From IMG/VR virus record IMGVR_UViG_3300023174_000040, positions 186,001 through 250,000 of that record: DNA of 64,000 bases; one strand, written 5' to 3'. Positions 1-64,000 of this stretch are shown here, in pieces. Each line of letters begins with the position of its first letter. The stretch's first letter is position 1. The translations under genes were made by a program, and so were the position numbers. The notes under the pieces are model-generated. The model did no database searches. It had not been told where the DNA came from and saw only the letters and a list, made by a program, of their open reading frames with translations. This DNA comes from a virus.

Positions 1-168
1 GGTATCCAGGAGTCTATTGCTGAAAAATTGGGTGATACACCAAAAACTTCGAGTTCTCTTTCCATAGAGGCTTTTCAACTAATGAAAGATATTGCTCCTT
101 ATTTGAAAAACTATACCAAAGAATGCATCGATGAGGCATTTTATGTAATGTCTCACTGGAATCAGTAG
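1..168 (+). CDS. 3' end of an unidentified protein (partial)
   Basis: The first reading frame is open from the window edge to a TAG at 166-168, giving 55 C-terminal residues that begin GIQESIAEKLGDTPKT and end VMSHWNQ. The composition is that of a soluble, mostly helical protein. The start lies outside the window, so length and function cannot be judged and I do not recognise the family. It is followed after about 20 bases by a structured repeat and then by tRNA sequence, so it probably ends a transcription unit. Confidence 0.7.
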   Translation, partial: GIQESIAEKLGDTPKTSSSLSIEAFQLMKDIAPYLKNYTKECIDEAFYVMSHWNQ

Positions 169-183
169 AATATTTTCTTTGTA

Positions 184-288
184 TTTAATATTTCGGAGGC
201 TGACGCTGGTTATGTGAGGAAATTAAAAGGGAAATTAAAACCTTCCCTTTTAATTTCCATTCGAGAGAAATATCTTTTCGGTTTTTTT
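184..288 (+). repeat. Stem-loop cassette copy A
   Basis: Copy A of a four-member repeat family. It holds a TTTAAT -10-like hexamer (184-189), a TCGGAGGCTGA block (193-203), a perfect 16-bp inverted repeat (218-233 with 243-258; arms GGAAATTAAAAGGGAA and its complement) and a second hairpin (CGAGAGA 262-268 with TCTTTTCG 273-280) followed by seven T residues. The last part looks like a rho-independent terminator on the plus strand. It sits between the end of the upstream gene and the tRNA region. Confidence 0.6.
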
Positions 289-303
289 GAATGACTGGTC
301 TTA

Positions 304-339
304 GCCAGTGTAGCTCAGTTGGTAGAGTAGCAGTTTTAT
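304..339 (+). pseudogene. Truncated tRNA 5' half fused to the next tRNA
   Basis: The sequence starts GCCAGTGTAGCTCAGTTGG and reads as a tRNA acceptor strand, a D-arm (GCTC-loop-GAGT) and the start of an anticodon stem. It stops at the anticodon loop and runs straight into the next tRNA at 340. No matching 3' half (variable loop, T-arm, CACTGGC) follows. This fits deletion or recombination between two tandem tRNA genes. It cannot fold as a full tRNA. Confidence 0.65.
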
Positions 340-411
340 TGCCCGGTAGCTCAAAGATAGAGCGGCTGACTTTGGATCAGCGGGTTGCAGGTTTGAATCC
401 TGCCCGGGCAT
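340..411 (+). tRNA. tRNA-Gln (anticodon TTG)
   Basis: A full cloverleaf can be drawn by eye. Acceptor TGCCCGG pairs with CCGGGCA over 7 bp; the D-stem is GCTC/GAGC with a short 7-base loop; the anticodon stem is GCTGA/TCAGC with loop CTTTGGA, placing TTG at positions 34-36 after T33; the variable loop has 5 bases; the T-stem is GCAGG/CCTGC with loop TTTGAAT. CCA is not encoded, which is usual in phages. The D-loop lacks the normal GG pair (AAAGATA), a mild oddity. It is separated by two bases from the end of the convergent endonuclease gene. Confidence 0.85.
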
Positions 412-413
412 CT

Positions 414-1274
414 TTAATTTTTTGGTTTGGTCCAACCCAATGATGATTTAATTTTTCCTCTTAAAAGAAGCATAATATTTCCTCTGTTTAAATTATTGTC
501 TCGGCAGAATTTATTTAAATTTTTTATTTTAATTAAATTTCCATTTGGATCAATTATACTAAATTCTTTAGCATATTTCTCAGCTAATTTTTTGTGCCCT
601 TTTGCCCTACCTTCCTTGTTTCTTGGGTTATTTTGATCGTGTATTCCATTTTTATTTTCATGAGCTTTTTTGCCGCCAATTTTTCCACCATTTGCTCCGA
701 TTTTTTTGTAGTATTGATAGATGTCTGATTCGTTTAATCTATCCAATCTTTTTAAAATTCCTCTTCTTTGTATTGATTTTCTTTCCTCGTTTGACATTTT
801 GCCCAATCCAGCCGCATATGCTCTCTTGGCATTTTCACGTAGCTGTTCTTTTGTCATTGAAAACAATCCTTTTTTTAAAGTCTTGCATTTCATTCCAATT
901 TCCCTAAGAGTTTCAATATCACAAGTCGGAGAAAATCTACTTCCATTCAGGCAACCTTCTTTGCCATAATGTTCTTCTGTTAGTTTATTTTCAAAATCAG
1001 AACATTTTATTTCGTCGCAAAACAAGCATATTATCTCTTTTATTATTTTGTTGTTTTTTTCTATTTGTTCTAAAAATACTTTTCTGTTAACTTTGGGGCT
1101 TCCAATATATTTGTCACTTAAAATATCCCCTTTAAACTTTCTTTTTCCGTAATAATACGGAACAACTCCATTCTCTATTGCATCTGGGAAACTTGTTTTA
1201 TATATGTAAAAATTACCTTCTACTTCCTTGTAAGATAATTTTATTTCTACATTACTGTAAAAAATTCTTTTCAT
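414..1274 (-). CDS. GIY-YIG homing endonuclease with C-terminal DNA-binding motif
   Basis: A free-standing, site-specific endonuclease is likely. With the start at 1274 (MKRIFYSN) the N-terminal third has the GIY-YIG layout: a YIYKT strand, YYYGKRKFKG, then DKYIGS, and a downstream segment KLTEEHYGKEGCLNGS that can supply the catalytic Glu, as in Seg-type phage enzymes. The middle is basic and glycine-rich (GANGGKIGGKKA). The C-terminus (IDPNGNLIKIKNLNKFCRDN...) matches the NUMOD/IENR-type helix-turn-helix found behind phage homing nucleases. An in-frame start at 1481 would run across repeat copy B and the start of a plus-strand gene, so I prefer 1274. It lies next to a tRNA, a typical homing neighbourhood. 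Confidence 0.75.
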   Translation of the reverse strand: MKRIFYSNVEIKLSYKEVEGNFYIYKTSFPDAIENGVVPYYYGKRKFKGDILSDKYIGSPKVNRKVFLEQIEKNNKIIKEIICLFCDEIKCSDFENKLTEEHYGKEGCLNGSRFSPTCDIETLREIGMKCKTLKKGLFSMTKEQLRENAKRAYAAGLGKMSNEERKSIQRRGILKRLDRLNESDIYQYYKKIGANGGKIGGKKAHENKNGIHDQNNPRNKEGRAKGHKKLAEKYAKEFSIIDPNGNLIKIKNLNKFCRDNNLNRGNIMLLLRGKIKSSLGWTKPKN

Positions 1275-1331
1275 AATTATATAATAGTTATTAAAATCCA
1301 ATCCCACTCTTTTTTTATCTTTAATCTTTGC

Positions 1332-1425
1332 TATAATATGTTCTCGGAGGCTGATGCTAGTGATCTGTATTGAGAAATTAAAATCTTCATTTTTAATTTC
1401 CGTTCGAGAGAATAACGTTTTCGCC
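1332..1425 (+). repeat. Stem-loop cassette copy B with TATAAT box
   Basis: Copy B carries a perfect TATAAT at 1332-1337 just before the TCGGAGGCTGATGCT block (1345 onward), so RNA could begin near 1344. A 10-bp inverted repeat follows (GAAATTAAAA 1373-1382 with TTTTAATTTC 1391-1400), then the TTCGAGAGA...TTTTCG hairpin (1403-1422). No good -35 is seen. The ribosome-binding site and ATG of the 1449 gene come about 10-25 bases later, so the element would be its 5' leader. Confidence 0.55.
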
Positions 1426-1448
1426 ATGGAGGGCGATGAGGGCAATTT

Positions 1449-1631
1449 ATGCTTAACCTCGAAAAAATTAGTGATTTTCATTATAAAAGCTTTTACGGAT
1501 ACTTTTTATTTAAAAAGAATGAATCTAGCTGGGTGTTCATTCCTTTTGAAAAAGAATTTAACACCGAAGAGTTGATGGAAGTATTTGGTATCTTAAAGAG
1601 TCTTGATAATCAAAAATTTTCAAATAGTTGA
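1449..1631 (+). CDS. Small hypothetical protein (60 aa)
   Basis: A 60-residue ORF beginning MLNLEKISDFHYKSF with normal acidic and basic composition and no membrane segment. A GGAGGG/GAGGG ribosome-binding site lies 8-22 bases upstream, directly after stem-loop cassette B, and cassette C follows its stop, so it looks like a single-gene early transcription unit between two cassettes. It overlaps the dispensable upstream extension of the endonuclease gene on the other strand and converges with the 1620-2276 gene by 12 bases. No family recognised. Confidence 0.6.
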   Translation: MLNLEKISDFHYKSFYGYFLFKKNESSWVFIPFEKEFNTEELMEVFGILKSLDNQKFSNS

Positions 1632-2276
1632 TTCTTTATTTCCGTTCGAAGATAAGACCTTTTCGCCGGTGTTTTTGATGTCGTAGTAAAAAGAATCGGT
1701 GTCTTCTGTTGTCCACCGGTCTGCATTCTCACAAACGAATATTTGTTTATCCACTTTATATTTAGGAATATTGTCGATCTTTAATGGGTTATTAATAAAG
1801 TTGCTATCTCTCCATAGTATTCTATTGTTTGGCTGAAGAGCAAAGTGTCCATTATCAAGTTTGATTAGGTGTGCATTTTTATAATCTTGGGGAGTATCGC
1901 TATAAGAGTTATTTTCCCAATCAAAGGTCATCATGTATGTTCCCCATACTAATGATTTATCTTTTAATATAACTTCACATCTTTTATTAACAAGATAAGT
2001 GAATACTATAACATTTATTTCATTTCCAAAGCAATCCCATAATTCTAATAAATCAAGTCTATATCCTGGGTGGTCTTTTTTATGAACAAGAGCACTTATT
2101 GGAACGTTGGCTCTTTGAGCACCGTTCTCTAACATTATGTGAAATGTTAATGCTCTTGCTGCTGTGCTTCTTGCTGCGAAAACAAGACAATATTCATATT
2201 CATCAAATCCTGATTGATATTCAAAAAGATGTTCTTTTTTTACAAAACAATAAAACGGGTTTATATTAACGTTCAT
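1620..2276 (-). CDS. Conserved phage-type hypothetical protein
   Basis: A 218-residue soluble protein starting MNVNINPFYCFVKK. A recognisable stretch, FAARSTAARALTFHIMLENG around residues 33-52, and a Trp/Asp-rich second half (WGTYMMTFDWENN) give the look of a conserved beta-rich phage protein, but I cannot assign a function. Its start overlaps the stop of the upstream leader-bearing gene by 11 bases, indicating a minus-strand operon with 2266-2763 and 2767-3060. The last 15 or so codons are the antisense of stem-loop cassette C, so the C-terminal tail may have been remodelled by insertion of that repeat. Confidence 0.65.
   Translation of the reverse strand: MNVNINPFYCFVKKEHLFEYQSGFDEYEYCLVFAARSTAARALTFHIMLENGAQRANVPISALVHKKDHPGYRLDLLELWDCFGNEINVIVFTYLVNKRCEVILKDKSLVWGTYMMTFDWENNSYSDTPQDYKNAHLIKLDNGHFALQPNNRILWRDSNFINNPLKIDNIPKYKVDKQIFVCENADRWTTEDTDSFYYDIKNTGEKVLSSNGNKESTI
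1621..1667 (+). repeat. Stem-loop cassette copy C
   Basis: Copy C starts CAAATAGTTGATTCTTTATT and holds the TTCGAAGA...CCTTTTCG hairpin (1646-1665). It begins inside the last codons of the 1449 gene and reaches antisense into the 1620-2276 gene. About 50 bases align with copy D at 3078, including the CAAATAGTT flank. It lacks the long first stem of A and B and has no long T-run after the hairpin. Confidence 0.5.
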
Positions 2277-2763
2277 GGGTAACTTCTGGGTGATTCTCTA
2301 TTAACCAATTATTAAATGATTCCACTGCTCTTCCAAAGTCTGGACTTGATTTTACTCCTGATGGCAATTGCGGGAGCTGTCTTTTTGTTGGATCAAACTT
2401 ATTAGTGGGAGCTTTAGTTGCTTTTACCTTGCCCCCTATTATTTGAGCTTTTCCCCTTGAAACAACTACATCTTTTCCATTTACTTTTTGCGTACTTGTT
2501 TTCATGGGAACTTTTTTAGCCATATCCAACATTTCTGCTTTTTCGTCTTCAATATCTTGTTCTTCATCTGTGAGTTTGGAAGCTACGGGTTTTTTAATGG
2601 GAGGAGCTGCACTTGCTTTATTTGATATTCCCAAACCTATTCCTGCGAGACTTCCTGCTACCAATGCGCTCCTTAGTAGTTTATTCTTTCCTAATGAGTC
2701 TAAGATTCCTTCGTCTATTATCTCTGGGTGTTTTTCTATTAGCCATTCATTAAATGTTTTCAT
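2266..2763 (-). CDS. Putative capsid-targeted small protein with two leader motifs
   Basis: A 165-residue protein that starts MKTFNEWLIEKHPEI and ends with a second, diverged copy, ESFNNWLIENHPEVTHER. The N-terminal copy matches the T4 capsid-targeting sequence position by position (MKTYQEFIAE) and offers an L-x-E cut site (LIE/K). The middle has a short Ala/Gly hydrophobic stretch near residues 28-52 (ALVAGSLAGIGLGISNKASAA) and a basic, Pro/Lys-rich, probably disordered part. Basic disordered cargo fits an internal head protein, but no enzymatic domain is visible. It is the middle gene of a three-gene operon. Confidence 0.7.
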   Translation of the reverse strand: MKTFNEWLIEKHPEIIDEGILDSLGKNKLLRSALVAGSLAGIGLGISNKASAAPPIKKPVASKLTDEEQDIEDEKAEMLDMAKKVPMKTSTQKVNGKDVVVSRGKAQIIGGKVKATKAPTNKFDPTKRQLPQLPSGVKSSPDFGRAVESFNNWLIENHPEVTHER

Positions 2764-2766
2764 GTT

Positions 2767-3060
2767 TTATATTTCTATTTGATATTCTGGATCTTTGACC
2801 ATGCTGTTGTATTTATTAACAAAGAGCTTCAAGTCTTCTTCTGCGTCGTGTTCACTATTAGTGTGACTGTTAAATATTTTTCTCCACTTTGGAACTAATT
2901 GCTTTACATCTTTTTTTAGATCTTCTAATCCTTGTGGGTCGTTTTCTTTGCACCATTCAATTTGCTCCAACACATACATGGCTTCCCCGTATGCTTCATC
3001 TTCTGCCCAACCATCATTGTTATTTTCTTTAATTTCTAACCATTCATTAAATGTTTTCAT
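2767..3060 (-). CDS. Putative capsid-targeted small acidic helical protein
   Basis: A 97-residue protein beginning MKTFNEWLEIKENNNDG: the leader MKTFNEWL is identical to those at 2266-2763 and 3410-3775, and I-K-E supplies an L/I-x-E type cut site. The rest is acidic and helical (EDEAYGEAMYVLEQIEWCKE). The first 21 bases of the gene are identical in sequence to the starts of the two sister genes, so the leader has been shuffled at DNA level. It is the first gene of the minus-strand operon and starts close to cassette D. Function unknown beyond the inferred packaging. Confidence 0.7.
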   Translation of the reverse strand: MKTFNEWLEIKENNNDGWAEDEAYGEAMYVLEQIEWCKENDPQGLEDLKKDVKQLVPKWRKIFNSHTNSEHDAEEDLKLFVNKYNSMVKDPEYQIEI

Positions 3061-3077
3061 GTTTTTATATATGAATC

Positions 3078-3128
3078 AAATAGTTAGATTTTAATTTCCA
3101 TTCGAAAGACAAAAGTTTTCGGTTTTTG
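3078..3128 (+). repeat. Stem-loop cassette copy D (terminator-like)
   Basis: Copy D begins CAAATAGTTAGATTTTAATT and holds the TTCGAAAGAC...GTTTTCGG hairpin (3101-3122), followed by TTTTTGTTTTT. The hairpin plus T-tract would work as a plus-strand terminator. It is directly followed by a good promoter (3135-3163), so terminator and promoter form one cassette in front of the 3187 gene. Confidence 0.6.
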
Positions 3129-3134
3129 TTTTTC

Positions 3135-3163
3135 TTGACTTTTTCTCTATTTTTTATTATTAT
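3135..3163 (+). promoter_or_regulatory. Sigma-70 type promoter
   Basis: TTGACT at 3135-3140 and TATTAT at 3158-3163, separated by exactly 17 bases. This is close to consensus for the host housekeeping sigma factor and would start RNA near 3170, just before the GAGG ribosome-binding site (3177-3180) and ATG of the 3187 gene. Early phage genes are usually read from such host-type promoters. Confidence 0.65.
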
Positions 3164-3186
3164 GGTTTCTTAACCTGAGGTATTTT

Positions 3187-3393
3187 ATGGAAATTAAAAC
3201 AAGTAAAGAAATAGTTTTATCGGCGGAAGATGTTGAAAACTTAATTATTAAAGGTTTATATCACTCTCAAGGTCTTAGTGGAATATTTAATATAAAGTTT
3301 AAGATTGCTAGAGAGCTCTCTGAAAAAGAGGGAGATTATAATTTTGTTTTCGATGGAGCCGAGGTAAAAATTAGTGAAAATATAAGAGTCTAG
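3187..3393 (+). CDS. Small hypothetical protein (68 aa)
   Basis: A 68-residue protein starting MEIKTSKEIVLSAEDVENL. It has a host-type promoter (3135-3163), a GAGG ribosome-binding site 6 bases before the ATG, and the composition of a small alpha/beta protein with no membrane segment. It is followed after 16 bases by the leader-bearing 3410 gene, probably on the same RNA. No family recognised; the strong promoter suggests early expression. Confidence 0.65.
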   Translation: MEIKTSKEIVLSAEDVENLIIKGLYHSQGLSGIFNIKFKIARELSEKEGDYNFVFDGAEVKISENIRV

Positions 3394-3409
3394 TAATATA
3401 TAAATTACT

Positions 3410-3775
3410 ATGAAAACATTTAATGAATGGCTCTCCGGTAAGTTAGAAGAAAATCAAAGTGCTGATGGGTTTAGTTTTAAAAATCATCCCATAGCAACTC
3501 AGCAAATTGCTTCGACAGTTGTTAGTCTAGTTCCAATTGATTTTGAACATAGTCCGAGCTACGGAGAGAGAAGTTCTGATTTTGGGTTATTAATCAAGAA
3601 TCAGCATGGTGAGGCTAAAGCTTATCTGAGTCCAAACAAAAGCGTTGCCATGAATTACTACAATGAATTCATATCAGTCTTTAATCATTTAGTCACTCAA
3701 AGTAGTGAGAATGAGGTCGTTATTATGCAACCTCATACACTAGATAAATTACTTGCCCACATTGGCGTTAGATAG
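3410..3775 (+). CDS. Putative capsid-targeted protein (121 aa)
   Basis: Begins MKTFNEWLSGKLEENQSADG; the first eight residues and 21 bases are identical to two genes encoded on the opposite strand 0.4-0.7 kb to the left. L-E-E gives a possible prohead-protease site. The remainder (GFSFKNHPIATQQIASTVVS...LDKLLAHIGVR) is a soluble alpha/beta domain I do not recognise. The gene follows the 3187 gene and converges with a small membrane protein one base further on. No clear Shine-Dalgarno is present (TATAAATTACT before ATG). Confidence 0.7.
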   Translation: MKTFNEWLSGKLEENQSADGFSFKNHPIATQQIASTVVSLVPIDFEHSPSYGERSSDFGLLIKNQHGEAKAYLSPNKSVAMNYYNEFISVFNHLVTQSSENEVVIMQPHTLDKLLAHIGVR

Positions 3776-3776
3776 T

Positions 3777-3986
3777 TCACCAGTGATGAATAACGTTTGC
3801 TATAACAAAAGCACAGGTTATAAAATTTATAATAACTATAAAGAACTTAATAAAGAAGCTGATTAGTGCTTCTTGCATTGTGAGTATGGGAATATCTGGG
3901 GTGTCTGAGTCTGTTTTTCCCACTCTATGATCTATAGTCCTTGCTAACACAAGAAAGAATCTGTGTATGGTATTTGATTTACTCAT
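3777..3986 (-). CDS. Small membrane protein (69 aa)
   Basis: I place the start at the ATG at 3986 (MSKSNTIHRFFLVLAR) rather than the upstream TTG at 4001. The C-terminal half is one strongly hydrophobic segment (ALISFFIKFFIVIINFITCA), predicted to span the membrane, after a polar, basic N-terminus. The gene is convergent with 3410-3775, with one base between the stops. Holin, antiholin or superinfection-exclusion roles are possible for such proteins, but nothing specific is visible. Confidence 0.55.
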   Translation of the reverse strand: MSKSNTIHRFFLVLARTIDHRVGKTDSDTPDIPILTMQEALISFFIKFFIVIINFITCAFVIANVIHHW

Positions 3987-4010
3987 GTTTTTATTATACA
4001 ATATGTAACT

Positions 4011-4181
4011 ATGAAAAACAATAAAAAAAATCTAAATCTATATTTGTATGTTTTTAGTTTTGGTATGGCACTATGGGCATATTATAATTTATACTTATTG
4101 GATGGATTTTGGATGGCGGCAAGTATTTTCATTGCAATATGGGCAAATAATATTCAATGGAATTTAAGAGAAAAATTATAA
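4011..4181 (+). CDS. Small membrane protein (56 aa)
   Basis: A short ORF from ATG at 4011 to TAA at 4179-4181 encodes MKNNKKNLNLYLYVFSFGMA followed by a second hydrophobic part (LLDGFWMAASIFIAIWANNI) and a basic end (REKL). A basic N-terminus and two closely spaced membrane helices give a hairpin topology. It is divergent from the 3777-3986 gene and lies upstream of another mini-membrane protein at 4216. Function unknown. Confidence 0.5.
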   Translation: MKNNKKNLNLYLYVFSFGMALWAYYNLYLLDGFWMAASIFIAIWANNIQWNLREKL

Positions 4182-4198
4182 AATAATTAATATCTAAT

Positions 4199-4215
4199 AG
4201 CGAAGGAGATTCGCT
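4199..4215 (+). promoter_or_regulatory. Ribosome-binding site inside a hairpin
   Basis: AGCGAAGGAGATTCGCT ends directly before the ATG at 4216. AGCGAA pairs perfectly with TTCGCT (6 bp), leaving the Shine-Dalgarno GGAGA as the whole loop. This would present or hide the ribosome-binding site depending on folding, and brings the SD to the start codon. Confidence 0.55.
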
Positions 4216-4341
4216 ATGGACATAATACAAATTTGCGCAACAGTTCTGATAGTTTCTTTTACAACAGTCTTCAGTGTGGGTTGCTTTTGCCTCACCTGTG
4301 GTATGATAATGGTGTTGTTGGGAAAAGACAAAGATAACTAG
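4216..4341 (+). CDS. Very small membrane protein (41 aa)
   Basis: ATG at 4216 after an AAGGAGA ribosome-binding site held in a perfect hairpin loop. The 41 residues begin MDIIQICATVLIVSFTTVF and form one long hydrophobic helix, Cys-rich near the middle (GCFCLTCGM), with a charged tail GKDKDN. The strong SD makes translation credible in spite of the size. The stop lies 12 bases before the GTG start of the Acb1-like gene, suggesting coupling. Function unknown. Confidence 0.55.
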   Translation: MDIIQICATVLIVSFTTVFSVGCFCLTCGMIMVLLGKDKDN

Positions 4342-4353
4342 TGGCCAACTATC

Positions 4354-4773
4354 GTGTACCCTTTCTCCTCTACAGGTATTGTTGAATACTTTGAGGATTA
4401 TTGCGTACTAAATATAGACCAGGGAATTAGCGACTATTATAGAAGCCTGATACCTAAAAGCTTTTATGTTAAGCCTCAGATGAAAAAAGCGCACATCACA
4501 ATAGTGCGAAAAGGAAAAGAAAAAGTAGAATCTTATGAATCTTGGGGGAAATACTCTGGAAAGATTCTAACTTTTAATTACAGTCCAATTATTCAAAGTG
4601 ATAATACTTATTTTTGGCTAGACTCAGTTTGTAGTGAGATAGGAAGCATAAGAAAAGAACTTGGTTTAAACGAATATCGTGATGATACTTACTTTGGCGG
4701 AGTAAAAAGAAATTGTTATCACATAACAATAGGAAATATCAAAGATAAACTTGTTAAAGGTCATCATCGGTAA
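4354..4773 (+). CDS. T4 gp57B/Acb1-like 2H phosphoesterase, candidate anti-CBASS protein
   Basis: A 139-residue protein with two HxT motifs, AHITIV (His47, Thr49) and CYHITIG (His123, Thr125), the signature of 2H phosphoesterases. The spacing and the stretch WGKYSGK...FNYSP...YFWLDSVCSEIGSIRKELGL agree with what I recall of the T4 gene 57B family. T4 57B is Acb1, which cuts the cyclic nucleotide messengers of CBASS immunity. The frame opens at an in-frame TAG at 4339, so the GTG at 4354 is the likely start. It follows a mini-membrane gene and converges with another by 20 bases. Anti-CBASS activity is inference. Confidence 0.72.
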   Translation: MYPFSSTGIVEYFEDYCVLNIDQGISDYYRSLIPKSFYVKPQMKKAHITIVRKGKEKVESYESWGKYSGKILTFNYSPIIQSDNTYFWLDSVCSEIGSIRKELGLNEYRDDTYFGGVKRNCYHITIGNIKDKLVKGHHR

Positions 4774-4924
4774 AAATAATATTTGTCTCATATTTATTGT
4801 AATAATTATTTTTTGGAATATCTCTTCGAATAATCTTTGTTTCCTTGGGCGTGAAAACAGAATCAAGAATCAAAGATAGAACGCCCAAAACAAATAATGA
4901 TAGAATTATAACTAAAACAATCAT
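4754..4924 (-). CDS. Small single-pass membrane protein (56 aa)
   Basis: ATG at 4924 overlaps the stop of a 23-codon ORF by one base (TAATG), a classic coupled arrangement. It encodes MIVLVIILSLFVLGVLSLIL, one membrane helix, then a charged tail (KIIRRDIPKNNYYNKYETN) ending DDDL. It is the third ORF behind the EamA transporter gene on the minus strand and runs 20 bases into the 3' end of the Acb1-like gene. Function unknown. Confidence 0.5.
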   Translation of the reverse strand: MIVLVIILSLFVLGVLSLILDSVFTPKETKIIRRDIPKNNYYNKYETNIIFTDDDL

Positions 4925-4995
4925 TATAATTTTCTCTTTTCTGGTTCTTTGACTCTGGGTCCGTTTGTCAAGGGATATGATTTTACTTTATTCAT
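4924..4995 (-). CDS. Possible 23-residue leader peptide
   Basis: ATG at 4995 follows an AAAGG ribosome-binding site and encodes MNKVKSYPLTNGPRVKEPEK plus RKL, then a stop that overlaps the next ATG by one base. It may be a true micro-protein or a leader that couples translation of the following membrane protein to the transporter upstream. It is too short to judge by composition. Confidence 0.35.
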   Translation of the reverse strand: MNKVKSYPLTNGPRVKEPEKRKL

Positions 4996-5005
4996 AGTTA
5001 ACCTT

Positions 5006-5431
5006 TCAGTTTGAGCCTAATATAAAAACTACCATACCAATTACAACTAGTAAAGTTCCAATAGTTGAAATTAAAGATAATTGAAATTGTCCTGTTGCTA
5101 AAAACGCAAATAAAATACAAAATAAAGGATAAGAGATTTCAATTATACTTGCGTGTGTAGCGCTTTTACTTTGTATTGCGTTTATGCAAAGATAGTTACC
5201 TGCTATAGCACTGACAAAGGCCAATATCATCCAAGATATCGACCTGGGAGTAAAGTCGCAATCTATTTTAGTTTTACTGGTCAATAACCAGATCATCCAA
5301 AAAATACAATTAGCGGTGCCGCTTAAAGCTAAATACATTTTTCGGTCTATGCTTTTAAGCACCACTTCGGTGGAACTGTAGGATAGAGCCCAACAAACGG
5401 CGGTAAGTAATGCTGTGATATACCAAGGCAT
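5006..5431 (-). CDS. Half-size EamA/DMT-family transporter
   Basis: A 141-residue protein with about five hydrophobic helices (YITALLTAVCWALSYSSTEV; SWMILAFVSAIAGNYLCINA; SYPLFCILFAFLATG; LISTIGTLLVVIGMVVFI). The pattern, with AxxxxN in the middle and P in the fourth helix, is that of a single EamA domain of the drug/metabolite transporter superfamily; usual EamA proteins have two domains, so this one would act as a dimer in the inner membrane. Substrate unknown. It heads a minus-strand unit with two tiny ORFs. An ACTAATATA box lies 6-15 bases upstream of the ATG and there is no SD. Confidence 0.75.
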   Translation of the reverse strand: MPWYITALLTAVCWALSYSSTEVVLKSIDRKMYLALSGTANCIFWMIWLLTSKTKIDCDFTPRSISWMILAFVSAIAGNYLCINAIQSKSATHASIIEISYPLFCILFAFLATGQFQLSLISTIGTLLVVIGMVVFILGSN

Positions 5432-5501
5432 AATATTATATTAGTAAAAAGAGACCTAGTGTAGTATATATTTTTATACTAAAATAATTTAGGAGAAATT
5501 A

Positions 5502-8500
5502 ATGCAAACATACACCAGCAATCTTACCTCAATTCCATCTTGGCTCGCAGAATATGGTAATCAAACCGGGAAAACCATAGGTCTCAATTTTGGTTTCAAT
5601 TCCGATGGCATGTTTTTTATTGGAAATGCTGGGGATGAGAGCCCAGCTTATAGCGTAAGAACCAATTTCAACATATCTGAGCATCAGGCTTGCGAGGTGA
5701 TATTTACCGCTGATCACACTAATTTTTGCTCAGATCAAGGCATATGTTTTTACAATGATGGGCAATCTCCCAACTGGCATTGGGATCCAGATCCTTCAAG
5801 AATAGCGTTTCAAATAAATTGTCCAGTTCCACATATTTACGGCACAAACAAGTTTGTAAACAATTCTGGCGAGTATTATGGGAGTTGGGAGCCGGGCAGA
5901 GACGGCTCCGATGTTCTAGAAAGTGGCATCTATACATTTAAGGTAACATACGACCCAGCCGCCAGAACTGTTACCGCCATCACATATGAGGGAGAGAATA
6001 CTTCAGGAACCATGGTGGACACCATTGTTTTGCATGAGAAGTTGATGGATGGTGGACCATACCGAATTGGATTTGATGCCGATAGTGACGGCAGCCTTGA
6101 GCCAGGAGACCCTCCTGGCAATTCCCCTGCGTATTTCAAGAACCTCACGATAAATGTCTATGAAACAAATGGGATATCGGACGACACAGAGTTGAACAAT
6201 CAACTCAATAATCTCAAGACAGAATACGCCCAAGTCACAGATCTTGTGGAAGACCTATACCGTTTCTCAGACGATGCGGACATAGACATGGGAGAAGGCT
6301 CGCCAACAGGAGATGGAACAGACTACAATTTTAGTGAATTGGGATTTGGTAGTGAAATATGCATCCAAGACGATGGCAAAATTGTAGTCGCTGGATATTC
6401 TGGAACTAATGATTATTCAAAAAATATCAGAAGAATAGATGTTTATGGCAAAGAAGATGAATCGTTCACACCGCCAGTTTTCAATGGCCCATTAAGTAGC
6501 GTTGTTCAGATGAGTGACGGAAGGTTGGTTGTGGGCGGTTTTTTTAATAGTCTTGAAAGATTTGATGGACTATCCAACGGCACATCAATATCACAACCAA
6601 GCTGGGATCCCGATATCATATTAGATAATCAAGTCATTATCGGAGGAATGGTTTGCTTAAATCCGGACGGATCAATAAGCAAGAGAGATGGCGGAGATAT
6701 TGGCTTTGAAGATAGAGCCATAAGTGGTATTCCCATTCAAGTTTACACCATAAAATTACTGGACGATAACAGCGTTCTGGTAGGGGGGCATTTTACTCAT
6801 TATGACGATGTGGAATCCCCTTATTTGGCAAAAATAGATAGCGATGGAGTTATAGATGAAGTTTTTGCCGCCAATATTTTAGGCTTGGGATTGCTCCCGG
6901 GAGGTGGCATAAGTTTGAGCGATTCTGTATCCGCAATTGCTGTTGATGATAGTGGGAAAATACTAATTGGGGGCGGATTTGATAAAAGCATCATCAGGCT
7001 TAATGGCGATGGATCACTGGACAGTTCGTTCGATTCCGGGGACGGCTTCACCGGCCAGATGGTGAATGGGGTTTTTGCAATACTTCCATTATCAAGCGGA
7101 AAGATATTGGTTGGACATTCTGGCACAGATTATGACGGGTCTAGTTGTAACCGTGGGTTGGTAAGATTGAACAGTGACGGATCTTTGGACAACACATACG
7201 CCCCAGACCTCTACGAGTCTGAGGGCTTTGGATTTGTAGTTGCCATTGCCCAACAAGAAAATGGAAAGTTGCTTGTAGGCGGAGCCTTTGACATTTTAGA
7301 GGGAGGCAGTCTAAACAAAATAGTCCGATTGAACACTGACGGTTCTATGGATGAAAGTTTCAACAACGGTTTTGGATTTACTTCTGCGGGTTATAATTGG
7401 CCACCACAAACAAATGACATTAAGCTAGACTCGACTGGCAACATATATGTTGCAGGGAACTTCACTGACTACAACCATGCCGCAAGGTTCCAGTATGCAA
7501 AATTGGACACAAATGGGGCACTTCAAGAGTGGAGCGTTCTGCCTGCTTTCAAGCAGATGGGAATAAATGACGGCACGAACGATATGTATGACGGAGCAAA
7601 TTTTTTAAATACAAATCTCACCCAACCTTATCTTGATATAAAGTGCTATGCCAACGATAATCCTGAGGATATCGAGATCAGTGGTGGCTTAGGAGGATGT
7701 ATTTGTCCGCCTTCGTACATCTGTGGCGAGGACTGTTGTGGACCTAGATTTAGCAAGAGTGTCCCCTCCACTCATACTCAAGCATGGGATGAAGACCCAG
7801 AAGAAGACTTCTATGATCCAGCATTAGATCAATATCGATATCTTCCTATTTGTGATAGCCATGTTATGGTTGGAGATGGATATTTCGGAGATGGAAGCAG
7901 CTATTTCACAGCCATGTTTCCCGGAATGTTCGTCCTTGCGGCAAACAACATCAATATCACACAGTTCTCAATAGTTGGAAACATAGGGACAGACGGTGAT
8001 GGTGTTGATGCAGTTGACATCTATCCGATCAATGTTGGTGGATTGACTTACACTGCGTATTTTAAGACTAATTATGGCGACGGTGATCCCTCCATAAACC
8101 ACATCATAATCGTTGATGGCAATGGAGATGGAATCGATCAGTTTTACGATCCAACTTCTAGGGGTGACGAGCATTGTATCACCGGGCTTGAGGGCAAGAC
8201 AAAGCTCTTCTTTCTTTGTTTGAGTAAAGCAGATGCAGTAGCAATGACACCCTCAGAGGCAAAAGACGTTGCAACTAAATTTTTGGATGTTATAGGCTTA
8301 ATCTCTGTTTGCGATCCAATAACGACCACATATGAACTAGATTTGAGTCCGGACCATCCAGAATTATTATCTAATTATAATTACGATGGAGAAGGCAATA
8401 TGGACACTGCCATAATAATCGATCCGGTTAATGGGAAACGTAGATCTATACAGAGAACCTCTTACTTGGAACTCACTGATAATTGCGGAAACAAAAAGGT

Positions 8501-9005
8501 AGTTTCTGCTGATGATGGAAGCTCTCTTAGTGTTAGTTCCAATTTCTTTAATAATCCAAAACCAGTTAGCCAATCTATCAACTATACACAAAGTAGTTTG
8601 TATAATCCTTTGATGGTTGTTGCAACAAAGGAAACCATGATAAATGGTTCGGCCGCCGATAGTCTTGCAACAGGCACGGTTTGTGGTGGTTTCGAGTACA
8701 TTCAAATAGATCTCAATGGAGTTTATAGTGTAAGGGGAGTAGTTATTGGATGTGATTGGTTCGGACCTAATACAAGCGATCCCTTTGACACAAGCCTTCC
8801 AGGATTAATTGGAGACTGGGGTAAGGAATACACCGAGAATAAGAATGTGGAATACTCCACAGATGGTATTAATTATACATTCTTATTCAATACTGGGACT
8901 TTTGAACAACCTATTCAAACATATAATGTCAATGTTAAGGCAAGATATATAAGAATAGTTGGCATAAATGACTGTCTTAGTGTAACTGAATTTTATGCTA
9001 TATAG
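5502..9005 (+). CDS. Large multidomain adhesin/tail-fibre-like protein with delta-60 repeats
   Basis: 1167 residues. Residues about 1-225 form a lectin-like beta-sandwich (GLNFGFNSDGMFFIGNAG... GIYTFKVTYDPAARTVTAIT). Residues about 270-670 hold repeats of the delta-60 type (GKILIGGGF...RLNGDGSLDSSF; GKLLVGGAF...RLNTDGSMDESF), expected to form a beta-propeller. A Cys-rich linker (CICPPSYICGEDCC) leads to a roughly 200-residue domain shared with the paralogue at 13295. The end (VEYSTDGINYTFLF...RYIRIVGI) resembles a discoidin/F5-8C carbohydrate-binding fold. RBS AGGAGAA lies before the ATG. Most likely a receptor-binding or virion-decorating protein. Confidence 0.7.
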   Translation: MQTYTSNLTSIPSWLAEYGNQTGKTIGLNFGFNSDGMFFIGNAGDESPAYSVRTNFNISEHQACEVIFTADHTNFCSDQGICFYNDGQSPNWHWDPDPSRIAFQINCPVPHIYGTNKFVNNSGEYYGSWEPGRDGSDVLESGIYTFKVTYDPAARTVTAITYEGENTSGTMVDTIVLHEKLMDGGPYRIGFDADSDGSLEPGDPPGNSPAYFKNLTINVYETNGISDDTELNNQLNNLKTEYAQVTDLVEDLYRFSDDADIDMGEGSPTGDGTDYNFSELGFGSEICIQDDGKIVVAGYSGTNDYSKNIRRIDVYGKEDESFTPPVFNGPLSSVVQMSDGRLVVGGFFNSLERFDGLSNGTSISQPSWDPDIILDNQVIIGGMVCLNPDGSISKRDGGDIGFEDRAISGIPIQVYTIKLLDDNSVLVGGHFTHYDDVESPYLAKIDSDGVIDEVFAANILGLGLLPGGGISLSDSVSAIAVDDSGKILIGGGFDKSIIRLNGDGSLDSSFDSGDGFTGQMVNGVFAILPLSSGKILVGHSGTDYDGSSCNRGLVRLNSDGSLDNTYAPDLYESEGFGFVVAIAQQENGKLLVGGAFDILEGGSLNKIVRLNTDGSMDESFNNGFGFTSAGYNWPPQTNDIKLDSTGNIYVAGNFTDYNHAARFQYAKLDTNGALQEWSVLPAFKQMGINDGTNDMYDGANFLNTNLTQPYLDIKCYANDNPEDIEISGGLGGCICPPSYICGEDCCGPRFSKSVPSTHTQAWDEDPEEDFYDPALDQYRYLPICDSHVMVGDGYFGDGSSYFTAMFPGMFVLAANNINITQFSIVGNIGTDGDGVDAVDIYPINVGGLTYTAYFKTNYGDGDPSINHIIIVDGNGDGIDQFYDPTSRGDEHCITGLEGKTKLFFLCLSKADAVAMTPSEAKDVATKFLDVIGLISVCDPITTTYELDLSPDHPELLSNYNYDGEGNMDTAIIIDPVNGKRRSIQRTSYLELTDNCGNKKVVSADDGSSLSVSSNFFNNPKPVSQSINYTQSSLYNPLMVVATKETMINGSAADSLATGTVCGGFEYIQIDLNGVYSVRGVVIGCDWFGPNTSDPFDTSLPGLIGDWGKEYTENKNVEYSTDGINYTFLFNTGTFEQPIQTYNVNVKARYIRIVGINDCLSVTEFYAI

Positions 9006-9006
9006 C

Positions 9007-9597
9007 TTATAACCAAAGGCTAATTGGGCACCAAACCTTATTGCTCAATCCTATTTTTCTGAGACCAATATTAACCCAATTATTGCAGGTGTATATGCAA
9101 CTATACCTTAATGAAGAAGAATAGAAATCTCCTTTTTGATAATATGTTTTAAGTTTTTTAATTTTTTTAAAACTCTTAAATGAAACTAAAACATAGTTTC
9201 TCAATATTGATAATTGACTTTTATTTATTTTATACTTTTTAATTTTTTTATTTATTGGTAATTCATCAACATACTCTATTCTAATGATACTTGGGTTAAG
9301 TCCAAAAAAAGCTTTTATAAAGTTAATTGGTTTTAATTTATCCCAAGAACTTGTTTCTAAAAATATTTTACGATCTCCCCATCCGATGATTACATATTTT
9401 TTATTGGTATCAAATAATCCTTTCCAATATTTAGATTCAAAGACAAAATCTGAATGGATATTATCTTTAACGACAAATAGGTTTATATTACCTTTAACAT
9501 TCTTTAGAAAAAATGGATAACGCAATAACACAGAAAGAAAACAAAGTATAATGTATATTAAAAAAGGAGTTAAGAATAAAAGGGATATAATAATCAT
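9007..9597 (-). CDS. DUF2459 (TIGR02117-like) membrane-anchored protein
   Basis: Start taken at the ATG at 9597, which overlaps the stop of the upstream gene as ATGA; a TTG at 9615 is less likely. An N-terminal membrane anchor (IISLLFLTPFLIYIILCFLS) is followed by the conserved features of DUF2459: DNIHSDFVF, IGWGDRKIFLETSSWDKLKP, and a late TCNNWVNIGLRKIG with WCP. The family is uncharacterised; its conserved His and Cys look catalytic and the body would sit on the periplasmic side. It is the last gene of a five-gene minus-strand operon and ends one base from the stop of the 5502 adhesin. Rare in phages as far as I know. Confidence 0.7.
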   Translation of the reverse strand: MIIISLLFLTPFLIYIILCFLSVLLRYPFFLKNVKGNINLFVVKDNIHSDFVFESKYWKGLFDTNKKYVIIGWGDRKIFLETSSWDKLKPINFIKAFFGLNPSIIRIEYVDELPINKKIKKYKINKSQLSILRNYVLVSFKSFKKIKKLKTYYQKGDFYSSSLRYSCIYTCNNWVNIGLRKIGLSNKVWCPISLWL

Positions 9598-9923
9598 TTC
9601 TTTTTTGGCACCCAAAATACAAAGTCATTATCCTCATCACTCCAGCAGCACTCTATTATTCCCTTGGCTGCTAATTTAGACAATCCTGCATCCATTATCA
9701 TTCCTTGTATGTCTTCACATGCATCAAACAATCCTTCCTCATCAATTACTGGTTTGTTGTTCTTTACGCTCGATGAGTGCTCTATTATTAATCCTTTTAC
9801 TTGATTAATAGTTATGTAACTATCAATATCCTCGGTATCATCTGCTCCCATATTGCGTGCGACTATCTCTCTTATTTCTTTTGCAAACTCATCAAACTCG
9901 TTTATGATATATTTTTCTTTCAT
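9594..9923 (-). CDS. Hypothetical acidic protein (109 aa)
   Basis: Begins MKEKYIINEFDEFAKEIREI and ends FVFWVPKKK. The protein is acidic, helical, with a small Cys-containing central part (GIIECCWSDED). It sits 3 bases behind the leader-bearing ART-like gene and overlaps the DUF2459 gene by 4 bases (ATGA), so it is translated from the same RNA. No recognised family. Confidence 0.65.
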   Translation of the reverse strand: MKEKYIINEFDEFAKEIREIVARNMGADDTEDIDSYITINQVKGLIIEHSSSVKNNKPVIDEEGLFDACEDIQGMIMDAGLSKLAAKGIIECCWSDEDNDFVFWVPKKK

Positions 9924-9926
9924 TAA

Positions 9927-11213
9927 TTATTTTTTTCTTTTAATAAAAACTCTATTCTCGAGAAATTCAACAAACTTTAAAGCGTCCTCTGCTTGATATT
10001 GAGCACTAGGGTTTGAAGATGATCTAAAAACCTTTATATCATCTTTTATCTTTTCTTTAATTTTTTGTATCAAATCTTTAATGTCTTCTACTGGGTCATT
10101 AGGATCAGAAGATACCATATCAACGTAATAAAAAAACGTGTAATAAGAACCAGGAGCGTATCCTTTTTTGACTTTAAATTCTATTTTTTTAGTACTTGGA
10201 TAATAATTAATGACGAACTTTGTATTATTTTTATAATTCTTTTCTATTATTCCCGGATATTCTTTGTCATATTTAAGGCCATAAGTATTGGATATAGCTT
10301 CCATCTTGCTGTAATTATTTGATAATACAGGCTTTCTTTCATTTTTTTCTGTCTTGAGAAAACTTTTAATTTCTTGAATCACGTCGGATAAATCATTATT
10401 GTTCTCTATTACAAACTGTTTTTTGAATTCATCTTTATATCCATATATTGAAACCCAAACAGTATTAGGATGTTCTTTGGAGTTAGATAATTCTATTGTT
10501 GAATATCTATCTTTATCTCTAAGTGTTATTTCTGTTCTACCTTCACTTTGCCACCCCCTTGATTTTTTCTTAAATAATTGGTAATCAGGAAAGTTTTTAG
10601 CTATAGAATATAATATTTTATAATTACCATCATTAGTTATTAAATCTACAACTCTATACGACTTGGGGTCCAAATAAACAACTTGATTGGGTTCATTGCT
10701 ATGAATTACACCCAACCCAGGATCATATAAAACGTTATACCCAGTCTTTTTAAAGAAGCTGTTCCAGGAAGAGTTTCTGGGTAGTCCTTTTTGATTTCTT
10801 ATTCGTTCCAGAACTCCCCAAAAAAGATGACCAGGAGAATCCATGTTTGACTTATGATAAACTTCATCGCTATCTAAAAGACTTTTATCTATACCCATAT
10901 CAATCAAAAGCTTCTCAGCGGTAATCCTGTCCATGTCAAGATTTAAAACTTTAGCACTTTCGGAAGGCTCAATTAGAAACGCATAAGGGTAACTTGCAAA
11001 CATATTATTTTTAAACAAACCATGACCCAGGACATAATCTTTTGGGAAAACATAAACTCCTATTGGGTCAAAGTGGCTTGGATTTGGATTTAAACTCAAG
11101 AAGTCTGTTTTTGAAAAATGAACACCGGAGTATGGACCTTTTAACTGTTTAACTTTTTCAAATAACGCTGGTGAGGATACTTCGCTTCTTTCAAGCCACG
11201 TTTTAAAACTCAT
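9927..11213 (-). CDS. Leader-bearing protein with ADP-ribosyltransferase-like N-terminal half
   Basis: 428 residues starting MSFKTWLERSE, a variant of the phage's capsid-targeting-like leader. Residues about 25-200 (GPYSGVHFSKTDFLSLNP; IGVYVFPKDYV; GYNVLYDPGLGVIHSNEPNQ; VVYLDPKSYRVV) have the order of elements found in phage and polyvalent-protein ADP-ribosyltransferase-like domains, ending in a strand like 'vvfdp..i'. I cannot point to a proven catalytic Arg/Ser/Glu set. The C-terminal half (about 220-428) is a charged alpha/beta region of unknown type. T4 delivers the ADP-ribosyltransferase Alt with its DNA, so a packaged ART is plausible but inferred. Confidence 0.5.
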   Translation of the reverse strand: MSFKTWLERSEVSSPALFEKVKQLKGPYSGVHFSKTDFLSLNPNPSHFDPIGVYVFPKDYVLGHGLFKNNMFASYPYAFLIEPSESAKVLNLDMDRITAEKLLIDMGIDKSLLDSDEVYHKSNMDSPGHLFWGVLERIRNQKGLPRNSSWNSFFKKTGYNVLYDPGLGVIHSNEPNQVVYLDPKSYRVVDLITNDGNYKILYSIAKNFPDYQLFKKKSRGWQSEGRTEITLRDKDRYSTIELSNSKEHPNTVWVSIYGYKDEFKKQFVIENNNDLSDVIQEIKSFLKTEKNERKPVLSNNYSKMEAISNTYGLKYDKEYPGIIEKNYKNNTKFVINYYPSTKKIEFKVKKGYAPGSYYTFFYYVDMVSSDPNDPVEDIKDLIQKIKEKIKDDIKVFRSSSNPSAQYQAEDALKFVEFLENRVFIKRKK

Positions 11214-11220
11214 AAACTAT

Positions 11221-12252
11221 TTATGATACCAGTGATACAAATTCTTCAAATTTATAGTTGGAAAATTCCTTTACATATTTAATATGGACATTTATTGGAG
11301 AGTCAATCCAGCTTTTTATAAAATCTTTGAGTTCATTCTCTCTATTTCCAAGGTTTTCAGAGATTATTTGTATTTCAAGATCCTCCAGGGTGGTTTGTAT
11401 TATCTTAAACCTTTTAATTCCAAACTTCTCATAGTAATCTCTGCTGCCTATAAGGGGCCATTTTTTGTCTCCGTTTGGAAGAACAAACATATTTCTTACT
11501 CTACCGTGGATTTTTTTGATTGTTTGGAGTTTTCTGCCGCATGTGCATTCTCCAAGTTCTACATGGTCTCCATGCTTATATCTTTTTATGTAAGGATTGG
11601 TGGTAGTAGTTATTATTATTCCACCATCTTCGTCAACCTCTACAATTTGATTCTCCATCACATGCTGAACAGAGGGGTTGTCTGGGCACTGGATGCTTAT
11701 TGTTCCGCACTCCTCGCTGGAGTACATGGACCCTCCCATTTCACTTGTTCCTTTATAATCGATTAAATTTGAAATTTTTGATAAGTCTAACTGGGCGACA
11801 ATGGATGGAGCACAATGCAAGTAATGAGGATTTTTTTCCTCTAACCATTTCTGTAGTTCCGAGACAGAGGAATAGCCTATTTTAAAAGTTTTACCCTGAG
11901 TATTTTCTATGTTCCTTGGTATGCCCCATGAATTCATATCAAGAGTTTTAGAGCCCGGCCTGATAATGGCTATGTTCTTTGACACATCCCATTTTCTCCA
12001 TTTAATTTCTCTTATGTTGGTTGCTAAATACCAAATAAAATCCAATGAAGTTTTTGCAATAGTAACAGGCTCGCCGGTCGAACCAGATGTTCTTGTTCGA
12101 GACAAGTCTTTTCTCATCTCCACTTTTCTTAGATCTTCTCTGGTCATAACTTTAAAATTTTTTAAATATTCATAATTAACTTTGTGGTTCCATTGAGATT
12201 CTTCGAAAATATCAAGTAATTTTTTCACATTATCATAAATTGTTTTGTTCAC
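11221..12252 (-). CDS. CapK/phenylacetate-CoA-ligase-like adenylating enzyme
   Basis: The likely start is GTG at 12252, 4 bases after a GGAGA ribosome-binding site; the longer frame from 12300 would overlap the upstream gene by 68 bases. The 343-residue protein has the AMP-binding P-loop TSGSTGEP (residues about 55-62), a central GTSEMGGSMYSSEECG segment, and the C-terminal YKHGDHVELGECTCGRKLQTI...HGRVRN typical of the PaaK/CapK branch of the ANL superfamily. These enzymes activate a carboxylate with ATP; in CapK context they act in polysaccharide or surface-polymer synthesis. It is in an operon behind a methyltransferase-like gene. Unusual cargo for a phage. Confidence 0.72.
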   Translation of the reverse strand: MNKTIYDNVKKLLDIFEESQWNHKVNYEYLKNFKVMTREDLRKVEMRKDLSRTRTSGSTGEPVTIAKTSLDFIWYLATNIREIKWRKWDVSKNIAIIRPGSKTLDMNSWGIPRNIENTQGKTFKIGYSSVSELQKWLEEKNPHYLHCAPSIVAQLDLSKISNLIDYKGTSEMGGSMYSSEECGTISIQCPDNPSVQHVMENQIVEVDEDGGIIITTTTNPYIKRYKHGDHVELGECTCGRKLQTIKKIHGRVRNMFVLPNGDKKWPLIGSRDYYEKFGIKRFKIIQTTLEDLEIQIISENLGNRENELKDFIKSWIDSPINVHIKYVKEFSNYKFEEFVSLVS

Positions 12253-12712
12253 AGAATCTCCAAATATAAAAAGAGTATTCTTCAAATTTAATATATTCAC
12301 TAGGCTTTATAAGAAAATCATTTTCGCTTGGGAAGTGATTGGCTATCTTCATTGGTTTCAACTTATAGTTAAAACTTCTTGTTATAAATACATCAGAAAA
12401 TTTACTACACATATTTAAAACATTGTCGCAAAGTTCTTTTGTAAAATTTAATACACCATCACCAATAATATTGCTGTATTTTTTCTTATTATTAATCCAA
12501 TTACCGACTATTACAGTAGATGAATTATACCAAGGATCAATATCCATTTGATGATCACTAAACTCTATAAGTCTATGTGTGCAGCCGAGAAGTAGAGTTT
12601 TTCCAGGGATCAAATGACTTCTATATATTTTCACGTCACCATCTGAGGGCGATAATGGATGAGGCAAAGAAACAGACCAATAATTTTTATTTATTTTTTT
12701 ATTACTGCGCAC
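12233..12712 (-). CDS. Compact SAM-methyltransferase-like protein
   Basis: 159 residues from a GTG start (MRSNKKINKNYWSVS). The order LLLGCTHRLIEF (motif I-like), MDIDPWYN (acidic end of strand 2), IIGDGVLNF (motif IV-like) and FITRSF fits a small class I methyltransferase of the 'GDGSLN' type, though the glycine loop is reduced to LGCT. The length is short for the family. It is the first gene of the minus-strand operon with the CapK-like enzyme, which suggests a joint small-molecule or sugar modification. Binding of SAM is inferred. Confidence 0.5.
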   Translation of the reverse strand: MRSNKKINKNYWSVSLPHPLSPSDGDVKIYRSHLIPGKTLLLGCTHRLIEFSDHQMDIDPWYNSSTVIVGNWINNKKKYSNIIGDGVLNFTKELCDNVLNMCSKFSDVFITRSFNYKLKPMKIANHFPSENDFLIKPSEYIKFEEYSFYIWRFCEQNNL

Positions 12713-12742
12713 TAAATAACTGAGTAGATAACAGGAGAAAAA

Positions 12743-13285
12743 ATGAAATTAATTTTACCTAAAAATTGGGAGATAGTCTCAGAAATAATAAATTTTATAC
12801 CCAATAGCGTGGTTGCTGGTAGTCTGGTTGACAAAATACATTTGTCTGATAATAACTCATTTTTTGGTATATTTAAAGATATTGATTTAGAAATAGATAA
12901 GCAAGATTATCAATTATTGTTGTCTAAGTGCGGAATACCCTACGAAGAGGGAAACTTTGCATCCGAGATAAGCTATCAAGATTTGCATCTAAAATTAGTT
13001 AAATTTGATCTTCATCCTGAAGTCAAGATATATATTGGTTCATATAAGAAAATGCCAATAGACCTCTTTGTTTTAGAAAACAAGAGAGCATCTCAAGAAT
13101 CAATAATAAATGGTTTTAATATAAGGCATCAAACAGTTGAGTCTAGGCAAGAAGTAATAGACAAAATACTGAATATAGGTCCAATGAGATCCCGTAGCAA
13201 GTTAATGGAGAATCTCTGGCTTTGCCGAAAGAAAACATCGCTTTTAAATAAGAGAAAAGCTCTAAACGCCAAATTCAAGAAATAA
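12743..13285 (+). CDS. Nucleotidyltransferase-like protein (180 aa)
   Basis: Starts MKLILPKNWEIVSEI after an AGGAGAA ribosome-binding site. VVAGSLVDKIHLSDNN followed by FKDIDLEI (residues about 22-52) resembles the GS...DxD active site of polymerase-beta-type nucleotidyltransferases. The C-terminus is very basic (SRSKLMENLWLCRKKTSLLNKRK), suitable for nucleic acid binding. It precedes the second delta-60 adhesin gene by 9 bases. The GG/GS motif is not perfect, so the assignment is tentative. Confidence 0.45.
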   Translation: MKLILPKNWEIVSEIINFIPNSVVAGSLVDKIHLSDNNSFFGIFKDIDLEIDKQDYQLLLSKCGIPYEEGNFASEISYQDLHLKLVKFDLHPEVKIYIGSYKKMPIDLFVLENKRASQESIINGFNIRHQTVESRQEVIDKILNIGPMRSRSKLMENLWLCRKKTSLLNKRKALNAKFKK

Positions 13286-13294
13286 AGAGGAAAT

Positions 13295-16200
13295 ATGACA
13301 AATATAAACAAGAATTTATCCAATTTAAACTCAAAATATCACGAAATAACGAATAGCATAGATAACTTATTCTATTTTAGTGACGACCCAGCAGTCAGTG
13401 ATTTGGGATCGACAAATGTTTCATCGATATCTGTCCAATCTGATGGCAAACTAATTTTAGCAGGAGTTTTTGGAGAAGATATAAGAGGAGCGTGGGGGAC
13501 TACTTTTTTCTTTGAGCATGGGTATGGAGTTATTAGAATCAACCAAGATGGCACTGTCGATGAAACTTTTCAAGCTCCGCAATTTGGAGATTATTTTAAT
13601 TATGGAGAAGGATCCAATGGAGCCGGTGGTGGTGGACAAAGCTTATCAACGGCAATACAATCTGATGGTAAGATACTCGTAGGAGGCAATTTTGGATTCA
13701 TCGCTGCATCTGGTGACGTTGAGCATCGTAATATAGTCAGATTAAACACGGATGGATCTATAGACCAAACATTTTCAGTTTCTTTTGATTACTCAATACA
13801 TCAATTAAATATAACAGAGGATGATTCTATAATTGTAAATAGTTGGGCAGACCCTTTTAATACGCATACAAATAATTATGAAAATAATTCTGTTAGTACT
13901 CCGGTTGCTTCTGTTTGCAAAATACTCAGCGATGCAAATGCAGATGTTCCGGGCGAACTAGATCTCACATTTAATAGTAACTTTTTGGATTTATATGACT
14001 CAGGTTCAAATTATCAATTTAATACAAATAATACAGAAATAGCAAAGGTGCTAAGTAACGGGAAAATACTAATTCCAACATACTCGGAATTATTGTCAAA
14101 GACAATTTTGATTTTAATGAACTCGGATGCAAGCGATGCAGTTGAAATTGATATTTCGATCAATGCAGACGGCCCTTTTCCTGGGATTTTTTGTTTTCAC
14201 GAAGAATCTAACGGAGATGTTTTAATTGGAGGATATTTTAATTTATTAAATGGGGAAGACGGCAATTCACGCTATGATCTAATGCGTTTAAAATCTGATG
14301 GAAACGGTGGATTCCAAGGATTTGACATGGATTTTGCGCCCGGTTTTGAAATTGGAGACGGTATTGACTGGCTACCTCGTGGTGTATATGCGATAGACAC
14401 CCAAGACGATGGCAAGATATTAGTGGGCGGATTTTTTAATAATCTCCTATACGGCCAGGAATTAATTCCCAGCAGAAATATGTGTAGATTAAACACAGAT
14501 GGCACATTGGACAGTTCGTTTGCAACTTCAACTTCTTTTGATTTCGGAGTAACTCAAATTAAATATTTGGGAGACAATAGCATATGGGCTGCAGGACTGT
14601 TCTCTAAACCTAGAAGAAATATTGTAAAATTAAATCATTTAGGTGTTCCCGGCAGCTTTGGATTGCCAATAGAAGTCAACACTCTTGGAATTAAAGATGG
14701 GGGAAATGATTTATATGATTGGGGAAATTTCATTAACACTGACGTCCATCTATATGTCATCGATGAGAACGAAGAAGTTGTGCCCCCATACAGCGATTTA
14801 AAAGAAGGAGGAATATTTGGACAAGATTCCTATGAGCCTGGGGTCACTTTTTACGCCACACCCTCCACTCACACACAAGCGGCCTATCAATCTAATTATG
14901 ATTTTGATAATATTTATTATTACGATTATAAACCAACAGTATTCGACGGAGAAGTCAAAAGTGGAACAGATTATTTTGGAGAAGGAAGTAGTTATTTCAC
15001 CAATATGTATCCAGGGTTATTTGTTTTGATTGCAAGGAATGTAAACATAGGAGAGTTTTCGATAACCGGGGCCGCAGGGAATGGGAATAGATTAACATCT
15101 GCTGATGTATTCGAGGTTAATTCTCGAAATAAGAATTACTCTTGCTATCTAAAATGCACTTTTAATGCACCCACAGCAAATCCTCTTGATGATCCTTCGT
15201 TGAGCCATATAATTATAGTTCCGGGAAGTCCGGATGGAATAACTCAACTATATGATGAAACGTCAGAATTTGATGACCATTGTCTACAGGGTTTATCTGA
15301 TAGGAAGGATATTTACTATTTAATAGTAAGCCTTGGAAATAATACTGAACTTACAACAGAAAATGCTACCATAGTGGCCAAAAAATTCTTAGATGTTATC
15401 TACGATGAAGTTGAGCCAAAATCTTGTGGAAGCACAAATTGTGATACAAATATAAGATGCTTAAAACATAATAAAGATTTAAAAATAGGTTCAACTTTAA
15501 ACTCATGCGGATGCTCCACATGGAAATATGTAGATCCGGGTACCAAGTTAAAAGGATCCCTGTCATCTAGATCATCTAAAAAAGGTGCCTGGATACCCGC
15601 AATAACAGTTTGCTCACAAGTATTGTATTCGTATCCTTCTAAAGTTGTGTCTTCAACAGGTACAACCACAACAGTAGCCCCAACTACAACAACCACAACT
15701 ACAACAACCACAACTACAACAACAGTAGCCCCAACTACAACAACAGTGGCCCCAACTACAACAACCACAACTACAACAACCACAACTACAACAACCACAA
15801 CTACAACAACCACAACTACAACAACCACAACTACAACAACAGTGGCCCCAACTACAACAACCACAACTACAACAACCACAACTACAACAACAGTGGCCCC
15901 AACTACATTACAATTAACATCGTATCTAATGTGGATGAACGGATTAGACGTTGAATATCGCTCAGGTTCAGTATACAATAAATATGAGTATATGTCACGA
16001 TATGGTGGCTCATTAAGTTGGAGTATCAGTAATTTAGTAATAAATGGTCAGCAAATAGTTGGTGGAGGATCAGAATACAACAGAACAATAAATGCTGGTA
16101 GTACGGTCTACAGAGATGACGGCAACGGAGTTGGAATTGCTAACTGCGTCGATATGTTAAATGTAATCATGGATGATTTTGAATTAACAACAAGATTTGA

Positions 16201-16387
16201 AACTTATAGTGAGTCGTTCATTCGTGCCAATTACTACACAGCTGATAATTTCAGTTTAACAATAACTGAATCTTATAGTTTGGTTGATTCCAACGATCCT
16301 TTAAATCCTAGTGTGTATTCGATCTCAGCAGATGGCAGTGGTATAAAGGATGGGATTAGCGCTGCTCCACCTGAATATTGGGGATGA
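13295..16387 (+). CDS. Second large delta-60 adhesin with poly-Thr linker
   Basis: 1030 residues, paralogous to the 5502 protein without its lectin-like N-terminus. Residues about 40-460 carry delta-60 repeats (DGKILVGGNF...RLNTDGSIDQTF; DGKILVGGFF...RLNTDGTLDSSF). Residues about 520-710 are the shared domain (ATPSTHTQA... DYFGEGSSYFTNMYPGLFVL... KKFLDVI). A short Cys segment (CGSTNCDTNIRC) and an extreme Thr/Val-Ala-Pro linker (about 787-870) lead to a 160-residue C-terminal domain that may bind the receptor. The stop overlaps the next ATG (ATGA). An elongated surface adhesin is the best reading. Confidence 0.7.
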   Translation: MTNINKNLSNLNSKYHEITNSIDNLFYFSDDPAVSDLGSTNVSSISVQSDGKLILAGVFGEDIRGAWGTTFFFEHGYGVIRINQDGTVDETFQAPQFGDYFNYGEGSNGAGGGGQSLSTAIQSDGKILVGGNFGFIAASGDVEHRNIVRLNTDGSIDQTFSVSFDYSIHQLNITEDDSIIVNSWADPFNTHTNNYENNSVSTPVASVCKILSDANADVPGELDLTFNSNFLDLYDSGSNYQFNTNNTEIAKVLSNGKILIPTYSELLSKTILILMNSDASDAVEIDISINADGPFPGIFCFHEESNGDVLIGGYFNLLNGEDGNSRYDLMRLKSDGNGGFQGFDMDFAPGFEIGDGIDWLPRGVYAIDTQDDGKILVGGFFNNLLYGQELIPSRNMCRLNTDGTLDSSFATSTSFDFGVTQIKYLGDNSIWAAGLFSKPRRNIVKLNHLGVPGSFGLPIEVNTLGIKDGGNDLYDWGNFINTDVHLYVIDENEEVVPPYSDLKEGGIFGQDSYEPGVTFYATPSTHTQAAYQSNYDFDNIYYYDYKPTVFDGEVKSGTDYFGEGSSYFTNMYPGLFVLIARNVNIGEFSITGAAGNGNRLTSADVFEVNSRNKNYSCYLKCTFNAPTANPLDDPSLSHIIIVPGSPDGITQLYDETSEFDDHCLQGLSDRKDIYYLIVSLGNNTELTTENATIVAKKFLDVIYDEVEPKSCGSTNCDTNIRCLKHNKDLKIGSTLNSCGCSTWKYVDPGTKLKGSLSSRSSKKGAWIPAITVCSQVLYSYPSKVVSSTGTTTTVAPTTTTTTTTTTTTTTVAPTTTTVAPTTTTTTTTTTTTTTTTTTTTTTTTTTTTTVAPTTTTTTTTTTTTTTVAPTTLQLTSYLMWMNGLDVEYRSGSVYNKYEYMSRYGGSLSWSISNLVINGQQIVGGGSEYNRTINAGSTVYRDDGNGVGIANCVDMLNVIMDDFELTTRFETYSESFIRANYYTADNFSLTITESYSLVDSNDPLNPSVYSISADGSGIKDGISAAPPEYWG
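15660..15906 (+). repeat. Minisatellite encoding a poly-Thr linker
   Basis: About 245 bases of near-perfect tandem ACAACCACAACTACA units (15 bp, five Thr codons), interrupted by ACAGTAGCCCCA or ACAGTGGCCCCA (Thr-Val-Ala-Pro). The unit number is likely to vary through slippage or recombination, changing linker length in the adhesin. The reverse frame is an open poly-Val shadow with no reality. Confidence 0.85.
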
Positions 16388-16854
16388 TTTTGATCATGGA
16401 AATAGGAAAAAACTATACTGAAAAAGAATTATTCGATATTTACGGCCCTTTTTGGATGAAAAAACTAAATTTATCTAAAATCCCAGTAATAAAGAATAAA
16501 AAAGAAGTTTTTAATTTCCAGGATTTTGAAGAAGAATCAAAAGAAGTATACATAAAAATTAAAACATATATTGAACAATATAATCAAAATCAAAACATAA
16601 ATTTATGGGCAATAGGTTCACGTGTAATAGGGTCTTGGAAAACTAGGGCCGAGGCTGAACAGTTGGCCAAAGATTATAATACTAAAAAAATAAAGTATAG
16701 TGACTATGATTTTTTAACCGATGCTGAATTTTTACCTTCTAATAAGAATATAGAAAAATTTTTAGGAGAAAATATATTGGTAGATGGTCGTAAAGTAGAA
16801 AATATTGAAAAGATTTTTTGGAGAGCCATTTTAATTGAAGCTATCCCTGTCTAG
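16384..16854 (+). CDS. Minimal nucleotidyltransferase-fold protein
   Basis: The ATG at 16384 overlaps the stop of the adhesin gene (ATGA), pointing to translational coupling. The residues WAIGSRVIGSWKT (about 77-89) and YSDYDFLTD (about 107-115) form the GSxxxG...SDxDF signature of the polymerase-beta nucleotidyltransferase fold. Between them is an acidic insert with AEQLAKDY. The N-terminus (MEIGKNYTEKELFDIYGPFW) is helical. It may transfer a nucleotide to a small molecule or protein; substrate unknown. It may share a role with the NTase-like gene at 12743. Confidence 0.6.
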   Translation: MILIMEIGKNYTEKELFDIYGPFWMKKLNLSKIPVIKNKKEVFNFQDFEEESKEVYIKIKTYIEQYNQNQNINLWAIGSRVIGSWKTRAEAEQLAKDYNTKKIKYSDYDFLTDAEFLPSNKNIEKFLGENILVDGRKVENIEKIFWRAILIEAIPV

Positions 16855-16899
16855 CCTACTTAGAATCAGTTGTGACTCACCGGCAATCAATCAATCTAT

Positions 16900-17847
16900 T
16901 CAATCAGCTGCTATTGGGGATCCGTCTTCGGCGGAGATTACGTCTCTATTCTCGGCCAAAATCCTTGTTACTGGGCTGCCAACATGTGTTGTGCTTAATC
17001 TTAAATTTAATATTTGTTTTGGAAGTCTATATAATGGTCTTTTCCAAAATCTATGGTTCACGTTCTTTGTCAGCTTGTTATGGCCATGAGATCTAATAAT
17101 TTTGGTTTGAGATAACGGAGAAGCCGTAGTTGTGGTGGTTGTTGTGGTTGTGGTTGTTATAGTCTCTTCACATAAAAAACTTGAACCTTCCCAAGAAACC
17201 GATCCGTTGTTAGTGGCAATCTTTCCAAGTCCGCTACTATCATCTAGATAAGCCCCAGAACTATTAGTCAGCAATAAAAGTTTGGTGCCAGTTACAACAG
17301 GTAATTCAGAAGTTGGAACTGTTATTGAGCTCTGTGTTCCGTCGTATACCGAGTTTCCCTTGACCCATCTAAAATTGGTTATTTTACCATTCCAGTAATT
17401 TCCGCTACCGTATCCTATTTGTAATTGATCACTTGAATTTGTTACGTTGTTAGGTGTTGAGACATTTAATATTCTAGTTCCATTTTTATAGACAGAGGAG
17501 ACTCCGCTTTGTCTTACCACTGCAAAGTGGACCCATTGATTTAAATAATTTGATAAAATTACTGGACCATAGTACACACTCCCGTTATTTACCCAAAGTA
17601 AAAAATTGCCACTTTCAATACTTACAGCTATTGAGTGAGTGTTCCACTCGCCCACTTGAAATAATCTGCTATAACTTGGCGGTGATGCTTGTGTTTGATA
17701 TTGCCACCATTCGATGCAAAAATCTCCTGCACCCAAAGCCCAATCATTGCTACCAGCATAAGAAATATACTTGCCACTGGCCCCAAATACAAGGCTACCA
17801 TGGTTACATTCTGATAGGGCTCTGATGGATTTTGGTTGTTTTGACAT
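16900..17847 (-). CDS. LamG/concanavalin-type structural protein (315 aa)
   Basis: Residues about 15-205 form a laminin-G-like lectin domain (GSNDWALGAGDFCIEWWQYQ; WVHFAVVRQSGVSSVYKNGT; NGKITNFRWVKGNSVYDGT; TKLLLLTNSSGAYLDDSSG), a fold common in phage fibres and head or tail decorations. A short poly-Thr linker follows, then a basic C-terminus (SHGHNKLTKNVNHRFWKRP). The gene begins after a strong GGAGG ribosome-binding site and is the second of a minus-strand pair with 17884-18696. Sugar binding at the virion surface is the likely role. Confidence 0.7.
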   Translation of the reverse strand: MSKQPKSIRALSECNHGSLVFGASGKYISYAGSNDWALGAGDFCIEWWQYQTQASPPSYSRLFQVGEWNTHSIAVSIESGNFLLWVNNGSVYYGPVILSNYLNQWVHFAVVRQSGVSSVYKNGTRILNVSTPNNVTNSSDQLQIGYGSGNYWNGKITNFRWVKGNSVYDGTQSSITVPTSELPVVTGTKLLLLTNSSGAYLDDSSGLGKIATNNGSVSWEGSSFLCEETITTTTTTTTTTTASPLSQTKIIRSHGHNKLTKNVNHRFWKRPLYRLPKQILNLRLSTTHVGSPVTRILAENRDVISAEDGSPIAAD

Positions 17848-17883
17848 ATTTTAAAACCTCCATGAAAAGATTTTTAGGAGGCG

Positions 17884-18696
17884 TTATGGAATAACCAAAT
17901 CGGCATCGGCCAACACATATGGAATCTCTGTTACAGTATTCGGATTGACGTTGGTTCCAGAGTATGTGTAGGTTATCTTTCTGGCAAATGCCCCAGCAAC
18001 AGCACCGGTGGGATACTCTATTATTTGTGTTATTCTATCGCTGCCGTCAACAGTTAATTTTTGGCAAGTAAACAGTCCAGATGCTCTGCCTGCTATCAAT
18101 TCCCAGTCTTGTTTCATATCGGAAGGCGAGAATCCGGCACTCTCTATGATATCTTGATCTGCAGAATCATTTTCATCAAGAAGAACGAGTTGGCCAGCAG
18201 AATCAGGAAAATTAAATCTATTTTCAATTGTGTGTCTTGCAAAATAAGAAGGCAATTCAGAGACGCCAGCTTTTTTATTGAATCTCAAAGATAGTTCGGC
18301 CCCAGTATTACTTATCCATAACTTTATTTCTCTTGTATTTCTATTTGGTTTAGCAGTAATAACTACAGCGGATCCATTTACATTGGCATAAAACATGCTT
18401 GAGAATGTTTCATCAGAGTTTAATGCATTACAAACTTCACTTGCTGTAGTGGCCGATGAATTTGCTCCCGACACATCAATTGAAAGAGCTGAGTAATTTT
18501 TAAATTCAGTGTCATATGCGTAATTTAATGTCAAAATTTCTTTACCGTCTAAATCCCATGGACCAACATTATAAGTTGATTGAAAATTAGAGCTATTTTG
18601 ATTTGCAGGACATGTGAATGTTAGTGAATATTTCTTATCGTCTAAGGTCCAGTTTCCCCTAAATTCCGAATTAAATAAATTTTGAAAAAAAGACAT
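17884..18696 (-). CDS. Putative virion structural protein (270 aa)
   Basis: Starts MSFFQNLFNSEFRGNWTLDD after a GAGG site. The whole protein is beta-rich, with repeats of polar strands (SLTFTCPANQNSSNFQSTYN; YSALSIDVSGANSS; RKITYTYSGTNVN) and very few charged clusters, as in phage tail or decoration proteins. It is upstream of and co-directional with the LamG-like gene. No specific family recognised. Confidence 0.55.
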   Translation of the reverse strand: MSFFQNLFNSEFRGNWTLDDKKYSLTFTCPANQNSSNFQSTYNVGPWDLDGKEILTLNYAYDTEFKNYSALSIDVSGANSSATTASEVCNALNSDETFSSMFYANVNGSAVVITAKPNRNTREIKLWISNTGAELSLRFNKKAGVSELPSYFARHTIENRFNFPDSAGQLVLLDENDSADQDIIESAGFSPSDMKQDWELIAGRASGLFTCQKLTVDGSDRITQIIEYPTGAVAGAFARKITYTYSGTNVNPNTVTEIPYVLADADLVIP

Positions 18697-18759
18697 TTTT
18701 ATCCTCTGTTTTGCTTTGATTGTATAAGATGCTTAATCTTATATAGTAATATTTTAGAG

Positions 18760-18774
18760 AATATTCAATTGATT
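18760..18774 (+). repeat. 15-bp direct repeat (partner at 19456-19470)
   Basis: AATATTCAATTGATT occurs here and again in the same orientation at 19456-19470. The two copies flank the single gene at 18765-19394, and the first copy includes its stop codon. This may be the scar of a one-gene insertion or a recombination site; chance similarity in AT-rich DNA is possible. Confidence 0.4.
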
Positions 18775-19394
18775 GGTATGCTAATTATGGCATTTTGGCC
18801 TTTAGTTGCTTCTAAAATATTATTCTTTAAGTTCTCGACTTCTTTCATATTGTTTTCATCAACTTTTTTATCCATATTCTTAATAAAAAACTTTGGAATC
18901 ATTTTCTTTACCAAGAGTTTACTCTCGATTTCAACTAAGGTTTTATCTTTTTGGTCTTCTTCAAAGAATTTTATAGTTCTTTCACATACAATTATGTTCT
19001 TGCCAGGTGAAACTAGACTAGTTTTTATGATCATAACGTTGTTTTTTAGATTAATATCTTGATAAAACTCTAATTTTTGTTTGCCCAAGTCGCTATCCTT
19101 GGTCTCAATAGTAAAAATTAATCTTCCATCAACGTTCCATTGTCTTGGTTTGCGGATTCTCACCACTTCAAGGTTTAAATACTCCCATTTTTTGTCCAGT
19201 AGAACAGCATTGTTTTGCTCAACTATTTTTTCTAGTGAATTTTTTGTTGAAAAATCCTTCAAAACACTAAGATAGGGCTTATTTACCTCAAAAGATTGCT
19301 TGATATTGCTCTGTTTGGTGTGATTTTCATTTAAAAAACACAAAATTGCACAAGAAATCAACAAAATTAAGACTAAGCTCTTGAAAATTTTCAT
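18765..19394 (-). CDS. Secreted or lipid-anchored hypothetical protein
   Basis: The N-terminus MKIFKSLVLILLISCAILCF is a signal sequence with a possible lipobox (LISC, Cys15), although the hydrophobic run continues past the Cys, so a plain membrane anchor is also possible. The remaining 180 residues are charged (LEKIVEQNNAVLLDKKWEYL; ISLEVV-type strands) and would lie in the periplasm. An AAAGGA ribosome-binding site precedes the start. The gene is flanked by 15-bp direct repeats. Function unknown. Confidence 0.6.
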   Translation of the reverse strand: MKIFKSLVLILLISCAILCFLNENHTKQSNIKQSFEVNKPYLSVLKDFSTKNSLEKIVEQNNAVLLDKKWEYLNLEVVRIRKPRQWNVDGRLIFTIETKDSDLGKQKLEFYQDINLKNNVMIIKTSLVSPGKNIIVCERTIKFFEEDQKDKTLVEIESKLLVKKMIPKFFIKNMDKKVDENNMKEVENLKNNILEATKGQNAIISIPIN

Positions 19395-19545
19395 TTTTTA
19401 TCCTTTTTTGGCCTATGTAAAGCAATTTTACTTTTATATTTGTATATTTTAAGCTAATATTCAATTGATTTTAGTGATTTTGATCAATTTTATTACTATT
19501 TCCATAGTATATATTGGAAACCATCAAATGTTGAGCAAAAATAAC

Positions 19546-20778
19546 ATGAAATTCAAAAATTGGCTACTAAAAGAGGAAGAACAGTACCATGCAATGAGTG
19601 CTTCCATACCAATGCCATCAGAAGTAGATATTTTAAGTGACATATTTAAAAAATTTGGAGCAAAATTATACGCAGTTGGTGGCGCAATAAGAGATTACTT
19701 GTATCACATATTTCATCAAAAGCATGTTCCGTATAATCCGAAAGATGTTGACCTGGCAACGGATCAAACACCGGATCAGGTGATCAAAATACTGAGTTCT
19801 AAAGAAGCAGTAGAGAATGGAATAAAAGTTTTTCCAAAAGGAGAAAGTTTTGGTGTAATAAGTGCCATTATAAATGGAAAAGAATTCGAAATAGCAACAT
19901 TCAGGACCGAGTTTTACGATCCAGAAAAAGGAGATGGAAGAAGACCCGATAAAGTCTCATATAGCAGCCCGGGTTTGGATGCAAAACGCAGAGATCTCAA
20001 CATTAACGCCCTCTTTTATGATTTAAAAGATAAGCAAATCCGTGATTATAACCTCGATCACAAAGGAGAGGGCGAGGGATTCAAAGATATAAAGAATCTT
20101 TCTGTTAGAAGTGTTGGTGATCCCGAGGAAAGATTCAGAGAGGATAAACTTAGAGTGTTGAGACTTGTTAGATTCTTCTCTAGATTCAACGATGACATTA
20201 TTACAAGTCATTTAGATCAAAAAACAATAAGTGCAGTTGAGAAATTCAAAGATTTAAAAGGTGTTAGTGGAGAAAGAATTGCAAATGAATTTTTGTCGGG
20301 GTTGAGTAAATGCAAGAATATTAAAAATTATATTATGAACTATAAGGCGTTAGATTTATTGTCAACAATTTTTCCCGGATTGAATGTTGATTTAAGCTCA
20401 GAGATAGATTCTCACGATCCAATTGCGGTGATGAGTCTAATTTTTAAAAATAATGATCCAAATAAATTAAGATCAAAACTAAATGAATTAAAATATTCAA
20501 ATGAAATAGCAGACACAGTTGCGTTTATTCTAAAAGTAGCTTATGATTTAAATAAATCCAATATCATAAGAATGATAAGGATGAGGGATAATTTAAGCGA
20601 CAAGCTTAAAAAATCTTTTATGGAATTTGGTAAGATAAGTGGTCTACAGAGAGAGATCAAATATTTTTTAATGTATAAGCAAGTCACAAAATCAGAAGAT
20701 TATATGCATTTAAAAGGAAAAGAAATAAGCGACAGAATGAATGATGATGAATATTCTAATTTTAGAAATAATACATAA
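19546..20778 (+). CDS. Leader-bearing CCA-adding/poly(A)-polymerase-like nucleotidyltransferase
   Basis: The ATG at 19546 gives a capsid-targeting-like leader (MKFKNWLLKEEEQ, L-K-E cut site); the frame can be extended upstream to 19465. The class II tRNA nucleotidyltransferase signature is clear: LYAVGGAIRDYL (about residue 42), KDVDLATDQTPD, FEIATFRTEFY and RRDLNINALFYD, then a basic helical region (EERFREDKLRVLRLVRFFSR). The 410-residue length fits the family. It could add CCA to tRNA or tails to RNA. A paralogue with a leader is at 46139. Packaging in the virion would deliver it at infection, which is inferred. Confidence 0.78.
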   Translation: MKFKNWLLKEEEQYHAMSASIPMPSEVDILSDIFKKFGAKLYAVGGAIRDYLYHIFHQKHVPYNPKDVDLATDQTPDQVIKILSSKEAVENGIKVFPKGESFGVISAIINGKEFEIATFRTEFYDPEKGDGRRPDKVSYSSPGLDAKRRDLNINALFYDLKDKQIRDYNLDHKGEGEGFKDIKNLSVRSVGDPEERFREDKLRVLRLVRFFSRFNDDIITSHLDQKTISAVEKFKDLKGVSGERIANEFLSGLSKCKNIKNYIMNYKALDLLSTIFPGLNVDLSSEIDSHDPIAVMSLIFKNNDPNKLRSKLNELKYSNEIADTVAFILKVAYDLNKSNIIRMIRMRDNLSDKLKKSFMEFGKISGLQREIKYFLMYKQVTKSEDYMHLKGKEISDRMNDDEYSNFRNNT

Positions 20779-20783
20779 TTTAT

Positions 20784-20987
20784 ATGAATAATTTAATTTA
20801 CACGTTACCGATAATAGTTTTCTTTTCTTGTCTTTTTTCTTACTTGTATTTAAATCATCAGAAGAAGAAATCATTTGTAATAGCAGGAGGATGCACAATT
20901 GGGGTAATTACTATGATCATGGTAATATCTGCAATATGCTCCATAATACAATTCTTCTGGTTTGTATACCGAAATATATTTTACTAG
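20784..20987 (+). CDS. Small two-helix membrane protein (67 aa)
   Basis: Starts MNNLIYTLPIIVFFSCLFSY, then a basic turn (LNHQKKKSF) and a second long hydrophobic helix (GGCTIGVITMIMVISAICSI). N- and C-termini would be on the same side. It lies 5 bases behind the nucleotidyltransferase gene and is followed by a promoter-like sequence. Holin-like in size and topology, but no lysis genes are adjacent, so the function stays open. Confidence 0.55.
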   Translation: MNNLIYTLPIIVFFSCLFSYLYLNHQKKKSFVIAGGCTIGVITMIMVISAICSIIQFFWFVYRNIFY

Positions 20988-21016
20988 TTGACTGTTTGTC
21001 AATAAACATATAGAAT
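20988..21016 (+). promoter_or_regulatory. Sigma-70-like promoter abutting a start codon
   Basis: TTGACT (20988-20993), a 17-base spacer and TAGAAT (21011-21016). The predicted first base lies at or within 2 bases of the ATG at 21024, so the transcript would have almost no leader. Confidence 0.4.
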
Positions 21017-21023
21017 TATATTC

Positions 21024-21674
21024 ATGAATATTGAATATAGTTTAAAACAAATATATCCAAGAATTTTTGCGGTAATTATAAAAGATAATTACGATAGAGC
21101 AAATTTATTCTGCCGTGTCCAAGAATATTATGAATCAAAAAATGAAGAGTTCGCCGGCAAGGCATTCTCTATTTTTGATTATTATAGATGGTATAGTAAA
21201 AAGCACGGGGACAGTTTCACCTATGCTTCTGACTGGTCTGGTTTTAATTTACCTTTAAAGACCGCTGTAGACTGTCAGAAAAAAAGTGTTGTTGAGACTC
21301 CATATGATTTGATAATGAATGAAATACTAAGAAAAATATCAAGTATAAACAAAAAAGAAATAGGATATATTATAGGAATCAGATCACTTAACAGCGTCAC
21401 ATTTAGACATGAGCTTTGTCATGCATTTTATTATTCTGATGAGGCTTATAAAAATCAGATGGACGATATAACCAACACAATAAGTAAAAAAGATTTCAAT
21501 AAAATGAAAAAATGTTTAACCGACCTTGGATATAATCCCAAAGTTATTAAAGATGAAATTCAAGCATATATGGCTACAGAAATGGATGCTGAGTTATGCA
21601 AGAGCGTCAGAACAAAAAAAGAACTGCACAATAAATATAAAAAAGTTTTTAAACTATTCTTGACTAGGTATTAA
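21024..21674 (+). CDS. HExxH zinc metalloprotease-like protein
   Basis: 216 residues with a zincin motif HELCH (His129, Glu130, His133) inside VTFRHELCHAFYYSDEAYK and a downstream KDEIQAYMATE, where Glu178 could be the third zinc ligand. The rest is charged and helical with no signal peptide, so it would act in the cytoplasm. Substrate unknown. It converges with the caspase-like gene, overlapping it by 21 bases. A sigma-70-like promoter ends directly before the start codon. Confidence 0.65.
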   Translation: MNIEYSLKQIYPRIFAVIIKDNYDRANLFCRVQEYYESKNEEFAGKAFSIFDYYRWYSKKHGDSFTYASDWSGFNLPLKTAVDCQKKSVVETPYDLIMNEILRKISSINKKEIGYIIGIRSLNSVTFRHELCHAFYYSDEAYKNQMDDITNTISKKDFNKMKKCLTDLGYNPKVIKDEIQAYMATEMDAELCKSVRTKKELHNKYKKVFKLFLTRY

Positions 21675-22592
21675 AATATTTCCCTTACCTGGGATTTTTT
21701 CTCTTGTTTTATAGTCATATATTGGTATTTCTTCTGCTGGGTAGTTTCTGAATAAAAATTCATTTAACATACTTTTATCAGGTACGACTTTATAATATGG
21801 TTGCTGTCCGGATTGAGAGTGACTATCTGCAAACATTTTCAAAAATTGTCCCACTGTTACATCTCTGTTATTTTTTACTTTATCGAAAGTTATTTTTAGT
21901 CTACTTGCAAAAACACCTCTTATGGATAAATCTTCTACGCTAGACGAGCTTATAATAAGAGCTTCTTCATATGCTCCGCTGTCCTCGCCATAGTCTACAT
22001 CGTTATTCTTCAGAATATCAAATATTCCAATAAACGGTCTTGTGTTGCTCCTATACTCTTTTGGAAGTTCGGGGAGCACCGATGCAGGTTTTGCACTTTG
22101 AAGATTCCTAAGTAATTCTCCATTAACATCAAATCCTTCCTGTATCCCTCCTGCAGCATGGCATGTATCGATAAGAACGACCAATCTCTTTACTTTTTTT
22201 ACAGATGCTATTGCCTTTAAAGCTTTGCTAAATTTAAAACTTCCTCCAGCAGCTGTCATTGCAAAATTTTGATTACTACCTCCTCCGTGGCTATTCAAAT
22301 AAAGCAATAGAGTTCCATTATTGCTTAACTTACCTGTTAGTTCTGATATTCTTTTATATATCTCGGCGGAACTAACGTTATGGTATTTCTCTGCCTTGAA
22401 TCCTAATTTACCATCAGAGAAAACTCCGTCTATTAATTCGAGGTTTTTCAGCCTGCCATTTTCATTGGTCATTGTAAATAACCCTGCGAGATTGCTTTCG
22501 CCATAATCAAAAGATAATCCTGTTTCTTTGACTTCAGCAAATAGACTAGAAGAGGCTAATAAGAATATAATTAAATAAATTAAGGTTTTCAT
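21654..22592 (-). CDS. Secreted caspase-fold (C14-like) protein
   Basis: A clear Sec signal peptide, MKTLIYLIIFLLASSSLFA, precedes a 290-residue body. The caspase-fold dyad is present: LLLYLNSHGGG (His102) and LVVLIDTCHAAGG (Cys144 in DTCHA), with a typical 40-residue gap between them and hydrophobic strands before each. A later strand EEALIISSSSVEDLSIRGVF fits the caspase 'sSs..e.s.e' strand after the Cys. It would act in the periplasm or outside the cell. Phage-encoded secreted caspase-like proteins are unusual; the target is unknown. Confidence 0.72.
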   Translation of the reverse strand: MKTLIYLIIFLLASSSLFAEVKETGLSFDYGESNLAGLFTMTNENGRLKNLELIDGVFSDGKLGFKAEKYHNVSSAEIYKRISELTGKLSNNGTLLLYLNSHGGGSNQNFAMTAAGGSFKFSKALKAIASVKKVKRLVVLIDTCHAAGGIQEGFDVNGELLRNLQSAKPASVLPELPKEYRSNTRPFIGIFDILKNNDVDYGEDSGAYEEALIISSSSVEDLSIRGVFASRLKITFDKVKNNRDVTVGQFLKMFADSHSQSGQQPYYKVVPDKSMLNEFLFRNYPAEEIPIYDYKTREKIPGKGNILIPSQE

Positions 22593-22605
22593 ATAATAGT
22601 ATAGT

Positions 22606-22637
22606 AAAAAAAACAGGAAAGCATTTCTGCTTTCCTG
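22606..22637 (-). terminator. Rho-independent terminator on the minus strand
   Basis: A perfect 10-bp hairpin (CAGGAAAGCA with TGCTTTCCTG, 4-base loop, 22614-22637) is followed on the minus strand by eight T residues (22613-22606). It would stop transcription of the 24291-23123 operon after it passes antisense through the channel gene and before the caspase-like gene. Confidence 0.75.
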
Positions 22638-22640
22638 CCA

Positions 22641-22671
22641 AGGTCAACACCTTTGTTCCCATACCCGGAAC
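22641..22671 (+). other. Two further small hairpins before the channel gene
   Basis: AAGGTCAACACCTT (5-bp stem, 22641-22654) and GTTCCCATACCCGGAAC (5-bp stem, 22655-22671) stand directly beside the terminator hairpin, in the leader of the MscL-like gene. Three stems in a row suggest a structured 5' leader, but no known riboswitch is recognised. Confidence 0.35.
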
Positions 22672-22704
22672 ACCAAACAATGTTGTATGTTAATATATAG
22701 TAGT

Positions 22705-23157
22705 ATGGATGAAAGAGATTTTCTCAATAGTAAAAATATAAAGGAATATAGAGACTTCGCATTTCGTGAAGATATGATGAAGTTTGCTGTTGGGGTTATA
22801 CTTGGAAATTCTTTCAATAAAGTTATAAATGGAATATCTGACTATCTATTAATGCCTATTTTTAAGTTTTTAGTTTCAAAGACAGGAGATGGATGGAGAA
22901 ACTGGGCATTCATTCCGTTTAACGGACTTGAGTTTGAAGTGGGAAGAATGATAGGTGTGCTTGTAGATTTTCTTTTAATTTCTTTTATTTTGTATTTAAT
23001 TTGTCAAAAGGGATTGGGTAGATTAAAAAGAAAAGAAGAGCCCGCAAAAGGTAAAAAATGTGAGTATTGTTGCAAAGAAATAGACACTGAAGCGAAAAAA
23101 TGTCCTTATTGCACCTCTGACGTCACATTACAAACATCAATCCCTCAAGACCATTGA
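22705..23157 (+). CDS. mscL: MscL-like mechanosensitive channel with C-terminal zinc ribbon
   Basis: Start taken at the ATG at 22705 (MDERDFLNSKNIKEYRDFAF). The first helix FAVGVILGNSFNKVINGISDYLLMPIF matches TM1 of MscL, including the glycine-rich pore pattern and the conserved MP; GVLVDFLLISFILYLICQKG matches TM2, followed by the basic RLKRKEE cluster. Instead of the usual cytoplasmic helix, the C-terminus has two CxxC pairs (CEYCCKEI...KCPYC), a zinc ribbon. Length 150 against about 136 in E. coli. It would form a pentameric inner-membrane channel opened by tension. Role in infection unknown. Confidence 0.82.
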   Translation: MDERDFLNSKNIKEYRDFAFREDMMKFAVGVILGNSFNKVINGISDYLLMPIFKFLVSKTGDGWRNWAFIPFNGLEFEVGRMIGVLVDFLLISFILYLICQKGLGRLKRKEEPAKGKKCEYCCKEIDTEAKKCPYCTSDVTLQTSIPQDH

Positions 23158-23944
23158 AGATAGTATCAAGATTATATTCGTATTTAACGGCATTATTGTG
23201 TAGCATTTCATTATATTCTCTGTATGCTGTTTCATCTACCATATTCTTTGTTCTATAGTTGGGTCTGCCCCAGGCCATCTTTCTGTCTATTATGAGGCTT
23301 TTAGGAAGGTCATTGAATGTTATTTTACCTGATATAATATACTGGGCCAATAGTTCATATACGAACTCATCGCTATTCCTCAGGATATTATTTCTTGCAC
23401 TTTTCATGGTGCCTACAGCTAAGAAGATTGCTTTTCTCTGCTTCTCATAGTCTGGCCGAAGGCTGCTATATCTGCCTGTGCTTATTCCATATACATATTG
23501 TAATATTTCATCGAAGTCTCTTCTGACTTCTTCATTAAAATGTCTTTCAAAAGTTTTATCACGTCTAATCGCATGGCCTAATCTATGGGCCATGGCCCAA
23601 GCTGTCATAGGTATTTTTTCTGCCCCAGTATTATTTGTGAATATAACGGTTATAGAATCTTCTTTTGGCTTTATATCAACTTCTAAATTCTCTTTAACCC
23701 ATTCCGGGGTCACCTGACCGACTTCGACATGTTTACTTGCCTTAAAACTCCTTAAAAAGTAAAATTCAAAATTACTCTTGCTGTTGCTCCAGTGCTTATG
23801 TATTTTTTCAACCGCCTTGGGATTTTCTAGTATTCCCGAGTCTTGTGTGTTATATCCGTATTTTCTCTTAGCTTCAGGTCCCCATTGACCCATTAGTTCA
23901 AAATTGGTTACAGGTGACTCGTTGATAAAATCTTTGAAGTTCAT
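23123..23944 (-). CDS. Leader-bearing zincin-like protein with HRxxH motif
   Basis: 273 residues starting MNFKDFINESPVTNFE, with an I-N-E cut site typical of the leader family here. The core has MTAWAMAHRLGHAIRRDK: His120 and His124 sit as in HExxH zinc proteases, but the catalytic Glu is replaced by Arg121. A later DEFVYELLAQYI could carry a third ligand. So it is either an inactive zincin fold or a metal-binding protein with another chemistry. Its 3' end overlaps the channel gene by 35 bases on the other strand; its start overlaps the upstream stop (ATGA). Confidence 0.6.
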   Translation of the reverse strand: MNFKDFINESPVTNFELMGQWGPEAKRKYGYNTQDSGILENPKAVEKIHKHWSNSKSNFEFYFLRSFKASKHVEVGQVTPEWVKENLEVDIKPKEDSITVIFTNNTGAEKIPMTAWAMAHRLGHAIRRDKTFERHFNEEVRRDFDEILQYVYGISTGRYSSLRPDYEKQRKAIFLAVGTMKSARNNILRNSDEFVYELLAQYIISGKITFNDLPKSLIIDRKMAWGRPNYRTKNMVDETAYREYNEMLHNNAVKYEYNLDTIFNGLEGLMFVM

Positions 23945-24291
23945 TTAGAATTTTTTTCTTGTATTAATAGTTCTCCTAAAACTTCCATTTTACCAAGTAG
24001 TTCCTGGAATGTTTTTTGGTTTACATCTTCTATGTTATCCATCATTGAATGAAGTTTTTCACAAAGCTTTTTATATTCTTCTTTGCTTTTTTCAAAGTCC
24101 ATCTTTCCTTCTAAGGCTTTTTTGTAGTAGGGAAGTTTGACGGCAAAGTGATAATGAGTAAGAAGGGCGGGACCACCTTTTTCTTCAGCCATCTCAGATA
24201 TCTTTTTTGCACCATCAAATCTTTTTTCTGAGAAATTATTAAATTTTTCAACTTGTTCAGTTAAACCGGCGAGTTTTAATATATCGTTCAT
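23941..24291 (-). CDS. Small helical protein with leader-like N-terminus (116 aa)
   Basis: Begins MNDILKLAGLTEQVEKF; L-T-E can act as a cut site and MNDILKLAGL-type starts are common in T4-type marine phage proteins. The rest is highly charged, predicted coiled-coil or helical bundle (KEEYKKLCEKLHSMMDNIED). An AAAGGA ribosome-binding site and an AATATATATT box (24305-24314) lie upstream. First gene of the operon with the zincin-like protein. Function unknown. Confidence 0.6.
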   Translation of the reverse strand: MNDILKLAGLTEQVEKFNNFSEKRFDGAKKISEMAEEKGGPALLTHYHFAVKLPYYKKALEGKMDFEKSKEEYKKLCEKLHSMMDNIEDVNQKTFQELLGKMEVLGELLIQEKNSK

Positions 24292-24304
24292 TTTTATCCT
24301 TTTT

Positions 24305-24314
24305 AATATATATT
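24305..24314. promoter_or_regulatory. AATATATATT box in a divergent intergenic region
   Basis: A perfect palindromic AATATATATT lies between the divergent genes starting at 24291 and 24347. Similar boxes recur before many transcription units in this window and resemble the TATAAATA late promoter of T4 in composition. Function is inferred from recurrence. Confidence 0.4.
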
Positions 24315-24346
24315 GATTTGAACTAAAAATAATCTATAATTAAAGA

Positions 24347-24982
24347 ATGGATAAAATATTACAAAATGAAGATAAATTCGTAATCTACGATAACGTCCTC
24401 ACTCCAGAAGAGTTTAAAGGTATGTGGGATTGGTTTCAAACTCTAGATTATTCTTCTATAAACTCAAATGGATTCATGAAAGTTTGGAAATTGACTGACG
24501 GAAATCCCATGGGGAGTAAGGAATATAATGCTAAAGATTACCCATTCAAAAACCCACTTGATAAGGTTTATGAAAAAATAAACGAAATTAATAATAACCA
24601 TCCAGAAATTTTTGGCAAATGGAGTGAAGTCTTTTTAAGAGCATATATCTATGGAAGAGGAACTAAAATAAATTGGCACAACGACACTGGCTATACAGCA
24701 GCAGTTATATTTTATACTCATCCCTATTGGGGAGCAGGATGGGGTGGCGAGTTAATGTTGGCCGAGACCCCAAACATAGAGTATAAAAAGGAAAATGTAG
24801 GCGGACCTTTAGAGACTTGGTGGACAGATAAAATAATGAACTATGTTGCATGTGGGTATTATGTTCAACCAAAGCCAAACAGAATTGTGGCAACAAGAGG
24901 CGGGGTTTGGCATCAAATAAACAGAGTAGACGAAGATTCCGGGTCCAATTCACGGTGCTCTATAGTTGCTTTTTTCAAATAA
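24347..24982 (+). CDS. 2-oxoglutarate/Fe(II)-dependent oxygenase
   Basis: 211 residues with the full facial triad: WHND (His111, Asp113) and WHQI (His189), plus SRCSIVAFF, where Arg203 would bind 2-oxoglutarate. The layout (IYGRGTKINWHNDTGYTAAV ... GGELMLAET ... RIVATRGGVWHQI) is that of the prolyl-4-hydroxylase-like branch frequent in marine T4-type phages. It would hydroxylate a protein or nucleotide substrate in the cytoplasm. It faces a minus-strand operon and converges with the fibre gene 4 bases downstream of its stop. Confidence 0.8.
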   Translation: MDKILQNEDKFVIYDNVLTPEEFKGMWDWFQTLDYSSINSNGFMKVWKLTDGNPMGSKEYNAKDYPFKNPLDKVYEKINEINNNHPEIFGKWSEVFLRAYIYGRGTKINWHNDTGYTAAVIFYTHPYWGAGWGGELMLAETPNIEYKKENVGGPLETWWTDKIMNYVACGYYVQPKPNRIVATRGGVWHQINRVDEDSGSNSRCSIVAFFK

Positions 24983-24985
24983 TTA

Positions 24986-27940
24986 TTAACAGCAAATCTT
25001 AGTTAGTGTCATGCTGCCGATCCAGTTGGACGAGCAAGCACCTACCAAAGTCCAGCCACTTCCATTCCAATAACAGTGATTATTGTCCCCGCAACTCGTG
25101 TAATTTGATTTATTTCCTGATCCGGGTGCTTTTTGAGATACGGATAATATTTTATAATTCCTAGGTGATTCTATGCTGGCTATGTAGTCTAGGTTTCTCT
25201 GATCCCACGCCAGTGTACTTGGTGCACCATATCTTGATCTTAGATTAATAGGATCAGTAAAAATAACATTCGGCGTATATGTGGGCGTTGCCGTCAATGT
25301 GATTGTAGGTGTAGGAGTTAAAGTTTTTGTTGGAGTTGGTGTCGGGAAGGGTATATCATAACGACCTCGCAACATCTCGAAATTTTGAAGAACCTCGACT
25401 GCAGATAATCCCCTGTTGTATTGTTTAAATACCCCTACTCTTTGTTGTGACCAATCTGGAACTGGTTGGCTGTTGGCTGCAATTCTAAGAGGATAATTGC
25501 TACTAAAGTCATAATTATTTATCAACGGGCTATTATCGGTAAACATTTTTACTGAATTTTTATATAATCTAAACACGCCCTTAGTTCTGGTGTATACGAG
25601 ATGAACCCAAGTATTAAAATCAGTACTGTCCGTCAAGAGAGAAATCGGATTGCCGCCGGCATCTTGGTATTGCCACTCGGTGGTATTACTATTTATATTG
25701 TTTAAAACACCATTGAATCCGGCCCCCGCCGAGTATTTTCCTTTACCAAAGATTTTACCATAAGTAAAACCTCCATTCTTTGGATAAACCCATATTTCAT
25801 AAGCAAAGTCACCGCTCAAATTATTGATCGAAGCATTGTTGGCAACCTCCGCCCATTGAGTGGTGCTATTGGAATTAAATATCAAAATTCCACCATGATT
25901 AGCACTATAAATTGGCTGACTTATGAGTGTTGCGTGATTACCAAGACCGCTAAGATCTCTCCACACATAGCCAGTTCCAGGGTAACTCGATATATCCCCG
26001 GCATCTAGATGTAGAACTAACCCACTAACAGAAGACAAATATGTGCCTGTTACTGTTTGGGTTAATGTTGGGGTTTTAGTTGAAGTAGGAGTTTGAGTAT
26101 TGGTGGGAGTTCTGGTGTTGGTTCTAGTTAATGTTGGAGTGTTAGTTAATGTTTTGGTGTTAGTTAATGTTGGAGTATTAGTTGATGTTCTAGTGTTGGT
26201 TAAAGTTGGAGTGCTAGTTAATGTTAAAGTTGGAGTGTTAGTTAATGTTGTGGTACTAGTTTGTGTAGGGGTGCTAGTATTGGTCGGTGTTTGAGAACTA
26301 GTTAAAGTTGGAGTTCCCGTTAAAGTAGGGGTATTAGTTAGTGTGGGAGTTAGAGTCGGAGTGAGTGTTGGAGTGCTTGTTAAGGTTGCCGTCTGAGTTA
26401 AAATTAATGTTTGAGTACTGGTCAGGGTTTGAGTGCCAGTTATTGTCGGAGTATTTGTTAAAGTGGGAGTACTAGTTAAAGTGGGAGTTTCTGTTAGTGT
26501 AGGAGTATTTGTTAAAGTCGGAGTACTGGTTTTAATTGGTGTTTGAGTATTGGTGTTTGTTAAACTTATTGTGGGAGTTAGTGTAGGAGTCTCTGTTAAT
26601 GTGGGAGTATTTGTTAGTGTAGGAGTCTCTGTCAACGTGGGAGTATTTGTTAGTGTAGGAGTCTCTGTCAACGTGGGAGTATTTGTTAGTGTAGGAGTCT
26701 CTGTCAACGTGGGAGTATTTGTTAGTGTAGGAGTCTCTGTTAACGTTGGAGTAGATGTCAACGTAGGAGTCTCTGTTGACGTGGGAGTATTTGTTAGTGT
26801 AGGAGTGTTAGTAGGAGTGGATGTTTGAGTATTAGTTGAAGTAAGTGTCTGAGTACTTGTTAGCGTAGGTGTAATTGTAAGTGTCGCAGTTGGGGTTCTA
26901 GTATTTGTTCTTGTGAGAGTTGGCGTTAAGGTTAATGTGGGAGTAAGCGTGGGGGTAAGCGTGGGGGTAGGAGTGGGAACAACAGAGGGAGATAATATCT
27001 TATATGGACTAATATTATTAAAAATAATAGAAGAAGACCCACTGGATAAGGATCCCAATGTCCAAGATTCTTCTGCGTATATTGTTGGAAAATCAAATAA
27101 TCTTATATTTAAATAAGAACCCCCAGATCCATGAGTGGGAGATTCTCCTGCATCGGTGCTAGTGGTGGCCCATCCGACAACTTTATTAGAAGAGTCAATT
27201 AACACAACTTCAAATGATGCATAATCAACTTCTGTGAATTCAGGAAAGTCTTCTTTTGCTTTATTGATTGAATTAGAATAATTGAATTCAAATGATGTGC
27301 CAGAAAATTTTCTATCAATTAGATTATAGTCGCCAATATTTGATCCATAAAAATAAGAAGATGATAAATTAGAAGTATAGTCGTTTGTGCTTGGATTTTT
27401 TAATCTAAAATATCCACCAACGTAATATGCGGACACGGGATATGAAACTTGAGGGAGAGGCAAATCTAAATCATAAGGGGAAAAATTATTTACTCTACTA
27501 AATACAAGATATGTTTTTCCGCAAACAAACTGAGAAAAGCCAGGAAATCCAGTTGGAGTCCAAGATAGTAAATTATTTCCACTGGGCGCCTCTGTTATGA
27601 TCTTGGTAATTCTGGTCTTTACTTCGGGTGAAAGGTCAGAAATATTAAAATTAGATTCCGCTTTGTAGGTAATAAATTGAAATTTTTTATTTATAGCTCC
27701 ACTTTGATCAGGAGAATTTGAATTAATATTCAAAATATAATCAGAAAAATTACTTGCATTTTTTATTATGTATGATTTTTCAGGACCCAACGTACTAAAT
27801 CCAGGAAGTCCTGTTGGGGTCCAAGATAAAAGATTATTGCCACTAGCGGATTCTCCATATACTATATCGACTTGAGATAAACCGGATAGATTATAACTTT
27901 CTCTTGAACTTATTATTTGATATAATTTATTAATTATCAT
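24986..27940 (-). CDS. Long fibre protein with Thr/Pro repeats and LamG domain
   Basis: The ATG at 27940, behind a GAGG site, is preferred over a GTG at 27967. Residues 1-330 hold two related segments ([16 protein letters not shown] occurs twice with variation). Residues about 320-640 are [16 protein letters not shown]-type repeats, an extended stalk. Residues about 640-880 form a LamG-like domain ([40 protein letters not shown]), then another short Thr/Pro stalk and a Cys-containing tip ([14 protein letters not shown]). A receptor-binding or decoration fibre is likely. Confidence 0.7.
26050..26985 (-). repeat. Tandem repeats encoding the TPTLT stalk
   Basis: About 930 bases of 18- and 36-bp tandem units. 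In 26576-26790 the 36-bp unit (12 residues, [12 protein letters not shown]) is almost identical at DNA level over several copies, showing recent expansion. There are no spacers, so it is not a CRISPR array. The plus-strand frames across it are poly-Val/Gly shadows. Confidence 0.85.
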
Positions 27941-27973
27941 TTTAGTTCTAACCTCAAAGTGAAGCACATAAAA

Positions 27974-29362
27974 TTAAAAATTCACTTCGCCATTTGTAAA
28001 AAATCCAGAATAAGTGCTTCCTGATTTTGTGATTCTAAATGGTAAAGATAAGTAGTTTGGAGATAAAGACACTGAGGCTATTAAAATTCCTCCTGCTTTA
28101 ATATCCATGTTATATGGAATTCCCGAGCTACTCAAAGCATTAAACTCAAATATAGTTTCGCTTTCTGATGTTACTGTGACCCCAGTAGATTCTACGAACC
28201 AGTAACTAGGTGATAGGGGATTTGCCCCCAACACAGTAGTAATAGATGTATTCAAGAAAACAGTTGTTGTCGTAGTGGTTGTGGTAGTGGTTGGTGCCAT
28301 GGTTGTTGTTGGTCCTGCTGTGGTCGTGGTTGTAGTTGTTGGCTCTAATGTGGTTGTGGTTGGGCCAATTGTGGTCGTAGTAACTGTCGGGATATACATG
28401 AAGTGAACATCTATCTCAGCTATCCAATTAACATCACTCCCCAAAACCTTTAATCTAATCTTATCATCTTCAACTCTAATGTTAACATCCCAATCGTCAT
28501 TATCGGTATTTAATGATTTATTTTCTTCCCCCACAAGATATATGTATTGAGTTGAGCTTAATGGGGTATCGGGGTTTATCGATTTCCTATATGTCGCTTC
28601 TATATCAGATGATATTGCGGCATTTCTGTCGAAGTTAGTGCCGCTACATGATATTCTAAACTTGGCCAAAAGATTATCAGGGACATCAAATTCAAAAAAA
28701 GTTTTTTCGCTATTTCCAATTGTTGTTGCCGTGCCTGAGTATGTTATGCTTTTAGATAGATTGTTTCTTTTTTCTAAAATTATTGAATTCTGATTTTCTG
28801 AGAACGGATCACTATTATTCTCTATAGATACATAACCCTTAACATGAAGAGATTTTTCCGATTTACTCCAAACAACATCGTCTGTTACACTTACCGGATT
28901 AGCTCCATCACCGATTAAGAAGCTGCCTAAGTTAAGAGATGATCTGCCTGTTCCTCCCCAAGAAACATCAACTGGGGTGGCTTCCCACGTGCCAGAGAGA
29001 ATGGTTCCGACTTGCGTTAGTTTAGAATAACTAACGGTATCTCCCAGGGAGTATTGATCCAACACTAAGTCCCCATCAATTTTATATGACTTATAAAGAC
29101 TTAAATTAAAGCTTTCACTACTTGTCCAAGAATGTTTGGTATAGTCGAATAATATGGTTTTAGGGGTTGCCGCATTTACCTTGATTCCACTTTGATCCGC
29201 ACCAAGGTCACTTGTATTCAAAGAGCCTATTACCAATTGATTATCGGCAGATAAGAAAATACTAGTTACAAAATCTCTCATATCCTGGGCGGATATATCG
29301 CCAGAAGAATTATTGTAAAATAAGGATAATATATCTGTTCTTGTTCTTAGTGTGTCTGTCAT
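27974..29362 (-). CDS. Tail-fibre-like protein with Thr linker (462 aa)
   Basis: The first 160 residues contain phage-fibre patterns: SGIKVNAATPKTILFDYT, and GTWEATPVDVSWGGTGRSSL followed by LGSFLIGDGANPVSV, the 'gGTG..sl..g..L.g.g..p' motif of many tail fibres. The middle is a beta-sandwich (about 190-330). A poly-Thr linker (about 330-368) leads to an 85-residue C-terminal domain. The gene is 33 bases upstream of the long fibre gene on the same strand. Its start follows an ATATATATT box in a divergent intergenic region. Confidence 0.65.
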   Translation of the reverse strand: MTDTLRTRTDILSLFYNNSSGDISAQDMRDFVTSIFLSADNQLVIGSLNTSDLGADQSGIKVNAATPKTILFDYTKHSWTSSESFNLSLYKSYKIDGDLVLDQYSLGDTVSYSKLTQVGTILSGTWEATPVDVSWGGTGRSSLNLGSFLIGDGANPVSVTDDVVWSKSEKSLHVKGYVSIENNSDPFSENQNSIILEKRNNLSKSITYSGTATTIGNSEKTFFEFDVPDNLLAKFRISCSGTNFDRNAAISSDIEATYRKSINPDTPLSSTQYIYLVGEENKSLNTDNDDWDVNIRVEDDKIRLKVLGSDVNWIAEIDVHFMYIPTVTTTTIGPTTTTLEPTTTTTTTAGPTTTMAPTTTTTTTTTTVFLNTSITTVLGANPLSPSYWFVESTGVTVTSESETIFEFNALSSSGIPYNMDIKAGGILIASVSLSPNYLSLPFRITKSGSTYSGFFTNGEVNF

Positions 29363-29405
29363 TAAGGATATATATTGTTTTCATCTAAAATTACTATGTT
29401 ATTAA

Positions 29406-30503
29406 GTGAAAATACTTTTTTTAGCCTATACTAGCAAATATTATAATGGGAGTGGGATTAAAATAGAGAATCCTGGACTGACACGAAAAATGTCTTGTTT
29501 AGAGACATGGGTCCCAAAAATAGAGTCTTTGGGCCACAAAGTGATATTTTTTGATGGAGGCAACAAAGAAGTATCTTATGATAAAGACAACAAGATACTA
29601 CACTTAATAGCCAATGAATCTTACGACTATCCCAATACTGGGCTGGGGTCGTTTATGATTGAAAGATTGAAAGAGGCTGTACTATGGTCATTAAAAAATG
29701 AAGAGTTTGATTACATATTCAGGACAGATGATGGATCTTATTTAAATCACTACGTGATGGATGATTTAATGAAGGAGATGGAAGGATTCGATGTATTGAG
29801 GGCAAAATTTGGTGGCGGCGGCGGAATTTTAATGTCCAAAGAAGTTTGTCGAGAATTTATAAAATTTGAAAATACCTCAAATATAACATTAGAAGATATT
29901 GCTTTTTTTAATTTTTTAGCAATTAAAAAGTTTAAAACAAAAGTCACCAATTTATTATCTTGTTTTTACATACTTGGTGAAAAACTATTCTCTATTCATT
30001 ACACAAATGGCAAAAGACAATATTTTGTAAATAATATATTAGATTATTACTATGGCGGAAATCCAGTAGATAGAAAAGTTGTGGTGAACAGTCCCGCAAA
30101 TTTTGGAAAACTATTCCCCGTCAAGACTTGGAATTGGGATTGGGGAGGAACACCATTTTGGTATTCTTATGAAAAAGATATTTATAATTGGGAATATTAT
30201 ACGGGTCAAACAAGATGCCAATATGAACACAGGCAATGCTGCCCATTTGGGGAGGGGGCATTGTCCAGATTGATGTTTTATAATTTTGATTATAATCTAG
30301 AACATCAACCTGAAGAGGCTGTATTCAGAGAACACATATCTTCTTTAAAAGAAAATGGTTTGGCATATATTCCCGATTCCGATTTGTACAGAGACAGAAT
30401 ATTTGAAATCTATCCCGGCTCAGAGATCACAGACAATATTAAAGAAAATATAGAATTATTGGAAATCAATAAGAACAAATGGATATTAATCCGAAAAAAT
30501 TAA
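29406..30503 (+). CDS. Glycosyltransferase-like protein, GT31/Fringe-type features
   Basis: 365 residues from a GTG start (MKILFLAYTSKYYNGSG). FDYIFRTDDGSYLNHYVMDDL (residues about 99-119) carries a DxD-like TDDGS motif in the context seen in GT31/Fringe-type enzymes, followed by GGGGGILMSKEVCREFI, the usual 'GgG.vlS...' element after it, and TLEDIAFF (acceptor-side acidic residues). The C-terminal half is Trp/Tyr-rich and unusual (WNWDWGGTPFWYSYEKD). Donor and acceptor unknown. It stands among fibre genes, suggesting virion or host glycan modification. Confidence 0.6.
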   Translation: MKILFLAYTSKYYNGSGIKIENPGLTRKMSCLETWVPKIESLGHKVIFFDGGNKEVSYDKDNKILHLIANESYDYPNTGLGSFMIERLKEAVLWSLKNEEFDYIFRTDDGSYLNHYVMDDLMKEMEGFDVLRAKFGGGGGILMSKEVCREFIKFENTSNITLEDIAFFNFLAIKKFKTKVTNLLSCFYILGEKLFSIHYTNGKRQYFVNNILDYYYGGNPVDRKVVVNSPANFGKLFPVKTWNWDWGGTPFWYSYEKDIYNWEYYTGQTRCQYEHRQCCPFGEGALSRLMFYNFDYNLEHQPEEAVFREHISSLKENGLAYIPDSDLYRDRIFEIYPGSEITDNIKENIELLEINKNKWILIRKN

Positions 30504-31033
30504 AAAGCATAGAGAGGATATTTGTCTGGTGAAACATCTGTCTCTATGAAGTCAATAATAGTCCTTAGCTGGTCGTATATGTCTCTCTTAGAGTTCAGGA
30601 TGATTGACTTGCGTTCTTCGTCCATGAAAAATCCTTCGGGATCAACTAGCACGACAGGGATCTTATCATTCAATTTGAGAGCAAATGGTGCGGACTTACC
30701 GACAGCAACAATTATATCGGGCTTGAATTTGGCGAAATCAATGTCCAGTTTACTTGTATTCTTAGATTCAAAAACGGTGCAATCTATATTTTGAAACTTC
30801 TTCAATAAAGGATGCTTCATCAAGTAAGAAAGATAGCCAGTGTCATTCATGAAAAAGATTCGAGTACCATCCCAAACAGGATCTTCATCCACTATTCTCT
30901 TGTAATACTTTTCACTGCCATTATCATAGTTTTCATATAATGGGTAATATTTTCGCTTCTTTTTCTTTGTCTTAGAAGAATTGTCTTCAATTTTATATTT
31001 GTTGATATCAAAATCAAACGATTCCAAATTCAT
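30500..31033 (-). CDS. Hypothetical protein with esterase-like core
   Basis: 177 residues. After a Lys-rich N-terminus (NSSKTKKKKRKYYPLYENYD), the segment KPDIIVAVGKSAPFALKLND followed by IPVVLVDPEGFF resembles the nucleophile elbow and next strand of small UPF0227/YqiA-like alpha/beta hydrolases (GKSAP placed as GxSxG/P). A preceding GTRIFFMNDTGYLSYL and a later IYDQLRTIIDFIE fit an alpha/beta fold. No catalytic Asp/His assignment is possible by eye. It converges with the glycosyltransferase gene by 4 bases. Confidence 0.45.
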   Translation of the reverse strand: MNLESFDFDINKYKIEDNSSKTKKKKRKYYPLYENYDNGSEKYYKRIVDEDPVWDGTRIFFMNDTGYLSYLMKHPLLKKFQNIDCTVFESKNTSKLDIDFAKFKPDIIVAVGKSAPFALKLNDKIPVVLVDPEGFFMDEERKSIILNSKRDIYDQLRTIIDFIETDVSPDKYPLYAF

Positions 31034-31120
31034 TGCGGCACCTTAGTATAGTGTGTGGAGAAATACTACTCCTCACAGGATGGATATTCAAGATACCGTA
31101 CCAAAAAGAAACTTAAAGAA

Positions 31121-31552
31121 TTAGTTTTCCCAAGGAAAAACTATCCATCTATTTTCTTTTTCTCGATCTATTTTTCTTGCAGTGTAGTCTACTGTAAAAG
31201 ATTGTCTTATATTGTAGAACAGGCATGCTGAATATATGTTTGAAAAACCTTCTGAAGTCAGACGTGATCTTATTCTTTGTAGAGTATCCCCGCTATCACA
31301 AATTTCGTCTACCAATAGTAGATTAGAAGATTTAGACACATCTTCTAATTCTATAGTTATATTATCTTTATAAATTGTTGCTACTCTAAGAGGAACAGAG
31401 AGTATGTGGCTGAATTTAATAGAAGGAACTAATCCTCCTCGTTTAATACCAATTATAAAATCAGGCATTACACCCGACCCAGATACACGACCAGATAAGA
31501 TTCTCATATCTGAATCAAAATCTTGCCAAGAGTATATTATTTCTTGTAGCAT
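31121..31552 (-). CDS. Phosphoribosyltransferase-like protein
   Basis: I start at the ATG at 31552 (MLQEIIYSWQDFDSDMRIL); an ATG at 31573 is also possible. LLLVDEICDSGDTLQRI (about residues 80-97) is a textbook PRPP-binding motif of type I phosphoribosyltransferases, and DFIIGIKRGGLVPSIKFSHI is the matching N-terminal loop of purine (HPRT/XPRT-like) enzymes. It may salvage purine bases for nucleotide supply during infection. It is the gene downstream of the HD hydrolase on the minus strand. Confidence 0.75.
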   Translation of the reverse strand: MLQEIIYSWQDFDSDMRILSGRVSGSGVMPDFIIGIKRGGLVPSIKFSHILSVPLRVATIYKDNITIELEDVSKSSNLLLVDEICDSGDTLQRIRSRLTSEGFSNIYSACLFYNIRQSFTVDYTARKIDREKENRWIVFPWEN

Positions 31553-31579
31553 AATGATATTATTATAATGCAAAAATAA

Positions 31580-32398
31580 TTAAAAATCAACTAAAGAAAT
31601 CTCATCATCAGATATTTCTCTGCCGAATTTATTAATAAATGCTTTTTTGATAACTTCTATCGGCTTGCCTTTTAAGTATAAGATAAATTCTTTTGGATCA
31701 TCTATGGAAGTTTTCTTTCTGCTATTAATAATTTTATTTTTTTCTAATAATTTATACGCAGAATTTTTAAAACCTTGTATGGCGTCTAGCGCCCCATTTT
31801 CACCGCCCTTATTCCCAGATATTCTTCCAGTCCAATCCATTGTTATTATATAAAGAAGAAGTTTAACTTTTCTTTCATTTTTATAATTTCCATCTTGATC
31901 GAAAACAACAGAAGACACCTTCTTGGAAAAAGATCCATTTCCAAGACTCATGTGATAATCAATACAGAAGTATATATCTTGTATTTCATCAGGGGATAGT
32001 ACCGATAACATAGGACTCCACATTGAACCAAGCTTATCTATCATTGGCTCGTAATGGTGGGATTGATCGTGCTGGTGTGCTGATATCTTACCGGATGTGT
32101 CGGCGGCATCTTTCCAATGAATGCCGTCTACAGTTGTCGCACTTGCTTTTCCAATATCGTGAAGCCAAGCACAAATCTTAAGAATTTTCTCTTCTTTATC
32201 AGACAGATCAAAGTTTATTTTTGAAAAGGGAAAAATTCCTTGCTCTTTCTTAAGTAGTCTTTTGGCAACTTCAAGAGAATTTCTGACCATTCTTGTGTGT
32301 TTGAAAACATCGCCCTCTGCGTGGTGTTCGGGATTTTGAGGGACATCCTTAAGTAAATCCCTAAGACTAGATTCGACAAGCCAAAGTTTAAAATTCAT
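31580..32398 (-). CDS. Leader-bearing HD-domain phosphohydrolase
   Basis: 272 residues starting MNFKLWLVESSLRDLL, with an L-V-E cut site of the leader family. The HD fold is clear: FKHTRMVRN (His34), AWLHDIGKASATTVDG (His80-Asp81), SAHQHDQSHH and IYFCIDYHMSLG, then a late MDWTGRI Asp. The arrangement resembles the HD domain that follows the catalytic domain in bacterial CCA-adding enzymes, here as a separate protein. Likely a metal-dependent phosphatase or phosphodiesterase acting on nucleotides or RNA ends. Virion packaging is inferred from the leader. Confidence 0.75.
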   Translation of the reverse strand: MNFKLWLVESSLRDLLKDVPQNPEHHAEGDVFKHTRMVRNSLEVAKRLLKKEQGIFPFSKINFDLSDKEEKILKICAWLHDIGKASATTVDGIHWKDAADTSGKISAHQHDQSHHYEPMIDKLGSMWSPMLSVLSPDEIQDIYFCIDYHMSLGNGSFSKKVSSVVFDQDGNYKNERKVKLLLYIITMDWTGRISGNKGGENGALDAIQGFKNSAYKLLEKNKIINSRKKTSIDDPKEFILYLKGKPIEVIKKAFINKFGREISDDEISLVDF

Positions 32399-32418
32399 GA
32401 TATACTATATATTATTAG

Positions 32419-32781
32419 ATGTTCAACTTTATTAAAAGTATATTCTTTAAATTATCAAAAGAAGAAATTCAAGCTTTATCTGCACCAAGATCTGGGAAGT
32501 GGAGGACGGTCAGAAAAAATTATCTTGAATCACTTCCGATTGAGCGTAAAGAATGCGCCGTATGTGGTGCAACAAAAAATTTGGTTGTGCATCACATAGT
32601 TCCTGTTCATGTGGACCCAACAAAAGAACTTGATAATGATAATTTTATAGTTTTATGTGAAACGCCCACATTTAACTGCCATCTATTTTTCGGCCATCTA
32701 AAAAATTGGGTTAGATTTAATCCAAATATATTAGAAGATGCTAAAAATTGGAGAGAAAAACTAAATAAAATTTATAGATAA
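32419..32781 (+). CDS. HNH endonuclease
   Basis: 120 residues. CAVCGATKNLVVHHIVPVHV (residues 46-65) contains a zinc CxxC pair and the catalytic HH; DNDNFIVLCETPTFNCHLFF supplies the N, a third Cys and the final His (His88). The N-terminus is basic with a hydrophobic MFNFIKSIFFKL start. Typical size for a free-standing phage HNH nuclease, which may be a homing enzyme or act in DNA processing. It is 5 bases upstream of a leader-bearing gene and divergent from the HD hydrolase. Confidence 0.82.
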   Translation: MFNFIKSIFFKLSKEEIQALSAPRSGKWRTVRKNYLESLPIERKECAVCGATKNLVVHHIVPVHVDPTKELDNDNFIVLCETPTFNCHLFFGHLKNWVRFNPNILEDAKNWREKLNKIYR

Positions 32782-32786
32782 ATTAT

Positions 32787-33230
32787 ATGTTAAATTTTAA
32801 AGATTGGCTTATAAGTGAAGGTTCTAATCCTGGCGGCAAAACTGGTTTGTATCCATTGGGATACGGTGGAATAGGATTATACCCGCCCCAGTGGTACCTC
32901 ACAAGAAGTGCGGATGCAATCTTTTACCTGTCCGTAGACGAAAGAATCTACAATTCAACAGATAAGACATCGTTTGATATAACTCATATACCCGGGGAGT
33001 CAAATACAAAATTAAATAGCGGCGAGTCTGGTTTGTGGAGTATAAGGGGCATAGGTGGTGAATCCACTTCACCAAAAATCAATAAAGATGGATTCTCGGC
33101 AAAATATGGAGAAGGAAAGCCTTGGAGCATAAAGAAGATACCCGGAAAACCTTCTTACACAAAAAACAAAGATTTTGTCCCAGATTCAGGAGACGGCGGC
33201 ATATGGAGCATAAAACATATTAAAAAGTAG
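32787..33230 (+). CDS. Leader-bearing repeat protein (WSIKxIPG motif)
   Basis: 147 residues starting MLNFKDWLISEGSNPGGKTG, with an I-S-E cut site. A Gly/Tyr/Pro region (GLYPLGYGGIGLYPPQWY) is followed by a short motif repeated about three to four times: SGLWSIRGIGGES, GKPWSIKKIPGKP, GGIWSIKHIKK, with a diverged FDITHIPGES. The protein is basic and looks like an internal head protein with tandem short segments. No known family. No SD before the start; it follows the HNH gene by 5 bases. Confidence 0.65.
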   Translation: MLNFKDWLISEGSNPGGKTGLYPLGYGGIGLYPPQWYLTRSADAIFYLSVDERIYNSTDKTSFDITHIPGESNTKLNSGESGLWSIRGIGGESTSPKINKDGFSAKYGEGKPWSIKKIPGKPSYTKNKDFVPDSGDGGIWSIKHIKK

Positions 33231-33304
33231 CTTTTTAAGTTCTAAGTATTTGATGCATAGATAATTATAGGTGAGTTAGGCTTCAAGTTTGCAAGGAGGC
33301 AAAA

Positions 33305-33754
33305 ATGAAAAAGTTATTGTTATCACTTTGTCTATTGACAGGATGTTATAGACATGTAAATATTCCAGAAAAAAAACCGGATACACAACAAAAGTCACAG
33401 AAAGCTTCTGTTACTTTAAGATTACTTGAATTACATAATTTTGAAAGAAATAGTCGAAGCATAAAATCATTGGAACTAGTTAATGATTTGAATAAATATG
33501 CACAAAATTATGCTGAGTACATGGCAAAAAACGACGCACTAATCCATTCAAATATATCAGTTTTGTTGAAGGACTACAATGCATGTGCAGAGAATATTGC
33601 TTCTGGGCAAAGGACACCGGAAGAGGTTGTCAAGGCTTGGATGGGATCTTACGGGCATAGATCCAACATACTGTCTTCAAGCTATAAACATGTAGGATTT
33701 GGTTGCTTCTCAGTAGAAGGTAAAATTTATTGGTGTGCAGTATTTGGAGATTAA
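33305..33754 (+). CDS. CAP/SCP-domain lipoprotein
   Basis: The N-terminus MKKLLLSLCLLTGCYRH is a lipoprotein signal with lipobox LLTGC, so it should be lipid-anchored in the host envelope. The mature part is a CAP (SCP/PR-1, YkwD-like) domain: LLELHNFERNSRSIKSLELV, LNKYAQNYAEYMAKNDALIH, CAENIASGQRTPEEVVKAWM, GHRSNILSSSYKHVGFGCF and YWCAVFGD. The two active-site-like His (LIHSN, GHRSN) are present. A very strong AAGGAGG ribosome-binding site precedes the ATG. CAP proteins are known from bacteria and eukaryotes but unusual in phages. Function uncertain. Confidence 0.82.
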   Translation: MKKLLLSLCLLTGCYRHVNIPEKKPDTQQKSQKASVTLRLLELHNFERNSRSIKSLELVNDLNKYAQNYAEYMAKNDALIHSNISVLLKDYNACAENIASGQRTPEEVVKAWMGSYGHRSNILSSSYKHVGFGCFSVEGKIYWCAVFGD

Positions 33755-33755
33755 A

Positions 33756-34076
33756 TTACTTGTAAATATTTCCAAATTTAGATCCCTGCATACCGCCGAC
33801 ATCGCCCAATAAATCATCGAGAAGAGCAAGCATCTCGGGGTTTCTTCCTACAAATTGAATCAGTTTTTGATATTTATTTCCTTTTTCACCAAGATTACTG
33901 GAAATCTTAGCCAGGTTTTTATTCATTTGTTGTTTTGAGCGAACCTCAGGAGCAGGTTGTTGTGTATTTTGTCCTGGGGTCACGTCGTTGGAAGAATTGG
34001 TTGCCATGGGTTGTTGAAGTCCAACAGCAGGGGGAGCCATTTCGTTTATCAATTTGTTTAGTTTGTAGAAGTTCAT
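33756..34076 (-). CDS. Leader-bearing small Gln/Pro-rich protein
   Basis: 106 residues starting MNFYKLNKLINEMAPPAVGL, with an I-N-E cut site. A disordered Gln/Asn/Pro region (GLQQPMATNSSNDVTPGQNT) is followed by a helical part (MNKNLAKISSNLGEKGNKYQ) and a short amphipathic end. It looks like a small virion internal or scaffold-type protein. A TATATA box lies 6-12 bases before the ATG and there is no SD. Convergent with the CAP gene, with one base between the stops. Confidence 0.6.
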   Translation of the reverse strand: MNFYKLNKLINEMAPPAVGLQQPMATNSSNDVTPGQNTQQPAPEVRSKQQMNKNLAKISSNLGEKGNKYQKLIQFVGRNPEMLALLDDLLGDVGGMQGSKFGNIYK

Positions 34077-34107
34077 AATAATTATATATGCAGAACTAAT
34101 TAAAATA

Positions 34108-35328
34108 TCACCAACCTATTTTTGTCCTGAATCCAGAGAAAGTTTTTAATCTAAACGTTCTATCTGGGACATCAGGTAGTTTATAGTTTAATATTAAACA
34201 TTTATTGTGTGGAGGCAATGAATTTATACTAGGGTCAGATATGGACAAAACATGCTCATCGGCAACAAAACTCAACTCTTTTTCCAAGATCAAATCTTTA
34301 ACTTTATTTGTAACATCGACTAAATTTTCAGGACCTGGTGGCTGGGCCTCATCTCGCTGGATACCATCAAAACCAAAAAACGCTGAAATAATTTCTGGTT
34401 TTTTTCCTTCAAATGAATATGATCCATCATAAAAAAATCTAGGGCAGTCAGTTCCTTGTGGATCAAACTCATAGTGCCACATCTCATATTTCTTTATTTC
34501 GCTTGGACTTATGTTGCCCTCATGTAGCCATGCCTCTCCATACCACCTATCCCTGTATTTATATTCTATATTTTTCTTTATATGAGAAGATTTGGTCCAC
34601 CAAAAATTACCCCACCACCAGCCAAATATATTTGTGACGCCAACTGTATCGAATCCATTGTTTAATTTATCAACACAATCCTTCCATCTATCGATTGTGA
34701 AATAATCAAGTGATTCAGCCCAGTCATTTATGCTGTTTATTTTTTGTTGAGATATTTCTTTTGTTGAAAAATTCTTGAATTTATTATAAACACCTTTTAC
34801 ATGACTGTATAATAAATTTGTATTATTTCTAGTTTTTCCTAAATCATCTATTTTCTTTATTCCCCAATATTCTGGTATATTATCTGTGTGGTATTCTATT
34901 ATTAATTTACCATATTTATTAAAAGTTGTTCTTATGTCTTCTTCTTGATTATTGGTATCCGTTATGGTCAAATAAATCTCATCAGCAGTGTCATACAATC
35001 CAGAATTTATCATTCTATTTATTTTTGCGATAAGTCTATCTTTCCAATCATTTACTGCCCAACAAAATATGACAACTATTACGCTTTTATCGCCCTCTTC
35101 CTCCAACACATGATCACTTAAAATTAAAGTTTGATTTTCTGGGATCTTTGATTTTTTGCCGTCATGAATTAAATCTAGATATTTAAATACTCCGGGAGTA
35201 GGATCTCCAAATAAATCATTTCCCACTAATACAAAAGATAATCCTTTCTTTATTTTATCATTAAGTATATCTGTGACATCCTTGCCTCCATAAACAGCAC
35301 TTTCTATAAAATTAATTTTTTTTGTCAT
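34108..35328 (-). CDS. Glycan-related transferase-like protein with shared YGGKDV domain
   Basis: 406 residues. Residues about 12-75 (YGGKDVTDILNDKIKKGLSF... GNDLFGDPTPGVFKYLDL) are a domain also found inside the next protein; it resembles the 'DVT...GDPxPGxxKxLxI' modules of DUF3395 type (weak). Residues about 85-300 match a glycosyltransferase-associated family: LIAKINRMINSGLYDTADEI, LLYSHVKGV, DYFTIDRWKDCVDKLN, DTVGV and WWWGNFWWTKSSHIKK. Such proteins occur in capsule or O-antigen loci. Three bases separate it from the upstream fusion gene, so they are an operon. Confidence 0.6.
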   Translation of the reverse strand: MTKKINFIESAVYGGKDVTDILNDKIKKGLSFVLVGNDLFGDPTPGVFKYLDLIHDGKKSKIPENQTLILSDHVLEEEGDKSVIVVIFCWAVNDWKDRLIAKINRMINSGLYDTADEIYLTITDTNNQEEDIRTTFNKYGKLIIEYHTDNIPEYWGIKKIDDLGKTRNNTNLLYSHVKGVYNKFKNFSTKEISQQKINSINDWAESLDYFTIDRWKDCVDKLNNGFDTVGVTNIFGWWWGNFWWTKSSHIKKNIEYKYRDRWYGEAWLHEGNISPSEIKKYEMWHYEFDPQGTDCPRFFYDGSYSFEGKKPEIISAFFGFDGIQRDEAQPPGPENLVDVTNKVKDLILEKELSFVADEHVLSISDPSINSLPPHNKCLILNYKLPDVPDRTFRLKTFSGFRTKIGW

Positions 35329-35330
35329 TT

Positions 35331-37616
35331 TTATGTCTTTACTATTACGGAGGTAATGCTTGTAGGACCTAATTTAAAAATTTGAATAGATTTTATATTA
35401 TTCTTTAAATATTCTTTTTCTTCTTCATCTAAATAATCTGATATTATTTCTTTTTTATCTATAAAATTTTCCAACAATTCCAATGTAGTGATTTTTGTCG
35501 GATCTCCCCAACCCCAAACATCACGTTTTTCTGGTATTTTCACCTCTATGCTAGAATGCAGATCTTCTATTATAAATAGCCCTCCACTCTTTAATGATTT
35601 CATAAAAGAAGCAAAGGTTATCTGTTGGTCATGTATATTGTGAGAACCATCATCTATAATGATGTCGTATTCCCTTAATTTAGCAGCATAGTCGGAAACA
35701 AGTTCTTTCTTGGATTGATCCAACCAGTCTATAGTTATTCTCTCCAAATCTCTCAATTGATGTCTCACAATATCCAGTCCTAAAATTTGAGCATTTTTAA
35801 AATAATCACGCCAAACCCTTAGCGAATTTCCAGGCTCCCATCCTGCTTCCTTTAAAAAACCACCAATTCCAATTTCACAAACAAGCTTCACATTGTCTTT
35901 TATTGGGTAAAAAAATTCTTCGTAAACAGATTCATAGTAATTGTGAGTAAAATCTTTGTCGGTGGGGTATTTTTTAGAGATATCCGAAAGACTCTTGTGG
36001 GAGAAATCTTTTTTGCCTAATACCAATTTTTTTCCCTCTGGGATTATCATGGTTTCATTTTTATAATTAACAACCAAGCTCTTGAAGACTCCTGGATTTG
36101 GATCTCCAAACAATTCGTTTCCAACGACAATTGATAAACTTCCATTTATCATTTTTCTAGTCAGAATATCTTTAACATCTTTGCCGCCATAATTAGCGCT
36201 ATGAAGATCTTCATTAGAGTTAGAAAGATCTTCATTGGCAAAAGTTTTATCTTCTAAGCTAGTCTTTTCTATTTGAGAAGGACTAACTCGTTTTTTAATA
36301 ACAGATGTCACACTCGATAATTCTTCTCCCCGCTCATACAATAATTTACAATAATCAATATTGTTTTTAAGATATTCTTTATCGGCATCAGAGATGTAAT
36401 CTGACTGGACGTTGTTGTTTAATAATATTAAATTTTGAAGCATCTCAAGAGTGGTAGTTTTATTAGGATCTCCCCAATTAAACATTTGCTTCCCAGACAT
36501 CTTAGCTTCATGACTGGTCTGTAGGTTCTCTATAATAAATAACCCGCCTGGTTTTAGTTTCCTAAAAAGTTTGGCAAAAGTTATTTGTTGATCTCTCATT
36601 TTATGAGAAGCATCATCCAATATGACATCAAAATCTTCTTGAGTTAAAGCAAATTTCTCAAGATCTTCTTCTTTGCTTTGATCCATCTGGACAAAGTTAA
36701 TTCTCTTTTCATTAATTTTTATTGGGTTAATGTCACATCCAATAATTTCGGCATTATTGAAAAAGTCACGCCACATTTTAAGAGACTCGCCATCTGTGCC
36801 TATTTCACAAAATCTTTTTAAATTTTCTTTTATTGGATTGAATAAATCTTCATAATAATTAGAAATATACTTATGAGATGATTCTTTATCAGTATGGTAA
36901 AATTCCGATATGTCTGCTAAGCTCTTATTGTTGGGGTCCATTTTTATATTGAATACATCATAATAGATTTTATCTATTTTTCTATTTCTTATATGTCCGT
37001 ATCCAAAGGCATGAAAAATAAAATTTCCATCATTGTATTCACGCCAATTTAAACTTCTGTTGGTTATTATCTTGACTTTATTCTTAACATTGGAACTTCT
37101 ATCGTAGAGAACAGTTAAACAAGTTTGATCGTGCCAAAGATTGTTTTTAAAATAACCTTCTTGATTATTGTTTGTTGACAAAGATGAACAATCTCCGCCC
37201 CTCAAATAATTTCCAGCTTCCCACCAATCATTCATGAAGTTTCTGGACCATTCAGAGTTCTTAAACAATAGAACTCCAGCATTCATTTTGCTGTGTGAGC
37301 TATAATCCTCTGTTGCTATTAGATCAAAGTCATCATCTATAAATTCTTCTATTCTTATTGTATTATCTGAGACAACGGCATCCATATCTAAAAATAAAAC
37401 ATAATCACAATCATACTTTTCCATCACTTCTAGTATTAATTTGGGCTTAGCCCAAGTATGCGCCCTGTCTTCTATATAGGTTTTTATCTTATCTGTGTCT
37501 TTCTCAACATGATAGGTATACCCTTTTTCTTCACAGTACTTTTTGTTTATTTCCTCTGAAAATTTTCCATAAGATAGATTCTTTGTATAAAATTGAGCAA
37601 TTACTATTTTTTTCAT
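35331..37616 (-). CDS. Fusion: glycosyltransferase + two SAM-methyltransferase domains
   Basis: 761 residues. Residues 1-220 are a GT34/GMA12-like nucleotide-sugar transferase (KYDCDYVLFLDMDAVV with DxD, SKMNAGVLLFKNSEWS, WHDQTCLTVL). Residues about 235-400 are a methyltransferase-like domain (LADISEFYHTDKESSHKY; FCEIGTDGESLKMWRDFF; FDVILDDASHKMRDQQITFA; LKPGGLFIIENLQT). Residues about 474-535 are the YGGKDV domain shared with the downstream gene. Residues about 545-745 repeat the methyltransferase (LSDISKKYPTDKDFTHNY; VCEIGIGG; YDIIIDDGSHNIHDQQITFA; LKSGGLFIIEDLHS). Likely builds and methylates a glycan. Confidence 0.75.
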   Translation of the reverse strand: MKKIVIAQFYTKNLSYGKFSEEINKKYCEEKGYTYHVEKDTDKIKTYIEDRAHTWAKPKLILEVMEKYDCDYVLFLDMDAVVSDNTIRIEEFIDDDFDLIATEDYSSHSKMNAGVLLFKNSEWSRNFMNDWWEAGNYLRGGDCSSLSTNNNQEGYFKNNLWHDQTCLTVLYDRSSNVKNKVKIITNRSLNWREYNDGNFIFHAFGYGHIRNRKIDKIYYDVFNIKMDPNNKSLADISEFYHTDKESSHKYISNYYEDLFNPIKENLKRFCEIGTDGESLKMWRDFFNNAEIIGCDINPIKINEKRINFVQMDQSKEEDLEKFALTQEDFDVILDDASHKMRDQQITFAKLFRKLKPGGLFIIENLQTSHEAKMSGKQMFNWGDPNKTTTLEMLQNLILLNNNVQSDYISDADKEYLKNNIDYCKLLYERGEELSSVTSVIKKRVSPSQIEKTSLEDKTFANEDLSNSNEDLHSANYGGKDVKDILTRKMINGSLSIVVGNELFGDPNPGVFKSLVVNYKNETMIIPEGKKLVLGKKDFSHKSLSDISKKYPTDKDFTHNYYESVYEEFFYPIKDNVKLVCEIGIGGFLKEAGWEPGNSLRVWRDYFKNAQILGLDIVRHQLRDLERITIDWLDQSKKELVSDYAAKLREYDIIIDDGSHNIHDQQITFASFMKSLKSGGLFIIEDLHSSIEVKIPEKRDVWGWGDPTKITTLELLENFIDKKEIISDYLDEEEKEYLKNNIKSIQIFKLGPTSITSVIVKT

Positions 37617-37691
37617 AAATTATATTAGTTACTTATTAAGTATTTTTTAAAGAAAAATACAACTATATATTTTAGATTCTGAAAGGTAAAA

Positions 37692-39014
37692 ATGGCCGAT
37701 ACATTAATTCAATTAAAAAGAGCATTATCGTCTAACTGGGCACTGGTTAATCCCTTGCTTCTTGAGGGGGAAGAGGGCCTAGAAACAGACACAAATAGAA
37801 AGAAAACAGGCAATGGAATATCTCGATGGAACGATCTTCCTTATTCTTCTAAACAATTCGATAATATCTACGTAAATGGCAACACAATAAGTTCTCAGGA
37901 TGTTAATGGAAATATATACCTTCGGCCAAACGGAACAGGTAAAGCGTATGTAAACGATGATGAAATTCTAACAAAAGCTAATTTTATAAACAATTCTTCG
38001 ACAACAATACCATCCCAATACGCTCGAAAAGATCAAAACAATGTATTTCCATCGCAATACGGCAATACATTTGCGGGGTTAGTCGATATAACGGGAACTT
38101 TTAGAGTTGGATCCGTCACGGTTAATGCAACTGCGGTAGAATTAAACTATCTTCACGATGTAACACCGGGAACAGCAACTGTAAATAAACCATTATTTGT
38201 TAACAGTAATTTAGATTTATCTGGATTGAGGAATTTATCACTAACCGGGGCTGTAACTTCCGTTGGCGACATAAGATCATCGGGAAGTTTCTATTCAAAT
38301 AATAAAAAAATAGCAACTGAGGAATATGTTGATAACTCAAGGAAAAGTTTTGATATAAAACAATCAGTCAGAGCCGCCACAACAGCCGATATTAATTTGA
38401 CTGGTCTTCAGACAATAGATAATATTTCTTTAGTAGCTGGTGACAGGGTGTTGGTTAAGAATCAAATTCTTCCATATGAAAACGGAATATATGATGTTAA
38501 AATAGGCGCCTGGACAAGATCTTCTGACGCTAACTCTAACAATAATTTTACTACCGGGCTTTTTGTCTTTGCGTCAGAGGGCACAGCAAATATGGACACT
38601 GGTTGGCTGTTAATAACCAACGACACCATCAACTTGGGAGTAACAGATTTAGTCTTTAGTTTGTTTAATGGAGCCAACCAATTAACTGCTGGAGATGGGT
38701 TGACTAGGACTGGGAATTCTTTTTCGGCCAGAGGAACTCTGGGTAGGATAGTCGTAACTCCTTCTGGTATTGATCTAGCCGTCATACCCGGATTAGTTTC
38801 CGGCCCTTATTCAAAGGTCATAGTGGATTATTATGGTAGAGTTGTAGGAGGATCAAATCCAACCACTCTCGCTGGCTATGGGATAACAGATGCCATGCCA
38901 TATAGTCAAAATCTAAATAGCATATCAAATGCCGGACTAGGATCTCCAGGAAAAGTATTGGTGATCGAAGGTAACTACCCAGTTTGGGGGGATATAGATG
39001 GCGGAAGTCCTTGA
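37692..39014 (+). CDS. Tail-fibre protein (440 aa)
   Basis: The N-terminus IQLKRALSSNWALVNPLLLEGEEGLETDT is the 'PLL.GE.g.etDT...K.GdG...W..Lpy' opening of phage tail-fibre and Mtd-like proteins. Residues about 220-330 (DIKQSVRAATTADINLTGLQ; VAGDRVLVKNQILPYENGIY; WTRSSDANSNNNFTTGLFVF) are the repeated fibre domain common in phages, followed by NQLTAGDGLTRTGNSFSA. The C-terminus (ITDAMPYSQNLNSISNAGLG) is a short tip. AAAGG ribosome-binding site. Virion fibre with high probability. Confidence 0.8.
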   Translation: MADTLIQLKRALSSNWALVNPLLLEGEEGLETDTNRKKTGNGISRWNDLPYSSKQFDNIYVNGNTISSQDVNGNIYLRPNGTGKAYVNDDEILTKANFINNSSTTIPSQYARKDQNNVFPSQYGNTFAGLVDITGTFRVGSVTVNATAVELNYLHDVTPGTATVNKPLFVNSNLDLSGLRNLSLTGAVTSVGDIRSSGSFYSNNKKIATEEYVDNSRKSFDIKQSVRAATTADINLTGLQTIDNISLVAGDRVLVKNQILPYENGIYDVKIGAWTRSSDANSNNNFTTGLFVFASEGTANMDTGWLLITNDTINLGVTDLVFSLFNGANQLTAGDGLTRTGNSFSARGTLGRIVVTPSGIDLAVIPGLVSGPYSKVIVDYYGRVVGGSNPTTLAGYGITDAMPYSQNLNSISNAGLGSPGKVLVIEGNYPVWGDIDGGSP

Positions 39015-39035
39015 AATTTGAACTATAATTAGTTT

Positions 39036-39776
39036 ATGACTTCTGTGGTAGTTTACATAATAAACGGTAATCTAAATTACCATAAAATGGCTCTTAATAG
39101 CATCAAAATGCTTAGAAAATTCAACAAAAACATAAGAATAATATGTTTTTGCACACATGATGAGACCATGTTTCCAGAAGAATTGATGGTTGAAACAAAG
39201 TATGTGAAGAACATAGACCCAGAATACTTCCCAGCAAACAAACAATATCTAGCCGATTTGGACTTTGACAATATATTTTACATAGATAGTGACACTTTTA
39301 TATTTGATGATATAGAAAAAATAATAAATAAATACCCAGAAGATATTGTGGGCTGTGAGAACAAGTGGGCCTATAGTGCAGACTTTAAATTATTTAAGCC
39401 CATTAATTCAGGCGTGCTATTGTTTAGAAATGGATCTAACAAAAAAATATACAAAGACTTTAATGATAAGCTCAATAAAATAAAAGAAACCCACCCCGAA
39501 CTATGGGTTTGGCTTGAGAGATATAATAAATGGGTGAGGGAAGAATTCCTAATGAGTCAAATAGTTCATGATGATAATATAAATAAAAATTATTTTAAAA
39601 GAAATCATGTTAAGATACCAGAAAATATCAATGACTTTGAATATATGGATGCGATAATATTCCATACATACACACACAATTGGGAAAGATTGCTAAAATT
39701 CAAAAATGTTAAAAGAAAAGTTTTGAGGCCAAAATTCAAATTAAACTCATATATATTTCATCATGAGCTTATTTAA
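39036..39776 (+). CDS. Glycosyltransferase family 8-like protein
   Basis: 246 residues. Residues 1-60 form a Rossmann-like start (SVVVYIINGNLNYHKMALNS), residues about 85-100 contain FDNIFYIDSDTFIFDD with the metal-binding DxD, and FKPINSGVLLFRNGSNKKIY is the acceptor-side segment usual in GT8-like enzymes; a late FHTYTHNWERLLKF supplies the conserved His. It is placed directly after a tail-fibre gene and its stop overlaps the helicase start by 14 bases, so it is in the same transcription unit. Sugar donor unknown. Confidence 0.75.
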   Translation: MTSVVVYIINGNLNYHKMALNSIKMLRKFNKNIRIICFCTHDETMFPEELMVETKYVKNIDPEYFPANKQYLADLDFDNIFYIDSDTFIFDDIEKIINKYPEDIVGCENKWAYSADFKLFKPINSGVLLFRNGSNKKIYKDFNDKLNKIKETHPELWVWLERYNKWVREEFLMSQIVHDDNINKNYFKRNHVKIPENINDFEYMDAIIFHTYTHNWERLLKFKNVKRKVLRPKFKLNSYIFHHELI

Positions 39777-42678
39777 AAATTACGTAGAGAGTCAAGAAAA
39801 TCTTGTCGGTGGTCCTGGCATACAATTGCTTAAATCCACATTTGATGGAATGTTCAGCAGAGGAGCCCCAGTAGAATATGATGATACAGGATTTAATAAG
39901 CCTGATTTTATGTCTTTTAAGAGAATAACTAGCGATCCAAAATATCATGAAGACACCATACCCGTTGCAATGGCAAATAATATTTTATCAATATTAAACA
40001 GATATAAAAAGACCCAAGTAACTCATTATGAAGATATCAAGGCAGCAGTTAATAAAGACATAAAAGACTCATTGTCGCTCCATGATCAAGAAGATGACAA
40101 AATAACAATTGATAACAATGCTCCTAAACAATACGGCAAGGTGAAAGTTTTAATTCCCGGAGGCATAGATAAAGCTCTATCGAGGAGAATAGAAGCGATA
40201 ATAGTACAAAAAAAGAATCTCCAAAAAACTTTAAATAAATTTGGAAAACATCAATATGAAGCATGGCGATACTTCAGTCAAGATAAAAACACACTAGATA
40301 CATACTATGTTTCGCCCGAAGTCATTGATGAGATAGTGGAACTAGTAGCGGGTGAGAAAAAGATAGGCGTTAAAAAAATAGGAGCATCGGCCGCAGTTGC
40401 CGCCACGGGAATAAACACCGGATCATCCTCAGATGTTAATGTTATAGGAGTAGAAGAAACCCAGAGATATGGCAAAAGGCTTGCCATACAGTTTAATGTT
40501 CCGTTTGAAAAAAGTAAAGCCTTATTTGATGCGGTTAAGGCAGCAGGACTTTCTCCAAGTGGAATGGCATACGAAAGAAACCCAACAAGATTCTTATTAT
40601 CATTGGATAGAAAGATTCACGACCAAGTAATCAAAAAGTTCAGTGAATTTGGAATAGATGCCAAACCAATAGATGATTTTGTGGAAAAGAACCAATTATC
40701 AGTTCAATCTGCGGACGATCCTTCAGAAGAAGAAAAACCAACAAAAGGATCCGAGAGTGCGCCTACCAGTGAGAGAATAGAGTTTACAGATCCTTCCAAG
40801 GGAAGAGACGATAAACTTCATATAAAAATATTATACACAAGAGTATCTCCTCAACAAAAAGAGTTCCTTAGGGAACTTGTGCAATACACATTTCCAAATT
40901 ACGAATGGGATAGAGACAACTATTCTTATATCGTTAGGGGTAATTTTAAACAATATGTATCTTTTGGTGCAACACTTAAAAAATTCGGTTACATGTTTGA
41001 AATAACAGACAATTACACGCAGAACCCAAATAGTCTTAAACTAATCCTACAAACTAAACTTAAAAATGGCGGAGTCAAAAAGACAAAATACGAAGGGGAA
41101 GTTCCAGAAGGATTAAAAGATAAAATAGAAGAAAAACTACCTGAATCTAAGTTTGAATTATATGATCAGCAAAAAGATGGAGTGACCTTCTTGTACGGCA
41201 GACATCACGCAATACTTGGTGATGAAACAGGATATGGAAAAACTGCAATGCTTATAAGTGCTGCGGAGTTGAAGATGCAAGACACTCCTGGCGCAAAAAC
41301 TCTTGTGATTACATTGAAATCGGTTCAACAGCAGTGGGTAGATGAGATAAAAAATGTTGTAGGAGATAAATCCGAAATCTCAACTGATGCATTGAATCCA
41401 AAGAAGTGGACCGTTCTGTACTACGACAATTTTTCAAGTGGAAAACAAGTGGATAATGTTGTCAAGTCAGTCAGCGGGACAAATTTTGAAATAGCAATAT
41501 TTGATGAACTTCACAAACTAAAACACAGCACGTCCAAAAGAAGCCAGAACATACTCGTCGCAACTCAGAACATACCTTATAAATGGGGCGCCAGCGCAAC
41601 AATAAGTGCAAACAAACCAATGGACGTAAAGAATCAATTGGTTATGATCGGCCACCCACTTGGCTCCATAAAAGAAGGAAAGTTTAAAAAAGATTTTGCG
41701 GGCATGGTGCCCGGTGGTTATGGCGGAAGTTATGTTGAGGGAACATTTAGAGATAAGATCAAAGCCGCCGAGAAACTAAATCGATGGTTAAATCTATCAG
41801 GAGTCTATGTCAGAAGAACAAAGAATGAATTAAGAGAAATGCCCAATCTTGAAGTTAACGCATACACAACTGACATAGACACATCGGAATTTAGTAAGAA
41901 ATTAAAAGAAAAACTCAAGGCTTATAAGGATCCCAATTTAGCAATATCAGAATTAATAGCCTCGAGAGAAATCCTTGCTCATCTAAAAGTGGATTCCACA
42001 GTAGATAAAGCCTTGAAAATAATAAATTCAAATAAAGAAAAATCAGAAAACAATTACGCAGCAAGTAAAGTTGTCATATTTACAAACTTCGTTCAATCCG
42101 GTGAACAAATAAACAACAAGTTATCAGCTAAATTAAAAGAAATTAATCCTAATTTTAAAGTAATAACATATCTTTCTAGTACAAAGAAAGCAGAAAGAGA
42201 AAAGGTTAAAGAACTATTTACAAATGATCCTAATGCAAAAGCACTTGTAATGAGTATGAAAATGGGTGGAACTGGGATAAGTTTTCCCAACGCAGCTCAG
42301 AATATGATCGTTAATGACTTTGATTGGACTCCTGAAAGCTCTGAGCAGAGTGAGGGAAGAATATACAGAATCAACACAAACCACTCAGTTAAGATAGATT
42401 ATACACTAGCACCGGGCCTAGACACCGAAATCTATGAAGCAGTTCAGCGCAAAAGGAAGCTTGCAGAAATTATCCAAAGATACAGAAAAGAATACCAGGA
42501 TGTTCAGGCCGATGAAAAGCTGCTACAGAAGATAATTGATACTCAAGTAGAAGCAAATAAAATAGATGAAGAAATTAAGAATTTAATAGCAAAGGCTGCT
42601 TCCAAATCTATGGAGGAAGCGGTATCATTTAGCGATTATCTTAAAATATTAGAATTGGGATTCAACGCAGACACTTGA
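39763..42678 (+). CDS. Leader-bearing SNF2/UvsW-type superfamily 2 helicase
   Basis: 971 residues starting MSLFKNYVESQENLVGG, a leader-like N-terminus (Y-V-E). Residues about 1-460 are a long N-terminal region with a central acidic linker and two similar HARP/UvsW-like alpha/beta parts. The helicase core starts about residue 465: LYDQQKDGVTFLYGRHHAIL, Walker A GDETGYGKTAM (about 486), DELHK (about 580), ASATISANKPM, and C-terminal motifs VVIFTNFVQSGEQINNKL, MKMGGTGISFPNA, and QSEGRIYRI (about 861). ATP-driven DNA translocase for recombination or fork remodelling. The leader suggests delivery with the genome (inferred). Confidence 0.8.
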   Translation: MSLFKNYVESQENLVGGPGIQLLKSTFDGMFSRGAPVEYDDTGFNKPDFMSFKRITSDPKYHEDTIPVAMANNILSILNRYKKTQVTHYEDIKAAVNKDIKDSLSLHDQEDDKITIDNNAPKQYGKVKVLIPGGIDKALSRRIEAIIVQKKNLQKTLNKFGKHQYEAWRYFSQDKNTLDTYYVSPEVIDEIVELVAGEKKIGVKKIGASAAVAATGINTGSSSDVNVIGVEETQRYGKRLAIQFNVPFEKSKALFDAVKAAGLSPSGMAYERNPTRFLLSLDRKIHDQVIKKFSEFGIDAKPIDDFVEKNQLSVQSADDPSEEEKPTKGSESAPTSERIEFTDPSKGRDDKLHIKILYTRVSPQQKEFLRELVQYTFPNYEWDRDNYSYIVRGNFKQYVSFGATLKKFGYMFEITDNYTQNPNSLKLILQTKLKNGGVKKTKYEGEVPEGLKDKIEEKLPESKFELYDQQKDGVTFLYGRHHAILGDETGYGKTAMLISAAELKMQDTPGAKTLVITLKSVQQQWVDEIKNVVGDKSEISTDALNPKKWTVLYYDNFSSGKQVDNVVKSVSGTNFEIAIFDELHKLKHSTSKRSQNILVATQNIPYKWGASATISANKPMDVKNQLVMIGHPLGSIKEGKFKKDFAGMVPGGYGGSYVEGTFRDKIKAAEKLNRWLNLSGVYVRRTKNELREMPNLEVNAYTTDIDTSEFSKKLKEKLKAYKDPNLAISELIASREILAHLKVDSTVDKALKIINSNKEKSENNYAASKVVIFTNFVQSGEQINNKLSAKLKEINPNFKVITYLSSTKKAEREKVKELFTNDPNAKALVMSMKMGGTGISFPNAAQNMIVNDFDWTPESSEQSEGRIYRINTNHSVKIDYTLAPGLDTEIYEAVQRKRKLAEIIQRYRKEYQDVQADEKLLQKIIDTQVEANKIDEEIKNLIAKAASKSMEEAVSFSDYLKILELGFNADT

Positions 42679-43070
42679 TTAATGGCCTGATTCATTTGAT
42701 CATTAATTGTGTTTCTTATAGCCTCAACTTCTCCCGGAGTGAGAGCCCTTGCAGATCCCAATAAATTTAACACAAAGTCACAATCAAGTTTCTTTAAAGA
42801 CCTTATGCCATTTTTCTTGTATTGTCTAAAAGCCGAAGTTACAAATTTGTCACTCTTTATATTCGGGTAACCAAACATAATATTATTACAATTTTTTTGT
42901 AATAAATTTCTTATATATGGGAAAGTTAAATAATGAACGTTGATTCCCCAAACATAAAAAGAGTCTGCGGCTGTTACCATTACATTTGGATTGGGATCAT
43001 GACCAGCCTTATGGAACATGTAGTTAAAAGAAACTAAACTACCTTTTTTAACATCCTGTATAAGGTCCAT
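42636..43070 (-). CDS. Conserved phage protein of head/tail-neighbour type (144 aa)
   Basis: GSLVSFNYMFHKAGHDPNPN, YVWGINVHYLTFPYIRNLL, KSDKFVTSAFRQYKKNGIRS and LTPGEVEAIRNTINDQMNQA follow the layout 'G.l..F.Y..K......P.v.v.......G.N.HYL......ll...f...yK.n' of a conserved protein family of T4-type and other large myoviruses with no fixed function. It ends in a polar tail. It converges with the helicase gene, overlapping it by 43 bases. First of the remaining minus-strand structural-type block when read from 45768 leftward, its last gene. Confidence 0.55.
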   Translation of the reverse strand: MDLIQDVKKGSLVSFNYMFHKAGHDPNPNVMVTAADSFYVWGINVHYLTFPYIRNLLQKNCNNIMFGYPNIKSDKFVTSAFRQYKKNGIRSLKKLDCDFVLNLLGSARALTPGEVEAIRNTINDQMNQAINQVSALNPNSNILR

Positions 43071-43089
43071 CTTTCTCCTTTAATTGGAG

Positions 43090-43476
43090 TTACTTTAAAT
43101 ACTTTATCTTATATATTGTTCTGTAAGTTAGGGCTACAACCTCATCCATAATATTTTTGAGATGAGTGTCTTTATCATTCATGCTATCTTTTCCAAGCAT
43201 GAATATCTTTGCACAATCTTGGAGATAATCTTCAATATCAACATCAGAAATACTAATATCTCCATATCCGTTTAATATTCCATATTGACCTTGATATGTT
43301 TCAATAAAAGAATCCGCTAGATCCAGAATACCATCATAAAATCCATTTAAGGCTTTATGTTGACTATAACTTTTAGTTTGTAAATGGTGAACATGAGCCA
43401 CTTGGCGTGCCTCAAACATTTTCTGAACTAGGCTCTTGACGCTTTTAGAATTTTTATAATCATTTAAACTTATCAT
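43090..43476 (-). CDS. DUF5856-like helical protein (128 aa)
   Basis: The start at 43476 (MISLNDYKNSKSVKSL) is one base after the stop of the upstream gene; the longer frame from 43527 would overlap it by 50 bases. MFEARQVAHVHHLQTKSYSQ, HKALNGFYDGILDLADSFIE and TYQGQYG give the four-helix pattern with His/Glu positions of the phage DUF5856 family, which looks ferritin/Dps-like. Metal binding is possible from the His and Glu pairs but not shown. Part of the minus-strand block 45768-42636. Confidence 0.6.
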   Translation of the reverse strand: MISLNDYKNSKSVKSLVQKMFEARQVAHVHHLQTKSYSQHKALNGFYDGILDLADSFIETYQGQYGILNGYGDISISDVDIEDYLQDCAKIFMLGKDSMNDKDTHLKNIMDEVVALTYRTIYKIKYLK

Positions 43477-43477
43477 T

Positions 43478-43984
43478 TTAATACCCATTGTAAACTTTAG
43501 AGGAATAATCTCCGGATGCACCACCAAACAACTTAGTTGAGTAGTCTGTTCCTTGTGACCTGACCATTAATTTAATGTTTTCAGGATTCTTTTCATATTG
43601 ATATTTGGCACTCATAGTGAAGAATTTTTTAAGTTCAGCACACATGTATTCAATTATATTTTTTGCACAGTCATCTTCTGTTGCATCTTTTTGTCCCATG
43701 AGATTATTATATATTTTCTCAAAGTCCAGCAGATATGGCTTTCCATAAGGATGAGTATTCGTCTTGTTTTGAACCTTGAATGCTATAGAATTAGCAATAG
43801 GATATACTCTAACTCCTTGAAAATAAGTATCGGGATTAGTTGAAAATACAAAAATATGAGGTTCTTGGTCCGAGTCAAATAGTTTATTTTTTATCTTTTG
43901 ACTCTTCAATAGATCACTTATTATCTTAAGCTTCCTATGAGCCTGCATTTCCGATTGGTTAATATAATCAAAAAATTTATACAT
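43478..43984 (-). CDS. Hypothetical protein with leader-like start (168 aa)
   Basis: Begins MYKFFDYINQSEMQAHRKLK, a weak match to the leader family (aromatic at the right spacing, Q-S-E). A central alpha/beta region (EPHIFVFSTNPDTYFQGVRV; HPYGKPYLLDFEKIYNNLMG) and an acidic helix (NIIEYMCAELKKFF) precede a Gly/Ser/Tyr-rich end (KLFGGASGDYSSKVYNGY). It lies 10 bases after the 43995-45305 gene in the same block. No family recognised. Confidence 0.6.
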   Translation of the reverse strand: MYKFFDYINQSEMQAHRKLKIISDLLKSQKIKNKLFDSDQEPHIFVFSTNPDTYFQGVRVYPIANSIAFKVQNKTNTHPYGKPYLLDFEKIYNNLMGQKDATEDDCAKNIIEYMCAELKKFFTMSAKYQYEKNPENIKLMVRSQGTDYSTKLFGGASGDYSSKVYNGY

Positions 43985-43994
43985 TTTTAATCCC

Positions 43995-45305
43995 TTAGCA
44001 GTTCCTTAAAATTATTTCAGCTGCACTGGGCACACATCTCTGTATGACTTTCAAGTCTGATGGGTTACCGTTAAAGGGAAGTTCTTTAACAATGACTCCA
44101 GGAAAACTTGCAGCAGCCTGCTTAAGAGTATCTAGTTGAGCTGTCACAAATAAAATTCCATCTATCCTCTCAATGAAGTCGGACTCTCCTTTTTTAGGAA
44201 ATCCATTCTCATCAATCTCCCCTGTTTCATATAAATACTTGATCTTTAAATCTACATACGGAACAACATTTCCATCATCATCTATCATAGCCTCACTGTT
44301 TTCCGACTGTATTGTTCTTACTGACAATTTACCGTCCGCATAAGCGGTGCTTAGACAGCTTCCGAGATCTAAACCTACAAAATAAACGGTTCCATCTACT
44401 CCCACTACGTTTATGAGGAAAGATCTTTGCTTGAAATTATCTGCAATAGCTTCCATGATAACTCTTCTTCTTAGAACATCTCTCTCTTCTGGGCTGCCTT
44501 CTTCTAGCCTCTTGAGTTCGGGATCCTCCAAAAATCTTTCTGGGTCGTCTTCCCTTAAGGACCATTTTCCTAAATCTATCATTCCCCATTTTTCATTGAA
44601 TCTTGTTGATATCTTTATTGAATATGTTCTTTCATTGTAAATGATATCTTCGGAGTTTCCTCCACTGCCAACTTGGGCCGCACCTAATAATGAGGCCAAA
44701 TATTTTCTGTGAAGGTCACTCTTCATGCCCAGTGTTCCCTTCAGCTTAATAAATACATTTGTTAAATCAGAATAACTCTGAAGTGAGGTGAAGATGTGAT
44801 TGACAACTGACATCGAGGGATTATTGTTATCCAATTCCTGTCTGATAGATTTTCTTATATCCTTACCAGCTTTTTCTATATTAGAATTTTGTCTTAAAAA
44901 AAGAATCTGTAAATTGTCTTCAACAAACTTTCTTGGATAAGCCTCTAAATCATAATCCCTGATTTTATGAATATCATTTAATAAAAGACTTGTGTCGCCT
45001 TTAACTAGATTTTTAAAATAGCTTATTTTCCAAGTTTCAAAATCTTCTGATTCCTCTTGTTCTTCTGGGATGTCGGGAGATTGTGGTTCTTGCGATAAAT
45101 CTTGCGGAGAATCTTGTTTTGGGAGTTCTATCTCTGTCTCCTCTGGGGCCCCATCTGTATTTTGGTCCTGTGGTGGTTCTTCGGAGGTGTTGTTTTGCAT
45201 CACCACCTGATTGCCGCCAGTAGCATCGGAAGGAGGCTGTCCTCCTGCGGCTTCGCCTGGATTTCCAAGTTCTTCATTAAACCAATTTAAAGTATTAATT
45301 TTCAT
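43995..45305 (-). CDS. Conserved protein with acidic Pro/Gln-rich N-terminus (436 aa)
   Basis: Begins MKINTLNWFNEELGNPGEAAGG; F-N-E is an aromatic variant of the leader cut site. Residues about 15-90 are disordered and very acidic (EEPPQDQNTDGAPEETEIEL). The rest is a folded alpha/beta domain (LKGTLGMKSDLHRKYLASLL; YSIKISTRFNEKWGMIDLGK; FLINVVGVDGTVYFVGLDLG). It looks like a conserved structural or assembly protein of large phages. Its start overlaps the upstream gene by 11 bases, so the two are coupled. Function unknown. Confidence 0.6.
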   Translation of the reverse strand: MKINTLNWFNEELGNPGEAAGGQPPSDATGGNQVVMQNNTSEEPPQDQNTDGAPEETEIELPKQDSPQDLSQEPQSPDIPEEQEESEDFETWKISYFKNLVKGDTSLLLNDIHKIRDYDLEAYPRKFVEDNLQILFLRQNSNIEKAGKDIRKSIRQELDNNNPSMSVVNHIFTSLQSYSDLTNVFIKLKGTLGMKSDLHRKYLASLLGAAQVGSGGNSEDIIYNERTYSIKISTRFNEKWGMIDLGKWSLREDDPERFLEDPELKRLEEGSPEERDVLRRRVIMEAIADNFKQRSFLINVVGVDGTVYFVGLDLGSCLSTAYADGKLSVRTIQSENSEAMIDDDGNVVPYVDLKIKYLYETGEIDENGFPKKGESDFIERIDGILFVTAQLDTLKQAAASFPGVIVKELPFNGNPSDLKVIQRCVPSAAEIILRNC

Positions 45306-45768
45306 CTTTTGCTTCTTTCTTTGCTTTATTTATCGCTTCTAGTAACTGTCTTTTATTGTTTCCTGAATTTATATTTATTGTATTATTTTGATTGGCTGCT
45401 AAGTATTTAGGGAAGGTATCCTTATCTTTTAACTTTATTCTTGTCATTAAATCTGCCATTTTAGCCATTTTATCCGCTACATCGCTTTTTATCTTAACCA
45501 AACTTACAAGAGCTTCTTTGCTTGCACTGGTGCTGTCGCCCTCATTTATTACGAGATCGGCAAAATTACCTATAAATTCATCTATTTGTTTTCTATCTTC
45601 TCTTATATTATTTAGAATCTCGCTGTAGACTCCAGCCAATTCTTCATCAGAAACTATGTGAGAGAGATCATTTTGATTCTGAACAGACGGAAGGTCTACG
45701 TTCATTTGAGGTATTAATTCTTTTGCATCATCTATTTGACTTATTATAATTTGATCTTGATTTTCCAT
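45295..45768 (-). CDS. Coiled-coil protein, terminase-small-subunit-like size (157 aa)
   Basis: Residues about 45-115 (YSEILNNIREDRKQIDEFIG; ASKEALVSLVKIKSDVADKM; AKMADLMTRIKLKD) form long amphipathic helices in the pattern of helical, ring-forming small terminase-type proteins, but I see no clear DNA-binding helix-turn-helix, so that reading is weak. The end is Lys-rich. It heads the minus-strand block; its start is preceded by a CTAATATATATA box and no SD. Best left as a conserved coiled-coil protein. Confidence 0.5.
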   Translation of the reverse strand: MENQDQIIISQIDDAKELIPQMNVDLPSVQNQNDLSHIVSDEELAGVYSEILNNIREDRKQIDEFIGNFADLVINEGDSTSASKEALVSLVKIKSDVADKMAKMADLMTRIKLKDKDTFPKYLAANQNNTININSGNNKRQLLEAINKAKKEAKDEN

Positions 45769-45771
45769 AAC

Positions 45772-45782
45772 TATATATATTA
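45772..45782. promoter_or_regulatory. TATATATATTA box in a divergent intergenic region
   Basis: An AT box lies 3 bases from the start codon of the minus-strand 45768 gene and faces the plus-strand 45818 gene. With no Shine-Dalgarno before the minus-strand ATG, it is either a late-promoter-like element giving a nearly leaderless RNA or an AT-rich translation enhancer. Confidence 0.4.
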
Positions 45783-45817
45783 GTGAAAGTTTATAAAGTT
45801 TAAGTATATAACAAAAA

Positions 45818-46093
45818 ATGGTCGAAAAAAGAAAAAATCAATCTGGGGACTTGAGTCGCATCGAGCACAAAATCGAGCATTTTGAAGATAAAATAAAAGA
45901 AATGTCCTCGGAGATGGATTCTTTCTCAAAGAAAATTCAAGAATTTGAAATTAAAATGGAAGGAATTAATCTTAGGACATCAAGATCTCAACAAAATTGG
46001 GATCAACTGATTGATTTTATAGTCAAGATATTCTGGGTGGTTGTTGCTTCATATCTATTGTATAAATTGGGAATACAAAGCCCTTCAGTGTGA
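45818..46093 (+). CDS. Membrane-anchored coiled-coil protein (91 aa)
   Basis: MVEKRKNQSGDLSRIEHKIE continues as a heptad coiled coil (about 10-65: FEDKIKEMSSEMDSFSKKIQ), and ends in one membrane helix (LIDFIVKIFWVVVASYLLYK). The topology, soluble coiled coil plus C-terminal anchor, resembles XhlA/haemolysin-type phage proteins that assist lysis, but similarity is only architectural. It precedes the nucleotidyltransferase gene on the same strand by 45 bases. Confidence 0.6.
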   Translation: MVEKRKNQSGDLSRIEHKIEHFEDKIKEMSSEMDSFSKKIQEFEIKMEGINLRTSRSQQNWDQLIDFIVKIFWVVVASYLLYKLGIQSPSV

Positions 46094-46138
46094 AAAAATA
46101 AATTAAAACAATATATAACAATAACAAAAGGTGAAAAA

Positions 46139-47344
46139 ATGGGAAAATTTCAAGATTACGTTTTATACAAAGAGAACAACTACAAAGAGAACAATATTCC
46201 GGTAGTTTCAAAAGTTAAATTGGCTAGGAATCCAGGAGTAGAAGATTTCCAACCATTCGTAATCGATAAAGACAACCACCCCAGTTTAAGATTGCTTATA
46301 AAAGCTTTCGAAAATAGCCCACAAATAGGTGTTGGTTACACCACCATGGATAAAACAGATGGTGAGGTTGAACCAAAACTTAAAAAGAAAGTCGTCTACT
46401 TAACAGGTGGGGCAGTTCGTGATCATCTAAAAGGAAAGACCCCGAGAAACTATGATCTTGCAACAGATGCCACATCAAGCGAAATTAAATTAATTTTAAA
46501 GGGAAATGGTTTTGAGGAAACTCAGACTCCGAGAAGTAACAAGAGTTTCTTTGCCAGTAGGATGGATGATAAAAATAAGCCCGTAGAATTCACAGTTGTT
46601 ATTAACGGAGAAAACTTTGAATTATCTCCTTTGTCAAAATCCATTAAGAATAGGAATTTAAATGTTGATGGATTTTCAGCAACATCAAGCTTAGAAGACG
46701 ATGCAGCATCAAGAGACTTTACAATAAATGCAATGTATATTCCACTTAAAAATAGTGAAGGAGAAAACACAGAACTACTTGATGTTTATGGTGGTGCTCA
46801 TCATCTTAAAAATGGTCAAATAATCTCTATCGGGAAGTTCTCAAAAAGAGTTGAAGATGACCCAATGACAGCACATAGATATATAAGAATGCAAGCCAGA
46901 TACGGAAATGAAGACATCCCTGAAGATCACATCGAATCTATGGGAAAAATAAACGATCTAAATAAAAACTATAAAAGGGAATACATTCTTGGTCTCGAGA
47001 ATCCCGAAATAAATGACAGAAAATATTTGGATATGTACAAAAACACAGGTCTTTTAAATACAGTTTATCCTTTAGATAATTTAGCTGTGGACGACGTGCC
47101 AGAAAAAGCTTACAATGATAGATTTTTAACTTCTGCTTGGTTGATGAAAGATAAAGCAATAGAACAAGTTAAATTTGCTTTACTATCAGCGGGGTGGGAA
47201 TCAAGAGAAGTAGAAGATATCGCACATCTTATCAGCATGTATCAAGCAGAAAGAAATAATTACCAGCAGGTTTCAACTCCTTGCGGACTTTCTGATAACA
47301 AAGTTAATAAGTGGAAAAAGATATATTCAACATCAGCCTGGTGA
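46139..47344 (+). CDS. Second leader-bearing CCA/PAP-like nucleotidyltransferase
   Basis: 401 residues, MGKFQDYVLYKENNYKENN at the N-terminus (leader-like, Y-K-E). KKKVVYLTGGAVRDHLKGKT (about 82-101), NYDLATDATSSEIK, and ASRDFTINAMYIPLK are the class II nucleotidyltransferase motifs; FSKRVEDDPMTAHRYIRMQA is the following helical region. It is a paralogue of the 19546 protein but keeps a longer N-terminal extension. An AAAGGTG ribosome-binding site precedes it. Two such enzymes in one phage suggest different RNA substrates. Converges with the GT2 gene, overlapping by 12 bases. Confidence 0.78.
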   Translation: MGKFQDYVLYKENNYKENNIPVVSKVKLARNPGVEDFQPFVIDKDNHPSLRLLIKAFENSPQIGVGYTTMDKTDGEVEPKLKKKVVYLTGGAVRDHLKGKTPRNYDLATDATSSEIKLILKGNGFEETQTPRSNKSFFASRMDDKNKPVEFTVVINGENFELSPLSKSIKNRNLNVDGFSATSSLEDDAASRDFTINAMYIPLKNSEGENTELLDVYGGAHHLKNGQIISIGKFSKRVEDDPMTAHRYIRMQARYGNEDIPEDHIESMGKINDLNKNYKREYILGLENPEINDRKYLDMYKNTGLLNTVYPLDNLAVDDVPEKAYNDRFLTSAWLMKDKAIEQVKFALLSAGWESREVEDIAHLISMYQAERNNYQQVSTPCGLSDNKVNKWKKIYSTSAW

Positions 47345-48196
47345 TTCTAGGACCAGCTTTTTAGCATTGTTTAGAATCTTGTCTATGCTTCCCGCAGGTA
47401 TCTTATCTTTGAAGTGATTGTAAGCTCCTTTTATCATTTCATGTTCCGGGTTGCATGTTAATTCAAGCCAACCTACAAAATAATTCCAAATTCTATCCTC
47501 TAGAACAAGAGGGTATTTAACGCCTTCGGGCCTACCAAACCGGTGAACCCACTTTAATTGAGGGATACAAATTGCTTTGCCCCCACGTGTTCTAAATTTT
47601 TCATGAATATAACCTTCTTCTCCGCCAAATCCCTTAAAGTGCTGGTTGAATCCGACCCAATTCTTGGTCTCGCATGAAAAAACACCAAGACCATGCATGA
47701 GAATCTCAAAAGGCTCACCTTTTTTCAAGTTTTCATGATCTGTGTGCCAGGTCCCATACATGGAATGATTCCAGACCGGAGAAAAGCTTGTAGATTCATT
47801 TCGCAAATCGTCATAAAGAAGAGGTCCCTGAACTATGTTTTTGCAATCAGGGTTTTGTTCATAATATTTCAAAAGACTTTCTATTGCACCCTTTTGAAAT
47901 AAAACGTGGCAATCCATTGATATGGTATACTTGCCCTTTGCTTGCTTGAATATTTCATTTCTTACTGCAGTGCTTTTCTTTTCTTCATATGGGATATATC
48001 TTCCTCTGGCCCAACTATTAACAAAAGATTTAACCGGTTCGGCATGTTTACCTTTTGGGTTATTATCTATGACTAAAAATTCAACCTGATCAGTGTTGCA
48101 TACTTCGTGATACATGCGAAGTGCTTGGAGAGAGAAATACACTCCATCATAATCATCATAGGTCGCCATTCCGATAGTCAATAATTTTTCACTCAT
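47333..48196 (-). CDS. Glycosyltransferase family 2-like protein
   Basis: 287 residues. LLTIGMATYDDYDGVYFSLQ, VEFLVIDNNPKGKHAEPVKS, STAVRNEIFKQAKGKYTISM followed by DCHV (in place of DxD), and later GFGGEEGYIHEKFRTRGGKA are the GT-A, family 2 landmarks, including the ED-like acceptor motif. GGAAA ribosome-binding site and TATAAT upstream. It follows the 48239-49930 glycosyltransferase on the same strand, 42 bases apart. Donor and acceptor unknown. Confidence 0.8.
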   Translation of the reverse strand: MSEKLLTIGMATYDDYDGVYFSLQALRMYHEVCNTDQVEFLVIDNNPKGKHAEPVKSFVNSWARGRYIPYEEKKSTAVRNEIFKQAKGKYTISMDCHVLFQKGAIESLLKYYEQNPDCKNIVQGPLLYDDLRNESTSFSPVWNHSMYGTWHTDHENLKKGEPFEILMHGLGVFSCETKNWVGFNQHFKGFGGEEGYIHEKFRTRGGKAICIPQLKWVHRFGRPEGVKYPLVLEDRIWNYFVGWLELTCNPEHEMIKGAYNHFKDKIPAGSIDKILNNAKKLVLESPG

Positions 48197-48238
48197 TATT
48201 TTTCCTTTTTTGTATTATAACAATTAATATATTTTATT

Positions 48239-49930
48239 TCAAGATTCTTTTCTTAATTCTGCCGAGTAGTGTTCGAATCTATTGTGTTCGGTTGGTGTCA
48301 TGAGCAAAAGTCCACCTTGAATATTACCTTTTTTAGTTTCTTGGTAAATATAACTCATCCAAGTTTGTTCGTATGAATGAGCCCAAGTAGTTTCTAAAAA
48401 CATTTTTTTGTTTCCTTCTCTGGAGACTACTTGGGGCCAATTGCAATAGTAAACTTCTCCATTTGTATATGGAACTCCTCGATGACTTTTTATGTTATTA
48501 TAAACAGTCTTGGGAGCATTTGGATCGGTTCCTAATTGAGGAAGCTTTTTATTATTTGGCCAATACTTTTCTCTGACATCTTGGGACACGTTATACCAAC
48601 TCCATTGAGTTCCATTGTCTCCAAAAAACTCAGTATAGTTTAATTTTAAAAAATCAAAACTTTCTTTGTTTGCTATTTCCATTGACTTAGAATAAAGATT
48701 CTCTGTTATTCTATTGAAGCCATTTTTACAAAGAGGTTCATTTTTATTTGAATAGAAGAACATATCATCTTCGAAAAACCAATGAAAATCAAATTCGTTT
48801 TGTTCCGCATGATCTGCTATGAATTGTCGGCCACCACATATCCCCAAGTTATCTTTTTTAATATGCTCGAAATTATATTCTTCACATAGTTTGATGTATT
48901 CATCATTCTTCGACAAGTCTGTTGAGTTATTGAGAAGAAATCTTTTCTTGGGTTTTATAAGAAAATCAGAGTCGTATGCTTCCATGCTTTTTAATAATGT
49001 TCTAAATTGATTGGGGCTGTTAAAAGTTATTACGTAAAGCGCAGTGTTATCTGTATCTGATTGACAATTTAATTTATTTTCTTTTACCTTCTCGTTTGTG
49101 AATTCTTTAAGATTCTCAAAGAAAGGATAAACTAAACCGTTTCCCGGTATTTCGTATCTATGAATCAAAGCAGGGTGCCTATGGCATAGTATTGTAAATA
49201 AACACTCATCTGCGCCCATATTCCCCTCTCTGAGGGTTGATTCCATAACCCCATAATAAAGGCTATTAATTTGAGATACTAGTTCTTTTCTTCCGCCAAA
49301 GAATCCCCCTCTTGCAACATAATCTACATAATTAATACCGCAATATTTTGCCATAGCATTTCTTTCAAAGCCATGTATTTCATCGTTAGCGGTATATGGA
49401 TATGTTATGTGCACAAACTTCTTTTGAATTTTACAATAATTATCAAGATTATCGAGAACCTTATCATGTGTAAAAGTTCCCTGGTGGACTGTATTTGTCA
49501 ATCCTCCATCTATCCAAAAGAAATAATCAGATTTAAATGGATTGTAAATGGACGAATCATTTAACATGAACATTTTTGTGAACATCATTGGATTGTAAAA
49601 TTCCAATGCCGCCTGAGGTGATTCTCTAAGCCAACCCGCTCTAGATAGCCATTCCTCATTTTTTCTTATTTCTTGTATTTTATCAAAGAAAGGATTCCAA
49701 GTTTTAAAGTCTTCATTTTCTTTAAAATATATTCTTGTTGGCTTATCCTTCCTTATGTCCAAAACTTCCTGCTCTAGGAATTTTGGAATCCAAATGCACA
49801 TTTGAGCATCAACTTCCAACATCTCAAAAAATCTGGCCTTGTAGTCGCTAAAGTTTCTTTGTGCCCAGCCGTCTAAGCTTTCTCGATTAAGATCCCAAAG
49901 ACCTGTGACAAGGGTAATATTTTTATTCAT
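48239..49930 (-). CDS. Two-domain glycosyltransferase (YibB/HtrL-like + GT2-like)
   Basis: 563 residues. The N-terminal part (NITLVTGLWDLNRESLDGWA; FEMLEVDAQMCIWIPKFLEQ; SDYFFWIDGGLTNTVHQGTF) is like HtrL/YibB-type transferases of LPS and capsule loci. The C-terminal part (about 300-563) is a second GT-A-like domain: NTALYVITFNSPNQFRTLLK, FLLNNSTDLSKNDE, LGICGGRQFIADHAE and FHWFFEDDMFFYS with an EDD metal site. First gene of the minus-strand pair with the GT2 enzyme. Both domains point to surface glycan synthesis or modification. Confidence 0.68.
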   Translation of the reverse strand: MNKNITLVTGLWDLNRESLDGWAQRNFSDYKARFFEMLEVDAQMCIWIPKFLEQEVLDIRKDKPTRIYFKENEDFKTWNPFFDKIQEIRKNEEWLSRAGWLRESPQAALEFYNPMMFTKMFMLNDSSIYNPFKSDYFFWIDGGLTNTVHQGTFTHDKVLDNLDNYCKIQKKFVHITYPYTANDEIHGFERNAMAKYCGINYVDYVARGGFFGGRKELVSQINSLYYGVMESTLREGNMGADECLFTILCHRHPALIHRYEIPGNGLVYPFFENLKEFTNEKVKENKLNCQSDTDNTALYVITFNSPNQFRTLLKSMEAYDSDFLIKPKKRFLLNNSTDLSKNDEYIKLCEEYNFEHIKKDNLGICGGRQFIADHAEQNEFDFHWFFEDDMFFYSNKNEPLCKNGFNRITENLYSKSMEIANKESFDFLKLNYTEFFGDNGTQWSWYNVSQDVREKYWPNNKKLPQLGTDPNAPKTVYNNIKSHRGVPYTNGEVYYCNWPQVVSREGNKKMFLETTWAHSYEQTWMSYIYQETKKGNIQGGLLLMTPTEHNRFEHYSAELRKES

Positions 49931-49971
49931 GATTAATCTTAATATAGATTATTCTGAATAAAAATTATCGT

Positions 49972-50640
49972 TTATGGTTTACCCGGAGCTTTGTTATTCC
50001 ATTGACCACTTTGGAATTTTGCCATGGAGTCAGAAACTGGTGCTGGCACTGCCACAGCGGCTGGAACACTGATTGTAATCCCTGACTTTTTATTTTTAAC
50101 TAGCTGTTGTCCCACTATTATTGCGTTTGGTTTATACTTAACGGATTTGTCTATTTTAAGCTCAGAATAAATTTTTTGAATAAGAGATTCAATGCTACCT
50201 ATAGTGGCTGGGTCACCTTGTATATGGACATGTAAGGACAATTCTTGTGGAAGAGATTTAATACTAGATTGTAACTTTCTTTCTTCTACAAGTCTGTCAT
50301 ATGTATTTTGTTCGATAAGAACGGCTGCCTCTTTAATATTGAAGAGTTGCTGGTGTCCTTGGGAGGTATCTACATCATCAAAATTGTATGATGGGGCCGA
50401 TCCTCTACTGCACGATTTGCCTCCGCAAGCACCATATTTCAAGGGATTAACAATTGTGTTTTTAATACCACCAACAGTTTTTTGTCCACGACCTACTTTC
50501 TGACCTCGGTAAGCATCGATCCAATCGTTGTCTCTTCCTTGTAGGGTATTGGCGGTTAGACCGGCCGCAGCGCCCAAACCGGTTGCAATCTGATTTAAGA
50601 AGGATTCGTTTGCTTCAATCCAATCAATGAATTTTTTCAT
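49972..50640 (-). CDS. Leader-like small protein upstream of tape measure (222 aa)
   Basis: MKKFIDWIEANESFLNQIAT is a weaker leader match (W-I-E or A-N-E). A Gly/Ala-rich hydrophobic stretch (GLGAAAGLTANTLQG), a Cys-containing basic middle (KYGACGGKSCSRGSAPSYNF) and an alpha/beta part with ELSLHVHIQGDP follow, then a disordered Pro/Val tail (TISVPAAVAVPAPVSDSMAK). The start codon is directly preceded by AATATATATATTT. It is divergent from the tail operon. Function unknown. Confidence 0.55.
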   Translation of the reverse strand: MKKFIDWIEANESFLNQIATGLGAAAGLTANTLQGRDNDWIDAYRGQKVGRGQKTVGGIKNTIVNPLKYGACGGKSCSRGSAPSYNFDDVDTSQGHQQLFNIKEAAVLIEQNTYDRLVEERKLQSSIKSLPQELSLHVHIQGDPATIGSIESLIQKIYSELKIDKSVKYKPNAIIVGQQLVKNKKSGITISVPAAVAVPAPVSDSMAKFQSGQWNNKAPGKP

Positions 50641-50656
50641 AAATATATATATTAAA
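50641..50656. promoter_or_regulatory. AAATATATATATTAAA box before the tail operon
   Basis: This AT box abuts the minus-strand ATG at 50640 and, with a second GATATATATG-type box near 50688, lies in the 91-base region from which the tail operon on the plus strand must start. The same type of box recurs before other units in the window. Confidence 0.4.
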
Positions 50657-50731
50657 ACAAGATATAATTTAAAATAAATTATTATATTGATATATATGTT
50701 TTGTACTCAACTCTAAGTAATTTTTTAATAA

Positions 50732-53700
50732 ATGATAGACAATCTAGGGAGAAATATTGATTCGGGATTAAATGCGCAGGATCTCCGTGGATTAATTTCA
50801 TCATTAGCAAAACAAGACACTGGTCCAGCAAAGCCATTTGGCAAAAAAAACGATAATGATCCCACAACTAAATTACTAAAAGATATGGAAACTCTTTCTA
50901 AAGAGTTTCGGTCATCGATACAAGAAACAAAAAAATTAGCGGTTGCAGTTGGTGATTTTTTGAAATCATCCACTAAAGCATCGAGTGGCGGCAATAATAA
51001 ATTCGGACCTATGCTACCTAGAGACATGGGAAGAAAAAATCCCGGAAACAAGAAGATGGAAGCTTCGATGACCAAACTGGCTGAGCATGGGCTAAAAAAG
51101 GGAAGTATATTTACACACGATTTCAAATTAGGAGAAATAATGAAATCGTTGGCAAAAAGCCTGCGGAAAGGTTTTGGTGCAATGACAGGTGGTACAGGTA
51201 GTGGAACCGGCGGGGGTGGTGGAGGCAGCGGAGGAGGAGGAGGAAGAGGAGGAGGATATGGAGGTTACGGAAGAGAAGACCCAGATCAACTCGCAGCCTT
51301 AAACTCACTTAGAAGAAAAAAGCAATCAATCGGAGATATATCCAGAAGCCTCGCAGTTTCTCAAGAAACAATGCTTGGCTACACGGCTTTCAGCAAAATC
51401 ACAGATGGCATTGTCAAGAAAGAAAGAGAATTCTCACAAAGCGTTAGAGCAGTTGCGTATGAAACAGAAGGTGTAACAAAAAATTCAAGAAGCTTGCAGA
51501 AAACCTATGAAGATATAGGAAGGGTTTCAAAAATAACAGGTTTTGAAAGAGATAAGACACAAGCATCTTATATTTCGAATCTAAAGAAAGGATTCAAAGA
51601 TCAAAAAGCAGCTTTAAATGTATCTAAAACCCAGTTAAACACAGAGAAGATGATAGGCGTGGAAGCTGGAGTGTTAGGGGATACTTTCTCCGGGATGGCT
51701 TTATCGACAGGTATGACTGAAAATCAATTAGCACAATTCGGAAGAAGCATAAAGGAAACGGCAAGAAATACAGGAGTAACAGGAGATAATCTTGCTAACG
51801 CAGTCAAACAAAGTGATCAATTTATAAAAAATCTAAGAAATGGAGCCAGATTAACTACGTCTGCCGCTTCTAATATGGTCGAAATGATGGCTAGCGCAGA
51901 AAAATTTGGAGTATCCGAGCAGATGGGTTCAATAGCAGGTGTTGCAACCAAAGGATTGAGTGGATTGATGGAAGCATCATCTCAACAAAAGGCATTGTTA
52001 TATCAGGCTGCAGGCGCTATGGGAGCAACAAGTGAACTCATGTCGGGCACTCTATTGAGCACTAAAGAAGGAATGAAAAAGCTAGCAGGAGGAATGGAAA
52101 GCATCCTTGGCAACTTTGGAGTAACCTCCTTAGATCAAATAGCCAACATGAGCGATGAACAGAAGTCCACACTAGATGCACAATTAAGATCTGGGTACGG
52201 CATGGGATTGGGAGAATTCCAAAAGAGCATAGAAGCAACAAGAGAAGCCTCAAAGGGACTAGACGAAAAATTAAGTGACATAACAACCAAGCAAAAACAA
52301 AACTTAACTCTGGGTGAAAAAAATCTCCTTCTGGATCAGCAAAGATCATTAACTACAGGCGGATCTTTAGACATAATGTCGCAACTTGACGAAGTTGCTA
52401 AGAGTGCTGGAGATATGGACGCAGCATTTGATAAATTTGGATCAAAACTTCCAGGAATGGACAAAGACTTAAAAGCTCTTGGCATAACTGCAACTGACTC
52501 TAAGGGTGTTGCGAAACAATCTATAGAGACTGCGTTAAAGGGTATAAATGAAGGCTTAAAAAAGGCTAAGAAAAAAGAATTAAATATAACTTCGAGTCAA
52601 ATAGAGAACGCCTTAAAAGATCCCAAGTCATATAGAGAACTAGTTAAAACAATGGGTGATGCCAATGCAGAACTTGGCGTAAAAGAAAAGAGTCAAGTAG
52701 ATGCGTTGACCGATGTAAATCAATCTTTAAATGAATTGAACGATACCTTAAGAGTAACATCTCTAGGAGTTATAGGCGGACTATTAAATCAGCCTGGTTT
52801 GGCTAAGACATTGACAGGGGTTTTTGGGGCGGCGGGTGGCATAGCAGACATAATGGGCAAAGCCACAGATTATCAGATTAATAAATTAGAGGCAATAATC
52901 TATGGCACAGCTAGCGCCGGCGGCGCAGGAGGTGGAGCGGCGGCGAGTGCCATAGTAGCAGCACTGCCCGGGATAGCAGCAGGGGCGGCGATATTGGTAG
53001 GTGTAGCAGGAGCTATAATGGGAAGTATGGCAGCAGGGGAGCAAGCTGCTGAAATATTTGGAATCTCTCAAGAAAAATTAACTACTGCCGAATATTATGC
53101 TGCTAAGGGTGCGGGCGCTGTTACAGGAGCATTAAATTATTTAACTTTTGGAATTTTTGACAGTCTGTTAGGATCGACAGGAACGCTGACTATAGCATTG
53201 GCGAAGTTTAATAAAATGATACCTATATTGAGTGCAGTGATGGCAATCATAGATGCAATAGCAGGAGCAATTTGGGGGTTAATAACTAGTGTGGGGGATG
53301 TTCTTGCGGGAATAGGCGAGATGGTTTATTTTGCAATCGCTCCCATAGGCAGTGTCTTTATTGCTATCGGTGACGCAGTTGGAAGCATACTTGGACCACT
53401 ATTTAATTTTAATTCCAAGATGGAAGAGACTGGTAGTTTCTTTACAATTTTCGCAAATATTTTTGGAGGTATAGGCAAAGCAATACGAACTGTTTTAAGA
53501 GTTGTTGGCATGTTCATTGGTGGAATAGTTAGCTTATTCACGATGGTGTTGGCTCCTGTGATCAGAATTATAGGACAAGCCATAGGACTTGTTACCTCTG
53601 TAATAGGAATGTTGTTAAATTCGTTATACAATAGAGCATTGGGAATACTTCAATTCTTTGAAGGTGTATTTACTTTAAACTTAGGCAAGATTTTTGAGGG

Positions 53701-56263
53701 TATGGGAAGATTTATTGGAGAAACATTGATCTTTACATTCAAAATATTATTTATAGAAATACCAAAAATGCTATTAAATATATTTGCTTTTGCATTTAAA
53801 TTATTATTTGTAGAAATACCCAAAATGATTCTTAATCTATTCATGAGTATTCCAAGAATGCTATATGATAGCTTAGTATCCCTGGCCGCAAGCGATTGGG
53901 CTGGACCAATATTCCAACCTTTCTTGGATATACTGAGTCCAATAGGAGAGGCACTTGGATCATTATATGATGCTTTTGGAGCGTTATTCGATGCGATAGG
54001 AACTTTACTAGACCCTATATTTTATTTATTCGAATCTATTTTTGGAGTAAGTGAGGCCGGCGAATCTGGTTTCAGTGCCATGAATCTATTAAAAGGAGTT
54101 GTGTATGGCTTATCAACAGTAATAGGATCTCTTATAAGAGTGGCTCTTTTCCCTTTACAAATAGTAATTCAAGCTTTGGTGGCTCCAATAAGGGCTGTTA
54201 CATGGGTGATCAATCAAATAACATCGGCAATAAACGCATTAGTATCTTGGGCAAAAGGATTGGTAGATGCAATATTAAGTCCATTCAACTGGCTTTTTGA
54301 TGTCTTGGTAGGTCATTCGATAATACCTGATTTAGCAACTTCAATAGTTTCTATATTTGGAAAAATGGCATTAAACGTGATAGGCGGCATGGCAAAAATG
54401 GCTTCTAGCGTAATAGGGGGTTTAACAAATCTGCCAGGTTTAGCGGTTGGAGCTGTGAGTAAGGTCGGAGGATTGGTAGGCAAAGCTATGAATCTATCAT
54501 CTGATTTATTCTCTGGATTTGTTAAAGGATTTTCAAATGCAAATGGGGCTCAAGAAGGATTCTTCTCATCGATCTCAAAAGGATTTTCAAGTATGATGGG
54601 AACAAGTGGTGCAGCTAAAATAGGAGATTTCTTTAAAGGAATAGGATCAAAAATAAAAGAAACATTTAATCCTTTAGCAAAAGGATATTCAAGATCAAGA
54701 GAACAAGGAGGAGGAATACTATCGTCTATTGGAAAGGGCTTAACAAGTCAAGTAAAATCAACATCCGCCGGTAGAGGAGCATTAAATGTTGCAAACAAGG
54801 GAAAAACCGCAGCATTAAGTACGACTGGTAATTTACTTGGCGGCATTAAAGGAAAAGCAGGCAAATTACTCGGTGGAGTAGGATCTATATTTGGATCTAT
54901 ATTAGATGGAGGGGGAGATGATGCATGTGCGTGCAGTGCAGAGGCAGCACAATCTCTTGAAATTCCTTTATCGAAAGGAATGAAAAATCTAAAGAATCAA
55001 AATGCAAAAAGTTTAGGTAATGCAGCTGAAAAAATAGCCGGTAAGTCGAGCAAAGGATTCTTGGGAGGATTAAAAAGCAAGGTTGATTCAGGCATTAAGT
55101 CTGGAAAGGGTTTAGTGGGAGGATTATTTGGTAAGGCTGGCGGAGCCACCAGTAAGGCTGGTGGTATGTTGAGCAAAGGAACCGGATTGATGAGCGGACT
55201 ATTTGGTAAAGCAAGTGGAGTTGCTGCTAAAGCCGGTTCATTATTCAGTAAAGGCGGTGGCTTAATGGGAAGCATGTTTGGCAAGGCTGGTGGCTTCATA
55301 GCAAAGGCGGGATTGGCCGGTGCAGGTAAAAGCTTGTTAAAGAAGTTGCCAGGCATAGGTGCTTTAGCCGGCGCTGGTTTTGCTTTGTCGGCATTGGTTC
55401 AAGGAAACGTTGGAGGAGCAGTAAAAGAATTGGCAAGTGGACTAGCTGGTGCAATTCCGTTCATAGGACCAGTTCTGTCGGCCGGTATTGACTTCTTTGG
55501 AGATGGACTAATAAGTGGTGCAGGAAAACTAGCGAGCAGTGCATGGGAAGGTGCAAAGTCAATAGCAAGTAGTGCGTGGGAAGGTGCAAAAAATCTTGGA
55601 TCAACATTATGGGAAGGTGCAAAAAATCTAGGGTCTAAACTGTGGGATGGGGCAAAAACTGTTGGTGAGGGCGCCATGTGGTTAGGTCAAAAATATATTG
55701 ATGGCTGGAAGATGATAGGCAAAGGTGCATTATCAGTAGGTAAGTTTGCTCTGGATGCAGCAACACTACCAGCCAGAACACTTGCATCTGCTGCCGGATG
55801 GGCAGGAGGGAAAATTGCCGGGTTCTTCGGAGGCGCAAATAAAGCAGCAGAAACAGGAGCTGCTACGGCCAATAAGATGAGTATGCCAAGTCCGATATAT
55901 CCATTAAACAATACTACAAGCGGATCAGTTCCGGCGTCAACCGCACGGGTTACCGATATTGGTGAGTCTTTACAAAGAGATGCTGTGACTTCGGGAGCGG
56001 CAACAGCAGAAACTTCCGAACTTAGCACAATTGCAGAATCCGGTCAGACTCAAGTTGAAAAATTAGAAAATATGATAACTCTATTACAGCAGATGGTGGG
56101 ATTCATGAAACCATCACAAGGATCGGGAGAGGGTGGGCAATCAGCAGCCAGCACTGCGACCAATTATGTTTCCTCTAGTCCTCCAAAATATTATAAATGG
56201 AAAACAGGTAAACACGGACAAGGCGCATCTAAGGGAATAACAAGCATAGGAACAGTAGGCTAA
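50732..56263 (+). CDS. Tail tape measure protein
   Basis: 1843 residues, by far the largest tail gene and first of the baseplate operon. A Gly-rich linker (about 150-185), long charged helical regions and many hydrophobic membrane-active segments (about 730-775, ASAIVAALPGIAAGAAILVG; about 820-1100, several) are typical of tape measures. The C-terminal third has Gly/Lys/Ala repeats (GKAGGATSKAGGMLSKGTGL; AWEGAKSIASSAWEGAKNLG). A small CACS motif occurs near residue 1395. At about 0.15 nm per residue this suggests a tail near 275 nm. No SD before the ATG. Confidence 0.88.
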   Translation: MIDNLGRNIDSGLNAQDLRGLISSLAKQDTGPAKPFGKKNDNDPTTKLLKDMETLSKEFRSSIQETKKLAVAVGDFLKSSTKASSGGNNKFGPMLPRDMGRKNPGNKKMEASMTKLAEHGLKKGSIFTHDFKLGEIMKSLAKSLRKGFGAMTGGTGSGTGGGGGGSGGGGGRGGGYGGYGREDPDQLAALNSLRRKKQSIGDISRSLAVSQETMLGYTAFSKITDGIVKKEREFSQSVRAVAYETEGVTKNSRSLQKTYEDIGRVSKITGFERDKTQASYISNLKKGFKDQKAALNVSKTQLNTEKMIGVEAGVLGDTFSGMALSTGMTENQLAQFGRSIKETARNTGVTGDNLANAVKQSDQFIKNLRNGARLTTSAASNMVEMMASAEKFGVSEQMGSIAGVATKGLSGLMEASSQQKALLYQAAGAMGATSELMSGTLLSTKEGMKKLAGGMESILGNFGVTSLDQIANMSDEQKSTLDAQLRSGYGMGLGEFQKSIEATREASKGLDEKLSDITTKQKQNLTLGEKNLLLDQQRSLTTGGSLDIMSQLDEVAKSAGDMDAAFDKFGSKLPGMDKDLKALGITATDSKGVAKQSIETALKGINEGLKKAKKKELNITSSQIENALKDPKSYRELVKTMGDANAELGVKEKSQVDALTDVNQSLNELNDTLRVTSLGVIGGLLNQPGLAKTLTGVFGAAGGIADIMGKATDYQINKLEAIIYGTASAGGAGGGAAASAIVAALPGIAAGAAILVGVAGAIMGSMAAGEQAAEIFGISQEKLTTAEYYAAKGAGAVTGALNYLTFGIFDSLLGSTGTLTIALAKFNKMIPILSAVMAIIDAIAGAIWGLITSVGDVLAGIGEMVYFAIAPIGSVFIAIGDAVGSILGPLFNFNSKMEETGSFFTIFANIFGGIGKAIRTVLRVVGMFIGGIVSLFTMVLAPVIRIIGQAIGLVTSVIGMLLNSLYNRALGILQFFEGVFTLNLGKIFEGMGRFIGETLIFTFKILFIEIPKMLLNIFAFAFKLLFVEIPKMILNLFMSIPRMLYDSLVSLAASDWAGPIFQPFLDILSPIGEALGSLYDAFGALFDAIGTLLDPIFYLFESIFGVSEAGESGFSAMNLLKGVVYGLSTVIGSLIRVALFPLQIVIQALVAPIRAVTWVINQITSAINALVSWAKGLVDAILSPFNWLFDVLVGHSIIPDLATSIVSIFGKMALNVIGGMAKMASSVIGGLTNLPGLAVGAVSKVGGLVGKAMNLSSDLFSGFVKGFSNANGAQEGFFSSISKGFSSMMGTSGAAKIGDFFKGIGSKIKETFNPLAKGYSRSREQGGGILSSIGKGLTSQVKSTSAGRGALNVANKGKTAALSTTGNLLGGIKGKAGKLLGGVGSIFGSILDGGGDDACACSAEAAQSLEIPLSKGMKNLKNQNAKSLGNAAEKIAGKSSKGFLGGLKSKVDSGIKSGKGLVGGLFGKAGGATSKAGGMLSKGTGLMSGLFGKASGVAAKAGSLFSKGGGLMGSMFGKAGGFIAKAGLAGAGKSLLKKLPGIGALAGAGFALSALVQGNVGGAVKELASGLAGAIPFIGPVLSAGIDFFGDGLISGAGKLASSAWEGAKSIASSAWEGAKNLGSTLWEGAKNLGSKLWDGAKTVGEGAMWLGQKYIDGWKMIGKGALSVGKFALDAATLPARTLASAAGWAGGKIAGFFGGANKAAETGAATANKMSMPSPIYPLNNTTSGSVPASTARVTDIGESLQRDAVTSGAATAETSELSTIAESGQTQVEKLENMITLLQQMVGFMKPSQGSGEGGQSAASTATNYVSSSPPKYYKWKTGKHGQGASKGITSIGTVG

Positions 56264-56266
56264 AAA

Positions 56267-56800
56267 ATGAATGCAACAACAGGAAAAATACTTGAGAATA
56301 TACCTGACTGCTATATCAAGGTAGAAGGTCGCACAATATACATGAATGTGCTACCAGACATATCAGATAGTAAGTCTGCTGCCTATAACGATGAGCCAGT
56401 GATTGGTCGAAGTTTTCCAATGAAAACCTATAGTCACTCAGAAAACAGGTCTATAAATTGGACCGCTTATTTTGTAGTAACACAAGATAGCGACATACAA
56501 AAAAATTTAACAGCACTAAGAACAATCGAAAGTGCAGTCTACCCAAGAGTAGGTAATTTTGAACCATATGCACCTCCACCAGTATGTGCTTTAAGATGTG
56601 GACATTTATTAAAACCCGGAGGTGAAATAGTTGATACTTGCGCAGTTCTGCGAACATATAGCGTAAAATATCCAACAGATGTTGCCTGGGATAGTGAAAC
56701 AAAACTTCCTTATAAATTTAGTGTGGATATGACATGGGAAGTGGTTTATGAAAGCAGTAACTTACCAGGTCATAATAGAATATTTAAGGTAGGTGGTTAA
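56267..56800 (+). CDS. Baseplate/tail-tube-initiator-type protein
   Basis: 177 residues directly after the tape measure (3 bases). IYMNVLPDISDSKSAAYNDE, PVIGRSFPMKTYSHSENRSI, FVVTQDSDIQKNLTALRTIE, SAVYPRVG and CAVLRTYSVKYPTDVAWDSE are the conserved elements of a myovirus protein found between tape measure and LysM-like gp53 in large phages (tail-tube-to-baseplate junction, XkdP-like position). A pair of Cys (CALRCGH) may bind metal. Role by position and family pattern. Confidence 0.65.
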   Translation: MNATTGKILENIPDCYIKVEGRTIYMNVLPDISDSKSAAYNDEPVIGRSFPMKTYSHSENRSINWTAYFVVTQDSDIQKNLTALRTIESAVYPRVGNFEPYAPPPVCALRCGHLLKPGGEIVDTCAVLRTYSVKYPTDVAWDSETKLPYKFSVDMTWEVVYESSNLPGHNRIFKVGG

Positions 56801-56802
56801 AA

Positions 56803-57129
56803 ATGTCAAACTATTATGAAGAAACAAATATACAACCTTCTAAATTTGTAGGATTCTCAAGCAGATATGCGGAGAGTGGAGTTGTGTATTATACTGAAAA
56901 TAAACTTCTAACATTTAAAACATATAAAAAAAAGAATCATATTCCAAGCAAAAGTGATAAGTATGCAGTTATAACAAAAGGATATGAGTACAGGCCCGAC
57001 TTGATGTCAAATCAAGCTTATGGAACTCCTGATTTTTGGTGGAAAATATTAGAAGCCAATGGAATGAAAGATATTTTTGAATTTAAGAGTGGCGAAAATA
57101 TAATCATACCAAACAACATATTATTTTAA
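56803..57129 (+). CDS. gp53/LysM-like baseplate wedge protein
   Basis: 108 residues. DKYAVITKGYEYRPDLMSNQ, AYGTPDFWWKILEANGMKDI and FEFKSGENIIIPNNILF reproduce the T4 gp53-like/LysM fold ('y.v..g.eyRPDlis...yG.p.lwW.I...N.i..p.....G..i.iP'). Short N-terminal extension. In T4, gp53 joins the baseplate wedges around the hub. Sits between the tube-junction protein and hub gene in the co-directional operon. Confidence 0.85.
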   Translation: MSNYYEETNIQPSKFVGFSSRYAESGVVYYTENKLLTFKTYKKKNHIPSKSDKYAVITKGYEYRPDLMSNQAYGTPDFWWKILEANGMKDIFEFKSGENIIIPNNILF

Positions 57130-57140
57130 AGGCCGGTAAA

Positions 57141-58793
57141 ATGGTAAATATAGATTTTCTTAAAGGAATTAGAGACTACGGATGCAATGCAACAGTAGAT
57201 ACTGTAAAGAAACCCATAGGAGGTCACTCCTTTGCACCATTTGTTGAGTTGAGATTATTTAGTAAACAATTTGGTGTAGACATATTAACGGTAGGGAACA
57301 ATTCTTATCCAAAAAACGGAAATACTGCTATAATAAAGTCTATGGAATTTGGAACATCAGAGGGCATGGGTTGTGTAATTGAGATATTTGATGAAATGGG
57401 AGGAAGTTTCGAAAGAGCATTCACGGCACTTAACAAATCTCTTTATGACTCAACAGAAGATGGAACAATGAATTTTGTACTAGACTTTGGTTGGATAGTT
57501 GAAAAAGAAGGTTCTGAGTGTGGTGCTAAGTCGATTGGATTTGATAGAGTGTCGGTGTCTTCACTTCACGGTGGAGATGGAGGCTTTATAAGATTGATCC
57601 CTATAAGTGCAAAAATAGCATATGAGCAAGGTAAGATAAAATATACAATAGAGGCAACAGATGCACAAACAAGAATAGCAGAAGCGAGAGTTGAGTGCGT
57701 AATAGGAAGCGACCAAAAAAAAGTAGATTTAAAACAAGCTATAAGAGATTTGTTCGAGAAAAAAGAACCGGGACCACAACTTAAAGTAAAATTCTTAGAC
57801 GCAGAGGGAAAATCAGAATTTAAATTTAAAGTTTCAGATGGAAATGGAGGCAAAGATGGAACCGACAATGGCAATGGACCCAAAGGCGTGTGGACCACCA
57901 ATCAACAAAACAAATTAGCTGCTGTTAGAAGGTGGATAGCCCCTTTAACAACAACTAATAATAAAGGACTAATAATGCACTGGGATGGTAAAAATGAAGG
58001 AAAAACTCCGGAGATAGCAGGAACCATAATAATACAAGAAGATCCCGGTCCAGATCTATGCGATAAAAAAATAAGATGTGAAGACAGAAATATTGGAACA
58101 TATATTGTAAACGGAGGAGATCTTAGTCCTGTGCTGAGTTTCAATCCTAGTGTTAATTGGCAATTCGCCTTCTCTGCCAAATCGGGTGGTTCGCAATCAG
58201 CAGTTAGTGGAAATTATGCCAAAATGGAAGGAAATAAAAATTGTCCGGGAGGCGACAAGCGAGCCAAGGGCGGAACAAGCACGAATTCATCGCCAGGAGG
58301 ATCACAAATGCATTACAGAGATCCTGGCAGTCAGGCAAAGGAAACAGCAATCTCCGATGCAGCGCATCAAGCAGCAAATAGTCACATGGAAGGACTTAAT
58401 AGTATTGAGGCAGAATTAAGAATACTTGGAGATCCGAGTTATTGCTTTCCCGTGGGAATGAAAGGGAAATCTTTGGCCCTTGTTGTAATTAATCCTTTTC
58501 ATATAAGAAAGCATGGCTCTTCTTTTTCCACCTTGTCTGGACAGGCTAATAGAGCAACAGATATAGATTGGTTATCTGAACCATTATGCAATCCTATATT
58601 TAGCAACAAAAATTGGCAAATAAATGGAATAAGTCATCAAATAAGAGAAGGACAATTTTCTACTACATTAAAGTTATTCCTAGCAGTACCAGGATCAGAT
58701 TTACAACCCAATGCTAAATTAGGAGGAGGGGATGACGGACCAGCCTTCAGCATACGTGCCGAGACCGACCCTAATAGATGTGATAAAAAATAA
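57141..58793 (+). CDS. Baseplate hub protein (gp27/gp44-like)
   Basis: 550 residues. The N-terminal half (FAPFVELRLFSKQFGVDILT; GMGCVIEIFDEMGGSFERAF; FVLDFGWIVEKEGSECGAKS) is a hub-type tube-like fold. The central part is charged and disordered (DGNGGKDGTDNGNGPKGVWT), and the end (SLALVVINPFHIRKHG; GISHQIREGQFSTTLKLFLA) looks like the gp27-type second tube domain. It lies directly upstream of the OB-fold spike, the expected partner. The central insert is longer than in T4 gp27. Confidence 0.65.
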   Translation: MVNIDFLKGIRDYGCNATVDTVKKPIGGHSFAPFVELRLFSKQFGVDILTVGNNSYPKNGNTAIIKSMEFGTSEGMGCVIEIFDEMGGSFERAFTALNKSLYDSTEDGTMNFVLDFGWIVEKEGSECGAKSIGFDRVSVSSLHGGDGGFIRLIPISAKIAYEQGKIKYTIEATDAQTRIAEARVECVIGSDQKKVDLKQAIRDLFEKKEPGPQLKVKFLDAEGKSEFKFKVSDGNGGKDGTDNGNGPKGVWTTNQQNKLAAVRRWIAPLTTTNNKGLIMHWDGKNEGKTPEIAGTIIIQEDPGPDLCDKKIRCEDRNIGTYIVNGGDLSPVLSFNPSVNWQFAFSAKSGGSQSAVSGNYAKMEGNKNCPGGDKRAKGGTSTNSSPGGSQMHYRDPGSQAKETAISDAAHQAANSHMEGLNSIEAELRILGDPSYCFPVGMKGKSLALVVINPFHIRKHGSSFSTLSGQANRATDIDWLSEPLCNPIFSNKNWQINGISHQIREGQFSTTLKLFLAVPGSDLQPNAKLGGGDDGPAFSIRAETDPNRCDKK

Positions 58794-58807
58794 AGGATAA
58801 CAAACTA

Positions 58808-60919
58808 ATGTTCGCTAATGAAAAAGAATTAAAAGCACTTGATCTCAGGCTTTCAATGATAGAAGAACGATTTGGTGCAATGAGATATGAAACCAAGTCT
58901 GTTGTACAAAGTGAATTGAATGACGGACTTAAGATACATATGCAGGATGAGACTTTATTTGGTGTTTACATAGCTCTTTGCGTAGAGACGATAGATATAT
59001 GGAAGATGAATAGAATAAGGTTCTTTTGTCCATTATTACACAACCCAAAAACACCGATAGATGAACTGCCCTGGGCGATGCCTATATCTAGCATGGGAGG
59101 ATTCGATGATTGCGGTTTAAATTGGGTGCCTCCAGCAGGATCTGCTGTGGTGGTTTCGTTTGAAGGAGGAAACAGAGAATCACCATATTATCACGGAACA
59201 GTATGGAATAGAGATAGAGGACAAGGAAGAGACTCTTGGTCAAATAATATTAAAGAATATCAAGACATACATAAAGGTCACAGAGCAGGATACTTGGTCG
59301 GGAAAAACGATGAATCACAAGTTCTTCCTCCATGGAACACTGAGAGTTACAATGGATTTGATTTAAATTCAGTGGTTGATTTTTCAAGCAATGCAGAAGC
59401 ACAAAAAAGAATAACTTATCCAAATATTTATGGATTCAAAACACCAGAAAAACATATGGTAAAAATGGTTGATGGTGATCCAAAATGCAACAGAAGATGG
59501 AAGAGACTTGAAATAATGTCAAGTTGCGGAAATTGGATGATGTTTAAAGACGACCATATACATTATGCCGGTCAGTGGTCACACCCAAGTTGCGGAGCAA
59601 AACCAGGAGACGTAAGTTGTGTAAGAGGACAAGATGAAGGAAGCCCCAACGACGATGTTGCAAGATTAAGTAGCAAAACAAAGGCAACAGAAAATACAAA
59701 CACAAAGGCTCTTTCATACGACCCAAAAGAAAAAACAAGTTGTTCCGGGGGCAAAAGTAATAGCAAGGTAATTGGCGGGCACCCAAGCACAGGACACCCA
59801 GAATCAAAATATTCAGATAGCCAAGTGGGTGATAATCCATACTTTAAACACGAAAACGAATGCAGACCATACAAAGGTCCGGGCACTCCTCAAAATAATA
59901 GATGTGATTTACCTCAGACGGGCATACAATTTACAAGTATAAGTGGACATACTTTTGTGATGGATGATAGCGTAGAAGAACCAGGCGGAACATTAGGGTG
60001 GGAAAGATCTTTAAAGCCATTTGATTTTGGATGTAATGATAATTTTGCAGGAAGATCGTATTGGAAATCGGCCACAGGCCATTTAATAGAAATGAGTGAT
60101 GTCGAAAAGACTGGGTTGGAAAAATCAAAATTAAGAGCTGAAAATAATTACATAAGAATAAAAAGTGCTACGGGAAATAAAATAGAATTAAATGATCATA
60201 CAGTAGGAAGTGCCAACTGCCCTGGATGTCCTCCTAACATCGCCGGTAGTCAGAGAGGAATTCATCTACAAAGTACATCTAATCACACAATAGATATGTG
60301 TGATGATACAAACGAACAATGTTCTCCATGTAGAAAAGAAGGAGGAAAACCTGAAGCCAAGGCTAAAAAAGCGTATGTTAAAATTAGAAGTGGTTATGGA
60401 CTAGAAATAATGATGAGTGATTCCAATATACAGGAACCAGAAACTCAACAACAATACATACAAATAAAAGCTCCTCAATATACGAATGATTGCGGACCTC
60501 ATTTCTTAAGAATGCAAGAAAGCAAATCTCCTGAGAGGTCATTAATATTCTTGAGGGCAGGAGGAAGATACATAATATCAACCTGCAAAGATAAAATAGA
60601 TATAGTGGGAGACAAGGAAAAGAACCCATCAGATTATATCGAAATAGTCAGTAGATTAAAACTGGTCTCAACAGAGGATTATTACATAAATGTTACTAAA
60701 AAATCTCATTTATTCTTAGCTGATGAAAATATATACCTGTTAGCGGGTAAAGACTGTGTTGCAGAGGATGGATCTCCTGCACCTTGTGTCGGTCCGGCAT
60801 TGGTTTATGTAAACGGATGCGTAAGACTTAGCGATAGAGTTTTTGCAAGCGCCAGTAAGTCGGCACCGGCGGCGAGCATATTCATGCTAGAGCCATTGGT
60901 GAACTGCCCAACTAGCTAG
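58808..60919 (+). CDS. Baseplate central spike protein (gp5/VgrG-like, OB-fold + repeats)
   Basis: 703 residues. Residues about 35-155 form the OB-fold (LFGVYIALCVETIDIWKMNR; RFFCPLLHN; WAMPISSMGG; WVPPAGSAVVVSFEGGNRES; GTVWNRDRG). From about 370 onward comes a beta-helix-like repeat (GHTFVMDDSVEEPG; GHLIEMSDVEKTG; GNKIELNDHTVGSANCPGCP; NHTIDMCDDTNEQCSPC), typical of the membrane-piercing shaft. The shaft is rich in Cys pairs and His/Asp, suggesting bound metal. No lysozyme domain is seen, unlike T4 gp5. Confidence 0.82.
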   Translation: MFANEKELKALDLRLSMIEERFGAMRYETKSVVQSELNDGLKIHMQDETLFGVYIALCVETIDIWKMNRIRFFCPLLHNPKTPIDELPWAMPISSMGGFDDCGLNWVPPAGSAVVVSFEGGNRESPYYHGTVWNRDRGQGRDSWSNNIKEYQDIHKGHRAGYLVGKNDESQVLPPWNTESYNGFDLNSVVDFSSNAEAQKRITYPNIYGFKTPEKHMVKMVDGDPKCNRRWKRLEIMSSCGNWMMFKDDHIHYAGQWSHPSCGAKPGDVSCVRGQDEGSPNDDVARLSSKTKATENTNTKALSYDPKEKTSCSGGKSNSKVIGGHPSTGHPESKYSDSQVGDNPYFKHENECRPYKGPGTPQNNRCDLPQTGIQFTSISGHTFVMDDSVEEPGGTLGWERSLKPFDFGCNDNFAGRSYWKSATGHLIEMSDVEKTGLEKSKLRAENNYIRIKSATGNKIELNDHTVGSANCPGCPPNIAGSQRGIHLQSTSNHTIDMCDDTNEQCSPCRKEGGKPEAKAKKAYVKIRSGYGLEIMMSDSNIQEPETQQQYIQIKAPQYTNDCGPHFLRMQESKSPERSLIFLRAGGRYIISTCKDKIDIVGDKEKNPSDYIEIVSRLKLVSTEDYYINVTKKSHLFLADENIYLLAGKDCVAEDGSPAPCVGPALVYVNGCVRLSDRVFASASKSAPAASIFMLEPLVNCPTS

Positions 60920-60930
60920 AAATTATAAAT

Positions 60931-61347
60931 ATGAATAAATTTTTAGGATCACCATATCCAATTACCAAGGGTCCTCATGGATTTTTTAGAACTCAAAGCG
61001 GAGTAAATCAGATAAAATCTGACTTATTAGTTTTATTGCTAACCAATCCAGGAGAACGTGTATTCCTACCAGATTTTGGCACACCTCTTAAAAGACTAAT
61101 ATTTGAACAAAATGATACTGCTCTAGAGACATTGGCCAGGAATATGATAATATCTTCTATAGAGAATTGGGAGCCCAGAATAGTAGTGAATCAAATAGAA
61201 GTTTCGAGCCAAGCATCTAGAAGCGACCTAAATTCTTACGATACTTACGAGGATATAGAAAATATATTAAGCATAAAAATTATATTCGTAGATCCGGATC
61301 AAATATCTGAAGTTCAAGAATTAAGGTTGCAAATTCCTTTAACCTAA
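60931..61347 (+). CDS. gp25-like baseplate wedge protein
   Basis: 138 residues. GPHGFFRTQSGVNQIKSDLL, VLLLTNPGERVFLPDFGTPL, KRLIFEQND and IENWEPRIVV are the signature of the T4 gp25/IraD family, the sheath initiator that starts contraction in all contractile injection systems. Normal family length. A TATAAATATG sequence overlaps the start codon. Followed by the gp6-like gene after 14 bases. Confidence 0.92.
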   Translation: MNKFLGSPYPITKGPHGFFRTQSGVNQIKSDLLVLLLTNPGERVFLPDFGTPLKRLIFEQNDTALETLARNMIISSIENWEPRIVVNQIEVSSQASRSDLNSYDTYEDIENILSIKIIFVDPDQISEVQELRLQIPLT

Positions 61348-61361
61348 GACTATATTATAAT

Positions 61362-62912
61362 ATGAATAATTGCCCATTTGATATAACCCCATATGCTCAA
61401 TCACAGAACATAAGTAAACCCAATATATTTAATTTAAATTATACTAATCAGGATTTCTGGTCCATGAAGACCAGACTTGTGGAATATATAAGGCAAAAGT
61501 TCCCCACAGAATTTAATGATTTTGTAGAATCTTCTGTGGCAATTATGCTAATAGAGAACTGGGCGTTTCTTGCAGATACTCTTAGTTTTAAAATGGATCA
61601 AATTGCCAACGAAATCTTTATAGACACAGTCACAGAAGTAGAGAATGCATTTAGACTATGCAAATTAATAGGGTTTAATCCTCAACCGCCAATTTGTTCC
61701 CGATCACTTTGGACAGCCAAAATAAATAATGTTTTAAATTTTGATTTAAATATACCATCTCCATTTGATATAACAACAACATCGGGCGACCAACTAATAA
61801 GAATAGAATTATTCCCCGCAGATGCTAATAATAATCCAATATTTGATCAAAGCATAGTGGTTCCAGCAGGCGGCTTTGTTAATGCAAGCGTAGTTGGCCT
61901 TGAAGGAACAACAAGATTAGACACAGTGGATGGAACCGGATCGCCAAATCAAACAGTAAGCTTGGTATACCCATCAGTAATATATGATAGCATAAGAGTT
62001 TATGTGGACGGAGTTTCCTGGAATAAGGTGGACTATTTTACAGATAGCCAACCTAGAAGAGAATACAGAGTAGAGTTTGACTCCAATTACTCAGCTTTCG
62101 TTATATTTGGCAACAACAGAGCAGGTTTGGTGCCCTCTGGCGGCTCTGTGATTGAGGTAGTTTACAGAACAGGTGGCGGAACCATCGGAAATATAGTTGC
62201 AGGATCTGTTGAGACTCAAACTATTATTAATCCAACCGGTTATGAGCTTAGCGTTCCGGTTACATTTAATAATTACACAAAAGGAGAATACGGATATAAC
62301 GGAGATACAATAGAAGATATAAGAAGAAAACTCCCTCAATACTTAAGAACACAAAACAGAGCCGTAACTGGCACCGATTACAAGACAATTGCTGAACAAT
62401 TCGCTAGTCCATATCAAGGCCAGATTGGAAAGGCTACGGCGGTCTTAAGAAATTATGGGTGCTCTGCAAACATAGTAGATTTATATATACTGGCTAGGCA
62501 GGATGAGAGTAATTTGGAGCTAGCTAGCGACCAACTAAAATCTGAACTCAGGGGTCACATAGATCAAATAAAGATGATAACAGATTATGTATGCGTAAGA
62601 GATGGAACTGTATTGAACGCCGCTGTTAGTATAGATATCTTTATGGACAGATTGTATAGAAAATTTGAAGACGAGGTAAGAGAAAAAGTAAACAGAAGAA
62701 TGAATAGCTTTTTCCTTATTTCAAATTGGGATTATGGTAAAATATTAAGAGATATAGATATAATAAAACAACTATCTGATATCAAAGACCCAAGTAGATA
62801 CGAAGTATCTTTCACCACAGACGATGGGAATAGCAGTATAATTACACCAAAATTCAATGAAATTATACGCCCAGAATCAATACAAATCAATTTTACATAT
62901 GAGAACAATTAG
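61362..62912 (+). CDS. gp6/Baseplate_J-like wedge protein
   Basis: 516 residues. FWSMKTRLVEYIRQKFPTEF, MLIENWAFLADTLSFKMDQI, FLDTVTEVENAFRLCKLIGF, a middle beta domain, RVYVDGVSWNKVDYFTDSQP, GNNRAGLVPSGGSVIEVVYR and RAVTGTDYKTIAEQFASPYQ are the standard Baseplate_J/T4 gp6 elements. It forms the wedge dimer around the baseplate and moves outward at contraction. Next gene starts 2 bases after the stop. Confidence 0.9.
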   Translation: MNNCPFDITPYAQSQNISKPNIFNLNYTNQDFWSMKTRLVEYIRQKFPTEFNDFVESSVAIMLIENWAFLADTLSFKMDQIANEIFIDTVTEVENAFRLCKLIGFNPQPPICSRSLWTAKINNVLNFDLNIPSPFDITTTSGDQLIRIELFPADANNNPIFDQSIVVPAGGFVNASVVGLEGTTRLDTVDGTGSPNQTVSLVYPSVIYDSIRVYVDGVSWNKVDYFTDSQPRREYRVEFDSNYSAFVIFGNNRAGLVPSGGSVIEVVYRTGGGTIGNIVAGSVETQTIINPTGYELSVPVTFNNYTKGEYGYNGDTIEDIRRKLPQYLRTQNRAVTGTDYKTIAEQFASPYQGQIGKATAVLRNYGCSANIVDLYILARQDESNLELASDQLKSELRGHIDQIKMITDYVCVRDGTVLNAAVSIDIFMDRLYRKFEDEVREKVNRRMNSFFLISNWDYGKILRDIDIIKQLSDIKDPSRYEVSFTTDDGNSSIITPKFNEIIRPESIQINFTYENN

Positions 62913-62914
62913 TT

Positions 62915-64000
62915 ATGATATTAACAATAGATCAAAATCCCTCTGTGACGGACGAAATATTATTTACATTTAACACAAAAGATGTCAATAATAAAACAAT
63001 AGATCCTTATAAAGTAGATGCACTAAAAATATATTTTATTGAAAGAGATTTTGCCAGCACAGATAATAAAGAATACTCTGCCGAGAGCTATTATAACCAT
63101 GATTATATTCAAGGAGAAATTCACAAAGCAATAACATCTGGTGGTGGGTCGGGCGAAAAAGTCATTAAGTTTATGACAGAGCACTCCCCGATTATAAACG
63201 GAACTCTAAGTGGAACTATTTTCAAAGATCTAAATATAGTAAACACCTTTACTCTAGACAAGAAAAACAGATTTATATTAACAGATATAAGAACGGGCGG
63301 AATTTCTCCTGAATTTAAAGTTAATTGCGGAAGCGTTAACTTAGAAACAGGAGAAATTAGTTTAACTTGGAATAAGGATCCAGGCTCATATAAGATAATA
63401 ATTAACTATGAATACAAAATGCCTAACGGTAACGACTTTTTTTATTACAAAGAAGCAACTCCAGTCGAGATAGTTGGAAGTGAAATTTTTCCTGCTTGGT
63501 TGTCAACAGATCAAGAAAAATCTTTAATTGTAAAAGATAATTGCTCAGAGGGACTTTTTAATTATACATGGAACCCTTCTGGAAGAAGGGAAGGTGACTA
63601 TTTCATATGTTATACTTGGACCCCTTATGCTGGAGCATCTTCCTTATCTAGTCATGAAAGATTTTACTTAAACGGATCAACGATATTAAACACAAGCATA
63701 CCTAGCCATCAAACAGTTCCAGGGAAGTATGAGGAATTACTAGATAGATACCTACCCGAAATGTTTAAAGCACTAATAGCGGACGAAGATAGAACACCAG
63801 ACGTTTTAGATAATTTTAATAAATCAGTGGCCAAGGGTTTTACGTTTCTCGAGGACTTGACCAATCAGATAGTAGATTTATTTGATGCAAATGTAATAAG
63901 TGAATCACTCTTGAGTTATCTCGGAAACACCCTAGACCTTAAACTAAAGAGTTCGGATCCAACTTTGTGGAGAAGGCAAATAAAGGAAGCGGTACCCCTT
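62915..64000 (+). CDS. gp7/P2 gpI-like baseplate protein (partial, runs off the end)
   Basis: ATG at 62915, two bases after the gp6-like stop; the frame is open for 362 codons to the window edge. Residues 1-265 are a beta-rich region beginning MILTIDQNPSVTDEILFTF, with GRREGDYFICYTWTPYAGAS. Residues about 270-362 (YEELLDRYLPEMFKALIADE; FLEDLTNQIVDLFDANVISE; SLLSYLGNTLDLKL) match the P2 gpI/T4 gp7-type wedge domain that contacts gp6. C-terminus unknown. Confidence 0.75.
   Translation, partial: MILTIDQNPSVTDEILFTFNTKDVNNKTIDPYKVDALKIYFIERDFASTDNKEYSAESYYNHDYIQGEIHKAITSGGGSGEKVIKFMTEHSPIINGTLSGTIFKDLNIVNTFTLDKKNRFILTDIRTGGISPEFKVNCGSVNLETGEISLTWNKDPGSYKIIINYEYKMPNGNDFFYYKEATPVEIVGSEIFPAWLSTDQEKSLIVKDNCSEGLFNYTWNPSGRREGDYFICYTWTPYAGASSLSSHERFYLNGSTILNTSIPSHQTVPGKYEELLDRYLPEMFKALIADEDRTPDVLDNFNKSVAKGFTFLEDLTNQIVDLFDANVISESLLSYLGNTLDLKLKSSDPTLWRRQIKEAVPL

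Follow-up and report, generated by a model that had tools for sequence, protein, structure and literature searches.

Does a short gene with two HxT motifs in a large viral genome encode an Acb1-type anti-CBASS protein, as a sequence-only reading had proposed, or does it belong to another family of the 2H phosphoesterases? The gene lies in a window of 64,000 bases, bases 186001-250000 of a virus record of 323,267 bases, where positions 4354..4773 (+) form an open frame of 139 aa with a GTG start. The aligned codon in locus L002 is ATG, which supports the start call. The window and L002 proteins are 84% identical, and the comparison of the two genes gave dN of 0.08 and dS of 0.62 (dN/dS about 0.13): the window gene is under purifying selection, and is thus a selected gene and no chance ORF. 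The gene is real and its superfamily had been rightly named, but its family had not. The coordinates are collected in Table 1.

Table 1. The 2H gene, its motifs, the ORF directly upstream and the leader-bearing ORFs; positions are those of the window unless a locus is given.
Feature	Position	Strand	Basis
CDS, 139 aa, 2H phosphoesterase (PHROG 12204 / Pfam 2H-SAK-like)	4354..4773	+	PHROG, family PF22547, dN/dS, AF2
First HxT motif, H47-I-T49	4492..4500	+	His 34/34; position 49 S/T in all
Family signature W64-G-K66 (WGK/WKK)	4543..4551	+	W64 invariant; K66 30/34
Family signature R100-K-E102-L-G104 (RxELG)	4651..4665	+	R100 invariant; E102 30/34
Second HxT motif, H123-I-T125, close to C-terminus	4720..4728	+	His invariant; T125 33/34
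41-aa single-TM ORF, directly upstream of 2H gene (12-nt gap)	4216..4341	+	ORF kept in L001, L002
Leader ORF	2266-2763	-	MKTFNEWL(x)E-like start
Leader ORF	2767-3060	-	MKTFNEWL(x)E-like start
Leader ORF	3410-3775	+	MKTFNEWL(x)E-like start
Leader ORF	9927-11213	-	MKTFNEWL(x)E-like start
Leader ORF	23123-23944	-	MKTFNEWL(x)E-like start
Leader ORF	31580-32398	-	MKTFNEWL(x)E-like start
Leader ORF	49972-50640	-	MKTFNEWL(x)E-like start
Leader ORF elsewhere in genome	L101:5754-6245		
Leader ORFs elsewhere in genome	L095, L096, L097, L102, L105, L106		

The two HxT motifs that had been named, His47/Thr49 and His123/Thr125, are present, and both histidines are invariant across 34 aligned family members, as are R52, W64 and R100; the single exception to threonine at position 125 is a serine. 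In the AlphaFold2 model of the protein (pLDDT 88.9, pTM 0.82), two strands and a helix precede the first HxT strand, after which come a long strand, a further strand, a helix and the second HxT strand. The motifs lie on strands E47-53 and E122-128, in agreement with the 2H superfamily, whose two Hx(S/T) motifs are placed on strands of a duplicated fold. Relatives used for structure prediction came from IMG/VR and from genome contigs. The idea of a paired-HxT phosphoesterase was thus upheld by the invariant histidines, by the 2H-like fold model and by matches to Pfam 2H-SAK (PF22547) in 32 of the 34 members, the best with an E value of 4.9e-10. The window protein was assigned to PHROG 12204 (E 8e-19), and all 34 aligned members fall in the same group. 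Against PF22547 the window protein alone reached an E value of 0.011, under the curated cut-off, which marks it as part of a divergent branch of the family; a six-frame scan of the window's own genome with this model (E <= 1) gave no match, as the branch is too divergent for the model in such a search. The gene product belongs to PHROG 12204 / 2H-SAK, a branch of the 2H superfamily from jumbo phages.

Comparisons with T4 57B, the Acb1 reference, do not bear out membership in the Acb1 family. The Pfam Acb1 model (PF23474) recognizes T4 57B with an E value of 2.7e-60 but matches none of the 34 aligned family members, the window protein included, and it has no match in the window's own record; T4 57B belongs to PHROG 755 and not to 12204, and BLASTP of the window protein against it found no match. 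The strings WGKYSG, FWLD and IRKELGL, read earlier as a T4 57B-like context, are all missing from T4 57B (AF158101), which contains HSTICYSR and HITLSY; they characterize the family to which the window protein itself belongs. The HxT/HxT tetrad of Acb1 (H44, T46, H113 and T115 in T4) has its counterparts in H47, T49, H123 and T125, but this is a feature of the superfamily and not specific to Acb1. Acb1 furthermore requires a C-terminal lid, whose E141 and W147 contact the bases (PMC9117128). This lid is absent from the PHROG 12204 family, where 7-17 residues (28 in one member) separate the second histidine from the C-terminal end, against 36-47 in Acb1. The family has conserved aromatics at Y12, W/Y16, Y28 and W64 and Acb1 has base-stacking residues Y12, W74 and F107, but a residue-level superposition of the two sets is unreliable. 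Finally, true Acb1 genes are found separately in the genomes that carry the family: 16 of 30 carrier records have a PF23474 match elsewhere, 15 of them above the cut-off, and these Acb1 genes, serving as a control, are never less than 13 kb from the family gene.

A profile and structure comparison had been suggested earlier as a check on Acb1 identity. When the family was aligned with hhalign to a diverse Acb1 alignment, which included Acb1 copies from jumbo-phage records, both HxT motifs fell in register (E 0.0015) but with a probability of 16%, indicating kinship at the level of the superfamily and not of the family; T4-like Acb1 alone gave 1.3%, in an alignment too narrow to serve as a test. 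Searches of the PDB by sequence (phmmer and profile) returned chance matches only. With Foldseek, the best 2H-enzyme matches of the window model in the PDB were drCPDase (5h7e, 0.21) and Usb1 (1.0), while the model of a canonical relative, L048, matched Acb1 7t26 best (E 0.058), followed by 9q2y, LigT and Usb1, with the Arabidopsis Appr>p CPDase 1fsi also among its matches. Among BFVD models, a viral protein named Swiss Army Knife 2H (0.022) was one of the matches of the window model, and Acb1 proteins were matched at 0.2-1. As every PDB fold match has an E value above 0.05, the fold indicates a 2H-like protein and leaves the substrate undecided.

Nearly all relatives of the gene belong to giant phages, among them phage G, RaK2, Serratia phage BF, GAP32, 121Q-like phages, Atu_ph07, Phosso and LR756511 (595 kb), and 46 IMG/VR loci carry it as well. 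One relative matches 71 phage records, and in isolated jumbo phages the family is mostly annotated as "hypothetical protein". The Phosso homologue XYS97260.1 is annotated as an RNA ligase, an identity that we rejected as no ligase domain matches the family. Two Paenibacillus contigs (L059 and L060) carry a 2H relative in neighbourhoods that read as ordinary bacterial-looking genes, so the family extends beyond phages; on both contigs, judging by names read from translations, the relative is flanked by a Uma2-like nuclease-type ORF on one side and a TetR-type regulator on the other.

To characterize the surroundings of the family, we searched 147 neighbour ORFs from 29 loci for Pfam domains and found RNA_ligase to be the commonest, with nine; CCA-adding enzyme came next (4) and then DUF2828 (3). 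Distances were computed in 30 jumbo-phage carrier records, 25 of which have a PF09414 ligase. In 16 of these 25 the ligase lies within 5.5 kb of the family gene, where uniform placement would give 1.7, and in nine it is far away; kinship among the phages inflates such counts. With one BF-like representative kept, the ligase is within 5.5 kb in 8 of 17 records against 1.4 expected (P value about 1e-5, indicative only because the limit was set after seeing the distances and some of the remaining records are possibly related). By motifs and sequence clustering, the neighbouring ligases appear to include those of another group (L039, L048 and L050), which have an N-terminal HNH-like part, and a further ligase in L037. 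In Serratia phage BF, the family gene stands among genes for an RNA ligase, a DUF2828/DUF7788 protein, Nudix and Appr-1-p proteins, and a neighbouring CCA-adding enzyme is annotated with 2'3'-cyclic phosphodiesterase activity; in phage G, a gene annotated for Appr-1-p processing is near. In several groups of phages, then, the family is genomically linked to genes of RNA repair, those for RNA ligase and CCA-adding enzyme among them. Association with a ligase has been used as the criterion for telling 2H domains of RNA repair from the other 2H domains of phages (PMC5512222), and jumbo-phage 2H proteins have been predicted to clear RNA ends (PMC7824862, PMC9503650).

The association holds for the family but not for the window copy, for which the ligase of the same genome, of T4 Rnl1 type (1.2e-15), lies about 136 kb away. 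The genome also encodes a PNK-like AAA_33 kinase and tRNAs for at least Gln, Leu, Lys, Ser, Glu and Gly, as well as a tmRNA; RlaP, RtcB and PF09414 were searched for in the window's genome and none was found. The tmRNA, with the tag GTVNYAMAA, is beside tRNA-Leu (L099:13483-13842, or G000:C1 about 113483-113842).

We consider it somewhat probable (about 0.55) that the gene product acts as a stand-alone 2H phosphoesterase that needs no metal, opens RNA 2',3'-cyclic phosphates and so heals broken ends. H47/T49 and H123/T125 would serve as the acid-base pair, acting on 2',3'-cyclic phosphates that host defence RNases produce on RNA, mainly tRNA, and the opened ends would be ready for the phage kinase and RNA ligase. 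The estimate is set at this level because the genomic linkage discriminates between the readings, yet in the window genome about 136 kb separate the gene from the ligase. We infer the substrate, the role on tRNA and the retention of the same function in the window lineage, where the ligase linkage is not local. If biochemistry confirmed this, PHROG 12204 could be annotated as an RNA end-healing cyclic phosphodiesterase complementing phage RNA ligases.

A different target for the same catalytic pair would be the cyclic oligonucleotide signals of CBASS, type III CRISPR or similar systems, the protein then being an anti-defence hydrolase with Acb1-like action and no family-level homology to Acb1. 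As this protein has its fold and HxT pair in common with Acb1, an anti-CBASS-like activity keeps some probability, and the in-register motifs of the hhalign comparison, the first place of 7t26 among the PDB matches of the L048 model and the Acb1 models in the BFVD list all point the same way; half of the carrier records moreover have no Acb1, so the role could be filled by this family. The tail that would carry the lid residues E141/W147 is, however, missing, none of the 34 members matches PF23474, a separate Acb1 is already present in 15 of the 30 carrier records, and what the family is linked to is RNA ligases and not Acb1. On balance we hold this explanation to be rather unlikely. Equally tentative is its extension to the family as a whole, by which PHROG 12204 / 2H-SAK might be a second 2H lineage cleaving defence signals (CBASS, type III CRISPR or others) with a lid-less base pocket differing from that of Acb1, or one that does so in addition to healing RNA ends.

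The Appr-1-p/Macro and Nudix genes near the BF gene and the Appr-1-p-annotated gene of phage G bring in another substrate, ADP-ribose 1'',2''-cyclic phosphate or some other small cyclic phosphate, processed in an NAD-linked branch of RNA repair that would also involve Macro, Nudix or sirtuin genes. Such links have been proposed (PMC9503650) and the presence of 1fsi in the fold list agrees with them, but the linkage is seen in few annotated genomes only, and we find this improbable. A Usb1-like 3' exoribonuclease or a 2'-5' phosphodiesterase on RNA or 2'-5' oligoadenylate, suggested by the Usb1 structures in the fold lists of the window and L048 models and by the roles proposed for phage 2H domains without ligase linkage (PMC5512222), is more improbable still, since linkage to ligases recurs across several lineages of the family.

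The immediate surroundings of the gene add a separate observation. The tiny membrane proteins to which attention had been drawn are conserved in part: the 41-aa ORF directly upstream and the ORF at 4754-4924 (-) are kept in L002, but only L001, which is near-identical, retains that at 4011-4181 (+). BF-like phages have a 46-aa TM ORF directly upstream of the family gene, with no clear homology to the 41-aa ORF of the window. More telling as context are three neighbours with a leader like that of T4 internal proteins, all beginning with MKTFNEWL. Leaders like MKTFNEWL(x)E open at least 16 of the 347 ORFs of the genome, where the frequency at internal methionines would predict 0.57 (P value 2.5e-9); the leader-bearing ORFs are apparently unrelated beyond the leader and include the PNK-like kinase, whereas the 2H protein itself lacks it. 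T4 IPI starts with the similar MKTFKEF, and in T4 this leader directs the proteins that bear it to the head (PMC3012670). By analogy, the leader suggests a capsid-targeting sequence that would mark packaged and possibly injected proteins, the PNK-like kinase among them. This observation may merit more attention than the 2H finding.

Other ORFs of the window were recorded alongside. The ORF at 5006-5431 (-), conserved in L001 and L002, encodes an EamA-type half transporter of 141 aa (Pfam EamA 4.5e-12). A 355-aa ORF at 414-1481 (-), directly adjoining tRNA-Gln (340-412), matches PHROG 2081 HNH endonuclease in its C-terminal part (2.6e-11), and the 359-aa ORF at 11221-12300 (-) is, by eye only, an adenylate-forming (CoA-ligase-like, SGSTGEP motif) candidate.

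These results correct a tempting anti-CBASS label and offer a role open to testing for a widespread family mostly annotated as "hypothetical protein", and the coexistence of true Acb1 and PHROG 12204 in the same genomes, with different neighbours, provides a useful control. Set against known systems, the window protein resembles LigT, drCPDase and Usb1 in the 2H fold and the HxT/S pair, and these are among the best, if weak, PDB matches of the window and L048 models, but sequence similarity is not detectable beyond the motifs and the Foldseek E values are 0.2 or worse. With T4 gp57B / Acb1 (PF23474; PDB 7t26 and 7t27) it has in common the superfamily, the two HxT motifs and a similar length. 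Relative to the T4 Acb1 sequence, the window model has an additional N-terminal strand and misses the C-terminal one, for which the extra strand may substitute. The closest likeness is to the named members of PHROG 12204 / PF22547, Bacillus phage G gp116, Serratia phage BF_0183, RaK2_00028 and Phosso XYS97260.1. The branch formed by the window protein with L014, L015 and LR756511 differs from the rest of PHROG 12204 in lacking the YDPxR...MK N-terminal loop, in an insertion ahead of the second HxT and in having no RNA ligase nearby, but with the named members the window protein shares both HxT/S motifs and the WxK and RxE signatures.
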